From positions 42,201-106,200 of the forward strand of contig PMAT01000084.1 in the NCBI GenBank assembly GCA_003152695.1: 64,000 bases of DNA, in the 5' to 3' direction. The position numbers and the translations under genes were made by a program. The DNA comes from Acidobacteriaceae bacterium (GTDB taxonomy: Bacteria; Acidobacteriota; Terriglobia; Terriglobales; Acidobacteriaceae). Shown piece after piece: positions 1 through 64,000 of the stretch; position 1 is the first letter of the stretch, and every line of letters starts with the position of its first letter. The notes below the pieces were generated by a model. That model saw nothing but the letters and a program-made list of their open reading frames with translations. It was not told the DNA's origin and made no database searches.

Positions 1-2
1 TT

Positions 3-1856
3 GGAATCTTCCAGAGCACTCCCGACGGCCGTTTCCTGAGTGTCAATCGCGCCTTCGCGCGGATGCTGGGCTACGATTCTCCCGAACAGATGATGGTGGA
101 AGTTTTGAACATAGGAGGTCAGCTATTTGTCGATGCCGGCGCGCACCAGGAATTGTCGCGTTTGCTGGAAAATAGCAGCGAATTGCACAATTTCGATTTC
201 GAAATCTATGACAGAGATGGCAAGAAGAAATGGATATCGGCGAACGTGCGTGCCGTAGTGGACGCTGCCGGGAAAGTCATACGTCACGAAGGCGCGGTCG
301 AAGACATCACCGAACGCAAAGAGGCGGAAGCCATCCAAGAGGAATTGCGAAGGATCGTGGCCAGCATTCCAGGAACTATTTTTGCGTTTCTCATGCGGCC
401 GGACGGCTCCAGCGCCATACCCTTCGCCAGCTCCGGGCTGCACGATATTTTTGCTCTCGCTCCCGACGATGTAATTGATGACGCCGGCCCGGTGTTGGCG
501 ACCATTCATCCCGACGATCTCCCCCACTTTAAGGCGACCGTTGCGGATTCGTTCCGCTCGTTGACGCCCTGGCACGACGAGTTTCGTGTGAAGCACCCGA
601 AACGGGGACTGCTCTGGGTCAAAGTAGATGCCTCGCCGGAACGGGAGCCGGATGGCAGCGTCTTTTGGCATGGATTTCTGATCGATAATACCGAGCGCAA
701 GCAGCTGGAATCTCAACTTCTGCAGGCGCAGAAAATGGAGGCGGTTGGCCGCTTGGCGGGCGGGGTCTCCCACGACTTCAACAACATCATGGGCATTGTG
801 ATCGGCTACAGCGATCTGATCGCCGAGGCCATGCCGCCTGCGGATGTGAACCTGCGCCGGATCATAAAGATCAAGGACGCCGCCCAGCGGGCCACCGCGT
901 TGATTCGTCAGTTGCTGGCCTTTAGCCGCTTGCAGGTATTCGCCCCAAATCTCATGGACCTGAATGTGAGCATTAGTCATCTCGCCGAAATGCTGCCGCG
1001 TCTGCTGGGGGAGGACATCCGACTCATGCTATCGCTGGATCCGGAGCTGTGGACGGTGAAGGCTGATCCCTCGCAGATTGACCAAGTCCTCATGAACCTC
1101 TCCGTCAATGCCCGCGACGCCATGCCGCACGGTGGCAAGCTGGTGATTGAGACGCACAATGTCGAACTTGACGAGTCTTGTGCCAGCGCGCATCCGGGTG
1201 TGCCACCCGGTCCCTTCGCCGTGATCTGCGTTTCTGACACCGGCACCGGCATTAGCTCGGAAGTGATGCCGCGCATCTTCGATCCATTTTTTACGACCAA
1301 GGAGATGGGAAAAGGAACCGGCCTGGGTCTGTCCACGGTTTACGGGATTGTCAGACAAAGCGGAGGTTTCATAGCAGTCGACACCAAAGTACCGGGCGGT
1401 ACGACCTTCAAAATATACCTGCCGAGCCAGAGTGGACTGGCCCATGTGACCCCTCCCAAGAAAGTGAATACGCAACCCAGGACGGTGGCCTCGAAAACGA
1501 TTCTGCTGGCCGAGGACGACTCTGCCTTGCGGGAGATTGTAAGTATCCAGTTGGAAGAATTGGGTTACACCGTGCTCGCGGCCAGCAACGGTCGGGAAGC
1601 CATCCGCATGGCCGAAAAACAAGAAGGGCCAATCGATCTGCTGCTTACCGATGTGGTGATGCCCGGCATGAGCGGCCGCCAACTGGCCGATAGGCTCAAG
1701 CAGAAAATCCCGGTGCTGAAGGTGCTGTTTGTTTCCGGCTACAGCGGTGACATGATCTTGCGGGACGGCACCCTGGAGCCCGGAGCTTACTTTGCCAATA
1801 AGCCCCTCACGAAAACCGCCCTGGATGAGAAGTTGCACAGCATCTTCAGGGCCTAA
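3..1856 (+). CDS. Hybrid sensor histidine kinase/response regulator with PAS domains (5'-truncated by window edge)
   Basis: Frame is open upstream of the listed ATG at 63 (GIFQSTPDGRFLSVNRAFARMLGYDSPEQM, PAS-like). H-box GRLAGGVSHDFNNIMG, N-box NLSVNARDAMP, DTGTGI, GKGTGLGLSTVYGIV, and C-terminal receiver ILLAEDDSALRE...LLLTDVVMPGMSG. Confidence 0.93.
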   Translation, partial: GIFQSTPDGRFLSVNRAFARMLGYDSPEQMMVEVLNIGGQLFVDAGAHQELSRLLENSSELHNFDFEIYDRDGKKKWISANVRAVVDAAGKVIRHEGAVEDITERKEAEAIQEELRRIVASIPGTIFAFLMRPDGSSAIPFASSGLHDIFALAPDDVIDDAGPVLATIHPDDLPHFKATVADSFRSLTPWHDEFRVKHPKRGLLWVKVDASPEREPDGSVFWHGFLIDNTERKQLESQLLQAQKMEAVGRLAGGVSHDFNNIMGIVIGYSDLIAEAMPPADVNLRRIIKIKDAAQRATALIRQLLAFSRLQVFAPNLMDLNVSISHLAEMLPRLLGEDIRLMLSLDPELWTVKADPSQIDQVLMNLSVNARDAMPHGGKLVIETHNVELDESCASAHPGVPPGPFAVICVSDTGTGISSEVMPRIFDPFFTTKEMGKGTGLGLSTVYGIVRQSGGFIAVDTKVPGGTTFKIYLPSQSGLAHVTPPKKVNTQPRTVASKTILLAEDDSALREIVSIQLEELGYTVLAASNGREAIRMAEKQEGPIDLLLTDVVMPGMSGRQLADRLKQKIPVLKVLFVSGYSGDMILRDGTLEPGAYFANKPLTKTALDEKLHSIFRA

Positions 1857-1939
1857 GAAGAAAGCTGGCTAACCCCTGGCTTTCTGCCCAAAGGGGAATT
1901 CCCCAAAGATCGGGAGAATTCTCGGCGAGAGAGATTCCA

Positions 1940-3346
1940 ATGAAGGAACTAGAACACGTGAAGCAAGCTGGATCGCGCGAATCGCAAGTGACGGTGCTGG
2001 CGATCGACGACGAGTCCGACTTCCTGGAGTTTGTCGGGGAGGCCATATCTTCTGAAAGCGTGGATTTTATTTCGACCACGAACCCGGAAGAGGCGCTGGC
2101 CATCGTCCACAAGCGGCATCCCCCGGTCATCCTGCTGGATTTGAATATGCCTACGGCCCCGGGGATGGACGTTCTAGAGCGTATTCTCGGGATCGATCCC
2201 AATATCGATGTCGTGATGCTGACCGCAGACTACTCCACCGAATCAGCGGTGCGGGCCATTCAACAGGGAGCGTGCGATTACCTGGTGAAGCCCATCGGGG
2301 TCGAGCGTTTGCGGGAACGCGTCGGCTTGTTACTGGAAGAAGCGCGGCGCCGCGAGCATCGCCACCGACTGGAGGAGGACGTCTACCAGTCCCTCCAGTT
2401 TGAGGGCATGGTAGGACAAAGTCCGATCATGCAGGAAGTCTTCGTCGCCATACGCCGCATCGCGCCGCATTTTCGGACGGTGTTGATTGGCGGCGCCACC
2501 GGAACCGGCAAGGAGTTGGTGGCCCGCGCCCTGCACCGGCTGAGTCCCGTGGCTGGCAAGCCCTTGGTGGTTTGCAACTGTGCCGCGATCACGGAAACGC
2601 TGCTGGAGAGTGAGTTGTTCGGGTCCGTCCGGGGAGCCTTCACGGGAGCCAGCCAGGACCGCATTGGTTTGATAGAAGCCGCGCATGGCGGGGTGTTGTT
2701 TATGGATGAAATCGGCGAGATGTCGCAGGCCATGCAGGCGAAACTGTTGCGCGTGTTTCAGAACCAAGAGGTGCGGCAGGTCGGAGCCACGGCTTCTCGC
2801 AAGGTAGACGTCCGCGTGATCGCCTCAACCCACCGCGACCTGCGCAAAATGGTGTCGCAGGGACAATTTCGTGAGGATTTGTATTACCGGCTTTCCATGA
2901 TCGAAATCAAGCTGCCGTCGCTGGCAGAACGCAAAGAAGACCTGCACCTGCTGGAGCAGGACATTCTTCGCCGTTGTGCGACGGAATTGCAGAAGCCGGT
3001 CGCCGCCCTCACCCGCCGGGCGCAGACCGTGCTGTCACGCCATTCCTGGCCGGGAAATATTCGGGAACTCGAAAACGTTCTGGGACGCGCCTGCATGATG
3101 GCAACGACCAACACCATAGACGTCCGCGATCTTCCCGATTCCGTGAAGATCATAGTTGCCGGCAACGGGGACGAGGTGTTGGTGCCGTTGGCGGATGTGC
3201 AGAGAAGGCACATTGAGCGCGTGCTGCAGAGCGTGGATGGCAACAAGGCGCGCGCCGGAGAGATCCTTCAGATCAGCCGCTCCAGTCTCTATCGAATCCT
3301 GCAGGAGTCCAGCGACTCCCCCCGGAATACCTTATTGGACTCTTAA
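1940..3346 (+). CDS. Sigma-54-dependent response regulator (NtrC family: receiver, AAA+, Fis-type HTH)
   Basis: Receiver VLAIDDESDFLEF...VILLDLNMP; AAA+ GATGTGKELVARALH, ESELFGSVRGAFTGA (GAFTGA loop), WPGNIRELENVLGRA; C-terminal HTH. Confidence 0.95.
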   Translation: MKELEHVKQAGSRESQVTVLAIDDESDFLEFVGEAISSESVDFISTTNPEEALAIVHKRHPPVILLDLNMPTAPGMDVLERILGIDPNIDVVMLTADYSTESAVRAIQQGACDYLVKPIGVERLRERVGLLLEEARRREHRHRLEEDVYQSLQFEGMVGQSPIMQEVFVAIRRIAPHFRTVLIGGATGTGKELVARALHRLSPVAGKPLVVCNCAAITETLLESELFGSVRGAFTGASQDRIGLIEAAHGGVLFMDEIGEMSQAMQAKLLRVFQNQEVRQVGATASRKVDVRVIASTHRDLRKMVSQGQFREDLYYRLSMIEIKLPSLAERKEDLHLLEQDILRRCATELQKPVAALTRRAQTVLSRHSWPGNIRELENVLGRACMMATTNTIDVRDLPDSVKIIVAGNGDEVLVPLADVQRRHIERVLQSVDGNKARAGEILQISRSSLYRILQESSDSPRNTLLDS

Positions 3347-3490
3347 AGCTTGGAGTGTCAGTGTTAAGGCCGACCGGCGACCCGGCGACTTCAAGCTTGT
3401 CTCCCGAGTTGTGCCTCGATTTATTAGGACCAGCATGCGCGGGCCGCATCCGCTGCAACGTCCTGCGCCGGACTATAATTGGGCGTACCG

Positions 3491-6088
3491 ATGGCCGTAG
3501 TCCAAGGCACGATTCTCGGGCAGTATGAAATTCTCTCGCCCCTGGGCGTGGGCGGAATGGGCGAGGTGTATCGCGCGCGTGACACCCGGCTGGAACGAGA
3601 GGTCGCGATCAAGGTCCTGCCCGAGTCCGTCACCTCCGACGCCGGCCGCTTGTACCGCTTCGAAGTTGAAGCGCGAGCCGCAGCGGCTTTGAACCATCCC
3701 AACATTCTTGCGGTGTACCAGATGGCGACGCACGAGGGTGTGTCGTACCTTGTGTCGGAACTATTGGAGGGCGAAACGCTGCGCGACCGGCTCCGGCGCG
3801 GGCCGATACCGCTGCGCAAGGCCATCGACTACGGCGTGCAGATCGCGGACGGTTTGGCGGCAGCGCACGAAAGAGGCATCGTCCATCGCGACCTGAAACC
3901 GGAGAACCTGTTCCTCAACAAGGATGGACGGGCCAAGATTCTCGACTTCGGCCTGGCCAAGCTCGTCCCTGCTCCCGTTGCATCTCCCGACGGTCGAACC
4001 GTTACGCTCCCGGAGGAAACCGAACCTGGCGTGGTGGTGGGAACCGTGGGCTATATGTCTCCTGAGCAGGTGCGCGGAGGGAATGCCGACCACCGCTCTG
4101 ACATCTTTGCGTTCGGCACAATTCTCTACGAGATGGTCACGGGGAAACGGGCGTTTCGCAAACCAACTTCGCCGGAAACCATGGTCGCGATTTTGAACGA
4201 AGACCCACCGCCGATCTCGCAGCTTGCGCCCGACACGCCTGCGGGGGTGCAGAAAGTCGTGCAACGCTGCCTCGAGAAGGATCCGGAGCAGAGGTTCTAC
4301 TCGGCCCACGATTTGGCTTTCGCGCTGGAAGCACTATCGGATTGGGCCATCTCGCCACGCCCTTTTGGTCGTGCGCAGCAGAGCACGAAGCCCAATCGCA
4401 TGCGGTTTGCAACCGCCGGGGTCTCGCTGGTGCTTATGCTCGGCGCTGCGGTATTAGCTTATTTGTGGATACGGCCCGAACCAGTGCCCAAGGTGTCCAA
4501 TTACGTCCAGCTTACGCATGACGGCAAGCATAAATGGTTGGCCGGAACGGACGGTTCGAGGCTTTACCTGAGTTATGGTGCATACGCTTCCCGCAGTATT
4601 GCCGAAATTTCGATCTCGGGTGGGAATCTCAGCAGGATCCCGACGCTTTCTCCCAATATGGAGGTTGCTGACGTTTCACCGGACGGGGCGGAACTTCTCG
4701 TGGTGGATGCGCAGGGCAATCCTGACACGGGGCCGCTCTGGAGTCTGCCTGTTCTGGGTGGTTCCCCGCGCCGATTGGGCGACATTGTGGGAATTGACGG
4801 CACGTGGTCGCCCGACGGCAAGATGCTGGCTTACTGTAAAGGGAACGAATTGTTCCTGGCGAAGGCGGACGGCACCGAATCCCGTAAGTTGGTCACGATG
4901 AAGGACTCTGACCTTATCTATCATGCCTCCTGGTCGCCCGACGGGAGGCATTTGCGATTCGATGTGCAGAACCCTGCGGACGGCTCGCGCTTTCTTTGGG
5001 AGACTACGGTGGACGGTACAGACTTGCATCGCTTGCTTCCCGGTTGGAACAAACCGCCTGATTCGGACTGCTGCGGCAGATGGACGGCCGACGGGAAGTA
5101 CTTCGTCTTCGTGTCGCGCGGACAAATTTGGGCCCTGCCGCGAAAGGGTAGTTTGCTTCACTCCGGACCCCAGCCCATTCCACTGACTTCCAGTCCTCTG
5201 TGGTTGACCTCCCCACTTCCCAGCAGAGACGGCAAGAAGCTCTTCGTAGTCGGCCGGACGTTCTCGGGCGAGTTGACGCGCTTCGACGTGAAATCGGGCC
5301 AGTTCGCGCCCGTTCTCGGGGGCATTTCAGCCGAATATGTTGCCTTCTCGCGGGATGGCCATTGGGTGGCTTACGTTTCCTATCCCGGAGGCACCCTGTG
5401 GCGCAGCAAAGCGGACGGGAGCGAGCGACTGCAACTGACCTATCCGCCCAACTATGCCATGCTGCCTCGCTGGTCGCCGGACGGCAAGAAGATCGTGTAC
5501 TTTGAAAACATTGCCGACAAGCCTTCCAGAATCTACGAGGTTTCACCCGAGGGAGGAATTCCCCGGCAGCTGATGCCGGACGATCCACAACCGCAATGGG
5601 ACCCGAACTGGTCGCCGGACGGGAGCAAGATCGTCTTCGGTGGCGCACCGTACAATGCTGCATCGGCTGTCCGCATCCTCGACTTGGCGAGCGGCAAAGT
5701 CTCCACGCTGCCCGGATCGCAGGGCCTCTTCCAGCCCCGCTGGTCCCCTGACGGAAGATACATTCCCGCGGTATCGTCTGACTCGAAGACCCTTTGGCTG
5801 TTCGATTTCCAGACCCAGAAATGGACTGAGGTCGCCGAGGGCACGTTGGGTTGGCTGAATTGGTCGAAGGACGGCCAGTACCTGCAGATTCTCGATAGCA
5901 GCGGAACGGGTGCCGTTCTCAGGATTCGGCTCAGCGACCGAACGATAGAACGCGTGGTAGACCTGAAAAACTTCTCCTACACGGGCCACTTATGGACTGG
6001 GCTGGCTATCGCGCCCGACGATTCGCCGTTGCTGCTCCGCGACGTCGGAGACCAGGGCGTCTACGCCCTCGACTGGGAAGCGCCGTAA
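3491..6088 (+). CDS. Serine/threonine protein kinase with C-terminal TolB/WD40-like beta-propeller
   Basis: Kinase motifs YEILSPLGVGGMGEVYRARD, VAIKVLP, HRDLKPENLFL, DFGLAK; a TM segment; repeated WSPDGK blades. ATG at 3491 preferred over TTG at 3479. Confidence 0.93.
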   Translation: MAVVQGTILGQYEILSPLGVGGMGEVYRARDTRLEREVAIKVLPESVTSDAGRLYRFEVEARAAAALNHPNILAVYQMATHEGVSYLVSELLEGETLRDRLRRGPIPLRKAIDYGVQIADGLAAAHERGIVHRDLKPENLFLNKDGRAKILDFGLAKLVPAPVASPDGRTVTLPEETEPGVVVGTVGYMSPEQVRGGNADHRSDIFAFGTILYEMVTGKRAFRKPTSPETMVAILNEDPPPISQLAPDTPAGVQKVVQRCLEKDPEQRFYSAHDLAFALEALSDWAISPRPFGRAQQSTKPNRMRFATAGVSLVLMLGAAVLAYLWIRPEPVPKVSNYVQLTHDGKHKWLAGTDGSRLYLSYGAYASRSIAEISISGGNLSRIPTLSPNMEVADVSPDGAELLVVDAQGNPDTGPLWSLPVLGGSPRRLGDIVGIDGTWSPDGKMLAYCKGNELFLAKADGTESRKLVTMKDSDLIYHASWSPDGRHLRFDVQNPADGSRFLWETTVDGTDLHRLLPGWNKPPDSDCCGRWTADGKYFVFVSRGQIWALPRKGSLLHSGPQPIPLTSSPLWLTSPLPSRDGKKLFVVGRTFSGELTRFDVKSGQFAPVLGGISAEYVAFSRDGHWVAYVSYPGGTLWRSKADGSERLQLTYPPNYAMLPRWSPDGKKIVYFENIADKPSRIYEVSPEGGIPRQLMPDDPQPQWDPNWSPDGSKIVFGGAPYNAASAVRILDLASGKVSTLPGSQGLFQPRWSPDGRYIPAVSSDSKTLWLFDFQTQKWTEVAEGTLGWLNWSKDGQYLQILDSSGTGAVLRIRLSDRTIERVVDLKNFSYTGHLWTGLAIAPDDSPLLLRDVGDQGVYALDWEAP

Positions 6089-6297
6089 ACGGCGCGGTTC
6101 CATTTGAGAGGATGGGTTTCACCCACGGGCACCCTTTCCCGCTGCTGCCATCCGTGCAGCTTCTTGCAGTGCTTTCGGTCTCCCGGTCTTCGCGCAGGTT
6201 GTTTCTCAGTGTGAGCGGGTCCCTGGGTGCATGACTCGGGATGAATTCGGAATTGACTTCGGTCGACGTTAGGCCTCCGACGGCCCCGCAAAATCCT

Positions 6298-6326
6298 TTG
6301 CATGCGAAGACAATCGGCGCTATAGT
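6298..6326 (+). promoter_or_regulatory. Putative sigma-70-type promoter for the precursor peptide gene
   Basis: TTGCAT (6298-6303), 17-nt spacer, TATAGT (6321-6326), about 50 nt upstream of the ATG at 6378. Confidence 0.4.
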
Positions 6327-6377
6327 GCCATCGTCCGCCAGATTGAGTCCCGTCTAGCGGCGAGCGAGGTAGAACGT

Positions 6378-6764
6378 ATGGCCTTTGACGTGAAAGAATT
6401 GATGATTGACATTACTAAGGCTCAGGAAGGGCAGCTACTCTGCCACCCCAGCGTAATCACCCCCACCGTGGGTTGCGGATACTACAGCTGTCACCCTACG
6501 ATGTTCGTTTGCCACCCCAGTGTGCGAACGACAACGTTGTTGCTGTGCAGGTTTGGCACCTACACATGTTTTGGCGGATCGATTCTGACCTGCGGTGGAA
6601 CGATTTATTGCGCTGGTACAGAAGAGCCGACGATCCTTTTCCAAGGCATTGACCATGAAACCCTGAAAGCGGTCAAGGCCCAGCTGCATGAAGCTCTGAA
6701 AGAAGTGGACGAGCACGAAAAGCGTTTAGCCGAGACCGCTAAGCAGCCGGGAAAGGAAAAATAG
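6378..6764 (+). CDS. Putative RiPP precursor peptide: Cys/Ser/Thr-rich core with repeated CHP(S/T) motifs and charged helical C-terminal extension
   Basis: 128 aa; residues 22-78 contain 8 Cys and many Ser/Thr (CHPSVITPTVGCGYYSCHPTMFVCHPSVRTTTLLLCRFGTYTCFGGSILTCGGTIYC). C-terminal DHETLKAVKAQLHEALKEVDEHEKRLAETAKQ. Directly upstream of LanC/kinase genes. Confidence 0.65.
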   Translation: MAFDVKELMIDITKAQEGQLLCHPSVITPTVGCGYYSCHPTMFVCHPSVRTTTLLLCRFGTYTCFGGSILTCGGTIYCAGTEEPTILFQGIDHETLKAVKAQLHEALKEVDEHEKRLAETAKQPGKEK

Positions 6765-6836
6765 AGGCTCGCAAAAGCGGCCTCCGCACAGTGATGACGT
6801 TGCGGCATGGCTGACGGCGTGAACCATTGCACCTCG

Positions 6837-6885
6837 CTGAGCGGAAGCGACTGTTCAGGTACTCTCCGCTCAGTGTTTTGTTGTT
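6837..6885 (+). terminator. Putative attenuator hairpin between precursor and modification genes
   Basis: Perfect 9-bp inverted repeat CTGAGCGGA (6837-6845)/TCCGCTCAG (6865-6873) followed by TGTTTTGTTGTT. Confidence 0.5.
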
Positions 6886-6908
6886 CAGTCTATTCAAGAC
6901 AATCCGCC

Positions 6909-8126
6909 ATGAAAAAGGGTTCGTCCGATAACGTCCTGGAATCGGTTTTCGCCGCGAATCCCAAGTATGAATTAGTATTGTTCGACCGCCTTCCCGCCGA
7001 GCAGCGCGAGATGCTGAAGGATCTCCTGAAAGATCCCAATTTCTACGGTGTTCTTCGCCCGCTTGAGAAGTCCGGCCTGGGGGTGAAATCGGTTTCGCGA
7101 GACACCGCCCTGCTTTATTTGACACTCCAGCAACCGGGTCGGCTCCCCGCGTACGTGCGAGCGACCCTCGGAGACCGGTGCAATCAAGAGATCACGCGGC
7201 TTGTTCTGGACGGCGTGCTGGCCCTCGAACGGGAGGGCAAGTTTCTCTCCGGGTCCGAGGCCGCCGCGCTGATTTGCGCCGCCAAGGAGGAATCGACCGC
7301 CACCTCCACGGTCGAAGGATTCCTGGAGCGCCTTTCCTTGGACGCTCTTCGCTACGGCCAGAGTTTGCGCCTGACTGATCCCATGGTGCTTTCGTCCCGT
7401 CTCTACGGGTACAATCGCACCCCGCTCTCCCCTTTTTGGAGCCGAATTCTTCCCAACGCTGACACCGTCGCCGATTATCTGGGCATCCGGGAAGGCAGTT
7501 CCCGGGCATTGCTTGACCGCGAGTGGTCGAGGGTACGCAATCCCGCCGCTAACGACGGCTGGCTTGCCTGGCAGTCACGCCGTCTTGGCACCAGGGCTGC
7601 TTTCGGCGACCGTGCAACGATCCAATGCAAACTGTATATAAGTCCGAAAACCGATAACTTGCCCCAGGTCTTTCCCTTGATTCTTGCTGCGCTGAGCCGG
7701 ACTCGGGTGCAACACTTCAAGGTCGGGAAGGATGCCCCAGGGTTGCTGCGCCCGGACAAGATGGTGGCCTACTTCGGCAGCTACAACGACTTGATGGATG
7801 CTGCAGAACAATTGAAAAAGGAGCTGGGGGACTGCCCGGCACAGGGCGTCCCGTTTACGGCGGAACTGGCCGGTGATGGCTTGCTTTCGTGGGGTGTCGA
7901 TCCGCCTGCCGAGGAGCAGGCGCTGCCCTGGATAGGGCGAGAGAGTTGGCGGCTGTGGGTGACCAACCGTCTCGCTGTAGCCTTGATCGCAGCCAGTACG
8001 GATAACACCGCAAATCTAGAGCCATGGCAATTCGCCCTGCAACGACTCCAGTTCGAGGGTGTCAATACACGCTCCTGGACCCCCGCCGGCACTGAACGGA
8101 AGCCTAGTCTTGGCGAGGAGAATTAG
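6909..8126 (+). CDS. HopA1-like protein (putative RiPP phospho-Ser/Thr lyase partner)
   Basis: Contains FKVGKDAPGLLRPDKMVAYFGSYNDL...GVPFTAELAGDGLLSWGVDPP, which I recognise as resembling HopA1-family proteins linked to RiPP kinases. Start at ATG 6909 (MKKGSSDNVLES) preferred over 6807. Not verified by search. Confidence 0.55.
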   Translation: MKKGSSDNVLESVFAANPKYELVLFDRLPAEQREMLKDLLKDPNFYGVLRPLEKSGLGVKSVSRDTALLYLTLQQPGRLPAYVRATLGDRCNQEITRLVLDGVLALEREGKFLSGSEAAALICAAKEESTATSTVEGFLERLSLDALRYGQSLRLTDPMVLSSRLYGYNRTPLSPFWSRILPNADTVADYLGIREGSSRALLDREWSRVRNPAANDGWLAWQSRRLGTRAAFGDRATIQCKLYISPKTDNLPQVFPLILAALSRTRVQHFKVGKDAPGLLRPDKMVAYFGSYNDLMDAAEQLKKELGDCPAQGVPFTAELAGDGLLSWGVDPPAEEQALPWIGRESWRLWVTNRLAVALIAASTDNTANLEPWQFALQRLQFEGVNTRSWTPAGTERKPSLGEEN

Positions 8127-8132
8127 CGTTTC

Positions 8133-10565
8133 ATGAGCATCACCGATCCGTGGGTTCTGCCCAAGGGCATCGTCATCACCCCAGTCGAAGACTTACCAGC
8201 TAAACTGCGCCAGCAGGTGGACGCGCGCGACGGCGACTTCGCAATTTCACGGCCGCAATCTCGCACGCCATCCCGTATCCTCGACCCGCAATCCGCGGCC
8301 TTGCTTAAAGAGTTCGAAACTCCGAAGACGATTGGTCAAGCCATCGCCCACTACAGCCGTGCGGTGAGTAGCGACCCTGAGCAGACGCTGGAAGAGGCGT
8401 TTACCATGCTGACTCAGCTGATTGGCTGGCGGCTGCTGGTCCCGCCGAATTCAGAAGAAGCCGAGGAGATTCAGGCGTCGTTCCAGCCTGGCGTCACGGC
8501 AGTGGACTGTGAAGTACTGCAATGCCTACAGGCCCTTGAAGACAGCGAAATCTATCAAGTCCGCCGGCCTAAAGGCACCATTGCCGCCCTCAAGATACTG
8601 CGACCGGGCTCCAATGCCGAAGGCTACCGGATGCTCGAGCGTGAGGGCGCAATCCTCAGGCACCTGGCTGGCACGGTTAGCCCCGTGCTCCTGGATGCCG
8701 GGGTCTGGGAAAGCCGCCCGTACCTTCTCCTTGAGTGGTGTGAGGGCGTTGATGCTGGTACCGCCGCTGCTCAACTGCATCAGGGTCGCAGCGTGGAGTG
8801 CCAAGAGAAGCTCTTCAGTCTGTGTTGCCAGATCCTCCGTACGTACTCGCGACTGCACGACCAGGGAGTAATTCACTCCGATATCCATCCCCGAAACATC
8901 ATGGTAGACGACGACTATCGGGTCAAACTTGTAGATTTCGGTCTTGCCCGGCAGGAGAACACAAACCAGAAGTTCGGTGAGCCTCCACGAGGAGGTGTCG
9001 GGTTTTTCTTTGAGCCGGAATACGCGGCGGCGGTCAGCCAGGGCCAACCGCCTCCCTGTGCCAGCCAGCTCGGAGAACAATATGCCTTGGCCGCGTTGCT
9101 CTATTCCTTCCTCGCTGGCAATGAGTATGTGGACTTCTCCCTGACCAAAGACGAGATGATGCGTCAAATTCTGGAGGTGTCGCCCGTGCCCTTCGCGCAA
9201 CGGAGCGTGGCGTCCTGGCCTGAAGTAGAGAGTGTCCTGGCCAAGGCACTCAGTAAGGATCCGTCCGCACGCTTCGCCTCGGTCGCAGAGTTTGCCGACG
9301 CTCTCAGCGCGGTGGAGGTGCCCGCTGCAGGTTGGTTCCTGGGCACTGTCGCCGCCGATCCAACAGCCTTGGTTGGCGTGCTGGCCCGCGTCATGGCGCG
9401 GGTCGGATTCTCAGGAAATCTCGTGCATTCGGGTTTAAGTACTGCTCCGAAGGCTTCCCTGACTTACGGCGCCGCCGGCATAGCCTATGCGCTATATCGC
9501 ATCGCCTGTGGACGCCAGGACGCCGCGCTGCTTGCGCTCGCCGATGTGTGGTGTCGCCGGGCCGTGTCTGACCCCGATAACGGCGACAGTTACTACAACC
9601 CGGAAATCGAGATCACTCCGGAAATCGTCGGATCGATTTCGCCCTATCACACCTTGAGCGGCATTCATGCGGTGCAGGCGCTGGTCAGTCACGCGATGTG
9701 CGACGTCAGCTCACAAGCTGCTGGGATCGAGGGCTTCATGGCGATGTCGCAGCAGCCCTGCGACAACCTCGACCTGGCCTTGGGCCGCTCCGGCACCCTG
9801 CTGATCACTTCGCTGCTGCTCGACACCCTGGCGGCCGGCGACTTGCTGAAGCCCGATCGCCTGGTAGAGTTCGGCAACCACACGATGAATTCGGTGTGGC
9901 GGGAAATCGAAAAACAGCCGCCCGTCCGCGAAGGCACTCTGATCACCTATCTCGGGATTGCGCACGGCTGGGCCGGCATCCTGTACGCTGCGCTTAACTG
10001 GCATAGGTCGTCCGGCGCGGAGTTGCCGCGCCATTTCGCGGAACGTCTGCAACAGCTATCGGATTGCGCCGAACCGTCGGGCCGGGGCGTCCGTTGGCCC
10101 TGGTTCCTTCCCCAGGGCAGGCGGGATGGCCCTGCCAGCTACATGTCGGGGTGGTGTAACGGCAGCGCTGGGTACATCTTCTTATGGACGGCGGCGTACG
10201 ACGTGCTCCATGACGACGCATATCTGCGGCTTGCGGAAAGGGCCGCCTGGCACGTGTGGGAATCCACCGCGCCGATCAGCAACCTGTGTTGCGGTCTGGC
10301 TGGACAGGCCTACGGTCTGTTGAACTTCTACAAGCACACCGGAGAGAGCATATGGTTAGACCGCGCCCGTGAGTTGTCTTTTCGGGCTGCTGCCTGGGAC
10401 ACGGATAGTTACGCGGCGATGAAACTTACCCCAGAAAGCCTCTACAAAGGAGAGATGGGAGTTGCAGTACTAGCCGCTGAACAGTCCACTCCCGAAGCTG
10501 CCTGCATGCCATTCTTCGAGCCTGAGGGTTGGATGGGAAGACGGCGTACCCTATCAGGATGCTGA
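8133..10565 (+). CDS. Fused RRE/PqqD-like, protein kinase and LanC-like enzyme (lanthipeptide synthetase-like)
   Basis: Kinase: AALKILRP, VIHSDIHPRNIMV, VKLVDFGLAR. LanC-like: GIAHGWAGILYA, SGWCNGSAGYIF, SNLCCGLAGQAYGLL. N-terminal ~110 aa has a PqqD-like pattern (RILDPQSAALLKEFETPKTIGQAIAHY...LEEAFTMLTQLIGWRLLVP). Confidence 0.8.
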   Translation: MSITDPWVLPKGIVITPVEDLPAKLRQQVDARDGDFAISRPQSRTPSRILDPQSAALLKEFETPKTIGQAIAHYSRAVSSDPEQTLEEAFTMLTQLIGWRLLVPPNSEEAEEIQASFQPGVTAVDCEVLQCLQALEDSEIYQVRRPKGTIAALKILRPGSNAEGYRMLEREGAILRHLAGTVSPVLLDAGVWESRPYLLLEWCEGVDAGTAAAQLHQGRSVECQEKLFSLCCQILRTYSRLHDQGVIHSDIHPRNIMVDDDYRVKLVDFGLARQENTNQKFGEPPRGGVGFFFEPEYAAAVSQGQPPPCASQLGEQYALAALLYSFLAGNEYVDFSLTKDEMMRQILEVSPVPFAQRSVASWPEVESVLAKALSKDPSARFASVAEFADALSAVEVPAAGWFLGTVAADPTALVGVLARVMARVGFSGNLVHSGLSTAPKASLTYGAAGIAYALYRIACGRQDAALLALADVWCRRAVSDPDNGDSYYNPEIEITPEIVGSISPYHTLSGIHAVQALVSHAMCDVSSQAAGIEGFMAMSQQPCDNLDLALGRSGTLLITSLLLDTLAAGDLLKPDRLVEFGNHTMNSVWREIEKQPPVREGTLITYLGIAHGWAGILYAALNWHRSSGAELPRHFAERLQQLSDCAEPSGRGVRWPWFLPQGRRDGPASYMSGWCNGSAGYIFLWTAAYDVLHDDAYLRLAERAAWHVWESTAPISNLCCGLAGQAYGLLNFYKHTGESIWLDRARELSFRAAAWDTDSYAAMKLTPESLYKGEMGVAVLAAEQSTPEAACMPFFEPEGWMGRRRTLSGC

Positions 10566-10741
10566 AAAGGCACTCCCAATGCATCGCGCGGACTTGTTAC
10601 GAAAGCAGCATGCTAGGCATCGATCATCAGCAAAAACCGCTGGATTTTGGTGCTGCTACACACGGGGCACTGCTTGGGGTCTGCCATAAGATCAACGTCG
10701 CACAGAGGCAGAGAGCTGGCCTGTGATGGCTAAATAGAAAA

Positions 10742-10886
10742 GGCTGTGACTTTGGTTATGCTCTAGCCGCCGACTCCTGCGAGGGAGCCACCGGCGTGGA
10801 CGCATGTACCGTCACAGCCCTTGGTGCGATCACCGCTTTCGCGGTTCCAAGCCCCGGCTGACACCTCGCAGCGCAGTCGGTTTTTT
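10742..10886 (+). ncRNA. Possible structured 3' UTR or small RNA ending in an intrinsic terminator
   Basis: GGCTGTGAC (10742-10750)/GTCACAGCC (10811-10819) inverted repeat, internal CCGC-TTTC-GCGG hairpin, and terminator stem CCGGCTG (10854-10860)/CAGTCGG (10874-10880, one G-U pair) followed by TTTTTT (10881-10886). Confidence 0.3.
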
Positions 10887-11139
10887 CGGGCCTGGCGGTT
10901 CCTCCGGGTCGCCCCTCGGAACCGATCACCCAGCTTACTTCGGACTGGCTACTATTATGTTTGCCTGTCCTTTTCTGCCGTCGACATGTGTGATCCTACA
11001 GCAGGACGAGAAATTGTCAACGCCCGAGGTTGGTGCAAGTGCCACTTATTTTTGTGTGCGAATCGTTTCATCTAAGCTATAGAACCAGAATGGATTGTCG
11101 AGCATGGCGTGAAATGTCCACGGTCAATTCACATCTTTT

Positions 11140-11346
11140 TCACCGAACCGTAGCACGCAGCGAATCCGCAAATCGTGAAGCATCTCGTCTGCACCGCTTG
11201 TGTGACGCGGTGAGTCGCCGGCGAGGGCGTTTGACATGAAGAGCGAGCAACTGTTGACGCAACGCAAGACTTTCGAGGATCAGATCCTCGCGGGCGCAAA
11301 AGGCACCGCGAAGCCAGCCGAGGACGTGCCGGAGCCATACGATCAT
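11140..11346 (-). pseudogene. Fragment of an integrase/transposase N-terminus
   Basis: MIVWLRHVLGWLRGAFCAREDLILESLALRQQLLALHVKRPRRRLTASHK resembles the conserved N-terminus (REDLLLENLALRQQL...) of DDE integrases; no catalytic domain follows. Confidence 0.6.
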
Positions 11347-11712
11347 GCTAGGAATCTCACCGGAACGTTGCCAATCGAGCTTGGTGCCAAGTCATTGATA
11401 TTGCGGGTGTACGATGTTTTGATGAATGACAGTTGCAAAAGTAGGCCCTCAACAGGGCAATTGCGGCAATGCTAGTACAGAATGCATACCGATTCGGGAA
11501 CGCTCCAGATGAAAATCATTTCACAACGTCGCGAGCACGTGAGATGGGTACTACAATGGTGCCGTTGTTGCGGTCAAAACGGAAATCCTGGACCAACTCG
11601 AATGCAACTATCACGCAATCGCAGATCGCTGTCGGTGACGGAGGGCACGGGTTAGCGGAAGGGGCAGTTTTGAATTGCTTGCGGTCTCGTTTTGGCGATA
11701 GTCTGGCCTAAC

Positions 11713-12546
11713 ATGAGCGAAAACGAGGCAAAGGTCGTGCGAGAGCAACTGGCTCGGCGTGGATCAGACAATCCACATTCGTTCAAGCCAATTGCTGGCT
11801 TTCGTACCTGTAGGATTTGCGGTCTTCCTAGAGGCCACAAAGTTCATGACGTAAAGGATTCCGCCAACATGGCGCCGCATTCCACGCAAGAGCAGGGCGC
11901 CACAGGACGCTCGGATGCTTCATCCGACCTCACGCGGGAAAAGCCCTGGCCACCGTACCCGCAGGCCAGGTCGACGTTTGGGCAAATCCGCCGCTGTCCA
12001 CGGTGTCGCAAATTAAACACAGGAACCGACTTGTCCTGCTACTGGTGTGGAACGGAGCTGCCCGCAGATACTCCAGCGCCAGCGAATATTGAGCCTCCGT
12101 CCTTTGCTGGGTACACCAAAACTGGCGGGATCCGGCGGAAGTCGCGCCTACCGGTGCTGGGGATCCTGGTGGTCGTTCTACTCGTGGCGGGTGCTGGCAC
12201 TGGGGTGTGGATGCTGCGTTCCTCATTGCCAAGCAAGCCCGCAACGGCGCCTTCGTCCGTCGTTGTAACGATCTCTCCAGCGAGCGCCCAGGTGGTAGCG
12301 GGAAAGGCCTTCGACTTCTCTGCTACCGTCAGCGGCACGGACGATACCCAAGTGATTTGGACGGTGCAGGAGGGCGACGCCGGCGGCCGCGTTGTGACTC
12401 GCGGAGCCAAAGCCGAAGGCGGCACGCTATCGTCGAGGGCCGTCTACATCGCGCCGCGTACGCCAGGAACCTATCATCTGCTGGCGACCAGCAAAGCCGA
12501 GCCGCGAAAATCGGCGTCAGCCGAGGCTACTGTGACCAAGCGATGA
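11713..12546 (+). CDS. Zinc-ribbon, single-TM protein with Ig-like extracytoplasmic domain
   Basis: CPRCRKLNTGTDLSCYWCGTELP zinc ribbon, LPVLGILVVVLLVAGAGTGVWML TM, beta-rich C-terminus (VVVTISPASAQVVAGKAFDFSATVSG). ATG at 11713. Confidence 0.6.
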   Translation: MSENEAKVVREQLARRGSDNPHSFKPIAGFRTCRICGLPRGHKVHDVKDSANMAPHSTQEQGATGRSDASSDLTREKPWPPYPQARSTFGQIRRCPRCRKLNTGTDLSCYWCGTELPADTPAPANIEPPSFAGYTKTGGIRRKSRLPVLGILVVVLLVAGAGTGVWMLRSSLPSKPATAPSSVVVTISPASAQVVAGKAFDFSATVSGTDDTQVIWTVQEGDAGGRVVTRGAKAEGGTLSSRAVYIAPRTPGTYHLLATSKAEPRKSASAEATVTKR

Positions 12547-12670
12547 GCGATTAGCGACTATCCGAAATGGCCGGTCTCCTTTTCAAACCGAGCAGCGATG
12601 TCGCGGCATGCGTAATTTAGGCCGGCAGCTGCCGCCACCCTGATCCCATCCGCAGCCGCCATTGTTCCCA

Positions 12671-12880
12671 GCAGAAGACAAAGGACGCCCAACAGAGTTC
12701 GTTGGAACAATCGCCGGAAAAGGCCGCTACATAGGTCTTGCCAAAGACGGCCAACCCAATAACTTCGCCATTTTTAGCGCGAAAAAGAACAGTTTTCGAA
12801 CAGAGATACGCCTCGTCTCTTCACTAGAGATTGACCAATAATTGGAGGCAGCGGGTATTGACCGTTACACCCGTCGCTAA
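12671..12880 (+). pseudogene. Decayed fragment of an unidentified coding gene with an in-frame stop
   Basis: Continuous reading AEDKGRPTEFVGTIAGKGRYIGLAKDGQPNNFAIFSAKKNSFRTEIRLVSSLEIDQ*LEAAGIDRYTRR* looks protein-like across an internal TAA. Confidence 0.45.
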
Positions 12881-12917
12881 TAGGAGTTGCCGATGAGGTC
12901 CACATCCTTTAGGTCAA

Positions 12918-13205
12918 AAGCAGCCCTCTTCCTCCTGAACACCCTCTCGAGAGATGCGCACAAGACCATCCAATTTATCTCGTAACTCTTTTCTCTTGCA
13001 GCCCTGAATACCCGGGCGTCGACTTGGAGCACCAGACTGTGTCTCAATCCCACACACTATCCCCGGAAGAAGCAGTTCTCCTCAGCAGGACCTGTCGCAG
13101 CGTCCGACTCTGCATTCTAAGCTATTGATAACAAAGCGTATAAACCTTGCTTCGTTCCGGGGGTCAAGTGGACATTCACGTGCTGTTGGCATTAGCAGAA
13201 GTCCT
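12918..13205. repeat. Diverged direct repeat, copy A
   Basis: Shares GACCATCCAATTTATCT, CTTGCAGCC, TGTGTCTCAATCCCACACA, GAAGAAGCAGTTCT with 13998-14285. Confidence 0.75.
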
Positions 13206-13240
13206 GCGAACGCAGCTTTAAAGGAATGGAGTTTTCTCCC

Positions 13241-13840
13241 ATGGAAGCGACGGATTGGCTGGACGAAGTTGTACAGCAGACGAAGGGAAAATATCAGGCA
13301 CAGCGTGCGCTGGAAGAAGAATTGATTCAAGAAGAGGCGCTGAAACGCAAACTGGGTACTCAATATTGCCGAGAGCTTTTCACCTGGCTGGAAACCATAG
13401 AGGTGAAATTTAATCATAGATTTGGCGCTCAGGTGCTTACGGCAAGTGTGGTCGGAAGTGAGGGCGACCGCAGCGTTCAAGTTCTGGCCCGGCCTATACG
13501 CGCCGACGAGAGAATTGCGGAACTGCGCTACGAGGAAGACATCAACTGCCTGGCATTGAGCATGGGTTCCGGTGCGACTGCTGCTACACAAATAATCAAG
13601 ATGGTCCGCCCTGCGGACGGAGGGATACTGGCTGAGATCGACGCGGAGCGTTATACGCCGGAGCAGTTAGGCCAGAAGATCATCAACGATCTCTTGGGCA
13701 TAGGCCCTATGCGCCTGGTATCGCAGCCGCGGTCCCCAGAGCCACCCGGTTTTCATGTGCCGTGTGACGATATCGGAATGTGTGATCGGACCGTAGTCGC
13801 TGGCGGAAACAACGGGGGCTGTGCCGGCGCCGTTGCCTGA
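13241..13840 (+). CDS. Hypothetical protein, paralogue of the gene at 30038-30493; C-terminal ~50 aa may be read-through into a remnant
   Basis: MEATDWLDEVVQQTKGKYQ... aligns with MTDWLDKAVQRTKKKYQ...; SD AAAGGA upstream; shared end YTPEQLGQKIINDLL/YTAEQLGQKIIDEML. Confidence 0.65.
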   Translation: MEATDWLDEVVQQTKGKYQAQRALEEELIQEEALKRKLGTQYCRELFTWLETIEVKFNHRFGAQVLTASVVGSEGDRSVQVLARPIRADERIAELRYEEDINCLALSMGSGATAATQIIKMVRPADGGILAEIDAERYTPEQLGQKIINDLLGIGPMRLVSQPRSPEPPGFHVPCDDIGMCDRTVVAGGNNGGCAGAVA

Positions 13841-13979
13841 TGTACAGACAAGCGCCCTTGAGCGCGTGCTATAGAGCGTGGATGGGAACAAAGCGCGCGC
13901 CGCCAAGATCCTATCGATCAGCCACGCCCGTCTCCATCGAATCCTGCAGGAGTCCAGCGCCTCTGCCCAGAATGCCTAA
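13790..13979 (+). pseudogene. Remnant of the Fis-type HTH C-terminus of an NtrC-family regulator
   Basis: TTGAGCGCGTGCTATAGAGCGTGGATGGGAACAAAGCGCGCGCCGCCAAGATCCTATCGATCAGCC...CATCGAATCCTGCAGGAGTCCAGCG closely matches 3181-3346 of the intact NtrC-like gene. Confidence 0.8.
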
Positions 13980-13997
13980 GCAGATCCTAGCTTAATA

Positions 13998-14285
13998 AGC
14001 TGTCTTCATCCTGAACGCCCTTCGAGAGATAAGCACAAGACCATCCAATTTATCTTGCCACTCTATTATCTTGCAGCCTTGAATTCCCGAGCAGCGCTGG
14101 GAGAACAAGCCTGTGTCTCAATCCCACACAATATCCCTGGAAGAAGCAGTTCTGCTCAGCGGGGGCCTGTCGCCGTTTCCAACCCTACGTTCTAAACTGT
14201 TGATAGCAAACCGCCCGACCTTTCCTTCTCCTGGGCTTCTTTGGACACTCACATGCTCTACCTATTCGTGTGCGATGCGATTTAT
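13998..14285. repeat. Diverged direct repeat, copy B
   Basis: Pairs with 12918-13205; lies directly upstream of the HD-GYP gene. Confidence 0.75.
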
Positions 14286-14317
14286 GGTCGCGCATAGCCA
14301 TAAAAGGAAAGGATGCC

Positions 14318-15352
14318 ATGTCCAGCCTGCCGAATCAAGCCGCAGTTACCGCCGCCCCTATTAATCTGAGGCCGGGAAGTAGTCGCGCGAACATTTTGAT
14401 TGCTGATGGGGACGAAGACTATCGGCAACTGTATTCCGATTTACTTCGGTTTGAGGGATTTCAGACATTCTGTGCCAAGGACGCCGCCCAAGCCCTGGCC
14501 GTAGTGCAACAGGAACGCATTGACATAGCTTTGGTTGATGTGATGATACCGAAGACGAACGGCATGACTTTATGCCGGGAATTGAGGGCCAATCCAGAGA
14601 CCCGACTGGTTCCCATACTGCTGCTCACGGGGTGGGAGCCCGACCAGGACCATCTGATGGGTATCGAGAGCGGCGCCGACGCCGATGCGCACTTGAAAAA
14701 GCCCATCGACAACATGGAATTGATTACACGGGTGCGCGCCTTGCTCGACAAGAAGCTCTTTACCGATGACCTCGCCGATACGGAGAAGATGTTGCTTACT
14801 TTCGCGGAGATCGTGGAAGCCAAGAATCCCTACACGGCCGGACATGGTTACCGAGTGAGCCGGACCGCTGTAGCCTTGGCGGTCCGCATGGGCTTGTCTT
14901 TGGAAGAACGGGAATGGGTCCGTCGCGGGGCCTTATTGCACGACATCGGCAAAGTGGGAGTCCCGGAGGAGATCCTGGCGAAGCTGGGGCCGCTGACCAG
15001 CGAAGAAAAGATGGTCCTCAACTCGCATACCTATTTGGGGGAACGCATCTGCGCCCCCTTGGCCTCATTCCGTCCTCTGCTGCAAATCATTCGCAACCAT
15101 CACGAGCGCCTGGACGGGAGCGGATATCCAGACGGACTGCGCGGTAATCAGATCTCGCTTTTGACCCGCGTGGTGTCACTGGCCGATGTGTACGACGCTC
15201 TGACAACCCGGCAGCCCTATCGCGGCAGCTTTTCCCACACGCAAGCCCTCCATCAGATCCGCCGTGAGGCGGAGCAAGGCTGGTGGGACCTGAGAGTTCT
15301 CGATGCGCTGGGAAAAGTCGTTGGCATTCAGTGTGTTCCGGGACGCGCGTGA
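14318..15352 (+). CDS. Response regulator with HD-GYP domain (putative c-di-GMP phosphodiesterase)
   Basis: Receiver ILIADGDEDYRQLY...IALVDVMIPKTNG; HD-GYP motifs TAGHGYRVSR, LLHDIGKVGVPEEIL, HHERLDGSGYPDGLRG. SD AAAGGAAAGG before ATG 14318. Confidence 0.92.
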   Translation: MSSLPNQAAVTAAPINLRPGSSRANILIADGDEDYRQLYSDLLRFEGFQTFCAKDAAQALAVVQQERIDIALVDVMIPKTNGMTLCRELRANPETRLVPILLLTGWEPDQDHLMGIESGADADAHLKKPIDNMELITRVRALLDKKLFTDDLADTEKMLLTFAEIVEAKNPYTAGHGYRVSRTAVALAVRMGLSLEEREWVRRGALLHDIGKVGVPEEILAKLGPLTSEEKMVLNSHTYLGERICAPLASFRPLLQIIRNHHERLDGSGYPDGLRGNQISLLTRVVSLADVYDALTTRQPYRGSFSHTQALHQIRREAEQGWWDLRVLDALGKVVGIQCVPGRA

Positions 15353-15494
15353 CACGCCCAGCGAAGGCGCCGAGCGCATCTGCCCAGAGACCTGCGCATA
15401 GAGGTAAATCAAGATGACCGCCCCACTTTGAGGGGGATTCTATCTGGCAGCAAGTAGGGAAAATGTGGTTCGCGTAAAGGAGGTTCCTGACAAA

Positions 15495-15959
15495 ATGGCA
15501 AAAGCGAATGATTCCGGCCAAACGCTCGTAGAGTTTGCGATCTCATTGTCGATTTTCTTGCTGCTCGTACTAGGAGTCATAGACTTTGGATATCTGTACT
15601 CTACGAAGGTAACCCTCCAGAACGCAGTGCGGCAAGGGGGACGGTATGCTATTACCGGGGAATGCATAACCGGCAGTGACGGTTCGTGCTCCCAAACAAG
15701 ATACAACTCAATTCAGCAAACCGTCGAAAATGCCTCGCTCGGCCTGCTGAACAGCACCCAGATCAGCATAACTTGTCTGGACGAGGGCGGAGGATGCCCC
15801 AACGGAGCTGGTGGGCCGGGTGACATCGTAATCATCACCGTAACCTACCCATATCATTTCATGACCGGGCCGATCGGGAAGCTCTTTCCGGGCAAGTCAT
15901 ACACGTTAAACATAAGTTCGACTTTTACCAATGAAATCTTTCCACCCAGCCAAAGTTAG
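15495..15959 (+). CDS. TadE-like pseudopilin
   Basis: SGQTLVEFAISLSIFLLLVLGVIDFGYLYSTKVTLQNAVRQGGRYA; SD AAAGGAGGT before ATG 15495. Confidence 0.85.
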   Translation: MAKANDSGQTLVEFAISLSIFLLLVLGVIDFGYLYSTKVTLQNAVRQGGRYAITGECITGSDGSCSQTRYNSIQQTVENASLGLLNSTQISITCLDEGGGCPNGAGGPGDIVIITVTYPYHFMTGPIGKLFPGKSYTLNISSTFTNEIFPPSQS

Positions 15960-15966
15960 GGGGCGT

Positions 15967-16506
15967 ATGAAGACAAGGATAAATAGGGAGGAGTCGGGTC
16001 AGGCGTTAGTAGAATTATCGTTCGCGTTCCTCGTTCTGTGTGTCTTCGTCTTTGGGATCATTGACTTCGGCCGAGCCATCTATGACGTTGAGGTAATGAA
16101 TAACCTCGTTGGAGAGGGTTCCAGCATGGCTTCGCGTGGAGTCAGTCTTGCGACAGCTGCGCAAACAGTGGCTAACGACGCGGGATCGGACATCAACCTA
16201 AGCACCAAGGGATGCGTCATTGTTACCTCGGTTAACATCAACTCAGGTTCTTTCCAAGTCACAGGCCAAGCTTCTCAGGGTGGGATCGCGTGCACCAGTA
16301 AAGTCGGCTGCCTCAGCGGACAAGGAAGCTGTGGGAATTCGAGTGCTACTCTCCCTGCAGCGGCAGTTACAGCACTGTCAGCGGAACCCACGGGGTCTTC
16401 CCTTTACGTGACCGAAATCTTCTACTCTTACAGCACCATCACGCCCATATCGGCGCTGTCTGGAACGAGCATGCCATCTCAGTTGTACAGCGTGGCTTAT
16501 TACTAA
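15967..16506 (+). CDS. TadE/TadF-like pseudopilin
   Basis: ESGQALVELSFAFLVLCVFVFGIIDFGRAIYDVEVMNNLVGEGS. Confidence 0.82.
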   Translation: MKTRINREESGQALVELSFAFLVLCVFVFGIIDFGRAIYDVEVMNNLVGEGSSMASRGVSLATAAQTVANDAGSDINLSTKGCVIVTSVNINSGSFQVTGQASQGGIACTSKVGCLSGQGSCGNSSATLPAAAVTALSAEPTGSSLYVTEIFYSYSTITPISALSGTSMPSQLYSVAYY

Positions 16507-16514
16507 GAAAGGGT

Positions 16515-17909
16515 ATGCAAATGCGCAATGCTAATATTGTAAAGAGCGACCGGGGACAAATCGTTATTGTGCTCGCGCTGGTTCTGCCCGTCCTCTTACT
16601 GATGGCAGGGTTGGCCCTTGATGTGGGAATTCTTTATGCCACCAAGGCCAAGCTATCGACGTCTGTGGATGCTGCATGCCTCACGGCCATGAAAAACTTG
16701 AGCGATAACTCGCCGCAAGCGCAGGCGACTGCTGGGCAACTGGGCACCGGCATCTTTAACGCCAATTTCGGAGCTAATCCGCCTACGCCAAGCGTCACAT
16801 TCCCAACCGATGCCCACGGCGCGCAGCAGGTCCAGGTAACGGCCACCGCTTACGTGCAAACTTTTTTCATGCGCTATCTCCCGCAATGGGCAAGCGTACC
16901 GGTGAGCGCCACCGCGGTGGCAACCCGGGGCAAGCTGGTCATGTCCATCGTGCTGGACCGATCGGGCTCCATGTGCGGTGGAACTGAGCATTGCGATTCC
17001 GGCGTGACCGGGGATAATGGCGGAGAGGCACTAAAAGCCGCCGTTCCACTCTTCCTCGCTAACTTCGATAATTCGTCCACCGGCGACGAAATTGCGATGA
17101 GTAGCTTCGCTTCCAATGCGACAGTGGACTCTACAATCAATTACAGCTTCAAGACGCCGATCACCACTGCCGTCAGCGCCCTGAGTTTCACCGGCGGCAC
17201 ATTCGGCACGGGAGCAGGGCCCGCACCATCCGAAAGCAATACTTCTATAGGGCCGCCGCTCTCGCTCGCCCAAGCACAAAACGGCAGCATTACCCCACTA
17301 CCGGGGCAGAACATAGTCAGGGTTATCGTGTATTTCACGGATGGCTTGATGAACACCGTTCAGGACAATTTTCATTGCGGGGGTAAGACCAGTTCGACTT
17401 TAACGCTGATCAACTATGGAGGGCATGACTCAGGGTCGCAGGTTGACTTCTTCGATCCTACCAGTGCAACAACTGACTGGGGCAATTACACCAGCGGAAC
17501 AGGCTTCCCGTACACCGCTGGAGGCGCCATTTGCAAGGACAGCAACGGAAACATCGTAACCAAGTTTCCCTCTCAGCAATCAGGAACACAGGTGACATTT
17601 TCACAGTCCGCTGTCACCGCTGAAGCCAAGTATCGTGCCATTCAAACTGCCATTGCTTTGCGCACCGCAACCCCTGCCACCTTTATCTTTGCTATCGGGT
17701 TGGGCACGGGCGTAACCACCACCACGCAAGCTTTCCTGGCACAACTTGCAAATGACCCCTCCTATACAGCAACCTATATCAAAGGCCAGCCATCAGGGTT
17801 GTTTTTTTACATACCAAGCTGTACGGGTAGCGCTCTCACAACTTGCAAAGCTCAACTAAACACGGCCTTCCAAACCATTGCGGCCAAGGTTCTTTTGCGG
17901 CTAACGTAA
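16515..17909 (+). CDS. TadG-like protein with von Willebrand factor A domain
   Basis: N-term DRGQIVIVLALVLPVLLLMAGLALDVGILYATKAKLSTSVDAACL; VMSIVLDRSGSM (MIDAS DxSxS). Confidence 0.88.
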   Translation: MQMRNANIVKSDRGQIVIVLALVLPVLLLMAGLALDVGILYATKAKLSTSVDAACLTAMKNLSDNSPQAQATAGQLGTGIFNANFGANPPTPSVTFPTDAHGAQQVQVTATAYVQTFFMRYLPQWASVPVSATAVATRGKLVMSIVLDRSGSMCGGTEHCDSGVTGDNGGEALKAAVPLFLANFDNSSTGDEIAMSSFASNATVDSTINYSFKTPITTAVSALSFTGGTFGTGAGPAPSESNTSIGPPLSLAQAQNGSITPLPGQNIVRVIVYFTDGLMNTVQDNFHCGGKTSSTLTLINYGGHDSGSQVDFFDPTSATTDWGNYTSGTGFPYTAGGAICKDSNGNIVTKFPSQQSGTQVTFSQSAVTAEAKYRAIQTAIALRTATPATFIFAIGLGTGVTTTTQAFLAQLANDPSYTATYIKGQPSGLFFYIPSCTGSALTTCKAQLNTAFQTIAAKVLLRLT

Positions 17910-17939
17910 TAAGATTCCCATCGGCGGTCCACTCTTCAA

Positions 17940-18330
17940 AAGGGGGCAAGACGCTTTCGTCCCGGCCAGACCAGCATACAAGTCAACTCCAATGCCGCCG
18001 ACGCGGTGACCCCCGGCAGCTTGACGTTGATTGACCTCAGTCGCGCTGGGCCCACAAGACCGGCGGCGGTTTTGCTGTCTTGGCGGGGTTTCCACCAAAC
18101 CGAGCAGCGTCAATACCGGGTCGACCTGCGGTTGGGACTATCCCATTCCTCCCATCAACGACCCCTACATGTCGGTTAGTGCGCCAGCTCAGCCCGCCAC
18201 AAACGGCAGTTTATCAACGGTTGGATACGGGCAGGATGGATGCCCGGACATCAATGGTTGCTGTGAATTCATTCAAGTCGGGAAAGTATCGACCACCGCA
18301 ATGAATCCAAGGTTTTCCGGCGCTAGATAA
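17940..18330 (+). pseudogene. Frameshifted remnant of a TadG-like pilus-associated protein
   Basis: TSIQVNSNAADAVTPGSLTLID in one frame, then GVSTKPSSVNTGSTCGWDYPIPPINDPYMSVSAPAQPATN in another. Confidence 0.45.
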
Positions 18331-18384
18331 GGGCTGAGCAATCCCTAAAGACTTGCGCGTCAACTCGCCGTAGAATGTCTGTTT

Positions 18385-20076
18385 ATGAATTACGTGCCGA
18401 TTAACGGTCTGCGGATGCTGGCCGTGGAAAGCGGCATACTCTTCGCCGCATTCGTTATCGCATATATCAGCTTGCGTTTTCTGCATCCGGCAATGGACCG
18501 GCCAAGGTGGCTGGCGTGGATACTCAGCAGCAATCTGCGCTCAGTGCTGTTGGTGATGGCCGTCGCGCTGGCCGGTCGGGCGCTGCTGCTGCCGGTCGTC
18601 GGTATTCCCTCGCCTCGCATCAACGACGAATACAGCTATTTGCTGATGGCAGACACCTTCTCCCATCACCGGCTCACCAATCCAACCCCGCCCGCATGGC
18701 AGCATTTCGAGACCTTCCATGTGAACATGACGCCTACCTATCACTCCAAGTATCCCATCGCCCAGGGGCTCGCGTTGGCGTTCGGGCAGATCGTTTTCCA
18801 TCAGCCCTGGATCGGCATATACCTGACTACGGCTTTGCTCTGCGGCGCAATCTGCTGGTGCCTGCAAGCCTTCCTGCCTCCGGGATGGGCCCTGCTCGGC
18901 GGCTTGCTGGCGGTGGTCCGCATCGCGCTTTTGTCCTACTGGATGAATTCCTACTGGGGGGGGGCCATGGCCGCGCTCGGCGGCGCGCTGGCTCTCGGCG
19001 CTGTTGTCCGGCTATTTCAGCCGGGGCTCACAAACCGGCGGCGGTCTGCGGTTGCATGCGTTTTTGCAGTCTCCCTGCTCATCCTCGCTACCTCGCGCCC
19101 CTATGAAGGGCTGGCCTTCTCTCTCCCCCTGCTGGTGTACTTCGGCTACAAAGGGACGCGAGCCACGATCCGCCGGGAAGTGTGGTTTCGCTCAACGGTG
19201 CTGCCTGTCTTGGCTATCGGGTTGGCTGGCATGGCCCTCGTGGGATATTACAATCAGCGTACAACCAGTAATCCGCTCCTGCTGCCTCACCTCCTGAATG
19301 AGCGCACCTATTCCCCTCTTCCATTGTTCCTGTGGCAACGGGCAAAACCCGCTCTGACATTCCACGACCCGGTATTCGCAAAGTTCTTTAAAGTCACCGA
19401 AGAGGAGTTTGGATATGAGAAAACGAAATCCATTTCCGGACTCATCAGCGTGGAAAGGTCGCGATTTCTGTCGGATTGGTTTTTCTACGTGGGGCCGGCA
19501 TTATCGTTCCCGGTGTTGCTCGGGTTTCTCGCAAGCGTGAGGCAACTGCGCATGTGGATCGCGGGCTCTGCTGCACTTGCAATGGCCCTTGCGCTTGCGC
19601 TGTGTATCTATACCATGCCGCACTATGCTGCGCCGACAACCGTCGTCGTTTACCTCTTCGCAGTGGAAGGGCTGCGGTATCTGTGGCAACAGCGGCACGC
19701 TGGAGAGCGGGCCTTCGTTCTGGCCGTATGCCTGACGGTCGTGGTTAGCTCGCTAACCAGGCAAACCGGCAGCACCGCGATGAATGCCGTCTTCACCTTC
19801 CGCGACGCTCGCAAATGGGTGGCCCAGCAACTAGAGACCCAGCCGGGAAAACAGTTGGTCCTGGTGTCGTACGACTTGCAACGGCACTATCCAGGAAACG
19901 AACTGGTGCACAATGGAGCGGATTTCAACTCGGAAAAAATTCTGTGGGCCCGATCCAAGGGAGAGGACAATGACCGGGAGTTGTGCCAAGCGTATTCGGA
20001 CAGGACTTTCTGGAGCGTGAACACCGACGACGTGAATGTCTCGCTGACTCCTCTCGACCTCTGCAAACACCGGTAG
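18385..20076 (+). CDS. Multi-spanning membrane protein, GT-C/GT39-like
   Basis: Many TM segments; PRINDEYSYLLMADTFSHHRLTNP (acidic first-loop pattern of GT-C enzymes). Confidence 0.6.
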   Translation: MNYVPINGLRMLAVESGILFAAFVIAYISLRFLHPAMDRPRWLAWILSSNLRSVLLVMAVALAGRALLLPVVGIPSPRINDEYSYLLMADTFSHHRLTNPTPPAWQHFETFHVNMTPTYHSKYPIAQGLALAFGQIVFHQPWIGIYLTTALLCGAICWCLQAFLPPGWALLGGLLAVVRIALLSYWMNSYWGGAMAALGGALALGAVVRLFQPGLTNRRRSAVACVFAVSLLILATSRPYEGLAFSLPLLVYFGYKGTRATIRREVWFRSTVLPVLAIGLAGMALVGYYNQRTTSNPLLLPHLLNERTYSPLPLFLWQRAKPALTFHDPVFAKFFKVTEEEFGYEKTKSISGLISVERSRFLSDWFFYVGPALSFPVLLGFLASVRQLRMWIAGSAALAMALALALCIYTMPHYAAPTTVVVYLFAVEGLRYLWQQRHAGERAFVLAVCLTVVVSSLTRQTGSTAMNAVFTFRDARKWVAQQLETQPGKQLVLVSYDLQRHYPGNELVHNGADFNSEKILWARSKGEDNDRELCQAYSDRTFWSVNTDDVNVSLTPLDLCKHR

Positions 20077-20298
20077 CTAAGGCGCTTCCGCCTGCGGTTG
20101 CGCGTTCCCAGATCTGGCGATTCATGCGGCGCGCCCAAACCGCCGCCGGCTTAAGGCCAACCTTTCTTTCGCGGTTTCCATCACAATTACAGGTTTGCCG
20201 TCTGCATGGCGGTAAAGTTTGCGCCGCAGAGTGCCGAAGTGAATTATTGGTGGGCACTGCCCAAGGGGCGCTCACCGCAAAAACAGATCGGACAATTT

Positions 20299-20619
20299 AT
20301 GAATCTAAATTCCAGCAACGCAAATCCCATCAACCTAAGTCCCATGAACCTAAGTCGAAAAATCACCCCGTTCCTGGTTCTTTGCCTCCTGCAAGCTGGC
20401 GACTGGCTCTCGACGCGGGCGGCCCTGGCGTCTCCCGGCGCGGTGGAATTCAATCCGCTGGTGCGAGCTATGGGCGTAGGACACGCCAAATTGATATTCG
20501 TCATCGCAGCCATTCCTCTGGTCTGGTACACGAAGAAGCCGTGGCACCTGTGGGCGCTGTGCGGATTTTACGCTGTCGTCGTCGCTTCCAATGCCCTGTT
20601 ATCGGTCATCCATGCCTGA
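20299..20619 (+). CDS. Small membrane protein, DUF5658-like
   Basis: LVLCLLQAGDWLSTRAALASPGAVEFNPLVRAMG...AKLIFVIAAIPLVWY. Confidence 0.5.
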   Translation: MNLNSSNANPINLSPMNLSRKITPFLVLCLLQAGDWLSTRAALASPGAVEFNPLVRAMGVGHAKLIFVIAAIPLVWYTKKPWHLWALCGFYAVVVASNALLSVIHA

Positions 20620-20796
20620 GTATTGGCGCAGCAAACAAACTGAAGCACCCCAGCATCCCAGGCTACCCACGCCAATTTCCAACTGCCGTTCCGTCCAGCC
20701 CAGGCGTTGAACTTCACGAAAGCTCGTCCATTCACTGTAGGGGGTTCTTGTTTCAGATAGGGGTGGCAACACCATGTGGGCTTACGCTGTTTTGTT

Positions 20797-23157
20797 TTAC
20801 CACTGAACTACGCGCAGCAGATTGCTGTAGTCATCCGTCCACAGCGGAAAATGTGAGCTTGGTGTGATGCGGGTCATGTGTTCGACGCCCGGAACCGGAC
20901 CGTCCCGGTTGAGTGCCGCGGTTATGACCCACGCGCTACGATATGCACCCTCAGAAGTTCCCGGGGCTGACTGTGCCAGATAGGCTGACATGTTTGATTC
21001 CGCGGCTAGCCTCGCAATTACGGGACGGAGGTCAAGTGCGTCGTTGCTTACGTGAAACGCCAAGATCCCGTTTGGTTTGCTGAGGTGCCGCAGATATAAC
21101 TGGAATGCTTCCTCAGTTAGCAAGTGGACCGGAATCGCATCTCCGCTGAATGCATCTATCACGAGCACGTCAAAGTCTTGAATCTCGTTACGGTTGAGTT
21201 CTTGCTCCAGCGAAATACGGGCGTCTCCGGGAACAACTTCCACTTGTGCCCGACTATCTGAAAGGAAGGTGAACAATCTCTGCGGGCCGGAGTAAGCGAT
21301 TCGAATAACTTCAGGATTGATCTCATAGAACCGCATGTGATCTCCTGGGATTCCGTAGGCTGCGACCGTGCCAACGCCCAATCCCACAACTCCAACGCGA
21401 AGGGCCCTTCCGGTTGCTCTTCCCGAGTAATTTGCAAGAACCAACCCAATGCCGCTCTGGGGTGTGTAGTAGCTCGTTGGCACTCTTTTCTTCTTCTCTT
21501 CAGAAAATTGAAATCCGTGAGTGACTCTGCCATGAAGAAGCGTAAGCCGGGGAGAGCCACCAAGGTCGTCAGAAGTCACAGTCAATGCCCCGTAAAAGTT
21601 CCGCGCAATCCTCACTGCATCACGCCCTGAAACGAAGGGAGGATATGCCAAAACTCCGGCCAACAGAAGTGCGGTGAAACAGACGCTGAACACTGCCGCT
21701 CGCCTCTGTTGCCGGACAGAAGCTATGCCGGAAGAGCTCCCAAAGAGTATGAAGACAACCAGAGCAGCCACTCCCAGGGAAGAAAGCAGCATCGGAAACG
21801 GCTTCCAATCATGGGCGCCCAGGCCTGGTGCCACGAAGACCACAAGAATGGAGAATGCCAATAGCAAGGGTTTCGGCGCATAAATCCAGGACCGGATATC
21901 ACGCAAGAGAACGACGCAGAACAATATGCAGCCCAGCCACACGCTCAGATGGAATTCCCAGAATCCTTTGAAAATGATAGGCGCAATGATACTGACGAAA
22001 ACGCCTCCAACGGCGCCGCCTGCAGCCACAAAAAGATAAAACGATGTCAGATACTCTTTTGAGGGCTTCAACTGTACCAGTTCGCCGTGGCACACCATGC
22101 ACGATGCGAATAGTGCGAACGAATAGATGAGGATCTGCCAACCCACGCCAATAGCCGGTTTGTAGAGCGCAAAGCACACGAGAAGAGTGGCCAACCCAAG
22201 ACCCATGGACCACACAGTTCGCGAATATCCCTTCTCCGATGAGAAGCACACCACAAAGGACAATAAGTACAATGATAGCGGCAGCACCCAAAGCAGTGGG
22301 ACGACGGCCACATCCTGACAGATCCGATTGGTCGTCGCTAGCAGACTAAGCGATCCGGTTGCAGCAAGAAGCAGCCAGATGACCTTGCGACCCCAATTGG
22401 GAGCGGCGACCTGTTGCGGCGCGTCCAGAAGCTGCAATTCGCGCGGCCCGGTCTTGTCTTCTCTGGCGGCGCTCCACGCTGTAGCTATACAGCCAACACC
22501 AAACAGTAGGAATCCAAATCCCCAGACTTGTGCCTGGATCCTCAGAGAAAGCAGCGGCTCAACAATCGTAGGATAAGAAAGTAGAGCGATGAGGGAGCCC
22601 GCGTTTGAAAGTGCATAAAGACGATAGGGCACGTCGCTGCAAGAGCGGCCGTACCAGGCCTGTAGCAGGGGACCGGTTGTGGATACCAAGAAATATGGCA
22701 AGGCGACACTAGCGAACAACAGGGCGATGATGCGGAGCAAAGGATGGTCGCTACCGATTGGTTTCCAACTTGGATCCGGCAGAAGCGGCGAGCCCCACGT
22801 AGATAGGCGGAATGCAAGGACAGCAATCGCAATCACTATCAGCAGCGAATGAACGATAGCCTGGGTGCGAGGGCTTAACCAGCCATCGATGAGGTAAGCG
22901 TAGGAGTAGCCGAGCAAGAGGAACACTTGGAAAAACAACATACAAGTCGTAAAAACAGCAGGTGTGCCACCGAACCAAGGAAGAATGTATTTTGCTATTA
23001 CCAACTGCACCTGAAACAACAGAAACGCACTGCAAAACACGGTAAAGCCAAAGAGCGCCAGCATCGCGACTCGCGACGGAACTACAGGAGTTTTGAGTGT
23101 CTCGGCCCGGTAAGCGTGGCGCGGCAATTCTGAGTTCACTCCGCCGCTCCTGTGCAA
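20797..23157 (-). CDS. Spermidine synthase-like methyltransferase fold fused to N-terminal transmembrane domain
   Basis: ~12 TM segments, then VGVVGLGVGTVAAYG, FYEINPEVIRIA, VVPGDARI, DVLVIDAFSGDAIPVHLLTEEAFQLY. Confidence 0.8.
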   Translation of the reverse strand: MHRSGGVNSELPRHAYRAETLKTPVVPSRVAMLALFGFTVFCSAFLLFQVQLVIAKYILPWFGGTPAVFTTCMLFFQVFLLLGYSYAYLIDGWLSPRTQAIVHSLLIVIAIAVLAFRLSTWGSPLLPDPSWKPIGSDHPLLRIIALLFASVALPYFLVSTTGPLLQAWYGRSCSDVPYRLYALSNAGSLIALLSYPTIVEPLLSLRIQAQVWGFGFLLFGVGCIATAWSAAREDKTGPRELQLLDAPQQVAAPNWGRKVIWLLLAATGSLSLLATTNRICQDVAVVPLLWVLPLSLYLLSFVVCFSSEKGYSRTVWSMGLGLATLLVCFALYKPAIGVGWQILIYSFALFASCMVCHGELVQLKPSKEYLTSFYLFVAAGGAVGGVFVSIIAPIIFKGFWEFHLSVWLGCILFCVVLLRDIRSWIYAPKPLLLAFSILVVFVAPGLGAHDWKPFPMLLSSLGVAALVVFILFGSSSGIASVRQQRRAAVFSVCFTALLLAGVLAYPPFVSGRDAVRIARNFYGALTVTSDDLGGSPRLTLLHGRVTHGFQFSEEKKKRVPTSYYTPQSGIGLVLANYSGRATGRALRVGVVGLGVGTVAAYGIPGDHMRFYEINPEVIRIAYSGPQRLFTFLSDSRAQVEVVPGDARISLEQELNRNEIQDFDVLVIDAFSGDAIPVHLLTEEAFQLYLRHLSKPNGILAFHVSNDALDLRPVIARLAAESNMSAYLAQSAPGTSEGAYRSAWVITAALNRDGPVPGVEHMTRITPSSHFPLWTDDYSNLLRVVQW

Positions 23158-23206
23158 TTAGTCGCAAGGACGCGGGTTCTCTCCTGGCAACCTCGTCCAA
23201 GCGCCG

Positions 23207-24481
23207 TCATTGCAACGCAAGCGATTTTTGCCCCAGGGTTGCGCCCACTTTGCGCTCGCCGGCATCCACCTGCACTTTGCGCTGCCACGTTCCGAAGTCC
23301 TTCTTATGCAGGCTGATGGTGTGTTGACCAGGTTCGACCACGAGGGAATACGGCGTTACTCCGACGTACGCGCCATCTACGAATATGTCAGCGCCCGCCG
23401 GGCTCGACCAAAGATCCAAGACTGCGTCTCCTTCTGAATCTTTATCTTTGGCAGCAGGTTCTGAACGTCTGGCAGAAGGTTCTGGATGTTTGGGAGCCGG
23501 TGCTGAATTCTTGGCAGCCGCTGCTGGCGGGGTGGGCGCAGACGGAAATGCCAGGTCGAGCGACTTTCGGTCCAGATAGGCGGTGATTCTACGATTGCCG
23601 GGGTTCACCTGCACGGTGCGCTGCCAAGTCGCGAAGTCTGGCTTGTGCAACGTGATCGTATGTTCACCCGGTGGAACAACGAGGGAATGCGGCGTTTTCC
23701 CGATGGACATACCGTCCAGGGATATATCAGCCCCCGCCGGACTCGACCAGATCTCCAACGGCATCGGTGGCGGCGGTGGTGGTGGCTCTTTGCGCGGCAG
23801 ACCTGCCGGCGGTGGGCTGGGCGGAAGGGCCATGGCAGTCTGCACGGCGGGACTATCCACATCGCAGTTGACGTAGTAAACGGAGAGAGGCGTTGCCTTC
23901 GGCATCAGTCTCGTTGGCAACACTACATCGCCTTGGATGGCAGCGAGGACATACTCCACAAGTTTCTCTCGGGAAGGAAACCCAGCCAGACTGTAATGGG
24001 ACACTACCCGGCCTTGCTGATTGTAGGCGCGTGCATACAGCGACTTGGGCTTGTCGTCGCGCTGCAGATCCAGCGTGGCGGTTGTCTTGGGGGGCGGCAC
24101 GCCGGCATAAGCGTAGCTCCAAGTTCCTCCGTAACTGCTGGCCTTGGTGACGTTCCCGGCCTCAGGCGCCGTACTCGTGTAGGTGTGGGCCGAAGGGGTA
24201 AGCCCTTCGAACATCGCTTCCGAGGTCGAAAAAATCACCACGTAGTTATTCGTGCTCGAGGACGGTATTTGAGAAAAGCAGAGGTTTTTATAGTCCTGCT
24301 TATTTAACTTTTTGTCGATCCATTTCGCGGCGAACTTGGGGATGGCGGGAACCGGCTGTCCACCTTCAGCGACCGCGAAGGAGACGTTCTTGGTGCATAC
24401 GTCAGGAGCGGGAGCCGGCGTCTGCGCCCAGACGCCGACGGCTGCCGCGAGCAAGCAAATCAGTACGGCGGAAACTTTCAT
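23207..24481 (-). CDS. Secreted protein with two PEGA domains
   Basis: Signal peptide MKVSAVLICLLAAAVGVWAQ; two repeats LEIWSSPAGADISLDGMSIGKTPHSLVVPPGEHTITLHK / LDLWSSPAGADIFVDGAYVGVTPYSLVVEPGQHTISLHK. Confidence 0.85.
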   Translation of the reverse strand: MKVSAVLICLLAAAVGVWAQTPAPAPDVCTKNVSFAVAEGGQPVPAIPKFAAKWIDKKLNKQDYKNLCFSQIPSSSTNNYVVIFSTSEAMFEGLTPSAHTYTSTAPEAGNVTKASSYGGTWSYAYAGVPPPKTTATLDLQRDDKPKSLYARAYNQQGRVVSHYSLAGFPSREKLVEYVLAAIQGDVVLPTRLMPKATPLSVYYVNCDVDSPAVQTAMALPPSPPPAGLPRKEPPPPPPPMPLEIWSSPAGADISLDGMSIGKTPHSLVVPPGEHTITLHKPDFATWQRTVQVNPGNRRITAYLDRKSLDLAFPSAPTPPAAAAKNSAPAPKHPEPSARRSEPAAKDKDSEGDAVLDLWSSPAGADIFVDGAYVGVTPYSLVVEPGQHTISLHKKDFGTWQRKVQVDAGERKVGATLGQKSLALQ

Positions 24482-25059
24482 GGTGAAGCTGGAATTATAG
24501 CTGAAAAAACACGGCCCGAATGCCCCCAAAATGAAGGGGTACCCCTCGGCTGCACTTACGTGCACGACTGTTCATCTGGAACCTTTCGGGTAGAAGTATT
24601 ATTGCACTTACAGGGATAAACAAGCAAGAAATATTAGCCGACAAGTGATAGGCAGAATTGGCCGTAAAGTGCTCCATCGGATTCCGGTCAATGCACCCCT
24701 TTCGTGTCGCATTTTTCGCTGTGTCCCAGTGAACCATTGTTTGCCAGGAAGCGGGCCACGCGCGGCCCCTTTCCACTCGCCAGGTGGAGGGCGGACGCCT
24801 GCACGGGCCAGAGCCCAAAACTGCAATTAAGCATTCTCCCCCAGAAGCGACAATTCCGATGCCAAGAACAAGCTAGCCTAAACGTGGTGTGATATAATAG
24901 CCATAAAATGCCTAATAACACACCGCCTTGAATAGCTCTTTGGTGTCGCATTTCCCGGCTATAAAGGGCCATAGATTTCATGGAAAAAACATACTAACCT
25001 CTTCGTGTTATAAGTATAGCTATAGATTTAGGGGGAGAACGTCCACCAGGTTGGAGAAA

Positions 25060-25299
25060 ATGGTGCGCTTTATTTTAGCCGTTGCCGTTGTGCTCTTAGC
25101 CGTTGGGGTTTTGCTGGTGGGCTACAACATAATTGTTATTGGAACAGGCTTTGCCAGCGGTTTCTTCCTTCTTGGTCGCTATTGGCGGGATTTTATTTCT
25201 GAGCCGGGCATTACGCAGATCGTTCAATGGATGGCTATCATCGTAGCCGCGCTTATGCTCGCGTGGCGCGCTGGTGTTATGCGCGAACCCGGGCGCTAA
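25060..25299 (+). CDS. Small two-TM hypothetical protein
   Basis: MVRFILAVAVVLLAVGVLLVGYNIIVIGTGF...IVQWMAIIVAALMLAWRAGV; ATG at 25060. Confidence 0.45.
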   Translation: MVRFILAVAVVLLAVGVLLVGYNIIVIGTGFASGFFLLGRYWRDFISEPGITQIVQWMAIIVAALMLAWRAGVMREPGR

Positions 25300-25498
25300 T
25301 AGCTATGGGCTGCGGCGATTAATCTGGTTTTATAGATTCCCAGCTCCGCGTAAGTGGTATTTACTGGGCCCCGATTCGGCTTAATATTGCGCATTTGGCT
25401 TGCTTCCAGGACGGTCCGGCAATTGCCGTTGCGTCCTCAGCAAGGTTTGATAAATCGCTGGAATCATAAAGAGCATTCGCGTACGCGGAGGTACCACT

Positions 25499-26806
25499 GT
25501 GACGGATCTGCTTCCAACGCAGAAACAGAGTTTGAAGCGCTTCGGAAGGGCCGATGAAGGGCAAGCTCTGGTGCTGACCGCTTTGGCGCTGATTGTCCTG
25601 ATGCTGATGGCTGGCCTGGGTGTCGATGTCGGGTACCTACGCTACCAGAAGCAGCAGATGCAGAAGGCGGCCGACGCCGGCGCCATCGCCGGGGCCTCCG
25701 CGCTGATCTACAGCGGATCAGCTGTACAAGTTATTAACGCCGCGCAGAACGATACCTCTGCCAATGGGTTTACCAACGGGCAGAGCGGCGTGACCGTTAC
25801 GGTCAACACTCCTCCTCAGACTGCGGGCGATCCGTTTCAGGGTCACGAAGGCTATGTGGAAGTGATTGTTGCCCAGACCCGGCCGACTTTCTTCATGCGG
25901 GTCGGCGGCGTCGATACGGTGAACGTTCGCGGCCGGGCGGTGGCTTCCGCAGTAGCGCCCGGGTCGGGGTGTATCTATGCCTTAGCCCCCAGTGGCTCAA
26001 ATACGTTTGATGCGCAGGGGAACATCGACATCTCGTCTGCATGTGGCATTTACATTGATTCTAGTGACTCAGCGGCGTTGAACACAACGGGAGGCGCTGG
26101 TAGGTTATATTCCTCCTATATTGGCATCGTTGGCCTCTGCGATGACGGAAGCTGCGCCTCATGGGTTGTTAGTCAGAACTCCTCAGGACAACTGCCGGTG
26201 ACTGGCATGGCCCCATTCACTGATCCGTTGTCCAATGTGTGCTCCACAACCCGCAGCTGTCCAGAGCTAAAGCCGGTGACGCCATGCATTAATTGGGACG
26301 GCAAGTCGCCGGTTAATCCAGGCACCTATTGTGGGATCTCGATCTCCGGCAGCGGCACGTACAACTTCAAGCCAGGCGTTTATATTCTGCTGGGTGGCGG
26401 CCTGAACGCCAGTGGTTCGGCCTCATTAAACGGCACCGGAGTGACCTTTTACAATACCTACGACGGAATGCACCCGTACGGCGGTGTCTCGATCGGAGGC
26501 GCCGTCACGACGAATTTCTCCGCTCCCACGAGTGGCGATCTCGAGGGAATGCTCTTCTTTCAAAACCGTTCCGTACCCGTCGGCTCTCAATCGAGCACCT
26601 TCGGTGGTAGTAGCGCGCAGGTTTACACAGGGGCACTCTATTTTCCGACCACCGCTGTCGAATATAAGGGGACTCCCTCTTTATCGACTCTTTCCATGAT
26701 TCTGGTTGGGTACACATTAGAATTCAGGGGAAATGCCACGATCCAGCAGTACACTTTCTTCCCCGGCGGTGGAGGGCCAATTACTACTGCGGTCCTGGCC
26801 GAGTGA
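25499..26806 (+). CDS. TadG-like protein (intact copy of the duplicated island)
   Basis: DEGQALVLTALALIVLMLMAGLGVDVGYLRYQKQQMQKAADAGAIAGASAL; C-terminal beta-rich repeat region ending FFPGGGGPITTAVLAE. Confidence 0.85.
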   Translation: MTDLLPTQKQSLKRFGRADEGQALVLTALALIVLMLMAGLGVDVGYLRYQKQQMQKAADAGAIAGASALIYSGSAVQVINAAQNDTSANGFTNGQSGVTVTVNTPPQTAGDPFQGHEGYVEVIVAQTRPTFFMRVGGVDTVNVRGRAVASAVAPGSGCIYALAPSGSNTFDAQGNIDISSACGIYIDSSDSAALNTTGGAGRLYSSYIGIVGLCDDGSCASWVVSQNSSGQLPVTGMAPFTDPLSNVCSTTRSCPELKPVTPCINWDGKSPVNPGTYCGISISGSGTYNFKPGVYILLGGGLNASGSASLNGTGVTFYNTYDGMHPYGGVSIGGAVTTNFSAPTSGDLEGMLFFQNRSVPVGSQSSTFGGSSAQVYTGALYFPTTAVEYKGTPSLSTLSMILVGYTLEFRGNATIQQYTFFPGGGGPITTAVLAE

Positions 26807-26887
26807 GTGCAAGGGGTATCTAGGGACGTTAAAGGGTCGCCGACCCATGCCGGGGTCCTGACCGAGTGAGTGAAACAGGTGAATCCG

Positions 26888-27445
26888 ATGGAACATGGGA
26901 CAGCACAGAGACACAAGAAAGAGGTGGGCCGTCTGCCTTTGCAGACTGTGCAGCAACCCAAGACCGCTGAGTCTGGGCAGACCTTGGTGGAGTTTGCCTT
27001 GATGCTACCGTTCATGCTGCTGCTCTTGCTGGGAATCGTAGAAATTGGGCGGGCGACTTTTATTACCATTACGGTGAGCAACGCGGCTACCGCAGGCGCC
27101 CAGTATGGTTCTCAAAACTCTGCCACTGCGTCGGATTTTGTCGGCATGCAAAAGGCAGCCCTATGCGATGCTAATGGCGACGTCGCCGGCGTTTGCACGG
27201 CAGGTATTCTTACTCAAACGCCGGGTGCGACGAATTTCTGTGAATGCGATACCGGATCGGGAACTTCCTGCTTGACCAGCGCCGGCAACAACGCGCCGGC
27301 TTGCTCGGGATTTGTCTGCGGCGGTACAGTCGTCGAGTGCGTCCACGTTACTACTTACGCAAACTTCAGCCCATTGTTTCACTATCCGGGGTTGCCCGCG
27401 ACGTATTCTGCCCACGGGGACTCGGTCCAGAGGGTGCGGAAGTAG
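26888..27445 (+). CDS. TadE-like pseudopilin, copy 1
   Basis: ESGQTLVEFALMLPFMLLLLLGIVEIGRATFITITVSNAATAGAQYGSQNSATAS; paralogue of 28798-29367. Confidence 0.85.
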   Translation: MEHGTAQRHKKEVGRLPLQTVQQPKTAESGQTLVEFALMLPFMLLLLLGIVEIGRATFITITVSNAATAGAQYGSQNSATASDFVGMQKAALCDANGDVAGVCTAGILTQTPGATNFCECDTGSGTSCLTSAGNNAPACSGFVCGGTVVECVHVTTYANFSPLFHYPGLPATYSAHGDSVQRVRK

Positions 27446-27500
27446 CAGATCAAGCGTTAGGGGTTGCTAGCGGCAACGGCTATATGCCTCTTGCAAAGGA

Positions 27501-27983
27501 GTGATGATAGTGCGAAGCGTCAGACAAAGAAAAGGAGAGGCCGGTAGTGCGCTGGTAGAGTTCGCACTCGCAACCGTGCTGATCCTTACCGTCCTGTTCG
27601 GAATCGTAGAGATGGGCCGGGCGCTTTACTGCTTTGATTGGGTATCGGATGCGGCACGACGAGGCTCGCGCTACGCGATGGTGAGAGGGCAAACGTCCTG
27701 CAATGGCTCGCCGCATTTGACGGACTGTGAAGCCGCTCCAGGTACCCCTTCAACTCCCGGTACAATTGCCTATTATGTCGTGGGTAATGGGTTCGGAATT
27801 GATAGGAATGCGGTCATCTTGACCGCCACCTGCTGGCCGAACACCCACCCCTCCCCAGCGCCTTGTCCCACTGGCACAACCGTCATAGTCACGGTGAGGT
27901 ATCCGTTTGAATTCATCTTACCCTTCCTGCCCCACCAGCCATGGAACATGACGAGTAGTTCGGCGAGGGTAGTCGCACAGTAG
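27501..27983 (+). CDS. TadE-like pseudopilin, copy 1 of second type
   Basis: EAGSALVEFALATVLILTVLFGIVEMGRALYCFDWVSDAARRGSRYAMVRG; SD AAAGGAG; exact start among GTG/ATG codons 27501-27510 uncertain. Confidence 0.85.
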   Translation: MMIVRSVRQRKGEAGSALVEFALATVLILTVLFGIVEMGRALYCFDWVSDAARRGSRYAMVRGQTSCNGSPHLTDCEAAPGTPSTPGTIAYYVVGNGFGIDRNAVILTATCWPNTHPSPAPCPTGTTVIVTVRYPFEFILPFLPHQPWNMTSSSARVVAQ

Positions 27984-28206
27984 AGCACGGCTGCAATAGA
28001 ACGTGCTGAGAATTTCAGGCTGGAGATTGCGACTCTCAAAACACGGCTTACCGGCATCCGCACATTAACGGCCCCCGCTCGCCACACTTCCGCATACCCT
28101 CCAAAGATCGGCTCTCTGCCCGGGAACGGGTTTTTCCAAGTCTTTCCCTCAGCATTGAGGTGAGCAAAGTGTGAGCGGCTCTGATATGGCACGATTGTGC
28201 CCGTAA

Positions 28207-28615
28207 CGGCGGAGCAAAGGCCAATGGCACGGGGGTGACGTTTTACAACACTGTCAATGTTGGCGATGCTCCGGCATACGGCGCTATTTCAATCACCGGC
28301 GGAAGCCACACATCACTTTCTGCCCCCACCAGCGGCCCGCTCGAGGGCATACTGTTTTTTCAAGCCCGCAATCTCCCGGCACAGTACGTCTATACGGTTA
28401 ACGACACCATCTCGGGCAACAGTAGCACGAATTTCGTGGGAGCGCTCTACTTTCCGCTGACGAAACAGTTGAACTACACGGGAGGGAGCTTAGCAACTGC
28501 TTACACAGTCATTGTAGCCTACGACCTTACTATCACGGGCAACAGCATGGTCAATGACGACTATTCAACCATCGGCGGAATCTCGCCGATCCATAGTGCG
28601 GTGCTGGTCCAGTAA
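28207..28615 (+). pseudogene. 5'-truncated TadG-like gene (C-terminal third only)
   Basis: GTGVTFYNTVNVGDAPAYGAISITGG...SAPTSGPLEGILFFQARN...IHSAVLVQ aligns with the C-terminus of 25499-26806; N-terminal TM and body missing. Confidence 0.8.
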
Positions 28616-28728
28616 GTGGAACTGCTGGCTGGGAGTAGCTTCAAATCTAGCCGACGGCGCTCATCCGGCGACACCCCGTTGGCACAACTGAGGACGAGTT
28701 CCAATACTGCTTAAGATGCCTTGGGTGG

Positions 28729-28779
28729 ATCTTTCCCGGTGGAGGCCCGCCGATCCATAGTGCGGCCCTGGCCGAATGA
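28729..28779 (+). pseudogene. Minimal remnant (last ~15 codons) of another TadG-like gene
   Basis: TCTTTCCCGGTGGAGGCCCGCCGATCCATAGTGCGGCCCTGGCCGAATGA = SFPGGGPPIHSAALAE*, matching TFFPGGGGPITTAVLAE* at 26755-26806. Confidence 0.65.
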
Positions 28780-28797
28780 GTGGATGAGGTGGATCAA

Positions 28798-29367
28798 ATG
28801 GAACGGACAGAAATGAGACAAACGAAAGGGGCGTGCTGTCTGCCTTTGCAGACGGCACGGCAGCCCAAGACCGCCGAGTCTGGACAGACCCTGATGGAGT
28901 TTGCGTTGCTGCTGCCGTTCATGATGTTGCTGTTGCTTGGAATCGCAGAACTCGGGCGGGCGGCGTTTATCTCCATCACTGTAAGCAGGGCGGCGACGGC
29001 GGGCGCCGCGTATGGTGCCCAAAACTCTGCCACGGCGTCACAGACTGGACCTGGTACTCCCCTCGCGATGAACATGCCAGAAGCAGCCTTCTGCGACGCC
29101 AATGGCGACAACGGTCGCACTTGCGCCAGCGGCATTCTCACGCAAGCACCCGTTGCGCAGAATGGTTGCACTTGCGATACCGGAACTGGGACATCCTGCC
29201 ATCCCTTTCCCGGCCCGAATAACTGCTCGTACTATTCCTGCGCTGGCCAGATTGTTGAGTGCGTCAGAGTTACTACCCACGCAGACTTTAGTCCGTTGTT
29301 TCACTATCCGGGACTGCCTACCACGTTTCAGGCCAACGGGACTTCAATCATGCGGGTGCGGCGTTAG
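28798..29367 (+). CDS. TadE-like pseudopilin, copy 2
   Basis: ESGQTLMEFALLLPFMMLLLLGIAELGRAAFISITVSRAATAGAAYGAQNSATAS. Confidence 0.85.
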   Translation: MERTEMRQTKGACCLPLQTARQPKTAESGQTLMEFALLLPFMMLLLLGIAELGRAAFISITVSRAATAGAAYGAQNSATASQTGPGTPLAMNMPEAAFCDANGDNGRTCASGILTQAPVAQNGCTCDTGTGTSCHPFPGPNNCSYYSCAGQIVECVRVTTHADFSPLFHYPGLPTTFQANGTSIMRVRR

Positions 29368-29457
29368 ATCGAGCGCTATGAGATCAATCCGCCATCAACG
29401 ACGCTGGGCATCTTGGTGCGGCTGTTCGTCGATGTTTATAAGCTTGGTGAAGGAGTT

Positions 29458-29919
29458 ATGATGATGCAAAGCGTCAGACAGAAAAACGGAGAGGCGGGTA
29501 GTGCACTCGTAGAGTTCGCACTCGCAACTATAGTAATGCTCGTCGTACTGTTCGGAATCATAGACATGGGCCGGGCAGCTTTTGCCTATGATTGGGTGTC
29601 GAATACGGCGCGAACGGCCACGCGCTACGCGATGGTGAGAGGAACCTCCTGCTCGACCCTGTTGAGCGGTTGTAATGTAGGGCCCCCGCAGGGAGGCTAT
29701 GAAACTGACGTTCGGGCCTATGTCAATAGTCAGGCGATCGGAATCGATACAAGTAAGGTCACCGTCACTGCCAACTGCGAGCCATGCACGGAACCTTCCT
29801 GTCCCCTACCTTGCGCTCCTAGCAATCAGGTCGTTGTCCACGTGAAATATGTGTTTCATGAACAGCGAATCGGCAATGACCGTCTCACAGTAGCGCGCCG
29901 CGGCCATCGAACGTGCTGA
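29458..29919 (+). CDS. TadE-like pseudopilin, copy 2 of second type; C-terminus altered by internal deletion/frameshift
   Basis: EAGSALVEFALATIVMLVVLFGIIDMGRAAFAYDWVSNTARTATRYAMVRG; the C-terminus VHVKYVFHEQRIGNDRLTVARRGHRTC differs from VTVRYPFEFILPFLPHQPWNMTSSSARVVAQ of copy 1. Confidence 0.75.
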   Translation: MMMQSVRQKNGEAGSALVEFALATIVMLVVLFGIIDMGRAAFAYDWVSNTARTATRYAMVRGTSCSTLLSGCNVGPPQGGYETDVRAYVNSQAIGIDTSKVTVTANCEPCTEPSCPLPCAPSNQVVVHVKYVFHEQRIGNDRLTVARRGHRTC

Positions 29920-30037
29920 GAATTTCGGGAGCGAGATTGCGCCTGTCTAACGACGGCTGGCCGGTATCTGCGCATTACATTCTGCCCCACTGGACACCCC
30001 TGGCAGAGCGGCAAAGAAAAATGGGGCAACGCAAGCG

Positions 30038-30493
30038 CTATGCCAACATTTCGTCGATTATTTTCTGACCTAACTGTTCCGCCGTATAATAGTCCTCGCC
30101 CATGGCCGCGAGTACGGCTCCGTCAGCCGTGAGAATCAACCGGATAGCTTGTGCAGCAGCGGGCGCACCGGAATCCATATTCAACCCCAGGGAACTGGTT
30201 CTTTCCTGGTAGTTCAGCTCAGCCATGCTCTCTTGGGCGCGTGTAGGTCGAGCTAGTATCTTAAGGTTACGGCTGCCATTACCTCCCACCACGCTCACGG
30301 CCAGCACATGACTGCCAAAGCTATTATTAAATTTCACCTCGATGTTTTGGAACCAACCAAAAAGTTCTTGGCAAAATTGGCTGCCCAGCCTGCGTTTCAG
30401 CGCCTCTTCATGAGCCAACCGTTCTTCCCGAGCCCGCTGGACCTGATACTTCTTCTTCGTCCTCTGTACGGCCTTGTCGAGCCAATCGGTCAT
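30038..30493 (-). CDS. Hypothetical protein, paralogue of 13241-13840
   Basis: MTDWLDKAVQRTKKKYQVQRAREERLAHEEALKRRLGSQFCQELFGWFQNIEVKFNNSFG aligned by eye to the other copy. Confidence 0.75.
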   Translation of the reverse strand: MTDWLDKAVQRTKKKYQVQRAREERLAHEEALKRRLGSQFCQELFGWFQNIEVKFNNSFGSHVLAVSVVGGNGSRNLKILARPTRAQESMAELNYQERTSSLGLNMDSGAPAAAQAIRLILTADGAVLAAMGEDYYTAEQLGQKIIDEMLA

Positions 30494-30739
30494 TTCGAGA
30501 AGACTCCTGGTGGAACTCCCAAGACAAATAGGGTGAACCGTCGCTTGCGTTCAAGCTGCGAACCGAGTCGGAAGAGACTAATGCGGGTTTCAAGGCTGGC
30601 GTTCCGCGATGGGGTGGAGTATCTGACGTTTCCCCTCGCGGTTGCTCAATTGGAAGCTGGCATACTACTACTGCTCGTTCTTAACACCAATTCCCGGAGG
30701 GCAATCGTTCAATTGTCATTTCGGAAGGGGTCGATCCAT

Positions 30740-31099
30740 TCACTCCGTCAACGATAATTGGTCCCCGACCACAGTTGAGGTTTCAGCGATAACACCCGCA
30801 GGCAGTTCCAGAACACAACGCGCCTTCCAATGAATCCCGGTCATGCGAAAGGGGACCATCGCAGGGCATAAATGGATCACTTGCCAGTTGCGGTCCACGA
30901 AAACAACATCGATCGCGAACCGCATGGCTACCGTATGTATCGCTTGCGATGGAATGATGAGCAGACCCGTACCGGGTTCGAGTCCGCGTTTGCCCAATAA
31001 TCCCACCAGCCGGCGCAGACTCGTCCCAGCGACCGTAATCTGCTCGCCAAGCACGGTGTTCCTGGTCGTATTCAGAACTGCGACCGCCTCCGCTTCCAT
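30740..31099 (-). CDS. DUF192 family protein
   Basis: RRLVGLLGKRGLEPGTGLLIIPSQAIHTVAMRFAIDVVFVDRNWQVIHLCPAMVPFRM...ARCVLELPAGVI. Confidence 0.85.
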   Translation of the reverse strand: MEAEAVAVLNTTRNTVLGEQITVAGTSLRRLVGLLGKRGLEPGTGLLIIPSQAIHTVAMRFAIDVVFVDRNWQVIHLCPAMVPFRMTGIHWKARCVLELPAGVIAETSTVVGDQLSLTE

Positions 31100-31100
31100 A

Positions 31101-31220
31101 CTACTTTCTCGGAGTCATGCGCTTTCCCGCGCTCATACGTTTCCGTCTGGCCACTATGACCGCCAGTATAATCAAGGCAAGCACTCCCGCCACAACCCGA
31201 ATCATCATCACGTTATCCAT
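31101..31220 (-). CDS. 39-aa single-TM microprotein (below ORF-track threshold)
   Basis: Manual translation MDNVMMIRVVAGVLALIILAVIVARRKRMSAGKRMTPRK*, packed between tadC and DUF192 genes. Confidence 0.5.
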   Translation of the reverse strand: MDNVMMIRVVAGVLALIILAVIVARRKRMSAGKRMTPRK

Positions 31221-31243
31221 ATCGTATCGCCTCTCAGTTGTTA

Positions 31244-32164
31244 TCAGCCAAAACTTTCGAACATCTTCATCATGGTAAGTATGGCCGGTCCAAGCACCAC
31301 CACAAAAAGTGCAGGGAAAATGAAGATGGCCAAGGGAAAGATCAGTTTTATGGTGGTCTTAGCCGCCTGCTCTTCCGCCAGCATCATGCGCTTGGTCCGC
31401 AAGCCGTCGGCAAACGTTGAGAGCGCGCGAGCAATCGGCGTTCCCAGCCGCTCGGTTTGTACCAGCATGGCGACGAACTGGCGAATGGTATCGAGATCCA
31501 CCCGATCGGCCATGCTCCGCCAGGCATCAAGGCGCGGTTTGCCGGCGCGCTGCTCGCGGCCAATTATGATAAGTTCTTCACTCAGTGCCGGGTGGATAAG
31601 CTCTATTTCGCTGGCGATTCTGATCACAGCCTGGTCTATGCCCAAGCCTGCTTCCATACATATCACCAGCAGATCCAGTGCGTCGGGTAGGGCCTTGCCA
31701 ATTTTTTCCTTGCGCTTGGCGATTGCATAAAACAGCCACAGGTCGGGTACAAAGAACCCCGCCACAGCGAAAAAAATAGCGTAAATGAGGAAGTTCTGCA
31801 TTCCGCCAAAGGTGGCGAGCATTACCCCGACGATGGGAGCCAGCAGCTTTACACTCAGAAAGGTATCGGCGTCTTCGGGTTTGCGATAGCCGGCAACGCT
31901 CAGACGGAATGACAACTCTTCATCATTCGATCGCAGCCAATCGCGGAAAGGCGCTAGCGGGCGCGTAACCAGCGCAAGCATATCTTGCATCTGATAGTCA
32001 GAAGGGGGGGGGGCTGTGGCATCGTAGCCAGCACGAGACCGCGACTGCAATGCCGCAAGCCGACTCTCCGTCGCCGAAGTCTTTCCGGAGAACAGCAGAA
32101 GAAGCAGCGCGCTTGCCGCAAACAGTGCAAGGGCCGCGAAAATCGCAATCAATATTGACGTCAT
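31244..32164 (-). CDS. tadC: Tad pilus inner membrane protein TadC
   Basis: T2SSF-type: LPDALDLLVICMEAGLGIDQAVIRIASE...GTPIARALSTFADGLRTKRMMLAEEQAAKTTIKLIFPLAIFIFPALFVVVLGPA. Confidence 0.9.
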   Translation of the reverse strand: MTSILIAIFAALALFAASALLLLLFSGKTSATESRLAALQSRSRAGYDATAPPPSDYQMQDMLALVTRPLAPFRDWLRSNDEELSFRLSVAGYRKPEDADTFLSVKLLAPIVGVMLATFGGMQNFLIYAIFFAVAGFFVPDLWLFYAIAKRKEKIGKALPDALDLLVICMEAGLGIDQAVIRIASEIELIHPALSEELIIIGREQRAGKPRLDAWRSMADRVDLDTIRQFVAMLVQTERLGTPIARALSTFADGLRTKRMMLAEEQAAKTTIKLIFPLAIFIFPALFVVVLGPAILTMMKMFESFG

Positions 32165-32165
32165 A

Positions 32166-33122
32166 TCAGTACTTGATCTTAATGATCCGCCGTATAAAGT
32201 AGGCCCCCAGCGCCATGCTTACCAAGGTTCCATAAACCATGATCCGGCCAGTGTCGGTCTCGAACAACGGGGCGGTGTAGCCGGGCCTAATAAGATTCAA
32301 AAGAACGAAGGCGATGAACGGCAGCGCGAGGAGTATACCCCCGGTCATGCGGCCTTGTGCGGTATACACTTTCACTTTTTGCTGCAGATGGATCCGTGCT
32401 CGCAGCAGGGCTGCGGTCTTGTCCAGCAACTCAGCAAGATTTCCTCCGGTTTCCCTTTGCAGGAGAATCGCAGAGATAAGAAACTGCAGGTCCTGTAAGG
32501 GAAATCTCCGGAAAAGGTTTAGCATCGCTTCGCGAAATGGCAACCCGAAATTCATTTCATCGGCGCAACGGCGAAATTCCGGCCCCAGTGGATCGGAAAT
32601 TTCCTCGGCGACTGTGACCATGGCCATCGGCAGCGACTGTCCGGCACGAAGCGAGCGAGCGATCAAGTCGACCGCCTCGGGAAGCAGCAAATTAAACCGC
32701 CGGAAGCGGACCGAACGCCTATACCGCAACCAAGCCAGGGGAGCCAAACCCAGCAACAGCCCTGGAATCCATCCCGCAAAACCCGCAGGTATCCAATAGT
32801 GGCCGACGATCGAACCTACTAACATCAGGCATGCAGAAAAGAAGAAGAAGCGGCCAACCGTCCATGACACCTTGGCCTGCTCCAGCAATAAATGCAGCTG
32901 CAGTGCGGCCTTCGTATCGCGCAGGAAGCGATCGACCCATTCAATGCGGCTGAAGGTGACCTGCCTTACGATCTCCGCCTCGGGTCCATCCCCCGTGGGG
33001 TGGCGATCCAACCTGCTAAGCCGCTGCTGGATTCGTTTGTCGGCTTCGGAAGGCTCGGTGAAATAAGCCAGCGTAGCGAACACGAACACCAGAACAATCA
33101 GGAAGACGGTGATCATGGACAT
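32166..33122 (-). CDS. tadB: Tad pilus inner membrane protein TadB
   Basis: LLPEAVDLIARSLRAGQSLPMAMVTVAEEISDPLGPEFRR...FLISAILLQRETGGNLAELLDKTAALLRAR. Confidence 0.9.
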   Translation of the reverse strand: MSMITVFLIVLVFVFATLAYFTEPSEADKRIQQRLSRLDRHPTGDGPEAEIVRQVTFSRIEWVDRFLRDTKAALQLHLLLEQAKVSWTVGRFFFFSACLMLVGSIVGHYWIPAGFAGWIPGLLLGLAPLAWLRYRRSVRFRRFNLLLPEAVDLIARSLRAGQSLPMAMVTVAEEISDPLGPEFRRCADEMNFGLPFREAMLNLFRRFPLQDLQFLISAILLQRETGGNLAELLDKTAALLRARIHLQQKVKVYTAQGRMTGGILLALPFIAFVLLNLIRPGYTAPLFETDTGRIMVYGTLVSMALGAYFIRRIIKIKY

Positions 33123-33134
33123 AAGTCGCTCCGC

Positions 33135-34490
33135 CTATACCTCAAACGAGTGTTCAAAGACGCTGGCCGGGAGGATGATCCCAGCTTTCTTCAGCCGATC
33201 GGCGAACTTGGGAGACACACCGGTCGCCCTAAATCTTCCCATCACCCGTCCGCTGACGTCGATGCCCAGCTTTTCGAAGATAAAGATGTCTTGCATGGCC
33301 ACCACGTCGCCGGTCATGCCGGTAATTTCCGTGACGTAGGTGATGCGACGCGTACCGTCGCTCATGCGAGCGATCTGCACCACCAGGGCGATCGCCGATG
33401 CGATCTGCTGCCGCATGGCTTTCTCCGGGAGATTAAGGTTGGACATCAAGGCCATGGTTTCCAAGCGGGCCACGGCATCACGGGGAGTGTTGGCGTGAAT
33501 CGTGGTCAGCGATCCATCATGCCCGGTGTTCATCGCCTGCAACATGTCGAGAGCTTCCTCGCCACGCACTTCGCCAACGATTATCCGGTCCGGCCGCATA
33601 CGCAAGGCGTTGATGACCAGTTCGCGCTGACGCACCGCTCCTTTCCCCTCCACGTTAGGGGGACGGCATTCCAGGCGAACCACGTGTTCCTGTTGCAGTT
33701 GCAGTTCGGCAGAATCTTCTATGGTGACGATGCGTTCGGATTCGCTAATGTACCCGCTCAACACGTTCAACAGCGTCGTCTTTCCGGCGCCGGTGCCGCC
33801 GGAAACGACGATGTTGAGTTTGGCTCGGACGGCGGCCTTCAAGGCCTCAAAAATCGGAGCAGTGACGGTACGATTGGCCAGTATCTGCTCGGCCCCAATG
33901 GGGATTTTGCCGAACCGGCGAATCGAGAGAATCGGGCCGTCGACCGCCAGCGGGGGAATGATGACATTGACGCGCGAGCCATCGGCCAAGCGCGCATCGC
34001 ACATGGGCGAGGATTCGTCTACGCGCCTGCCAACCTGGGACACGATCTTATCGATAATGTGGCTAAGGTGGGCGTCATCCTTAAAAACCACATTGGTCTT
34101 CTCCAGGCGTCCGGCGCGCTCGACATATACTTTTCTGTACGTGTTCACCAGGATGTCGTTGATCGTGACATCCTGAAGCAAGGGCTCAAGCGGCCCTAGG
34201 CCGAAGACTTCGTGCAACACCTCACGCGAGAGGCGGTCCCTCTCACTGGTACTAAGAGGGGTTTCCAACTCCACGATGAGGTCTTGAATCACTTGCTGTA
34301 CTTGCGCGCGGGCCCGTACATCCTCGAGCGACGTGAGTTTCTCCAAGTCGATCTTGCCGAGCAACTCGCGATGCAGTGTAGTTTTCAGTTCCTGGTACGC
34401 TTTGGCGGAAACACCAATGCTGCGCGGCCCACTCCAGGTGCCACTGCCAACGCGCATATCAGGGCCAAAGGTCTTTGTGGTGTTAGCCAT
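33135..34490 (-). CDS. cpaF: Tad pilus ATPase CpaF/TadA
   Basis: [23 protein letters not shown] (Walker A), [51 protein letters not shown]. Confidence 0.96.
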
Positions 34491-34498
34491 TGAACTCC

Positions 34499-35737
34499 TT
34501 AAGTCTTAGATCCAAAGAGACTGAACAATCCACGCGACTCCTTGTCTGCTTTTTCCACACCCGGCTCATTCGCCATGAGCCGATCCGCCCAAGTATCGAA
34601 GGCCGCTGCCAGTTCCGACTTGCGATCGAGATCGATGGGGGTGCCCGCATTGATGGCGTTCACCACCAGGTCGTAATCGTTGGGTATTTTCACAGCAATC
34701 TGCCGATGCAGCGAGGATTCGATCTCCCGTTCACTCAGCGAATTCTTTCTGGAATAGCGGTTCAGCACGATATCGATACTGTCATCCGGATAGTGCAAGC
34801 TGGTCAGGTACTGGATCGAGCGAATGGCGTTATGGATGGCCGGCAGTTCGGGAGTGATAATGATGGACAGCCGATCCGATTGCCGGATGACCGCACAGGT
34901 GTCCTCGCTCAACCCAGGGGGACAATCGACGAGGACAAACTGATAGCTCTCCGCCAGAAACGCCAGCGTATGTTCGATGGCGTCCGAGGGAGTATTGGAA
35001 AACGCATGGATCGCTTCCGGGGAATCCAACACGTGCAATCCGCTGGGGTGCTGCAGCAAGAAGCCCTGCAGCAGGTCAGCATCCAGCCGATCCATGTTGT
35101 GGACCAGTTCATAAAAGCTGTATTGATGCCGGCCCATGCCCAGGCACAGGGCGAGATCGCCGAGCGCGGGATGTTGGTCCACCAGCAAGCACTTCTGATG
35201 CTGCCGTTGCGCCAGATTGAGCGCCAGATGCAATGCCAGGGAGGTAGTTCCCGCTCCTCCTTTGGCCCCCATCAGAGTGACCACATGACCTTTTTGTCCC
35301 GGCATCCGGCCCTGCTGCCGGGCCTCTATATGCGACAGGGCATCCGCTACCTGTTTCGCCTGGAACGGCTTTACCAGATACTCCGAACACCCGGCGCGCA
35401 TGGCGGCGATGATCTGGTCAGAATGAGGGTCGCTGGAAGCGGCAAAAATGCTTACGCTGCTATCGCAGCCGTCGCGAATCCGCTGGCTGGTGCGAGCGCT
35501 TTCCTCGCCCTCGTCAAAATTGATCACGCAGACGCGATGCTGAAACTCCTCCAGCAGCCGCATCACTTCGCGCGGGGTCACATGCCGATCGACGTTGTCC
35601 ACCACGTGGGCTCCCGGCGTTTGGGCAACCAAAGTCTCCAGGGTTTCCCGCGAGACCGGATCCAGATTTATGCCGAGGATGCCGATACGCCGCTCGGAGC
35701 TGCGCGAGCCTCTTATCGTTGCCTTGGAGTCAGCCAT
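34499..35737 (-). CDS. cpaE: Pilus assembly protein CpaE/TadZ (receiver-like domain plus ParA/MinD-like ATPase)
   Basis: VVTLMGAKGGAGTTSLALHLALNLAQ deviant Walker A, FVLVDCPPGLSEDT. Confidence 0.9.
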   Translation of the reverse strand: MADSKATIRGSRSSERRIGILGINLDPVSRETLETLVAQTPGAHVVDNVDRHVTPREVMRLLEEFQHRVCVINFDEGEESARTSQRIRDGCDSSVSIFAASSDPHSDQIIAAMRAGCSEYLVKPFQAKQVADALSHIEARQQGRMPGQKGHVVTLMGAKGGAGTTSLALHLALNLAQRQHQKCLLVDQHPALGDLALCLGMGRHQYSFYELVHNMDRLDADLLQGFLLQHPSGLHVLDSPEAIHAFSNTPSDAIEHTLAFLAESYQFVLVDCPPGLSEDTCAVIRQSDRLSIIITPELPAIHNAIRSIQYLTSLHYPDDSIDIVLNRYSRKNSLSEREIESSLHRQIAVKIPNDYDLVVNAINAGTPIDLDRKSELAAAFDTWADRLMANEPGVEKADKESRGLFSLFGSKT

Positions 35738-35739
35738 AG

Positions 35740-37344
35740 TTACTTGGTTCCTGGATTCTTAATAGTAGGATCCGGCAGCCCTTTATCGAACCCGCCTTTG
35801 TCAAGATATTGAACCGGCGGATTGACCTGCGGCTCCGAAGGCGGCAGCTGCCCCCTTACTGGATCCACAATGGTGGGCGTGACCAGTACCAGCAGTTCGG
35901 TGTTGGAGCGATTCGTACTTCTCGACCTGAAAAGCTGTCCCAGGATGGGGATGTCCCCGATCCCCGGAACCTTGCTGAGCAGGATGGTAGTGCGGTCGTC
36001 CAGCAGACCCGCGATGCCAAAGCTCTGGCCATCTTTGAGCTCGACCTCGGTTTCAGCACGCCGGGTGGAGATGGATGGCAGAATGAATCCCGCAATCGTC
36101 ACCGTGTTCGAGTAGTCGAGCGAGCTCACTTCGGGAGCAACTTTGAGCCGAATCACGCCGTCGTCCCCAATGGTCCCGGTAAACTCCAGCTTCACCCCAT
36201 AGGGTCTGAACTGGATGGTAATGATCGGAACCGTGCCGGCGGCACCACCCTGCACCACCGGGTAGGGAAACTCACCACCCGCCAGAAAATGTGCCGGCAT
36301 CCCACTGTAAGCCATCAAGTTGGGTTCAGCCAGGATTTGCAATATGTTTTTCTGCTGGAGCAGTTTGACCGTAGCGCCGAGGTTAATGTCGGGACGGAAG
36401 ATGAAAATATTCAAAAGATCCGACAGGCTAAATTGTGATATACCGGCAGTTTGCCCGGAGCCCGTCTGCTGTAGAGCAAGCGGGCCAAATTGCTGCGTGC
36501 CTAGGGTGCCAATCGTGTTGGTTGCGCCAGTGCTGAAGAGATTGAAGCCGAAAGCGCTCAGCTTGCTGCGGTCTGCTTCGGCGAAGCGCACCTTCAGCAT
36601 CACCTGTTTCTGGTGCGGCGGCGGCGCGATCAGCAAGCCATTGACCACTTCCTTGCCAAAGTTGCCAGCCATTTTCAGGATTTGATCCGCAACCACCGTG
36701 GTGGGCACGGTCCCGACCAGCATTATCTTTTCTCCCTCCGATCGCACATCTACGCCATTGTTCGGAAAGGACTGGTCCAGGGTATTACGCAACTGAGTTA
36801 CATCCAAATCGGCGTACACATCCAAGTTGCGGTTCTGTCCCGCCTCATCCCACAGCATTAGACTGCTGCCGCCAGGCGCCTTGGCCGTAACTACCAGTTC
36901 CCGAGGCGACGTCAGTACCGATTCGATGGCCGCGGGATTGCCCGTAAGCACGCGCTTGATTCGAGTCGGCGTGCGGATCAACAGCGAATGACCCACCATG
37001 ATATGGACACTCTCCGGCCCGGGCTCGCCTGCTGATGCTGGAGCGGCCTGGGGCGGCGGGGCTGAGGCCGGAGCCTGCGCCATGCTGGGCGCGAACGTCG
37101 CGGGCGGCTGCGGGCTTGTCGCCGGAGCCTGCTCCATGCTGGGCGCGGGCGGCTGTTGGCTAGTCGCCGGAGCCTGCTCCGCAGCTGGCGCTTGCTCAGC
37201 CGACGGCTGTTGGGCTGCGGCTACCAATGTAGCGAGGCAAAGTGCCGTACCTGTTAGCAGTACGATGGCCATGCTTTGCCACAAACGCTTTTCCTGGTTC
37301 GGTCTTTTCTGTCCCACGAGATGCTCCGTTCTGGTGCCTCTCAA
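35740..37344 (-). CDS. cpaC: Outer membrane secretin CpaC/RcpA
   Basis: BON/N-domain HIMVGHSLLIRTPTRIKRVLTGNPAAIESVL; secretin RLKVAPEVSSLDYSNTV...RRAETEVELKDGQSFGIAGLLDDRTT...VPGIGDIPILGQLFRS. Confidence 0.94.
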   Translation of the reverse strand: MRGTRTEHLVGQKRPNQEKRLWQSMAIVLLTGTALCLATLVAAAQQPSAEQAPAAEQAPATSQQPPAPSMEQAPATSPQPPATFAPSMAQAPASAPPPQAAPASAGEPGPESVHIMVGHSLLIRTPTRIKRVLTGNPAAIESVLTSPRELVVTAKAPGGSSLMLWDEAGQNRNLDVYADLDVTQLRNTLDQSFPNNGVDVRSEGEKIMLVGTVPTTVVADQILKMAGNFGKEVVNGLLIAPPPHQKQVMLKVRFAEADRSKLSAFGFNLFSTGATNTIGTLGTQQFGPLALQQTGSGQTAGISQFSLSDLLNIFIFRPDINLGATVKLLQQKNILQILAEPNLMAYSGMPAHFLAGGEFPYPVVQGGAAGTVPIITIQFRPYGVKLEFTGTIGDDGVIRLKVAPEVSSLDYSNTVTIAGFILPSISTRRAETEVELKDGQSFGIAGLLDDRTTILLSKVPGIGDIPILGQLFRSRSTNRSNTELLVLVTPTIVDPVRGQLPPSEPQVNPPVQYLDKGGFDKGLPDPTIKNPGTK

Positions 37345-38147
37345 AACTTGACTACACCCTTCTTTGTACCATCGTATTGTTCAACCGTATATACATTCGG
37401 CGGCGGTTTGGGGGCCGCCGCTTTCTTGGCCACAAGTGGGGCCGGTTTGGCGAGACCTTGCAGGTCCCTCATGTCCACGGTGCGGGTCACCGGCTGGGCC
37501 TGATCGGAAGCATTCCGGAGAACGAACTGTACCGTCCCCTGGTTGCTGGCCAGTAAAAGCTTTTCCGCATCTTCCGGCGCCAGTAACACCGTCACCACCT
37601 TCACATTTTGCGGCTTGCCCTGCGGATCCGGTTGCAGCTTCTCGCCGGTGCTCAAAACCTCGACGTTCTGTAAAACGGTCGTGGTCACCGTGTTGTTGGT
37701 GCCCTCCGGGTGGAAGCTCACCAGCACATCCACGTGCGACCCGGGAAACAAAAATCCGGAGACATTGTTCAGCTCATTGGTGACCACAGCAACCGCACGC
37801 ATACCATCCGGAATCTTCGCCGTGAGGCCGACGGTGGCTCCTGGAGCTGCCAACAACGCGTCACGGATGGGTTCCTTCAGGGCGATGGGATACATCACAA
37901 CCCTACCGGTCACTTCTTCCGGCTTGTGGAAGGCCCCATCCAAGGGAGCGTTGCTCGGCCAGTCCATCAGCGTCAGGTCGCCAGCCGCCAACGGGGTTCC
38001 GGTGTCCAGCGGCTTGGCCGCGGCCACCACCTTGATGAGCGCTCCGCCACCATACTGCTGCTTAATGCGCTTGTATAGAAAATACGTTACCAGAACTGAA
38101 ACCATCAACGCTATCAACAGAGCGAGACCTAAGCGACCAGTTTTCGT
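37341..38147 (-). CDS. cpaB: Pilus assembly protein CpaB/RcpC; start codon apparently ACG at 38147
   Basis: SAF-like AAKPLDTGTPLAAGDLTLMDWP; ITA-like PDGMRAVAVVTNELNNVSGFLFPGSHVDVLVSF. Frame extends upstream of the called TTG 38117 as TKTGRLGLALLIALMVSVLV, with GGAGG 6 nt before ACG. Confidence 0.88.
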   Translation of the reverse strand, partial: TKTGRLGLALLIALMVSVLVTYFLYKRIKQQYGGGALIKVVAAAKPLDTGTPLAAGDLTLMDWPSNAPLDGAFHKPEEVTGRVVMYPIALKEPIRDALLAAPGATVGLTAKIPDGMRAVAVVTNELNNVSGFLFPGSHVDVLVSFHPEGTNNTVTTTVLQNVEVLSTGEKLQPDPQGKPQNVKVVTVLLAPEDAEKLLLASNQGTVQFVLRNASDQAQPVTRTVDMRDLQGLAKPAPLVAKKAAAPKPPPNVYTVEQYDGTKKGVVKF

Positions 38148-38150
38148 AAC

Positions 38151-38753
38151 TCACCTCCACCACATCAACAGCAACGCATACAGCGTTCCCGCCGCTATAG
38201 CCAATCCGTACGGCATGCGTAACGCCGTAGGATTGTCCAGATTCAATTCGGGATGGGCCTGCAAGCCGGCCCAAGCATGAAACCGTAGCACTGAGGCAAC
38301 GTTCCTGACGGTTGCCCACATCTGGCCGCGGTAAACCGCATAACCGATGGCCATCACTCCACCGCAAATGGCGGTTGCCAGCAGCACGACCACGGCATGC
38401 CCGGGACCCACCAGCGACCCGACCGCCGCCATTAACTTCACGTCACCCGCGCCCATGGCCCGCACCGCGTAAAACAGAAACATCACTCCGCCGGCCAGCA
38501 GCAATCCCGCGACTGCGCTGCCCAAGCCATTCAATCCAAACCGCCCGCCGCGCAGCAGTACGCCACGCAGCACCAGCCCCAGAACGATCCCAGGGTAGGT
38601 GAGTCGGTTCGGGATGCGACGCTGTCGCACATCAAAAACGGCGGCGATGATGGCCAGTGCCAGAGCGATAAGGAGAAGAGCGACATCTCGATGTTCATGG
38701 CCCATCATCGAAAAGCCAAACAACGAAAAAAGCCAAAACATGAAAGCCAACAA
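38151..38753 (-). CDS. cpaA: Prepilin peptidase CpaA/TadV (A24 family)
   Basis: AVFDVRQRRIPNRLTYPGIVLGL and AMGAGDVKLMAAVGSLVGP (aspartyl protease motifs D and GxGD). Confidence 0.92.
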   Translation of the reverse strand: MLAFMFWLFSLFGFSMMGHEHRDVALLLIALALAIIAAVFDVRQRRIPNRLTYPGIVLGLVLRGVLLRGGRFGLNGLGSAVAGLLLAGGVMFLFYAVRAMGAGDVKLMAAVGSLVGPGHAVVVLLATAICGGVMAIGYAVYRGQMWATVRNVASVLRFHAWAGLQAHPELNLDNPTALRMPYGLAIAAGTLYALLLMWWR

Positions 38754-38769
38754 CGAAAGTCAAAAATGG

Positions 38770-39180
38770 AAGCAAGCTACGAGGCTCACGATCCGCTCGT
38801 AGCCACACGCCCGGCCAGGCGCGTTCCCTGGGTCTTGCGTGCAGACGGCGCCAGTTGTTCCGGCCCCCCCTGCCTGCATAGCCTGCTTCCAACAGGCAAA
38901 ATGGTTGTTAACTGAGCTGGGACGCGATCTTGCTGAATTCGTTGTTAATCGCTTTGCCCAAGGTACCCATAATGACGACGGCGGACAGGGCAATCAAAAG
39001 CCCGATCAGCGCGTACTCGATCAGGTCCTGGCCCGACTCTTCCTTGTGCAGATTCTTCAACATGTTGATCATTTTGTGATCTCCTTTTTACGATTCGGTC
39101 TGCTACCCTGCCCCAGCGAGTCAAGAGTTTCCCCGAACCGCGAGGGCTTCGGACAGAGCGGCGCAACCGCAATGCAGGGT
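38770..39180. repeat. ~410-bp direct repeat, copy 1 (contains Flp pilin gene)
   Basis: Near-identical to 39530-39940 (e.g. GCTACGAGGCTCACGATCCGCTCG, CGCGTTCCCTGGGTCTTGCGTGCAGACGGCGCCA, CCTGCCCCAGCGAGTCAAGAGTTTCCCCGAACCG). Confidence 0.9.
38908..39072 (-). CDS. flp: Flp-type pilin (54 aa), copy 1
   Basis: Manual translation MINMLKNLHKEESGQDLIEYALIGLLIALSAVVIMGTLGKAINNEFSKIASQLS*; not listed in the ORF track because of length. Confidence 0.93.
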   Translation of the reverse strand: MINMLKNLHKEESGQDLIEYALIGLLIALSAVVIMGTLGKAINNEFSKIASQLS

Positions 39181-39529
39181 AGCAAGGACAATGTAGCAGC
39201 GAGAGCGCCAGGGAGCAAGGGAAAAATTATAAGAATCTAACCATCGTAATCCCGTTTTGGTGTCTGAGTTGGGTACTTAGTGAAGAAGTAACCTGTCAGC
39301 CGCAGCGGGACGGGTTGGGCGTGGCTGTCAGCGACAATTTCCCAAACTCGTAATCTCTTGTAGCACGTTTGCGCCAGAGAGTGTGGCACGGAAGAATCAG
39401 CGTCAGCCAACCTGGGAGGAATCCTCCCCATTCACCACAGAAATTGCGCTCTGTTGCCTAGTTGCAGAAAAGATCGCACAAAGTTGGATGGGTGTGCTGA
39501 CAACAGCACCATCTTCGTGGGGGGAAGCA

Positions 39530-39940
39530 GGCTACGAGGCTCACGATCCGCTCGCAGCCACACGCTCGGCCAAGCGCGTTCCCTGGGTCTTGCGTGCAGA
39601 CGGCGCCAACTGATCTGGCCCCCCTGCCTGCATAGCCTGCTTCCAACAGGCAAAATGGGGTTGTTAACTGAGCTGAGACGCGATCTTGCTGAACTCGTTG
39701 TTAATCGCTTGGCCCAGGGTGCCCATGATGACGACGGCGGACAGGGCAATCAAAAGCCCGATCAGCGCGTACTCGATCAGGTCCTGGCCCGACTCTTCCT
39801 TGTGCAGATTCTTCAACATGTTGATCATTTTGTGATCTCCTCTTTTACGATTCGGTCTGCTACCCTGCCCCAGCGAGTCAAGAGTTTCCCCGAACCGGGA
39901 GGGCTTCGGACAAAGCGGCGCAACCGCAATGTGGGGTAGC
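39530..39940. repeat. ~410-bp direct repeat, copy 2 (contains Flp pilin gene)
   Basis: See copy 1. Confidence 0.9.
39664..39828 (-). CDS. flp: Flp-type pilin (54 aa), copy 2
   Basis: MINMLKNLHKEESGQDLIEYALIGLLIALSAVVIMGTLGQAINNEFSKIASQLS*; appears to differ from copy 1 only at K40/Q40. Confidence 0.93.
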   Translation of the reverse strand: MINMLKNLHKEESGQDLIEYALIGLLIALSAVVIMGTLGQAINNEFSKIASQLS

Positions 39941-40222
39941 CGCGGCAGCATAGCATATAAAGAGGCGTTTAGGCGAGAAAAAAATACGAAAATTTTAACT
40001 AAGGTAATCGCTCCAAACGATTCTATCGCGTTACTTACTTAAGACGTAACCCGTCGGCCGCAGAAGGGTCTGTTGGAAATCCTGCTGTCCGCGAGCTTTT
40101 TTCCAACCGTATCAAGAACTGATTGAGTGAAACTAAGTTGATCACGTTTGGTTGTTGCAGTGGCAATCACTATGTCTTCTGCGCTATAAATACCATTAGC
40201 TCGGCTCGCCTAGGTCACAATA

Positions 40223-41767
40223 ATGGCAGATTCGCTGGTTGAAACCACGGCTCCGGCTACTACATCTGCGGCCCCGCCAATCGGGAAAGCACTCGACATG
40301 CAGCGCCGCAACTTCTTCCCCTTCCCCGTCCTGTGGTTTTCCCTCGTTGCACTAGAGATCTCGGTGCTCGCAGACCCGCGCATTGCGGAGGCCGATATCT
40401 GGTTTCACTTGCGCAACGCGCAGGAATTGCTCTCCAGGCACTCCTTCTTGCGTGCAGATTTTTACACCTTCACCACCGCGGGGGCGCCGCTACTGAATCA
40501 CGAGTGGCTTTCCGAACTGCCGTACTACTTTGCTTTCCAGGCCGCGGGTCTGCGTGGTTTGCTAGCGGTGTATCTGGTGCTTTTGTGGCTGATCTTCGCT
40601 GGGGTGTATTACCTGGCGCTGCGGCGGGGCGCGAATGCCGGCGACGCTGCCCTGGTCACCATGGCCGGAGTCGCACTCGGGTGCTATTCGTTTGGACCAC
40701 GAATGCTCCATTTTGGCTGGCTATGCCTGATCGTACTACTCCTGTTGCTGGAACGATTTCAGCAAACCGGCAAGGGCCTTTGGGTGCTGCCGCCTCTGTT
40801 TGGTCTGTGGATCAACTTGCACGGCTCCTGGGTATTCGGATTTGTCGTAATGGGGGCATATATCGTTTCCGGCCTGGTGGAAGGCCAGTGGAACAATGTA
40901 GTGGCCGAGCGCTGGACGCCGGTCCAACTCAGAAAACTTCTGCTAGCCTTCGCTGCCTCTGCGGTCGCGCTGTTGGCCAACCCCTACGGCTATAAGCTGG
41001 TATGGTACCCATTTGACGTCTACGCGTCTTATGACCAAAGGGCGATCCTCGACAGCGTGATCGAATGGCAATCGGTGAACTTCCACACCGGATGGGGCAA
41101 GCTGGTATTGTTCATGATCTTCGCCTTGCTCGGGACCGCGTGGTTCTCCCGCAAGCCTTGGAAGCTCTGTGACATCTTGCTAGCCACATTTGCGGTGTGG
41201 GCTTCGCTAAACCACCTGCGCTTTTTGCTGTTTGCTGCCATCATTCTGGTGCCGATTCTCGCCCCACGCCTGCGATTGTTTGGGCCTTACGATGCAAAGA
41301 AGGACAAGCCTTGGCTGAACCTGGCGATCACCGCAGCGATCGTTGCCATAATCGTGGGATCGTATCCGAGCGCCGCACAACTGCAGAACAATATAGACAG
41401 CCAGTTCCCCCGCGATGCCCTACGTTTTATACAACAGAGGCAGCTCACTGGCCGCCTGTTTAACTGGTACGACTTTGGCGGATATATCGAGTTTTATGCG
41501 CCCGCGATAAAAACTTTTGCCGATGGCCGAGCCGATATTTTCATGTATGACGGCGTCCTCAACGATTACATCAACATCAACACAATCGAGAGGCCTTTTG
41601 AGTTGCTGGACAAGTACAAGATTGACTACGTACTGTTTCCGGTGAACAAGCCCCTTACCTATGTGCTGGATCACAGCCCGGCATGGCACATGATTTATGA
41701 AGACAAAGTGGCGAAGCTTTATGAGAGAGTGCCTGCCGCGACGGCAACTTTGCGTGGCTCACTATGA
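40223..41767 (+). CDS. Multi-spanning membrane protein, GT-C-like paralogue family A, copy 1
   Basis: AEADIWFHLRNAQELLSRHSFLRADFYTFTTAGAPLLNHEWLSELPYY; C-term RPFELLDKYKIDYVLFPVNKPLTYVL. Confidence 0.65.
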   Translation: MADSLVETTAPATTSAAPPIGKALDMQRRNFFPFPVLWFSLVALEISVLADPRIAEADIWFHLRNAQELLSRHSFLRADFYTFTTAGAPLLNHEWLSELPYYFAFQAAGLRGLLAVYLVLLWLIFAGVYYLALRRGANAGDAALVTMAGVALGCYSFGPRMLHFGWLCLIVLLLLLERFQQTGKGLWVLPPLFGLWINLHGSWVFGFVVMGAYIVSGLVEGQWNNVVAERWTPVQLRKLLLAFAASAVALLANPYGYKLVWYPFDVYASYDQRAILDSVIEWQSVNFHTGWGKLVLFMIFALLGTAWFSRKPWKLCDILLATFAVWASLNHLRFLLFAAIILVPILAPRLRLFGPYDAKKDKPWLNLAITAAIVAIIVGSYPSAAQLQNNIDSQFPRDALRFIQQRQLTGRLFNWYDFGGYIEFYAPAIKTFADGRADIFMYDGVLNDYININTIERPFELLDKYKIDYVLFPVNKPLTYVLDHSPAWHMIYEDKVAKLYERVPAATATLRGSL

Positions 41768-43293
41768 CGACGGGAACCTCGGCCGAAAATGCTGGTTCAG
41801 CTACCACGTTTGCCATACTGTCACAGGCGGTACGCCACCGCAACTTGTTTCCCTTTCCCATTCTGTGGTTTTCCCTCGTCGCACTGGAAGTTTCGTTACT
41901 GGCAGGCGTCCGAATTGCGGATCAGGATATCTGGTTCCACCTACGCAATGCGCAGGAGCTTCTCACCAGGCACTCCTTCTTGCGTGCAGACTTTTACACC
42001 TTCACCACCGCGGGGGCGCCGCTGGTGAACTACGAATGGCTCTCGGAACTGCCGTACTACTTGGCTTTTCAGGCCGCGGGCCTGCGTGGCTTGGTAGCCG
42101 TGCAGCTGGTGCTTTTGTGGTTGATCTTCGCCGGGGTGTATTACCTGGCGCTGCGGCGGGGCGCGAATGCCGGCGACGCGGCCCTGGTCACCATGGCTGG
42201 AGTCGCACTCGGGTGTTATTCTTTCGGGCCACGGATGCTCCATTTTGGCTGGCTATGCCTGATGGTCCTGTTCCTCGTGCTGGAACGATTTCAGCAAACC
42301 GGCAAGGGCCTTTGGGTGCTACCGCCGCTGTTCACTCTATGGATCAACCTGCACGGTTCCTGGGTCTTCGGCTTTGTCGTAATGGGCATATACGTCGTCT
42401 CCAGCCTGGTGGAAGGCCAGTGGAACAATGTAGTGGCCGAGCGCTGGACGCCGGTCCAACTCAGAAAACTTCTGCTAATCTTCGCCGCCTCTGTGGGTTC
42501 GCTCTTTGTCAATCCTTACGGCTACAAACTGGTGTGGTATCCGTTCGATCTTTTGTTCCGTCAGAAGGTGTACCTCGATAGCATGGGCGAGTGGGTGTCC
42601 GTGAACTTCCACACCGGATGGGGCAAGCTGGCATTGTTCATGATCTTCGCCTTGCTCGGGACCGCGTGGTTCTCCCGCAAGCCCTGGAAGCTCTGCGACA
42701 TCTTGCTAGCCACATTTGCGGTGTGGGCTTCGCTAAACCATCTGCGCTTTTTGCTGTTTGCTGCCATCATTCTGGTGCCGATTCTCGCCCCACGTCTGCG
42801 ATTGTTTCCCCCTTACGACGCGGAGAAGGACAAACCCTGGCTGAACCTGGCGATCACCGCAGCGGTCGTTGCCATAATCGTGGGATCGTATCCGAGCGCC
42901 GCACAACTGCAGAACAATATAGACAGCCAGTTCCCCCGCGATGCCCTGCATTTTATACAACAGAGGCAGCTCACTGGCCGCCTGTTTAACTGGTACGACT
43001 TTGGCGGATATGTCGAGTTTTATGCGCCCGCGATAAAGACCTTCGCCGACGGCCGCACCGATATTTTTGCTTACAACGGGGTTCTAAACGACTACATCAA
43101 GATCAATGCAATCGAGAGCTCCTTTGAGTTGCTCGATAAATACAAAATTGACTACGTGCTGTTCCCCGTCGACACGCGGCTCACCTATGTGCTGGCTCAC
43201 AGCCCGGAATGGCACACGATTTATGAAGACAAAGTGGTGAAGCTTTTCGAGAGAGCACCTGTGGCGGCACCTTTAAAAACACAGTTGAACTAA
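41764..43293 (+). CDS. Multi-spanning membrane protein, GT-C-like paralogue family A, copy 2
   Basis: Near-identical over long stretches to 40223-41767; ATGA overlap with copy 1 stop. Confidence 0.65.
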   Translation: MTTGTSAENAGSATTFAILSQAVRHRNLFPFPILWFSLVALEVSLLAGVRIADQDIWFHLRNAQELLTRHSFLRADFYTFTTAGAPLVNYEWLSELPYYLAFQAAGLRGLVAVQLVLLWLIFAGVYYLALRRGANAGDAALVTMAGVALGCYSFGPRMLHFGWLCLMVLFLVLERFQQTGKGLWVLPPLFTLWINLHGSWVFGFVVMGIYVVSSLVEGQWNNVVAERWTPVQLRKLLLIFAASVGSLFVNPYGYKLVWYPFDLLFRQKVYLDSMGEWVSVNFHTGWGKLALFMIFALLGTAWFSRKPWKLCDILLATFAVWASLNHLRFLLFAAIILVPILAPRLRLFPPYDAEKDKPWLNLAITAAVVAIIVGSYPSAAQLQNNIDSQFPRDALHFIQQRQLTGRLFNWYDFGGYVEFYAPAIKTFADGRTDIFAYNGVLNDYIKINAIESSFELLDKYKIDYVLFPVDTRLTYVLAHSPEWHTIYEDKVVKLFERAPVAAPLKTQLN

Positions 43294-43325
43294 GGTTAGA
43301 CCTAACCGCCGGTTTCCGGAGGCAA

Positions 43326-44816
43326 ATGCGATCAGTTCCATCCGAAATCACAAGTCAATACAATTCCGATACGGCAGACGGGTTGGATAAACTGAAACCG
43401 CGTTCGTCCGTAAGTTTCCTGCTGATCGCTATTCTGCTGATCGCCCTGTTGCTTCGCGTCGCCGTGGCCACGCACTTTCCCAGCTTTGAGTGGGGAGACG
43501 AGATTTTTAACTCGCTCGAACCTGCGCATCATCTCGCCTACGGTTACGGAGTCGTCGTTTGGGAGTGGAGACTAGGAATCCGCTCTTGGGTGTTTCCTGC
43601 GTTCCTGGCGGGTGTAATGCGACTAACGGACTGGACGGGGCCCGGCTCCTTTGGATACTTAAGGGCCATCCGCGTCATCCTGTCCCTGCTTTCTCTTACG
43701 ACCGTCTGGTTTGGCTATGTCTGGGGCAGGCGAGCAAGCGGAAAGGCCGCCGCAGTCATTGCAGCCGTAACCTGTGCCATTTGGTACGAGATTGTGTATT
43801 TTGCGCCCAAAGCGCTCAACGAAGTCGTGGCATGCCACCTCCTCCTGCCTGGCCTATACCTCGGTATGTACGGAGAAGTACTCCCGGAAAAGAAGCGTTT
43901 GTTCCTCGCAGGCTTGTTCCTGGGCGCGGCGGTATCAATTCGCATGCAATTAGCTCCCGCTGTAGCTTTTGCCGCCATCTATTTTTGTCACAAGAGGTGG
44001 GCGAGCAGAGGTCCGTTTCTGATTTCGGGTCTTCTCGTGCCTGTGGCTATTTTCGGCTTGGTGGACGCAGCTACCTGGTCATATCCCTTCCAGTCATACT
44101 TCCTCTATTTCAAAGTTGTTGTTCTCGAAGGACGCGGCTTACTTTTCGGTACTTCGCCGTGGTATTGGTATCTTTGGATGCTGGCAGTTCATTTCTTTCC
44201 GCTTTTTCTGTTAGCGTTGGTGGGAGTTCGCCGGAGTCCCTTCTTAGGTTGGGTGGCATTCATTATTCTCGCCTCCCATTCGCTCATTGCTCATAAAGAA
44301 TATCGATTTATTTATCCGATGATGCCCATTGTGATTACCCTTGCCGCGCTCGGCTTTGTAGAATTTGCAGAGGACTTCAAAGCCTGGGGAAATTCGAATC
44401 TGTCTCCGAAAATGATAGGAGCCGCGGGCCTGATCTTCTGTATTTGCGCTTCCGGATTCGTCGCTTGGAAATCTCCTCGTTGGAACCCCAAGGCCCTGAT
44501 CGTCATGGACCGGCTCAGCATAGATTCGTCCGTTTGCGGGGTCGGACTTTACGAGGTTCAATGGATACGCACCGGGGGCTATTCTCATTTACACGAGAAC
44601 GTCCCGATTATTCTCGTCCAGCAGAAATCGGAACTTGAAGCACAAATTCCGGGTTTCAACATCCTTCTTACTCATGGGATATTTACCGATCAGAAAGCGC
44701 GTTTTAAGTCCGAAGGATGCTGGAACGAGGTTTGTCTGTACCGAAGGCCTGGTCCCTGCATCGCTTCCTCCCAATATAATGAAGTGAATAAAGTGCTCCG
44801 GGAAACCGGGCATTAG
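43326..44816 (+). CDS. Multi-spanning membrane protein, GT22/mannosyltransferase-like
   Basis: HFPSFEWGDEIFNSLEPAHHLAYGYGVVVWEWRLGIRSWVFPAFLAG (GT22-like W-EW motif), ISIRMQLAPA, LIAHKEYRFIYPMMP. Confidence 0.7.
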   Translation: MRSVPSEITSQYNSDTADGLDKLKPRSSVSFLLIAILLIALLLRVAVATHFPSFEWGDEIFNSLEPAHHLAYGYGVVVWEWRLGIRSWVFPAFLAGVMRLTDWTGPGSFGYLRAIRVILSLLSLTTVWFGYVWGRRASGKAAAVIAAVTCAIWYEIVYFAPKALNEVVACHLLLPGLYLGMYGEVLPEKKRLFLAGLFLGAAVSIRMQLAPAVAFAAIYFCHKRWASRGPFLISGLLVPVAIFGLVDAATWSYPFQSYFLYFKVVVLEGRGLLFGTSPWYWYLWMLAVHFFPLFLLALVGVRRSPFLGWVAFIILASHSLIAHKEYRFIYPMMPIVITLAALGFVEFAEDFKAWGNSNLSPKMIGAAGLIFCICASGFVAWKSPRWNPKALIVMDRLSIDSSVCGVGLYEVQWIRTGGYSHLHENVPIILVQQKSELEAQIPGFNILLTHGIFTDQKARFKSEGCWNEVCLYRRPGPCIASSQYNEVNKVLRETGH

Positions 44817-44829
44817 AAGGAACCTGTGC

Positions 44830-44981
44830 CGATAAGTACAAAATTGACTACGTGCTGTTTCCGTCGACAAGCCGCTATTTGCTTGATCACAACGCGGGAT
44901 GGCGCACGATTTCATAAAGACAGAGTGGTGAAGCTTTACCAGAGAGTGCCTGTGGCTACAGCAGTTTTAAAAGTACAGTAA
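44830..44981 (+). pseudogene. 3' remnant of a further family A membrane-protein gene
   Basis: GATAAGTACAAAATTGACTACGTGCTGTTTCCGTCGACAAGCCGC...AAGACAGAGTGGTGAAGCTTTACCAGAGAGTGCCTGTGGCTACAGCAG...CAGTAA matches 43136-43293, with frame disruptions. Confidence 0.85.
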
Positions 44982-45016
44982 CTAAGCTTAAACCTAACCG
45001 TCGGATTTCAGGAGCA

Positions 45017-46591
45017 ATGAGAATCAAGACCGCAAACAGCTGGGGACTTCTTCCAAATGTAGTCGTCTGTGGAAAGGCCACCCTGCTGGCCCTGGCTCTT
45101 GCCTCACTAGCGTGGTTCGCGTTCTTTGCTGGAGCCCTTTTGCTTAAATATCCGCCGGTATGGTCGGATGAAGCGCTCTTCGCAAACCCGGCGATAAACC
45201 TCTTGCACCATGGAAGGATGTCAACGGATCTGCTGGACGGGACGCTGCCGGGCATCGGGCAGCACACTTATTGGACGCCGCCGCTGTACTTCCTTTATAT
45301 AGCTTCCGTCTTTCGGTTTACCGGACCCGGCCTTGTGCCGCTAAGGCTCGCCTCCACGGCGGCAGCCTTAGCAGTCCTGATATTGACATACTTATTGGCC
45401 GTCCGCTCGGGCCTGGGGCGCTGGCTGAGCCTGTTCCCCGTTTCCCTGGTCGCGATTGATACAGTGTTTCTTAGGGGCGCGCTCATTGGTCGCATGGACA
45501 TGCTCACACTGGTCTTCATTCTGCTATCTTTGTGGCTGGCCACGAAATCCCTTACACCGTGGAATTCCTTTCTAACGGGAATTGTCTGCGCTCTGGCAGC
45601 ACTCACTCATCCGGTCGGGGCTGTGGCCCCAGTTTCAGTGGTGGTTTGGCGCCTGCTATCACGGGAGAGGCGGTCGCTGCGGTCCTTAGTACCGTTGCTC
45701 GTCGGCATTCTGCTACCCTTCCTGCCTTGGCTATGCTATATCCTCCTGGATCCACGGAGCTTCATAGCGCAGTTTGGGGGACAACTAGCCAGAAAATCAG
45801 CGGGCCGCGCATCCATGTATTTTCTCGCAGGCTCTTTCTTCCAATTGATCGCCCAGTACGCATTTGAAAATGGACGTGTAACCGACGTTGTTTGGGTGAC
45901 GCCCCTTTTGTTCGCCGGAATGGCAGGGCTCCGCGATACTGAGCTCACCTTACGCCCTAACGATTGCCCTGCACGACGCTCCCTGCTCCTGCTCTATGGT
46001 TGCCAAGCCCTGACCATCGCGGTTATTTTGTGGAACTCTGAATTCTGGTACACCATTTATATCATTCCGATAACCGCAATTGGCCTTTGCCATTTACTGA
46101 ACAACGGCCGCTCTCTTGCGTCCCTTGGGTGGGCACGGATTGTTCTTACGTCGGCGGTTCTCCTGTGGATCGGTGGCTTTCTCTATAGCAATTTGCAGCA
46201 CGCGACGAGGTTAAACCACCTTCAGAATGTGGTTTACAGGTCCGAGACTGACTACACTGACTGGTCTTCTGAAATCAGCAGCAAGATCCCACCGGGGTCA
46301 AAGCTTTTACTATCCATAATCCCCGACCCATACTTTGGCCTGATGGGTCGTTCTGACCTCACCATCCGCGAATTTCTGCCAGAGAATGTTCCCATCAACC
46401 ATGACACCCACTGGCGCTACATGTCACAGGCGGACTACGTCATTGTTGGCGTTCGTTTCGGGTTGCCCAATGACGCGGTGAAAGAATTTCTGCGATCAAA
46501 CTGCACGCTGATCGATACGGTCGGAAGGACTGGTGAGGGCTATTTTGCCCGTATCTACCGGGTCAACAAGCCAAGTTTCATTTCTCACTAG
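45017..46591 (+). CDS. Glycosyltransferase family 39-like membrane protein
   Basis: PVWSDEALFANPAINLLHHGRMSTDLLDG...HTYWTPPLYFLYIASVFRFTGPGLVPLRLASTAAALAVLILTYLLA. Confidence 0.75.
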   Translation: MRIKTANSWGLLPNVVVCGKATLLALALASLAWFAFFAGALLLKYPPVWSDEALFANPAINLLHHGRMSTDLLDGTLPGIGQHTYWTPPLYFLYIASVFRFTGPGLVPLRLASTAAALAVLILTYLLAVRSGLGRWLSLFPVSLVAIDTVFLRGALIGRMDMLTLVFILLSLWLATKSLTPWNSFLTGIVCALAALTHPVGAVAPVSVVVWRLLSRERRSLRSLVPLLVGILLPFLPWLCYILLDPRSFIAQFGGQLARKSAGRASMYFLAGSFFQLIAQYAFENGRVTDVVWVTPLLFAGMAGLRDTELTLRPNDCPARRSLLLLYGCQALTIAVILWNSEFWYTIYIIPITAIGLCHLLNNGRSLASLGWARIVLTSAVLLWIGGFLYSNLQHATRLNHLQNVVYRSETDYTDWSSEISSKIPPGSKLLLSIIPDPYFGLMGRSDLTIREFLPENVPINHDTHWRYMSQADYVIVGVRFGLPNDAVKEFLRSNCTLIDTVGRTGEGYFARIYRVNKPSFISH

Positions 46592-46737
46592 GAAGCCCCT
46601 GGACAACCACAGACTGGACCCGGCAAAAAAGGAAATAGTGCTCTTGATTCCCGTCCACTAACGTCCCGCAGATGGCCAGAGTTGACTTCCGCAAGTGGGC
46701 CAAAATTAGCTACCAACGTGTGCGAAGAAGGAAGTAT

Positions 46738-48921
46738 TCATCGACTGGCCGGTTGTCTCTTAAGACGGGTAAGAAGGAAGTATTCATTAACCGGCCGGTC
46801 GTCTTTCAAGGCGGGTGCGTCCGGAGCTTGCGCGATTATCTGGTCGAGAGACACCTCACGGTTGAGGACGAGCGCGAGCTGGCGCTCCGGGCTCTGTTCG
46901 GGTCCCCACTCCATCATGTCTGTAATTGCTGAGGCAGGCATTCGCCTCACTAGCTGTTGGGCGGTGAAGCTCGGTATGGGGCGGGTGCAGGCTAGAAAGT
47001 GATAACCCCATCCCTCCACGGACGGGAAGACACGCACATAAGGGAAAGACTCCTTTAAGGCGCGGGCGACCGAGGCACCTACGAACCCATCAGCTCGAGG
47101 CAGCCATTGCTGAAGAATACCCCCAGGCCGCAGCCGCTGCCTCACAATTGCATAGAACTCTTCGGAATAGAGCAGACTGGAGCCCGCAGCTTCCACCGGA
47201 GGTGGTGGGTCGATGGTAATTACATCGTATTGCCGGGGCGTGCGTTCGAGATAGCGCCGCCCATCATCGATGACTACGTGGGACAACGAGGAGCGCAGCA
47301 ACGCGGGACCATCCGCGTGGTAATAGCCGAAAAGACGCGGGACGTTGGGCACCAGTTCCACTGCTGTCGCAGATATTCCCCAGGATAGCAGTGAACGGTA
47401 GGTTGTTCCCATACCGAAGCACACCACCAAAGCGTCTTGCGGCGGATGATCAAGAAATGCCAAAGGCAGGTGCGCCATCATCTTGGTGATTGGAGTCAAA
47501 TTCGTAATTCCCACCCCATTGACCAAAAGGAGCCTATCCTTTCCCTCGCCTGTGGCAACGATGGTCGCGGTATTGTCGCGAAGGACCTCACGGTGGACGA
47601 ACTGGTCTTCAAAGGATTTACCAGTGAAAACCAATGTCACTGCCAGAAGTACAATTGCATAATTACCTATGCGTTGCCACCTTGGCGCCGCATTTACAAG
47701 TTCAGACGTGGACGACCACTGCGGGTACATGCCAATGACAAGCCATGGGAGTGCCAGCAGAAATAACGCCCAGCGTTCGCTTATTAGGGGTAACAATACG
47801 AATCCTGACAATAGAGGACCGAGGATGCAACCTATTATGTTAATCGCATAAGCGCGTCCGGCGCGGTCAGGGTCGCCCTCGGACCAGCGGTCCACGAGCA
47901 TGGGAGTTACGAATCCCAAAATTCCAGAAAACGGCATGATCCCTATAGCTAGCCGCAACAAGCCAATTAAATCTAATTCCGGGTTCGCGGCAAGCAACGG
48001 CAAGAGTGCAAATAGTCCAAGCAGGGCCCAGACCACCACGGCTTCCTTCTCATGCCTGCGGCCCCAGAGCCGGTAGATTCTTGATCCCAGGAATGTGGCG
48101 GCCAAATACAACCCCAGAATCGATGCAAAGGAATACACCAAAGTACCCACATATGGCGTGAACTGGCGTATCCAGACCACTTCCATGCCCATGCTGGTGA
48201 ATCCGGTAGCGAACAGCAGCAGCAGCGGCTTTTTGCTTCGCAACAACCAGCGCGGCGATCTAGTGACACTCGACTCTTGCGCAAACCGGACGGTCGCTTC
48301 CGTGGCCGGCGGCCGGAGTGTCAATGCCATGGCAGACAATGCAATGAAAACATTGCAGAGCGCCCCGATCTTCAGCGTTCCGTGGAAGCCAACCAGTTCG
48401 ATCAAGAGCAAGGGCAGGGTTGCGCCCGCCACTGCTCCCAGCACATTCGACAGGTAGAGAAAACTAAAGGAGCGCGGTGATTCCTGGCTGAAGTCATTTC
48501 TAATAGCCAGCATGGCCACGGGAATGGTCGCCCCCATCAAGGCGCACCAGGGGACCAATGTGAGCGCGACCCATATTCCGGAGACCAGATAATAGGCTAA
48601 AGAAGAGGCGAGGCCGGTGCGCTCCAGCAGGCTCCTTCCCCACAGCAATTCGTGGGGCACGAGGAGCGCGGAAAAACCAATCAACAGTTCGGTCAGCGCA
48701 TAGAACCTTAGAGCCGGAATGCTGAGTCTGTCTGCATATCTGTGGATCAGGCGGCCGCTTCCCCACGAACCCAATCCCAGGCCAGCCATGAACATCGAAA
48801 GCACGATCGAGACCAGTGCGCTGGTGACCCCAAACTGGGCCATCGCCAGCCTTAGCCAGATAATCTCGTAAAGAATGCTGCAAAACCCCGAGATGAAAAA
48901 GAAAATGAAAAACCAACCCAC
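46738..48921 (-). CDS. Spermidine synthase-like fold fused to N-terminal transmembrane domain (second copy)
   Basis: FFISGFCSILYEIIWLRLAMAQFGVTSALVSIVLSMFMAGLGLGSWGSGRL; CFGMGTTYRSLLSWG, DDGRRYLERTPRQYDVITIDPPPPVEAAGSSLLYSEEFYAIV. Confidence 0.85.
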   Translation of the reverse strand: MGWFFIFFFISGFCSILYEIIWLRLAMAQFGVTSALVSIVLSMFMAGLGLGSWGSGRLIHRYADRLSIPALRFYALTELLIGFSALLVPHELLWGRSLLERTGLASSLAYYLVSGIWVALTLVPWCALMGATIPVAMLAIRNDFSQESPRSFSFLYLSNVLGAVAGATLPLLLIELVGFHGTLKIGALCNVFIALSAMALTLRPPATEATVRFAQESSVTRSPRWLLRSKKPLLLLFATGFTSMGMEVVWIRQFTPYVGTLVYSFASILGLYLAATFLGSRIYRLWGRRHEKEAVVVWALLGLFALLPLLAANPELDLIGLLRLAIGIMPFSGILGFVTPMLVDRWSEGDPDRAGRAYAINIIGCILGPLLSGFVLLPLISERWALFLLALPWLVIGMYPQWSSTSELVNAAPRWQRIGNYAIVLLAVTLVFTGKSFEDQFVHREVLRDNTATIVATGEGKDRLLLVNGVGITNLTPITKMMAHLPLAFLDHPPQDALVVCFGMGTTYRSLLSWGISATAVELVPNVPRLFGYYHADGPALLRSSLSHVVIDDGRRYLERTPRQYDVITIDPPPPVEAAGSSLLYSEEFYAIVRQRLRPGGILQQWLPRADGFVGASVARALKESFPYVRVFPSVEGWGYHFLACTRPIPSFTAQQLVRRMPASAITDMMEWGPEQSPERQLALVLNREVSLDQIIAQAPDAPALKDDRPVNEYFLLTRLKRQPASR

Positions 48922-49317
48922 GCAAAATCCCCCGCTCCGAAAGCAACCTGGTTGACAGATGGAACACGAACTTCGGTTATAGCTCCCAACGACTCCATAA
49001 ACTCATGGAGGGCAGGCCAATACGCCAAGCCTGGCACGCGTCCGCAAAACCCAGTGCGTAGCCTCTTGCGGCGCGATCCTAGATTCTATTCCCCCCTCAC
49101 GATTTGGAACAACAAACGTAAATGGATGTCGCCAATCAACCAAGTTCTCCCGGGGCGAGCACTGGGAGAATAATGGCTATGTCAAGGGGCGTGGTTGGTA
49201 GAGGAACCAGTAGCAGCTTGGCGGCGCGAGTCATAAGCTGGGCTGGGCAATTATATTAGACGGGTACTGGCGACTGTGATACGGTCGAAAAAACAAGCGT
49301 GTTGAAAGGGACAAACC

Positions 49318-50832
49318 GTGCCCCACACGGCAAATGCAACCTCCGAGACAGCCACGCCGGCCGCCAGAACTTCGTGGACAGGTTTGACGGCTAACGTCTT
49401 CTCTTTCCCCGTCATGTGCATGTTCTTGCTGGTAGCAGCGATCTTTTGGTTTTCTGCGCGAGCCATTGGCGAGCCAGACATCTGGTGGCATCTGTGCAAC
49501 GCCGCCCATCTTTTGCAATACCACTCGTTCCCCTACTTGGACACTTACTCGTTCACGGCAGCGGGGTCGCCGTGGCTCGATTTCGAGTGGCTGTCGGAGG
49601 TCCCATTTTTCCTGGGGTTCAAGACCATGGGACTGCAAGGCCTTCTGGCGGTATATTTCACGGTGCTGGTGCTGATTTATACCGGGGTGTATTACAGGGC
49701 ATGCCGGGCTGGCGCCGGCTGCAAGGACGCTACTGTCGCCACTTTACTAGCCGTTCTTCTTGGAAAAGTGTCCTTCGGGCCTCGCCCGCTGTGGTTTGGC
49801 TGGCTGTGCATGGTGGGACTGTTGCTCGTGCTGGACTATTTCCAGCGCACTGGCAAGGGTCTCTGGCTGCTGCCACCGCTGTTTGCCCTGTGGATCAATC
49901 TGCACGGTTCCTGGATCTTTGGCATGGTCGTGCTGGTGATAAGCATCGCGTCCGGTCTGGTGGCGGGGGACTGGGGCCTGGTGGTGGCGCGGCGGTGGAC
50001 TCCCGGGGAGCTGAAGAAGCTTCTGCTTGTGTTGGCCGCTTCCCTGGCTGCGCTCTTTGTCAACCCCTTTGGCTACAAGCTGGTGCTCTATCCATTTGAC
50101 CTTCTTTTCCGCCAGGGGAACGCAGTGCACGCCGTCGGGGAGTGGCATTCTGTGGACTTTGGCAAAGGGACTGGCAAGCTGGCGCTGATCGTGATTTTCG
50201 CCTGGCTGGCGGTCGCTTTCTTCTCCCGGCGCAGGTGGAAGCTGGACGAGTTGCTACTGATGGCGTTCGCCCTTTGGGCCGCGCTGTCGCATGTGCGGTT
50301 CTTGCCCTTCATAGGCCTGATCGGGGCGCCGATACTTGCGCCAAGTCTGAAGCTGTTCCCCCCGTACCAGCGGGAAATTGATAAACCGTGGATCAACGCC
50401 GTCATCATGGCAGCTATGGTTGGGTCGGTGATCTTCTACTTTCCGTCGGCGGCAAAGCTACAGCAGAACGTGGACGATACATACCCCACCGCTGCGCTGC
50501 AGTTTATGCAGCGGCAGCACCTCAGCGGAAGAATCTTCAACAACGATGGGTGGGGTGGATACATGGAATGGACTGCGCCGGAGTTGAAGACTTTTATCGA
50601 CTCGCGGGCCGACATTTTCGCGTACAACGGAACTTTGGACGACTATATCAAAGTTGTGTTAATCCAAACGCCATTTGAAATTCTGGACAAGTATAAGATC
50701 GACTATGTCCTCTTAGAGCCGCAGCAGCCACTGGGGTACCTTCTCGAGCAGTCTCCGGGGTGGCGTCCGATTTACACCGATAAGGTTGCGGTACTATTTG
50801 AGCGCAGTGCCGCAGAACCAGCAATGAAGTAG
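49318..50832 (+). CDS. Multi-spanning membrane protein, GT-C-like paralogue family A, copy 3
   Basis: GEPDIWWHLCNAAHLLQYHSFPYLDTYSFTAAGSPWLDFEWLSEVPFFLGFKTMGLQGLLAVYF; C-term DKYKIDYVLLEPQQPLGYLLEQSPGW. Confidence 0.65.
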   Translation: MPHTANATSETATPAARTSWTGLTANVFSFPVMCMFLLVAAIFWFSARAIGEPDIWWHLCNAAHLLQYHSFPYLDTYSFTAAGSPWLDFEWLSEVPFFLGFKTMGLQGLLAVYFTVLVLIYTGVYYRACRAGAGCKDATVATLLAVLLGKVSFGPRPLWFGWLCMVGLLLVLDYFQRTGKGLWLLPPLFALWINLHGSWIFGMVVLVISIASGLVAGDWGLVVARRWTPGELKKLLLVLAASLAALFVNPFGYKLVLYPFDLLFRQGNAVHAVGEWHSVDFGKGTGKLALIVIFAWLAVAFFSRRRWKLDELLLMAFALWAALSHVRFLPFIGLIGAPILAPSLKLFPPYQREIDKPWINAVIMAAMVGSVIFYFPSAAKLQQNVDDTYPTAALQFMQRQHLSGRIFNNDGWGGYMEWTAPELKTFIDSRADIFAYNGTLDDYIKVVLIQTPFEILDKYKIDYVLLEPQQPLGYLLEQSPGWRPIYTDKVAVLFERSAAEPAMK

Positions 50833-50875
50833 GTTCACAGCGACGCTTTTGCAGTTTGAGGTTGTAAAGATTCCC

Positions 50876-52402
50876 GTGCCAACCACGTCCGAATCACCGC
50901 TAAACACACCTATGCCGGCAGTTCGCGCCTCCTGGACCAGTTGGGCGGCCGATGTCTTCTCTTTCCCGGTTATGTGCATGTTCCTGGTCATCGGGGTGAT
51001 CTTTATAACTTCTGCACGACAGATTTCAGAACCCGACATCTGGTGGCATCTGCGCAATGCCGCCTATCTTCTGCAACACCACTCATTCCCCAGCGTTGAC
51101 ACTTACTCGTTTGGGGCGGCAGGGTCCCCCTGGCTGAGCCATGAATGGCTGTCGGAAATACCGTTTTACTTGGGCTTCAAGGCCATGGGCTTGCAAGGCC
51201 TTCTGGCGGTATATTTCGCGGTGCTGGTGCTGATTTACGTCGGCGTGTATTACCGGTCATGCCGTGCTGGCGCCGATTGCAAGGACGCCACCCTCGCCAC
51301 TTTGCTGGCTATTTTTCTTGGAGTCGTCTCCATCGGGCCCCGCATGCTGCTGTTCGGCTGGCTCTGCATGGTTGGACTGCTGCTGATACTGGACCGCTTT
51401 CAGCAGACACGAAAGGGGCTTTGGCTCCTGCCGCCATTGTTTGCCCTCTGGATCAACCTGCACGGCTCCTGGATCTTTGGCGTGGTCGTGCTGGCGCTGA
51501 CAATCGCTGCCGGCTTGGTCCAGGGTCAATGGGGCCTAGTTGTCGCGCGGCGCTGGACCTCCGGAGAGTTGAAAAAACTACTCCTAGTGGTGGCGACCTC
51601 CCTGGCCGCTCTATTTGTGAATCCCTTCGGCTACAAGTTGGTGCTGTACCCATTTGACCTTCTTTTCCGCCAAGGGAGCAATACGAAGTACATCGACGAG
51701 TGGCAGCCTGTGGACTTTAGCAATAGCAACGGCAAGCTGGCGCTGATCGTGATCTTGGGCTTATTGGCCGCCGCTCTGTTCTCCCGCCATCGCTGGAGAG
51801 TGGATGAGGTATTGCTGACGGCGTTTGCTCTGTGGGCCTCCCTATTGCATGTGCGGTTCTTGTTCTTCGGGGGCCTGATCCTGGCGCCGATACTGGCGCC
51901 GCGTCTGCACCTGTTTCCGCCCTATGATCGGGAAATTGATAAACCGTGGCTCAACGCCGCCATTATGGCTGCGGTAGTGGGCGCGCTGATCTTCTTCTTT
52001 CCGTCAACGGCACAGCTACAGCAGAAAGTGGATGAAGAATATCCCACGGCCGCGCTGGAGTTTATGCAACGTCAGCACCTGAATGGAAGGATCTTCAATC
52101 AATATGGGTGGGGCGGGTACATGGAGTGGAATGCGTCCGAGTTGAGGCCTTTTATTGACGGCCGCGCGGATATATTCGTGTACAACGGAACGTTCGACGA
52201 CTATTTCAAAGCTGTGTCGATCCAAACGCCGTTTGAAGTTCTGGACAAGTACAGAATCGACTACGTCCTCTTAGTACCGAGGCGGCCTCTAACGTACCTT
52301 CTTGAGCATTCTCCGGCATGGCGTACCATTTACACCGATAAAGTTGCCGTACTGTTGGAACGCACGCCGGCGAGCACGGGTGCCAGCATCTCCGAAAGGT
52401 AG
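50876..52402 (+). CDS. Multi-spanning membrane protein, GT-C-like paralogue family A, copy 4
   Basis: SEPDIWWHLRNAAYLLQHHSFPSVDTYSFGAAGSPWLSHEWLSEIPFYLGF; GTG 50876 preferred by analogy with copy 3. Confidence 0.65.
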   Translation: MPTTSESPLNTPMPAVRASWTSWAADVFSFPVMCMFLVIGVIFITSARQISEPDIWWHLRNAAYLLQHHSFPSVDTYSFGAAGSPWLSHEWLSEIPFYLGFKAMGLQGLLAVYFAVLVLIYVGVYYRSCRAGADCKDATLATLLAIFLGVVSIGPRMLLFGWLCMVGLLLILDRFQQTRKGLWLLPPLFALWINLHGSWIFGVVVLALTIAAGLVQGQWGLVVARRWTSGELKKLLLVVATSLAALFVNPFGYKLVLYPFDLLFRQGSNTKYIDEWQPVDFSNSNGKLALIVILGLLAAALFSRHRWRVDEVLLTAFALWASLLHVRFLFFGGLILAPILAPRLHLFPPYDREIDKPWLNAAIMAAVVGALIFFFPSTAQLQQKVDEEYPTAALEFMQRQHLNGRIFNQYGWGGYMEWNASELRPFIDGRADIFVYNGTFDDYFKAVSIQTPFEVLDKYRIDYVLLVPRRPLTYLLEHSPAWRTIYTDKVAVLLERTPASTGASISER

Positions 52403-52434
52403 ACGTCATTTTGACGTCGCCGCTCGCAATCGTG

Positions 52435-53118
52435 TTAACGAATACATTCCATGATTAGGTGAGTGTAAGGAAGACGCAACAAGTCTTTGCGCAGGTTCGG
52501 AGTAACCTGCCGAAAGCAGCTGCGCGCCAGTTCCAAGTATCGCGATTGATTGCGTACGAACTGACCGCGATCATGCGAAAGCAGGTAACGCTCCAGGGCG
52601 GACTGATCTGGAGTGTAGCAAATGTCATGCGAAATCAGACGGCCACCCGGCCTCACCGCCTCAAAGCCGAGGCGGAAGAGGTCGAGAGCTTCAGAGTCGT
52701 CGAGATGGTGCACCAGCCCCACTGCGAGCGCGACGTCAAACGTGCCAAACTGCTCAACCTTCAAATGGCTGACCCGGCCGCAGATGAACTCGCCACGATC
52801 GCCATATCGCCGCCGAGCTGAAGCGATGTAGGACTCGTTGGCATCGACGCCGAGGTATTTGCATTTGGGCAAAAACGGCAGCATGTTGCCGGATCCGCAG
52901 CCGATGTCGAGAATTCGATCGGTATCCTTGGGCCGAATGTATTCCCGTACCAGCACGCTCCTCGCATGGTTTGCACCGATAAGGACGTCGAACAACTCGT
53001 AAAAGAAAGGCTTATCGAGGATTGGTCGAATGGCTTCGATCATAACTTTTGTCAATCCCAATTGCTTCTGATTGGTGGCCCCAGCCAGCCGACTCCGTTC
53101 ATTTCGGAGGTAGATCAT
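52435..53118 (-). CDS. Class I SAM-dependent methyltransferase
   Basis: TDRILDIGCGSGNMLPFLPKCKYLGVDANESYIASARRRYG, FDVALAVGLVHHLDDSEALDLF. Confidence 0.88.
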   Translation of the reverse strand: MIYLRNERSRLAGATNQKQLGLTKVMIEAIRPILDKPFFYELFDVLIGANHARSVLVREYIRPKDTDRILDIGCGSGNMLPFLPKCKYLGVDANESYIASARRRYGDRGEFICGRVSHLKVEQFGTFDVALAVGLVHHLDDSEALDLFRLGFEAVRPGGRLISHDICYTPDQSALERYLLSHDRGQFVRNQSRYLELARSCFRQVTPNLRKDLLRLPYTHLIMECIR

Positions 53119-54895
53119 CTTGGCGTCGCGCGAAAAACCTCACCGGCTTGGCGCCTCTTTGCAACGTCAACTCATGAACGAGGACATAATTTTGATCGAT
53201 AAATTTCCGAAGCTGGGCATCCGACTCGTAGCCGTCATTTTCCGTCCATGGGAACCACAAGAACGCTCCCTTGGCAACGGTGTCGATGAAGAGGTCGGGT
53301 GGGTTCGCCTGCATATCGGACACAAAGCGCATCTGAAAATACTGCTGCAACGGGCCCGGGTCGATCGCACGCTCCGTGATGGTGTCAAGGGTTGCTGGCG
53401 GAATGCCAGTGAGCACATACACGCCCGGCGACCATCCCCATACCGCCAAACTTTGGATCCGCCGCTTCTCTTGTATGTCGGCTACCACAGAAGCTATTTT
53501 GTCGGTGCCGGAGTCCGGTAAGTCCCAATGCATAGGTCCGATATAGCCAAGGAGCACTTCCCGCAGACGGGCAGTTTTCGGATCCCGTTGCATAGGAGAG
53601 GCGGCCTGCTGTACGACCTTGACCTTCTCAATGTAGCGGAGTGTATATGCCATATACAGTGCCATCGTTGCAACGAGCAGAAATACGGGACTCAGGAGAG
53701 CAAGTGCGATGCCTGCTTTTGAGCTTTCGATGTGTCGGCGTTGCATCAACGCGTTCGCACCGGACACTGCCAGTATTGCCGCCAGATAGGTCATGGGCGG
53801 GATGAAAAAGATTGCGTGATGAAAAAAGAAGTTGTTGGATCTGCATGCCGTAAACAGAGCTGCGCCCGCGTAAACCACTAGTCCGCCATACGCCCATTGG
53901 TTTCGTTTGGGAAAATACTTAAACTTGCCGCCAGGCGATGCATAATCGAGTAGTGCGAGGCCAAGCAGAGCAACCAGCAATAGCTGGTGAACAGGCGTAG
54001 TCAGGATGAGTCGAAACAGGTTCTGCAGAGTTGTGGCCAAGCTCAGCGCGCCTACAAAAGCAAGCGGTGCGCGGATGTACGAATACCAAAAGTCCCTCAT
54101 CGCCCCAGATGCAGCCACTATGGCCAGGATCCCGCATGTGGTCGAGACGCCGCCGGAAACGAATGCACCAACTTCCTTCAGTCGTCGTAGTCGGGTTATG
54201 AAGCAGGGTCTGGCTCTGAAAATTGCTGTCAGATAAAGCAACCCAACGGCGCCGGTAATGGGCACAGCCTGCAATTTCGCCCATGGTGCAGCGCCCAATG
54301 CCAAGCCGCCCAGAAACAACCACAGTAGCTGCACGCCCTGCCTGCTTACCGAGGCCTCATCATCCAGCCAGACTAGGAACACGTAGAACCCAAGCATCAA
54401 GAGCAGTGTGGACAACCATTCGGTGGAATATTGAAGGTAATCCGTCCGGGTAGAAAGGCCATAAAGAAGCACCATCAAAAGGCCACCTACGGCTGCAGTC
54501 ATTTCCGATCCAAGCCGCCGTAGCGTAAGGTATGCCACGAGCACTTGCAGGCACACCAGCAGACTGGCCACGAGGTGCGCCAGGACGTACCCCGCTTTGA
54601 ACCCCATCAGCAAAAAAATCGACAGTAAATAGGAGTTCAGCGGCCCACAGCTCTCAATTCCTACCCAAGGCCGTGGATCGACCAGGAATTTCATGGCCTC
54701 GCTGAGCAACTGGCTCTCGTCCACATTGAACTCGTGCGGGACCAGAGCACTCGGCAGGCGGAGAAGGAAGACACAAGCAAGGAGCAGCCCTACCACAATC
54801 GCAGGAGGTAGAAGGCGGAGTTTCGAAAGCCGCTCCAGCACGTTTTGGCGCGGAGAGCTTGTACGGATCGTCGAGGAACTGGACATGGGAAGCAT
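53099..54895 (-). CDS. Multi-spanning GT-C-like membrane protein
   Basis: PHEFNVDESQLLSEAMKFLVDPRPWVGIESCGPLNSYLLSIFLLMGF and many TM helices. Confidence 0.65.
   Translation of the reverse strand: MLPMSSSSTIRTSSPRQNVLERLSKLRLLPPAIVVGLLLACVFLLRLPSALVPHEFNVDESQLLSEAMKFLVDPRPWVGIESCGPLNSYLLSIFLLMGFKAGYVLAHLVASLLVCLQVLVAYLTLRRLGSEMTAAVGGLLMVLLYGLSTRTDYLQYSTEWLSTLLLMLGFYVFLVWLDDEASVSRQGVQLLWLFLGGLALGAAPWAKLQAVPITGAVGLLYLTAIFRARPCFITRLRRLKEVGAFVSGGVSTTCGILAIVAASGAMRDFWYSYIRAPLAFVGALSLATTLQNLFRLILTTPVHQLLLVALLGLALLDYASPGGKFKYFPKRNQWAYGGLVVYAGAALFTACRSNNFFFHHAIFFIPPMTYLAAILAVSGANALMQRRHIESSKAGIALALLSPVFLLVATMALYMAYTLRYIEKVKVVQQAASPMQRDPKTARLREVLLGYIGPMHWDLPDSGTDKIASVVADIQEKRRIQSLAVWGWSPGVYVLTGIPPATLDTITERAIDPGPLQQYFQMRFVSDMQANPPDLFIDTVAKGAFLWFPWTENDGYESDAQLRKFIDQNYVLVHELTLQRGAKPVRFFARRQDDLPPK
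54831..54866. repeat. 36-nt direct repeat, copy 1 (within 5' coding end of the 53099-54895 gene)
   Basis: CGCTCCAGCACGTTTTGGCGCGGAGAGCTTGTACGG; one mismatch to 55920-55955. Confidence 0.85.
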
Positions 54896-55044
54896 GAACG
54901 TCGGCTCTCACTCGTCAAGACACAGCTTAGTCATAGGCGCGACACTGCCACAACTGGCTGCACAGTAAACTGCCCGATGTTAACCTGTGTAGGACGCGTA
55001 GTCCAACAGTTGCAGAGGATTATAGCGAGTAACCATTTTCTCAG

Positions 55045-55884
55045 GTGTCCATAATGGATCTTCGCCAAATCGCCCCAAATCTCGAGCTTACTCAAGATGG
55101 CTGGTGGACTTCGCATACGCTGTCCGATGTAGCATACCCGGACGAAGGAAACGCTTTATGCTTCGCGATCGAAGACTCATCCTTCTGGTTCCAGCACCGA
55201 AATCGTTGCATTCTCCAAGCGATGAGACACTTCCCCCCGCCCGGCACCCTCTTCGATATCGGCGGAGGTAATGGCTGTGTCGCGCAGGCCATCCAGGACT
55301 CCGGGCAAGAAGTGGTCCTCGTGGAACCGGGACTTATTGGAGTTCAAAACGCTCTGAAGCGGGGCATCAGGCACGTTGTGCGCGCGACGTTGGAGGATGT
55401 CGGCGTGTTGGCCGAAACTATTCCAGCGGTGGGCTTGTTTGATGTCATCGAGCACATCCGGAATGACTTCGGCTTTATGGCAAGAATCAATCGGCTTCTC
55501 ACATCTGGGGGGAGAGTGTATATCACTGTCCCGGCTTACGGTTGGCTCTGGTCCCATGAAGATGTCATGGCGGGGCACTCGCGTCGATATACGATCAATA
55601 CACTGGGGCGGCTCCTGGAAGACTCAGGTTATACCGTCGATTTCGCAACCTACTTTTTTAGTTTTCTTCCGCTTCCAATTCTCTTTTGCCGTGTACTTCC
55701 CTACCACCTTGGGTTTGCACCCAAGACGACCTCTTCGGATGCCCTTCGCTCCGACCACAAGCCAAGAAGTCCTCGGGTCGCCCAGATTCTCGAGAAGCTC
55801 ACTCACCGGGAATTGTCCAGAATTGCTGAACAACGCCCTCTCGCGTGGGGAGGAAGCTGCTTGGTTGTCGCTCGCAAGCGCTAA
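55045..55884 (+). CDS. Class I SAM-dependent methyltransferase
   Basis: GTLFDIGGGNGCVAQAIQDSGQEVVLVEPG, GLFDVIEHIRNDFGFMARINRLLTSGGRVYITVPAYGWLWSHEDVMAGHSRRYT. Confidence 0.88.
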   Translation: MSIMDLRQIAPNLELTQDGWWTSHTLSDVAYPDEGNALCFAIEDSSFWFQHRNRCILQAMRHFPPPGTLFDIGGGNGCVAQAIQDSGQEVVLVEPGLIGVQNALKRGIRHVVRATLEDVGVLAETIPAVGLFDVIEHIRNDFGFMARINRLLTSGGRVYITVPAYGWLWSHEDVMAGHSRRYTINTLGRLLEDSGYTVDFATYFFSFLPLPILFCRVLPYHLGFAPKTTSSDALRSDHKPRSPRVAQILEKLTHRELSRIAEQRPLAWGGSCLVVARKR

Positions 55885-55919
55885 ACTGCCCGCGATTTTC
55901 CGCGGACGCTGTGGCGGCA

Positions 55920-55955
55920 CGCTCCAGCACGCTTTGGCGCGGAGAGCTTGTACGG
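55920..55955. repeat. 36-nt direct repeat, copy 2
   Basis: CGCTCCAGCACGCTTTGGCGCGGAGAGCTTGTACGG. Confidence 0.85.
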
Positions 55956-55999
55956 TCACTGGGCCGCCAGGATATGTTGGGTTAATATAAGCTTTGGAT

Positions 56000-57202
56000 A
56001 TGATCAGCGAAGTCTTGCGAGCGCAGCCAATCTTGATCGACGGCGCCCCGGACGGAATCCGGGCTCTCCGATCACATTGGGAGGCTGGGGAGACGTTCGC
56101 TTATATTCCAGCGAAGAGCCCCGTTTCAAGCAGCTGGGTGGCCCGATGTTTGAGCTATCTTCCGGAGGAATATCGAAACGGTCATTTCTGCCTTCTTACA
56201 TCGGGCAGTACAGGAACTCCCAAGCTGGTGGTTGGCCGGAAGGAGCGCTCCGAACGCCTGTCCACTGTATTGCATCAGGTGCAGCAGAGCGAACCTGTGC
56301 AGGAGACGATCGTGTCTCTTCCGTTGACCTATTGCTATGCTTTTGTGAATCAGTGGCTCTGGTCGCATGTGATGGGCCGCCGGCTAATTGCGACACCGGG
56401 TTTCGGCCAGCCGGATGTGGTACTCGGAGCATTGCAGAATGCCGTGGACGCTATGCTTTGCCTGGTTGGACCGCAGGCAGCTTTGCTGGAACAAATGTTC
56501 GGTGAGAAATCTTTCCCGGGAATCATCCGTCTTCACTTTGCGGGTAGTCGATTTCCACAGGAAAGGATTCCCCTGTTGCGCAAGATGTTCCCCAACGCGA
56601 CGATCTTTAATAACTACGGCTGCGCAGAAGCCATGCCCAGACTTACCTTGCGAGCCGCCGATGATGGCGACGACGCCAGGGATATAGGGCTTCCCTTGCC
56701 GGGAGTGCAGTTAAAGAGCAGCGAAAGCGGCGATCTTCTTTTCTTAAGTGACTACCGGTGTGTTGCCCAGATCGATGCGGCGGGATTCCGCGCCATCGCC
56801 GACGAGGAGTGGGTTCCGAGCGGCGACCTCGCGCAGCAGCGCGATGACAGTCATTGGCAGCTCCTGGGTCGTCGCGGGGAGGTCTTCAAGCGTTATGGTG
56901 AGAAGATCGCCGTGCCGCAGATTCTGGCGACGGTGAATGAACACTGGAAGGGGCAGGTGGCCTACTACCGTGACGAAGATGGGGCCGGCGAAGACGGTTA
57001 TGTGCTGGTTCTCTGCCCTATTCCCGCTGAAGATGACGTACGATTGCTGCTGCGAGCGCTTCGCACAAGCCATCCCCGTAGCCATTGGCCGTTGCGGATT
57101 GAAAGTACAGCCTCCCTTCCCTTGCTGGCAAACGGAAAGGTAAATGGCCTTGCGCTGAGAGATATCGAGGGTAAGTCCTTGCACTGGCGGCAAAGAATTT
57201 AA
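56000..57202 (+). CDS. AMP-binding acyl ligase (acyl-ACP/CoA synthetase-like)
   Basis: FCLLTSGSTGTPKLVVGRKE (adenylate-forming P-loop), FNNYGCAEAMPRLTLR, WVPSGDLAQQRDDSHWQLLGRRGEVFKRYGEKIAV. Confidence 0.85.
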   Translation: MISEVLRAQPILIDGAPDGIRALRSHWEAGETFAYIPAKSPVSSSWVARCLSYLPEEYRNGHFCLLTSGSTGTPKLVVGRKERSERLSTVLHQVQQSEPVQETIVSLPLTYCYAFVNQWLWSHVMGRRLIATPGFGQPDVVLGALQNAVDAMLCLVGPQAALLEQMFGEKSFPGIIRLHFAGSRFPQERIPLLRKMFPNATIFNNYGCAEAMPRLTLRAADDGDDARDIGLPLPGVQLKSSESGDLLFLSDYRCVAQIDAAGFRAIADEEWVPSGDLAQQRDDSHWQLLGRRGEVFKRYGEKIAVPQILATVNEHWKGQVAYYRDEDGAGEDGYVLVLCPIPAEDDVRLLLRALRTSHPRSHWPLRIESTASLPLLANGKVNGLALRDIEGKSLHWRQRI

Positions 57203-57451
57203 ATGACCAATGTCGAGAAATTGAAGGATCTTGTGGTGGAAGTGTTTCTCATTGATCCGTCTGAATTTCATCTTGATCTCCGGCGAGAGCAGGTAGAGAC
57301 GTGGGATTCGCTAGGGGTGGTGTCACTTGCCGTGGGTGTCGAGGAAACCTTTGGATGTCATTTCACCCAGGAAGAAGCTCTCGGCCTGAAAAGCGTGGGA
57401 GACGTCATAACTGTCCTGGAACACCACGGAATCTCGTTTCGTGAAGTCTGA
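57203..57451 (+). CDS. Acyl carrier protein-like
   Basis: 82 aa; VETWDSLGVVSLAVGVEETFGCHFTQEEALGLKSVGDVITVLEHH, with DSL phosphopantetheine site. Confidence 0.9.
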   Translation: MTNVEKLKDLVVEVFLIDPSEFHLDLRREQVETWDSLGVVSLAVGVEETFGCHFTQEEALGLKSVGDVITVLEHHGISFREV

Positions 57452-58334
57452 GGTAGAAACCTACGCGGTCTGGGCCGGCGCCAGCGTAGCAGAACTGGCG
57501 CATCAACGGTGGCCTGGGCCAGCGATCTCGTCCTTCGAAGAAATTCCTGAGAACTGCCGAGGACTAGTCGTGGTGGGCGGTGGCCGCATGATGGATGAGG
57601 CCAAGTACTTCCGTGCCCGTAAGCGTGGGGGCATGCGTCTGGTGGTTGTGCCGTCGCTGTGGGGTAGCGGCGCAGAACGTTCGCCCATCGTGGTGCTCAA
57701 CCGGGACGGGGCCAAGCACATCGAAATCGACCCTGCCTTCCTGCCGGATGAGGTTATTTACTGGCCTGAATTGTTGCTGAGCGTATCGCCTGAGCGCGCT
57801 GGGCAGGCCTGCGGCGATGTCTGGTCGCATGCGCTGGAAGCGTTTTTGTCTCCCCTCAGCGGGGAAGAAATGCAAAGCGAGTTGGCGTCGCTTATAAACG
57901 AGCTGTTGCAGCTACCTCTAATCACGGACGTCAGATGGTTCGACGCGAGCGCGCGTGCCTGCGTACTGCAAGTCAAGACTTCGGTCGGTCTGGTGCACGG
58001 CATCGCACACATTCTAGAAGCGCAGATGACAACGCAATATCCGTCAGATGGTTGGGGGCATGCCAAATTGTGCTCGGTCTTTTTGTTGCCGGTGATGGAC
58101 TTCAATCGGAAGAATTCGTGCAAGTGGGTAGAACGCGCTGCTAAATATGCCATCGACGAATCCGGTGTTTGGGCGGTGCTGAAAGCGCTCCATGAAAGCG
58201 GGGCATACCGTCAAGCGCTTCCTGTGCTGCGAGAATGCTGGTCGCGGATCCTGCGCGATCCCTGCACGCGAACCAACGGGACGCTGGTGCGGCCGCAGGC
58301 AATCAGGTTTTTCGAGGAGTGGTCAAGCCGGTGA
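57441..58334 (+). CDS. Iron-containing alcohol dehydrogenase-like protein
   Basis: LVVVGGGRMMDEAKYFRARKRGGMRLVVVPSLWGSGAERSPIVVL...CGDVWSHALEAFLS...GLVHGIAHILEA...GWGHAKLCSVFLLPVM. Confidence 0.7.
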   Translation: MKSEVETYAVWAGASVAELAHQRWPGPAISSFEEIPENCRGLVVVGGGRMMDEAKYFRARKRGGMRLVVVPSLWGSGAERSPIVVLNRDGAKHIEIDPAFLPDEVIYWPELLLSVSPERAGQACGDVWSHALEAFLSPLSGEEMQSELASLINELLQLPLITDVRWFDASARACVLQVKTSVGLVHGIAHILEAQMTTQYPSDGWGHAKLCSVFLLPVMDFNRKNSCKWVERAAKYAIDESGVWAVLKALHESGAYRQALPVLRECWSRILRDPCTRTNGTLVRPQAIRFFEEWSSR

Positions 58335-59371
58335 GCGCTCTTTTAGACAGGCCGGTGTATGGACCGCGTGAGGACGGAGAATTTCTGTCTGAAATGGAGC
58401 AACTCACTTTGCATCACCTCGCCGGCTGCAAACTCTACAAGCAGATTTGGAGGGGGTGGCAAAGTGGCGGAGGAGTCGCCGGTCTCCCCTTCTTGCATGT
58501 GGGCCTGTTCAAACGTTTGCTGTTTTGTACCGACGGCTTGGCCCACGAGCGCATACTTCAATCGTCTTCCACTATCAGTTCGCAGCCTAGTCAGATCATC
58601 CTCGACAAGATCAGCTCGCAGTTGCAGTCGCGTAGTGCGCTAGCCATCCTGAAGGACTTCGTCGGGGAACGGAAGAGGCCCTTGCTGATTTTGGATGACA
58701 GCAAGTCCCTGCGCCAGCGTGGAACCGTGTCGGCAAGGATGGCCGCAGCCCTGAGCCTGAGTCCGTTGGCGACTTCAATGCATTTTTTGCTAGCTGATGC
58801 CGGCCGCCCGGAAAGCATGAAATGGGATGATCTGCGCAGTGCATTGGCCGCTAACCGGGAATTTCTGATCTACGGCTCTACCTGGCTGTTGTGGCTCTCC
58901 TGGGGAGCAGGCAGCATGCCAGAAGATATTCGCCGGCAACTTCAATCCAAGCGGATTCACTTCGTGCACAGTGGAGGCTGGAAAAAGCTGGAACATCTTC
59001 GGGTAAACCGCGAAGAGTTCGACACCCGTTTGACGCGTGAATTGCAGCCGGGGAGCGGTGTGGTGGATTACTACGGCTTGGTTGAGCAAGTCGGCGTAAT
59101 CTATCCGCTATGTGAACACGGATTCCGGCATGTGCCGATCTGGGCGGATGTTCTTGTGCGAGACCCTTATACGCTCCAAGCCGTGGAGGATCAGATCGGG
59201 CAGATCCAACTGATGAACACGCTGGCACATGGCGCGCCCTATCATTCGGTGCTCTCCGAGGATGTTGGCAGCATCATAAGCGGCCCCTGTCCCTGCGGAC
59301 GTTCGGGGAAACGCTTTGAACTACTCGGACGCATACCGCAGGCCGAAGTGCGAGGCTGCGCCAATGTGTAA
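58331..59371 (+). CDS. LuxE-like acyl-protein synthetase
   Basis: LTLHHLAGCKLYKQIWRGW...FLHVGLFKRLLFCTD...LQSSSTISSQPSQIILDKISSQLQSRSALAILKDFVGERKRPLLILD; GTG overlaps ADH stop. Confidence 0.8.
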   Translation: MSALLDRPVYGPREDGEFLSEMEQLTLHHLAGCKLYKQIWRGWQSGGGVAGLPFLHVGLFKRLLFCTDGLAHERILQSSSTISSQPSQIILDKISSQLQSRSALAILKDFVGERKRPLLILDDSKSLRQRGTVSARMAAALSLSPLATSMHFLLADAGRPESMKWDDLRSALAANREFLIYGSTWLLWLSWGAGSMPEDIRRQLQSKRIHFVHSGGWKKLEHLRVNREEFDTRLTRELQPGSGVVDYYGLVEQVGVIYPLCEHGFRHVPIWADVLVRDPYTLQAVEDQIGQIQLMNTLAHGAPYHSVLSEDVGSIISGPCPCGRSGKRFELLGRIPQAEVRGCANV

Positions 59372-60542
59372 GCACCTGCATCGCTTTTCGAGTTTCCGCG
59401 GAGCAGTGGTGGTATCGTTGCCGTTCGATCTGGATGAGTTGATCGGTGCATGGAGTGGCCTTCGCAGTTCTATGCGCAAAGCGGTTCCAAATGAGTTCAG
59501 CCGTGACGAATGGGCATACCTGATCAACTTTCTGTCACCGGAACAACTCAAACGGCCCTACTACGAGGCCTTTGGCGCTCCTGCTGACGCTGACGGGAAA
59601 GTCAGCGGCCTCGCGCGTCCGCGCGGTACGGTCGCAGTGTGGCTTCCCAACAATGTCAGTCTGCTCGGACCATTGACTCTGATCCTGCTCACGCTCACTG
59701 GCAACCGGCTGCTCTTGAAGGGAGGATCGCGAAGTGATGATCTCACCGGCGCGTTCCTTAATTTTTGCCGCGCGCATTTGACCGATGGAACCTTGCAGGA
59801 GCTTCTGGAGCGGCAGGTGCAGTATGAAATTTTTCAGCGCGGAGATGAGCGTCAAGCGGCGATGGTGGAAGAAGCCGATGTGCGAGTAGTGTTCGGATCC
59901 GAGGAAGCAGCCGCTGTGATTCATAGCTCCGGAAACCCGGTAAAGAGCATTGGGTTCTCGTTTGTGGACCGTCAGTCGCAGGTGTGGATTGAACCGGAGG
60001 CGGCAAGCGACGAGGTGCTGCGTAATCTGATCCAGGTGTTTGCGATCTATGGCCAGGCCGGTTGTACTTCGCCACGCCGGGTGGTGATACTGGAAGGAAC
60101 CGAGCGGCAAGCCAGGCAATTGCGTGATCGGGTTCTCGCGTTGTGGCCGGAAGTACTGCGGCTTAAGCCCTCGATGCATATCGCCTCTGCCAACACTCTG
60201 GCTCTGCAATGGGCGGAGGCCTCCGGTTGGGATGCGGCAGCGGCAGCCAATCGGGCTGCCGTCATCGGAATAGGCCCGATCAGCCTGGAGCCTATCGATT
60301 CCCCTCTGTTTCTACCCATCTCCAGCTCCAGCCTGAAAAACGCTATCGAGCATCTGCCAGCGAATATACAGACGTTGGGCCACGCGTTTGTGGCACCGTC
60401 GGATGTTCGATGGCTCGAGATCGCAGCCAGTACCAAGATCAAGCGCTTGGTGCCGCTTGCTCGCATGCACCATTTCGGTCCCCTGTGGGATGGAGAGCAT
60501 TTCTGGCGGCAGTGCTTTGAGGAAGTGGAAGTGGATCTATGA
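59364..60542 (+). CDS. LuxC-like acyl reductase
   Basis: GTVAVWLPNNVSLLGPLTLILLTLTGNRLLLKGGSRSDDLTGAFLNFC...VFAIYGQAGCTSPRRVVILEGT (catalytic Cys context); ATG 59364 overlaps LuxE stop. Confidence 0.8.
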   Translation: MCKHLHRFSSFRGAVVVSLPFDLDELIGAWSGLRSSMRKAVPNEFSRDEWAYLINFLSPEQLKRPYYEAFGAPADADGKVSGLARPRGTVAVWLPNNVSLLGPLTLILLTLTGNRLLLKGGSRSDDLTGAFLNFCRAHLTDGTLQELLERQVQYEIFQRGDERQAAMVEEADVRVVFGSEEAAAVIHSSGNPVKSIGFSFVDRQSQVWIEPEAASDEVLRNLIQVFAIYGQAGCTSPRRVVILEGTERQARQLRDRVLALWPEVLRLKPSMHIASANTLALQWAEASGWDAAAAANRAAVIGIGPISLEPIDSPLFLPISSSSLKNAIEHLPANIQTLGHAFVAPSDVRWLEIAASTKIKRLVPLARMHHFGPLWDGEHFWRQCFEEVEVDL

Positions 60543-61234
60543 TCAGGCTGCACGAATTCAACACGCAATGGTGGGGACAGCCGGCCGGGATCATAGATGA
60601 CAGCGCGTTCTTTAGCATGCCCGCGGAGGCCCAGCAGCTTGCCCTTGCACCATTTCGTTGGGCTGAGTTCAAGTCGCGATTCAAGAATGCCCCGTCGCTC
60701 AGTGCTTTGCAGCGAGCCGGCTTTTTTCAGATCGACACGCAAGAGGAGTTCCGCATTGCTTTGAAGAACGGCCCTCTAAGCCCGTGTGATCGGCCGCTGG
60801 AGGTTCGCTTCGCCGATGAACAGCCGTTTGAAGTTCGCAATAGCGACTTTGCCTCGTTTGAACACGAACGGTACAGGCACCTCCTCGGTTGCACCGAGGA
60901 GCTAATCAATGCTCGTTATGGGCAATGGGCGCGCTCCCTGGTACGCGAGTATCCAAAGACCTGCCTCGAAGTGTGCGCGGATGGAGCAACACAATTCTGG
61001 TTTTTGTCGCGGCCCGAGGCGAATGGGCTCAACCTTACCCTCGCGATGGTTCGCAGAGAGGCAGAGATCTCTGGCTTCTTACTGTTCGAGAAAGCGCTTG
61101 CGGCATACGCGGCGCGCGGACATCGGATAGGCTTCGCGAGTTTTAGTGTTTTAAATACTGCCGTCCACAATATCTATGCAAAACTGGGAGCGCACTTTCT
61201 GCCTCCAACCGGGATCTGGTTATGGGTTCAATAG
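60539..61234 (+). CDS. GNAT-like acyltransferase (WecD-like)
   Basis: C-terminal GNAT pattern SGFLLFEKALAAYAARGHRIGFASFSVLNTAVHNIYAKLGAHFLPPTGIWLW; ATGA overlap with LuxC stop. Confidence 0.6.
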   Translation: MIRLHEFNTQWWGQPAGIIDDSAFFSMPAEAQQLALAPFRWAEFKSRFKNAPSLSALQRAGFFQIDTQEEFRIALKNGPLSPCDRPLEVRFADEQPFEVRNSDFASFEHERYRHLLGCTEELINARYGQWARSLVREYPKTCLEVCADGATQFWFLSRPEANGLNLTLAMVRREAEISGFLLFEKALAAYAARGHRIGFASFSVLNTAVHNIYAKLGAHFLPPTGIWLWVQ

Positions 61235-61417
61235 GTTCGGCGTGAATATAGGTTTTCGCAACGGCCCTCTCAGTACCTATATACTAATGGCCTCGACGCG
61301 GTGATTGTTTTTCAGGAGCGACATTCAGTCCTGAAGCTGGTTGGGCTGTGTCTCATCCTTAATAGGAATGCTATTACTGACGCGATCAAGAGCTAACAGC
61401 AGTCCCCTGGAGCAAGG

Positions 61418-62425
61418 GTGAACGAGAAGCCGGATGTGTCGGTCATCGTGCCGGTGTACAACGGCGAGCAGACGTTGCCGGAGTTGGTAGAACGTTTGCA
61501 GGTGGTCCTGTCCGATTGTTGCCGGCAGTTCGAATTAGTGTTGGTCAATGACGGCAGCCCAGATGGAAGTTGGACCACCATCTGCCGCCTGGCGAAGGAG
61601 TATGCGTGGGTGCGCGGTATCAACCTGGCGCGCAATTACGGACAGCATAATGCCCTACTCTGCGGAATCCGAGCTGCCAGATTTGACCTCCTGGTGACCA
61701 TGGATGACGACCTGCAAAATCCTCCGGAAGAGATCCCGAAGCTCCTACAGAAGCTGGAGGAGGGTTACGACGTAGTTTACGGTGTGCCGCAAAAAGAACA
61801 GCACGGATTTTTGCGCGACCTCTCCTCCCAGTTCACCAAGCTTGCGCTGCGCAGCGCTATGGGAACCGAGATCGCTCGAAATGTTAGCGCTTTCCGTGCT
61901 TTCCGTAAGCGGATCTGCGTCGCATTTCTGCACTTCCAGGGCAGCTTTGTTTCTCTTGACGTCCTCCTGACCTGGGGAACAACCCGATTTGCCGCTCTGC
62001 GCGTGCAGCACGATCCCCGCCCGCGGGGGGTTTCTGGATATTCTGTGGGCAAACTGATTCGGCATGCGTCCAACATGATCACTGGGTTCAGCGTTCTGCC
62101 GCTGCAGGTGGCAAGTGTAGTAGGTTTTGCTTTCACCTTGCTGGGTTTCGTAATCCTCCTCTATGTATTGGGCCGGTACTTTCTGCACGGAAGCCCCGTG
62201 CCAGGGTTTCCTTTCCTGGCATCCACAATCGCGATTTTTTCCGGTGCCCAACTGTTTGCCTTGGGGGTAATCGGCGAATATCTTGCTCGCATACACTTCC
62301 GAACCATGGAGCGTCCCAGCTATGCTGTGCATGACACCACTTGGGTTGAGGAGTATCCAGCCCAACACCAGCAAGAACTGGGTACCCGAAACTCCGTGAA
62401 CCATCCTGCCGGTTTCTCAAGTTGA
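61418..62425 (+). CDS. Family 2 glycosyltransferase (polyprenyl-phosphate glycosyltransferase/ArnC-like)
   Basis: DVSVIVPVYNGEQTLPELVERL, LVLVNDGSPDGSW, LVTMDDDLQNPPEEIPKLLQKLEEGYDVVYG, and two C-terminal TM helices. Confidence 0.9.
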   Translation: MNEKPDVSVIVPVYNGEQTLPELVERLQVVLSDCCRQFELVLVNDGSPDGSWTTICRLAKEYAWVRGINLARNYGQHNALLCGIRAARFDLLVTMDDDLQNPPEEIPKLLQKLEEGYDVVYGVPQKEQHGFLRDLSSQFTKLALRSAMGTEIARNVSAFRAFRKRICVAFLHFQGSFVSLDVLLTWGTTRFAALRVQHDPRPRGVSGYSVGKLIRHASNMITGFSVLPLQVASVVGFAFTLLGFVILLYVLGRYFLHGSPVPGFPFLASTIAIFSGAQLFALGVIGEYLARIHFRTMERPSYAVHDTTWVEEYPAQHQQELGTRNSVNHPAGFSS

Positions 62426-62473
62426 ATCCGTGGATCTTTCGTTCGAAGCTCGAGGAAAGGAGGCGGCAGGCAA

Positions 62474-63613
62474 GTGAATCCTTATAAGATCCCATTCAAC
62501 AAGCCGCAACTGGTTGGCGCCGAACTGCGCTACATGCAGGATGCCATCCAGGGGGGACACATCTCCGGTGACGGACCATACACCAAGAGATGTGAAGGGC
62601 TACTGGAAAAGGAACTGGCTGTCGCGCGAGTTCTTCTGACCACGTCCTGTACGCATGCTCTGGAAATGGCGGCACTCCTGCTCGACATCAGCCCTGGAGA
62701 CGAGGTCATCGTCCCTTCCTTCACCTTCGTCTCCACCGTCAACGCCTTTGTGCTGCGCGGAGCGCGACCGGCGTTTGTAGACATCCGTCCAGACACCCTC
62801 AACCTCGACGAGACGCTGCTCGAGAAATTGATCACGTCGAGAACAAAGGCGATTGTCCCGGTACATTACGCAGGAGTGGCTTGCGAGATGGACGCAATCA
62901 TGTCCATTTCCGCCCGTCACCGCATTGCAGTTGTGGAGGACAACGCCCACGGGCTTTTCGCTCGCTACCATGGCAGGTACACCGGGACTTTCGGAGTTCT
63001 GGCGACCCAGAGTTTTCACGAAACCAAGAACTTCACCTGCGGAGAGGGGGGGGCCCTGCTCATCAATGATCCGCAGCTGCTGGAACGGGCCTTGGTGCTT
63101 CGCGATAAAGGGACCAATCGGAATCGCTTTTTCCGCGGCGAGGTGGATAAGTACACTTGGGTGGACCTCGGTTCAAGCTACGTAGCCAGCGACCTGCAGG
63201 CCGCTTTCCTGTATGCACAACTGGAAGCGCGGCAGCAGATCCAGAGCGCAAGGGAGCGCATTTGGCGAACCTACTGGCGAGGTCTTGATGCGTGGGCAGA
63301 GCAAAACAATGTGCGCCTTCCCGTGGTTCCCTCGCACTGCGAACAGTCGTATCATATGTTCTACTTGCTGCTCCCCTCCCTAGGCCAGCGCCAAGCTTTG
63401 ATCGCCCATCTTAGAGAGCGCGGTATCTTGGCGGTCTTTCATTACGTGCCGCTCCACCTCTCCGGGATGGGCGTCAAATGGAGCGCTGGCAAACACGATT
63501 GTCCGGTCACGGTGGACGTGAGTGAACGGCTACTGCGCCTGCCTTTTTTTACCGGTCTCTCGGAAAACGAGCAGGCCAGTGTCATAGAGGCCATCCTCGA
63601 ATTCAAGATGTAA
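62474..63613 (+). CDS. DegT/DnrJ/EryC1-type sugar aminotransferase (WecE/VioA-like)
   Basis: NPYKIPFNKPQLVGAELRYMQDAIQGGHISGDGPYTKRCEGLLEKEL, TTSCTHALEMAALLLDISPGDEVIVPSFTFVSTVNAFVLRGARPAFVDIRPDTLN, SFHETKNFTCGEGGALL (PLP Lys context). Confidence 0.92.
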   Translation: MNPYKIPFNKPQLVGAELRYMQDAIQGGHISGDGPYTKRCEGLLEKELAVARVLLTTSCTHALEMAALLLDISPGDEVIVPSFTFVSTVNAFVLRGARPAFVDIRPDTLNLDETLLEKLITSRTKAIVPVHYAGVACEMDAIMSISARHRIAVVEDNAHGLFARYHGRYTGTFGVLATQSFHETKNFTCGEGGALLINDPQLLERALVLRDKGTNRNRFFRGEVDKYTWVDLGSSYVASDLQAAFLYAQLEARQQIQSARERIWRTYWRGLDAWAEQNNVRLPVVPSHCEQSYHMFYLLLPSLGQRQALIAHLRERGILAVFHYVPLHLSGMGVKWSAGKHDCPVTVDVSERLLRLPFFTGLSENEQASVIEAILEFKM

Positions 63614-63815
63614 ATGGTGACCGTACTACGGACTTTCGCTGTTTCCGCGTGCAGCGGCTTGGGTGATGTGGAAACATCAACGACCGTCCTGCGCATCTCT
63701 CAAATCTCCGAAGGTCCCGGATCATCGGTTTAGAGAATATAAAAGCCGGGCAGGCCGCGAAAACCCCGTTGAATCTCGTAAATCGGCATCTCTTCTCGTT
63801 TTGATGAGATAACGG

Positions 63816-64000
63816 TCATCGAACTTTGCGGAAGCTGCCTTCTATAAGAAATGCCCCAAGATGCATCTGAGCATGGCAGGCCGCGCACAGTGTGATCAAA
63901 TTCTGTTCCACATCGGCACCTGACTGGCTGCGGAATTTGAGGTGATGCACCTGCAGATGCTGCATGCTACCGCAAGCCTGGGATCGATCGCTGAGTGCCT
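63816..64000 (-). CDS. HNH endonuclease (C-terminal part; continues beyond window)
   Basis: Manual translation ACGSMQHLQVHHLKFRSQSGADVEQNLITLCAACHAQMHLGAFLIEGSFRKVR*, with LQVHH...NLITLCAACH HNH motif. Confidence 0.8.
   Translation of the reverse strand, partial: ALSDRSQACGSMQHLQVHHLKFRSQSGADVEQNLITLCAACHAQMHLGAFLIEGSFRKVR

What the first reader, a model, noticed from the sequence alone, without database searches (positions are those of the whole stretch)
6378..6764. Precursor with triple CHP(S/T) motif, eight cysteines and a helical C-terminal tail
The core-like segment (residues 22-78) has eight Cys and three CHP(S/T) units, followed by a ~45-aa highly charged tail. That order (short N-terminus, Cys-rich middle, helical tail) suggests either a C-terminal follower recognition sequence or a non-cleaved modified protein; both are atypical of classical lanthipeptides. 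The CHP motif puts Cys-His-Pro-Ser/Thr adjacent, so ring geometry would be unusual.
Basis: partly seen in the sequence, partly recalled or inferred. Interest (0 to 1): 0.72.

Follow-up and report, generated by a model that had tools for sequence, protein, structure and literature searches.

The report
Lanthipeptide precursor with hybrid RRE-guided synthetase
A small Cys-rich gene sits beside two enzyme genes that together look like a previously unnamed way of building ring-shaped (lanthionine) peptides, found as a compact operon in at least ten bacterial phyla, with a conserved segment at each end of the precursor and a spacing rule for where the rings should form.

Summary
The ORF at 6378-6764 is real: 128 aa, eight Cys, three CHP(S/T), charged helical tail. 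It heads a three-gene operon: precursor; a HopA1/LanY-fold lyase (6909-8126, not recognised by Pfam); an RRE-kinase-LanC fusion (8133-10565). The lyase-synthetase pair occurs in 39 of 39 loci examined, in at least ten phyla, with a recognisable precursor in 35. Precursors share an N-terminal leader (F-x-V/I-K-D/E-L-M-I-x-V/I), a hypervariable Cys/Ser/Thr core and a C-terminal helical segment. Every window Cys is followed by Ser/Thr at +3 or +4; this holds family-wide (183 of 261 Cys, 86 expected) and in loci found later, while the opposite direction is not enriched. Three Alphaproteobacteria that lack the Cys-rich core also lack the cyclase zinc site. CHP(S/T) is thus a local form of a Cys-x2/3-(Ser/Thr) ring unit, not a metal site. 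The enzyme set matches no published lanthipeptide class (I-VI): a class V-like separate lyase, a class IV-like kinase-LanC with a three-Cys (CCG) zinc site, and an RRE, which class II-V enzymes are reported to lack. No product has been shown; chemistry and tail role are inferred.

The parts
6378..6764 (+). Precursor peptide gene, 128 aa (the given finding)
   Evidence: homologues
6378..6422 (+). Leader MAFDVKELMIDITKA; family motif F-x-[VI]-[KR]-[DE]-L-[MLA]-[IV]-x-[IV]
   Evidence: motif anchored in 32 of 35 precursors; 0 of 2000 shuffles score as high in a profile built without close relatives
6423..6629 (+). Core: eight Cys, each with Ser/Thr at +3 or +4 (CHPS, CGYYS, CHPT, CHPS, CRFGT, CFGGS, CGGT, CAGT)
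   Evidence: diversifies faster than the leader
6630..6761 (+). C-terminal helical follower-like segment (L..VKAQL.EAL.EV)
6834..6873 (+). Hairpin in the gap between precursor and lyase genes (CTGAGCGGA...TCCGCTCAG, then a T-rich run); a similar hairpin with a different loop is present in the G217 gap. Possible attenuator or processing site.
   Evidence: weak (z = -1.94)
6909..8126 (+). Stand-alone HopA1/LanY-fold phospho-Ser/Thr lyase, 405 aa (start ATG 6909, not 6807)
   Evidence: AlphaFold2 model pLDDT 75; best Foldseek hits LxmY and HopA1; K241, K271, R281, D283, K284 invariant in 31 of 31
8133..10565 (+). RRE-kinase-LanC fusion synthetase, 810 aa
   Evidence: Pkinase 1.9e-19 and LANC_like 4.8e-23; class IV LanL profile match begins at position 237, so the lyase part is absent
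8133..8492 (+). N-terminal RRE (PqqD-like) domain of the synthetase
   Evidence: AlphaFold2 pLDDT 87.7; Foldseek hits PqqD, TbiB1 with leader, MccB, MibB, ThcOx
9453..10508 (+). LanC domain with conserved AHGW, WCNG and CCG (three-Cys zinc site)

Best explanation
The ORF is the precursor of a (methyl)lanthionine-bridged peptide made by an unnamed hybrid lanthipeptide system. The N-terminal leader docks as a beta-strand on the RRE domain of the synthetase. The kinase domain phosphorylates core Ser/Thr. The separate HopA1/LanY-fold lyase eliminates phosphate to give Dha/Dhb. The CCG-type LanC domain adds each Cys thiol to the dehydroresidue three or four positions downstream, giving strings of small rings with Cys on the N-terminal side. 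The conserved helical C-terminal segment probably serves as a follower, a second docking or spacer element. Shown by sequence or structure prediction: operon, domains, intact catalytic motifs, leader, tail, spacing rule. Inferred: all chemistry, leader-RRE binding, ring pattern, tail role.
For: Same enzyme pair beside every lyase homologue: 31 of 31 loci, 6 of 6 new loci, 2 of 2 plasmids. Lyase fold matches LxmY of the lexapeptide dehydratase, HopA1, LanKC-type lyases, SpvC and OspF. Conserved K241-K271-R281-Y288 spacing (30/10/7) mirrors CaoY R187-K219-R229-Y236 (32/10/7; K219A and R187A block elimination, PMC9486802). RRE fold. Kinase Lys, HxD..N and DFG, and LanC AHGW/WCNG/CCG, conserved. 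Cys to Ser/Thr at +3/+4: 183 of 261, 86 expected; 39 of 70, 22.4 expected in loci found later; 9 of 9 in Paenibacillus. Absence of the Cys core and of the LanC zinc site go together in three Alphaproteobacteria. In Paenibacillus peoriae one gene holds three tandem leader-core-follower modules. In Cupriavidus a second copy of the RRE domain is fused to a 2OG-Fe(II) oxygenase beside the same genes, as expected of a portable recognition domain.
Against: No product, mass shift or activity is known. The lyase has no significant sequence-level match to PF17914 or to the PDB; the assignment rests on a predicted fold and motif spacing. No dedicated transporter or leader protease is conserved nearby, unusual for a secreted lanthipeptide. 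The +3/+4 rule fails in some cores (L048, L115, L117), and tandem repeats inflate counts. Tail conservation could reflect a structural rather than a recognition role. Two loci (L043, L064) had no recognisable precursor.
Confidence: 0.82

Rival explanations
1. An unmodified Cys/His metal-binding protein: CHP units and paired Cys bind zinc or copper, and the neighbouring enzymes are coincidental or regulatory.
For: Eight Cys and six His in the window protein; CHP motifs resemble metal ligands; no transporter or protease nearby.
Against: His beside Cys is not conserved in homologues, whereas Ser/Thr at +3/+4 is. CC and CxC are depleted and CxxC is not enriched. Precursors lie beside the modification genes in every genome searched. 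Cys core and cyclase zinc site are absent together.
Confidence: 0.05
2. Dehydration occurs but the crosslinks are not ordinary lanthionines: for example labionin, His-to-butyrine bonds (as in the copper-binding peptides of PMC10206099), or dehydroamino acids left uncyclised.
For: His follows Cys in the CHP units; Ser/Thr outnumber Cys in nearly all cores; the Alphaproteobacterial variants have a degenerate LanC domain and almost no Cys.
Against: The LanC zinc site is intact and invariant wherever the core is Cys-rich and the gene complete; Cys, not His, is the conserved core residue.
Confidence: 0.1
3. The product is not a cleaved secreted peptide but a retained modified protein: leader, bridged core and helical tail stay together as a crosslinked, perhaps structural, protein. 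(This concerns the fate of the product and is compatible with the same chemistry.)
For: No conserved protease or transporter; conserved tail in nearly all homologues; cores up to ~200 aa with 25-28 Cys in repeats.
Against: Tandem leader-core-follower modules in Paenibacillus look like a polyprotein meant to be cut; RiPP clusters can use proteases and exporters encoded elsewhere (general knowledge).
Confidence: 0.25

Closest known systems
Class V lanthipeptide systems (LanK/LanY, with or without LanC; cacaoidin, lexapeptide, SmoA)
   Same: Separate HopA1-fold lyase acting with a kinase on another chain; predicted structure closest to LxmY; matching active-site spacing
   Different: Kinase is of protein-kinase type (PF00069), fused to RRE and LanC, not a stand-alone APH type; Lys in place of CaoY Arg187; no LanX or flavoprotein in the operon; precursor has a C-terminal tail; lyase not matched by PF17914
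Class IV LanL and class III LanKC synthetases
   Same: Kinase-LanC order on one chain; zinc-site cyclase as in LanL; best NCBIfam match is LanL
   Different: N-terminal lyase domain replaced by an RRE; lyase is a separate protein; CCG zinc site; far below the LanL and LanKC cut-offs
Class VI LanKCb (Streptococcus)
   Same: Kinase plus cyclase on one chain
   Different: LanKCb has truncated lyase and cyclase domains and makes miniature peptides (PMC10676316); here the lyase is separate, the cyclase complete, the cores large
CCG-type LanM synthetases (ProcM, prochlorosins)
   Same: Three-Cys CCG cyclase zinc motif, linked to promiscuity (PMC10027976); hypervariable cores behind a conserved leader
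   Different: LanM dehydratase domain absent; one or two precursors beside the enzymes, not dozens in trans; different leader
RREs (PqqD, TbiB1, MccB, MibB, ThcOx)
   Same: Predicted fold of synthetase residues 1-110
   Different: Fused to a kinase-LanC; PMC10604976 reports no identifiable RRE in class II-V core enzymes

Membership tests
Lanthipeptide (general) | Precursor with Cys and Ser/Thr core beside dehydratase and LanC cyclase genes | tested here: met
Lanthipeptide (general) | Lan/MeLan residues in the product | not testable with these tools
   needs mass spectrometry
Class IV (LanL) | Lyase, kinase and zinc LanC on one chain; NCBIfam NF038150 cut-off | tested here: not met
   143 bits against cut-off 650, profile match starts at 237; lyase is a separate gene
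Class III (LanKC) | Lyase-kinase-cyclase without zinc ligands; NCBIfam NF038151 cut-off | tested here: not met
   92 bits against cut-off 575; zinc ligands present
Class V | HopA1-like (PF17914) lyase | tested here: inconclusive
   no PF17914 match at E 1 but predicted fold best matches LxmY and HopA1
Class V | Stand-alone APH-type LanK | tested here: not met
   kinase is best matched by PF00069 (70.5 bits; APH 29 bits) within an RRE-kinase-LanC fusion
Class VI (LanKCb) | Single kinase protein with truncated lyase and cyclase domains | tested here: not met
   near full-length LanC, no lyase part, separate lyase; class definition from PMC10676316
Class I / class II | LanB or LanM dehydratase | tested here: not met
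   no such domain in the three-gene set; the LanM match covers only the LanC part
RRE (PqqD superfamily) | Winged-helix RRE fold | tested here: met
   predicted model and Foldseek; sequence-level match only weak
RRE (PqqD superfamily) | Binds the leader peptide | not testable with these tools
Metal-binding protein | Conserved Cys/His ligand spacing, and existence without modification genes | tested here: not met

The most novel reading that the evidence does not exclude
A further lanthipeptide class, spread over at least ten phyla: RRE-guided kinase-LanC(CCG) synthetase with a split HopA1-fold lyase, acting on leader-core-follower precursors, and installing strings of uniform Cys(i) to i+3/i+4 rings in cores of up to ~200 residues.
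Probability: 0.6. Interest if true: 0.87.

Novelty: new variant of a known kind. Interest (0 to 1): 0.78.

Why it matters
It joins features thought to belong to separate lanthipeptide classes and adds an RRE to a synthetase type reported to lack one, so it bears on how the kinase-dependent classes III to VI arose. The separate lyase, the paired leader and tail, and the simple Cys-x2/3-(Ser/Thr) rule make ring placement, leader docking and follower function directly testable, with isolates at hand (Paenibacillus peoriae HS311, Nocardia beijingensis, Micromonospora halophytica, Streptomyces naganishii, Cupriavidus oxalaticus). A CCG cyclase with hypervariable cores suggests a tolerant enzyme of use for making constrained peptides.

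Tried and rejected
Pfam, NCBIfam and PDB sequence searches of precursor and lyase: nothing significant. Sequence-level RRE detection: only weak ThcOx and PqqD hits; the predicted fold settled it. Conserved transporter or protease neighbours: none; PD40/Ser-Thr kinase genes recur near several loci, and tricorn proteases near two, but I could not show this is more than their abundance. Sigma-54 sites for the upstream NtrC-type regulator: site count at chance. The intergenic hairpin as a dispersed repeat: motif count at chance. Extra precursors in trans: none in 27 genomes; the one hit not next to a known precursor lies just downstream of the synthetase. The first scan of genome contigs failed and was repeated. 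Weak hits of the first phylum search (all but G217) were not taken as homologues. CHP as the key motif was rejected in favour of the general spacing rule. The intact-precursor analysis failed on a program option and was rerun.

Full report
Observation. The ORF 6378-6764 exists as described: eight Cys between residues 22 and 78, three CHP(S/T), and a charged tail without Cys. Three CHP[ST] never arose in 20,000 shuffles. Its downstream neighbours are a 405-aa protein (true start 6909, by comparison with the G217 homologue) and an 810-aa kinase-LanC protein, in the same direction. Gaps are 144 bases before the lyase gene and 6 bases between the two enzyme genes.

The lyase. No sequence library names it. 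A seven-sequence alignment gave a predicted structure with pLDDT 75. Its best structural matches are LxmY of the lexapeptide dehydratase and HopA1, then the lyase-bearing synthetases CuvL, SalKC and ThurKC, SpvC and OspF. In 31 of 31 homologues K241, K271, R281, D283 and K284 are invariant. The spacing 241-271-281-288 mirrors CaoY 187-219-229-236; mutation of the first three of those residues impaired phosphate elimination (PMC9486802). Position 241 is Lys, as in SpvC and LanKC/LanL, where CaoY has Arg. This residue mapping rests on spacing, not on a superposition.

The synthetase. Pkinase and LanC domains are clear. The NCBIfam LanL profile matches only from position 237, so the usual N-terminal lyase is missing. 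In its place is a domain conserved in 26 homologues, predicted at pLDDT 87.7, whose structural matches include PqqD, TbiB1 with leader, MccB, MibB and ThcOx, RRE-type domains or enzymes carrying one. Kinase motifs are intact. The cyclase has AHGW or a close variant, WCNG/WCHG and CCG in every complete family member with a Cys-rich core. CCG replaces the usual CHG and is linked to substrate promiscuity in LanM enzymes (PMC10027976).

The precursor family. After removing duplicates, 31 loci including the window, six new ones and two plasmids all carry the synthetase too; in two of them the synthetase is cut by the contig end. The record titles cover Acidobacteria, Armatimonadetes, Gemmatimonadetes, Eremiobacterota, Actinobacteria, Nitrospira, Chloroflexi (Dictyobacter), Proteobacteria, Bacteroidota (Chitinophagia) and Verrucomicrobia, plus Bacillota on a plasmid. 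Many are MAGs, but eight are isolates: Dictyobacter kobayashii, Micromonospora halophytica, Nocardia beijingensis, Streptomyces naganishii, Sphingomonas parva, Neoroseomonas alba, Paenibacillus peoriae and Cupriavidus oxalaticus. Precursors of 69-282 aa lie almost always just upstream of the lyase, in one case downstream of the synthetase. They share the leader motif (32 of 35) and a helical tail. Window leader and tail each beat all 2,000 shuffles in profiles built without close relatives; the two or three ORF ends that scored higher in that call come from a set that included other family precursors, and I did not list them individually.

Ring rule. Across 24 cores, Cys is followed by Ser/Thr at +4 (z = 13.5) and +3 (z = 4.0), with depletion at +2 and no comparable enrichment upstream of Cys. 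Counted per Cys, 183 of 261 have Ser/Thr at +3/+4 against 86 expected; the reverse direction gives 93 against 86. Eight precursors found afterwards give 39 of 70 against 22.4, reverse direction 25 against 22.4. In the window it is 8 of 8. This predicts small rings with Cys on the N-terminal side. Exceptions are L048, L115 and L117, and repeats within cores are not independent.

Natural controls. In three Alphaproteobacteria the precursor has one Cys and a conserved PNPDCGG(T/S)SLETIP segment, the LanC domain lacks its zinc ligands, and the lyase lacks its N-terminal domain. In Paenibacillus peoriae the precursor is three tandem leader-core-follower modules with 9 of 9 Cys fitting the rule. In Cupriavidus oxalaticus a second copy of the RRE domain is fused to a 2OG-Fe(II) oxygenase, and its precursor core resembles that of Nocardia (CDAGCSDSPQSA.CPPPPP), which suggests horizontal transfer.

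Placement. Published classes (PMC9486802, PMC10604976, PMC10676316, PMC12328550) do not include this combination, and PMC10604976 states that class II-V enzymes contain no identifiable RRE. Open-access searches found no description of it; subscription literature was not searchable, so priority is uncertain. NCBI labels the Paenibacillus synthetase only 'lanthionine synthetase LanC family protein'. I file it as a lanthipeptide system of new architecture; it works like classes IV and V but is a member of neither by the tests made.

Open points. Product, function and export are unknown; no transporter or protease is conserved nearby. The tail may be a follower, a spacer or part of a retained protein. 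The hairpin between precursor and lyase genes may set the ratio of precursor to enzyme.

Noticed in passing
L069:7403-7984, L071:7381-7995, L073:7420-7998: Alphaproteobacterial variant: lyase without its N-terminal domain, LanC without zinc ligands, precursor with one Cys and a strongly conserved PNPDCGG(T/S)SLETIP...TP(V/I)VH(V/I)G segment; perhaps a dehydrated but uncyclised product.
   Followed up: partly
L120:10164-11063: RRE-2OG-Fe(II) oxygenase fusion next to the lyase gene in Cupriavidus oxalaticus plasmid NZ_CP038636.1, a likely extra tailoring enzyme that shares the synthetase's RRE.
   Followed up: partly
L119:8050-8799: Paenibacillus peoriae precursor WP_060628895.1: three tandem leader-core-follower modules joined by HRQRG, annotated as hypothetical protein.
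   Followed up: partly
L044:6756-7544, L047:2366-4058: Very large repetitive cores (25-28 Cys) such as CTDCTTQQFSICGTSP and GACSHAAT repeats.
   Followed up: partly
L114:5018-5733 (-): Two tandem precursors with alternating GCGCTCSCTCSCTC cores.
   Followed up: no
L060:9124-11575, L059:7271-7789: Apparent frameshifts in the Micromonospora halophytica synthetase gene and the Dictyobacter kobayashii precursor gene; decay or sequencing error.
   Followed up: no
window 63-6088: Histidine kinase, NtrC-type regulator and a Ser/Thr kinase-PD40 protein upstream of the operon, same strand; PD40/Ser-Thr kinase or tricorn protease genes recur near several homologous loci.
   Followed up: partly
window 6834-6873: Stable hairpin followed by a T-rich run between precursor and lyase genes, also present with a different loop in the G217 relative.
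   Followed up: partly
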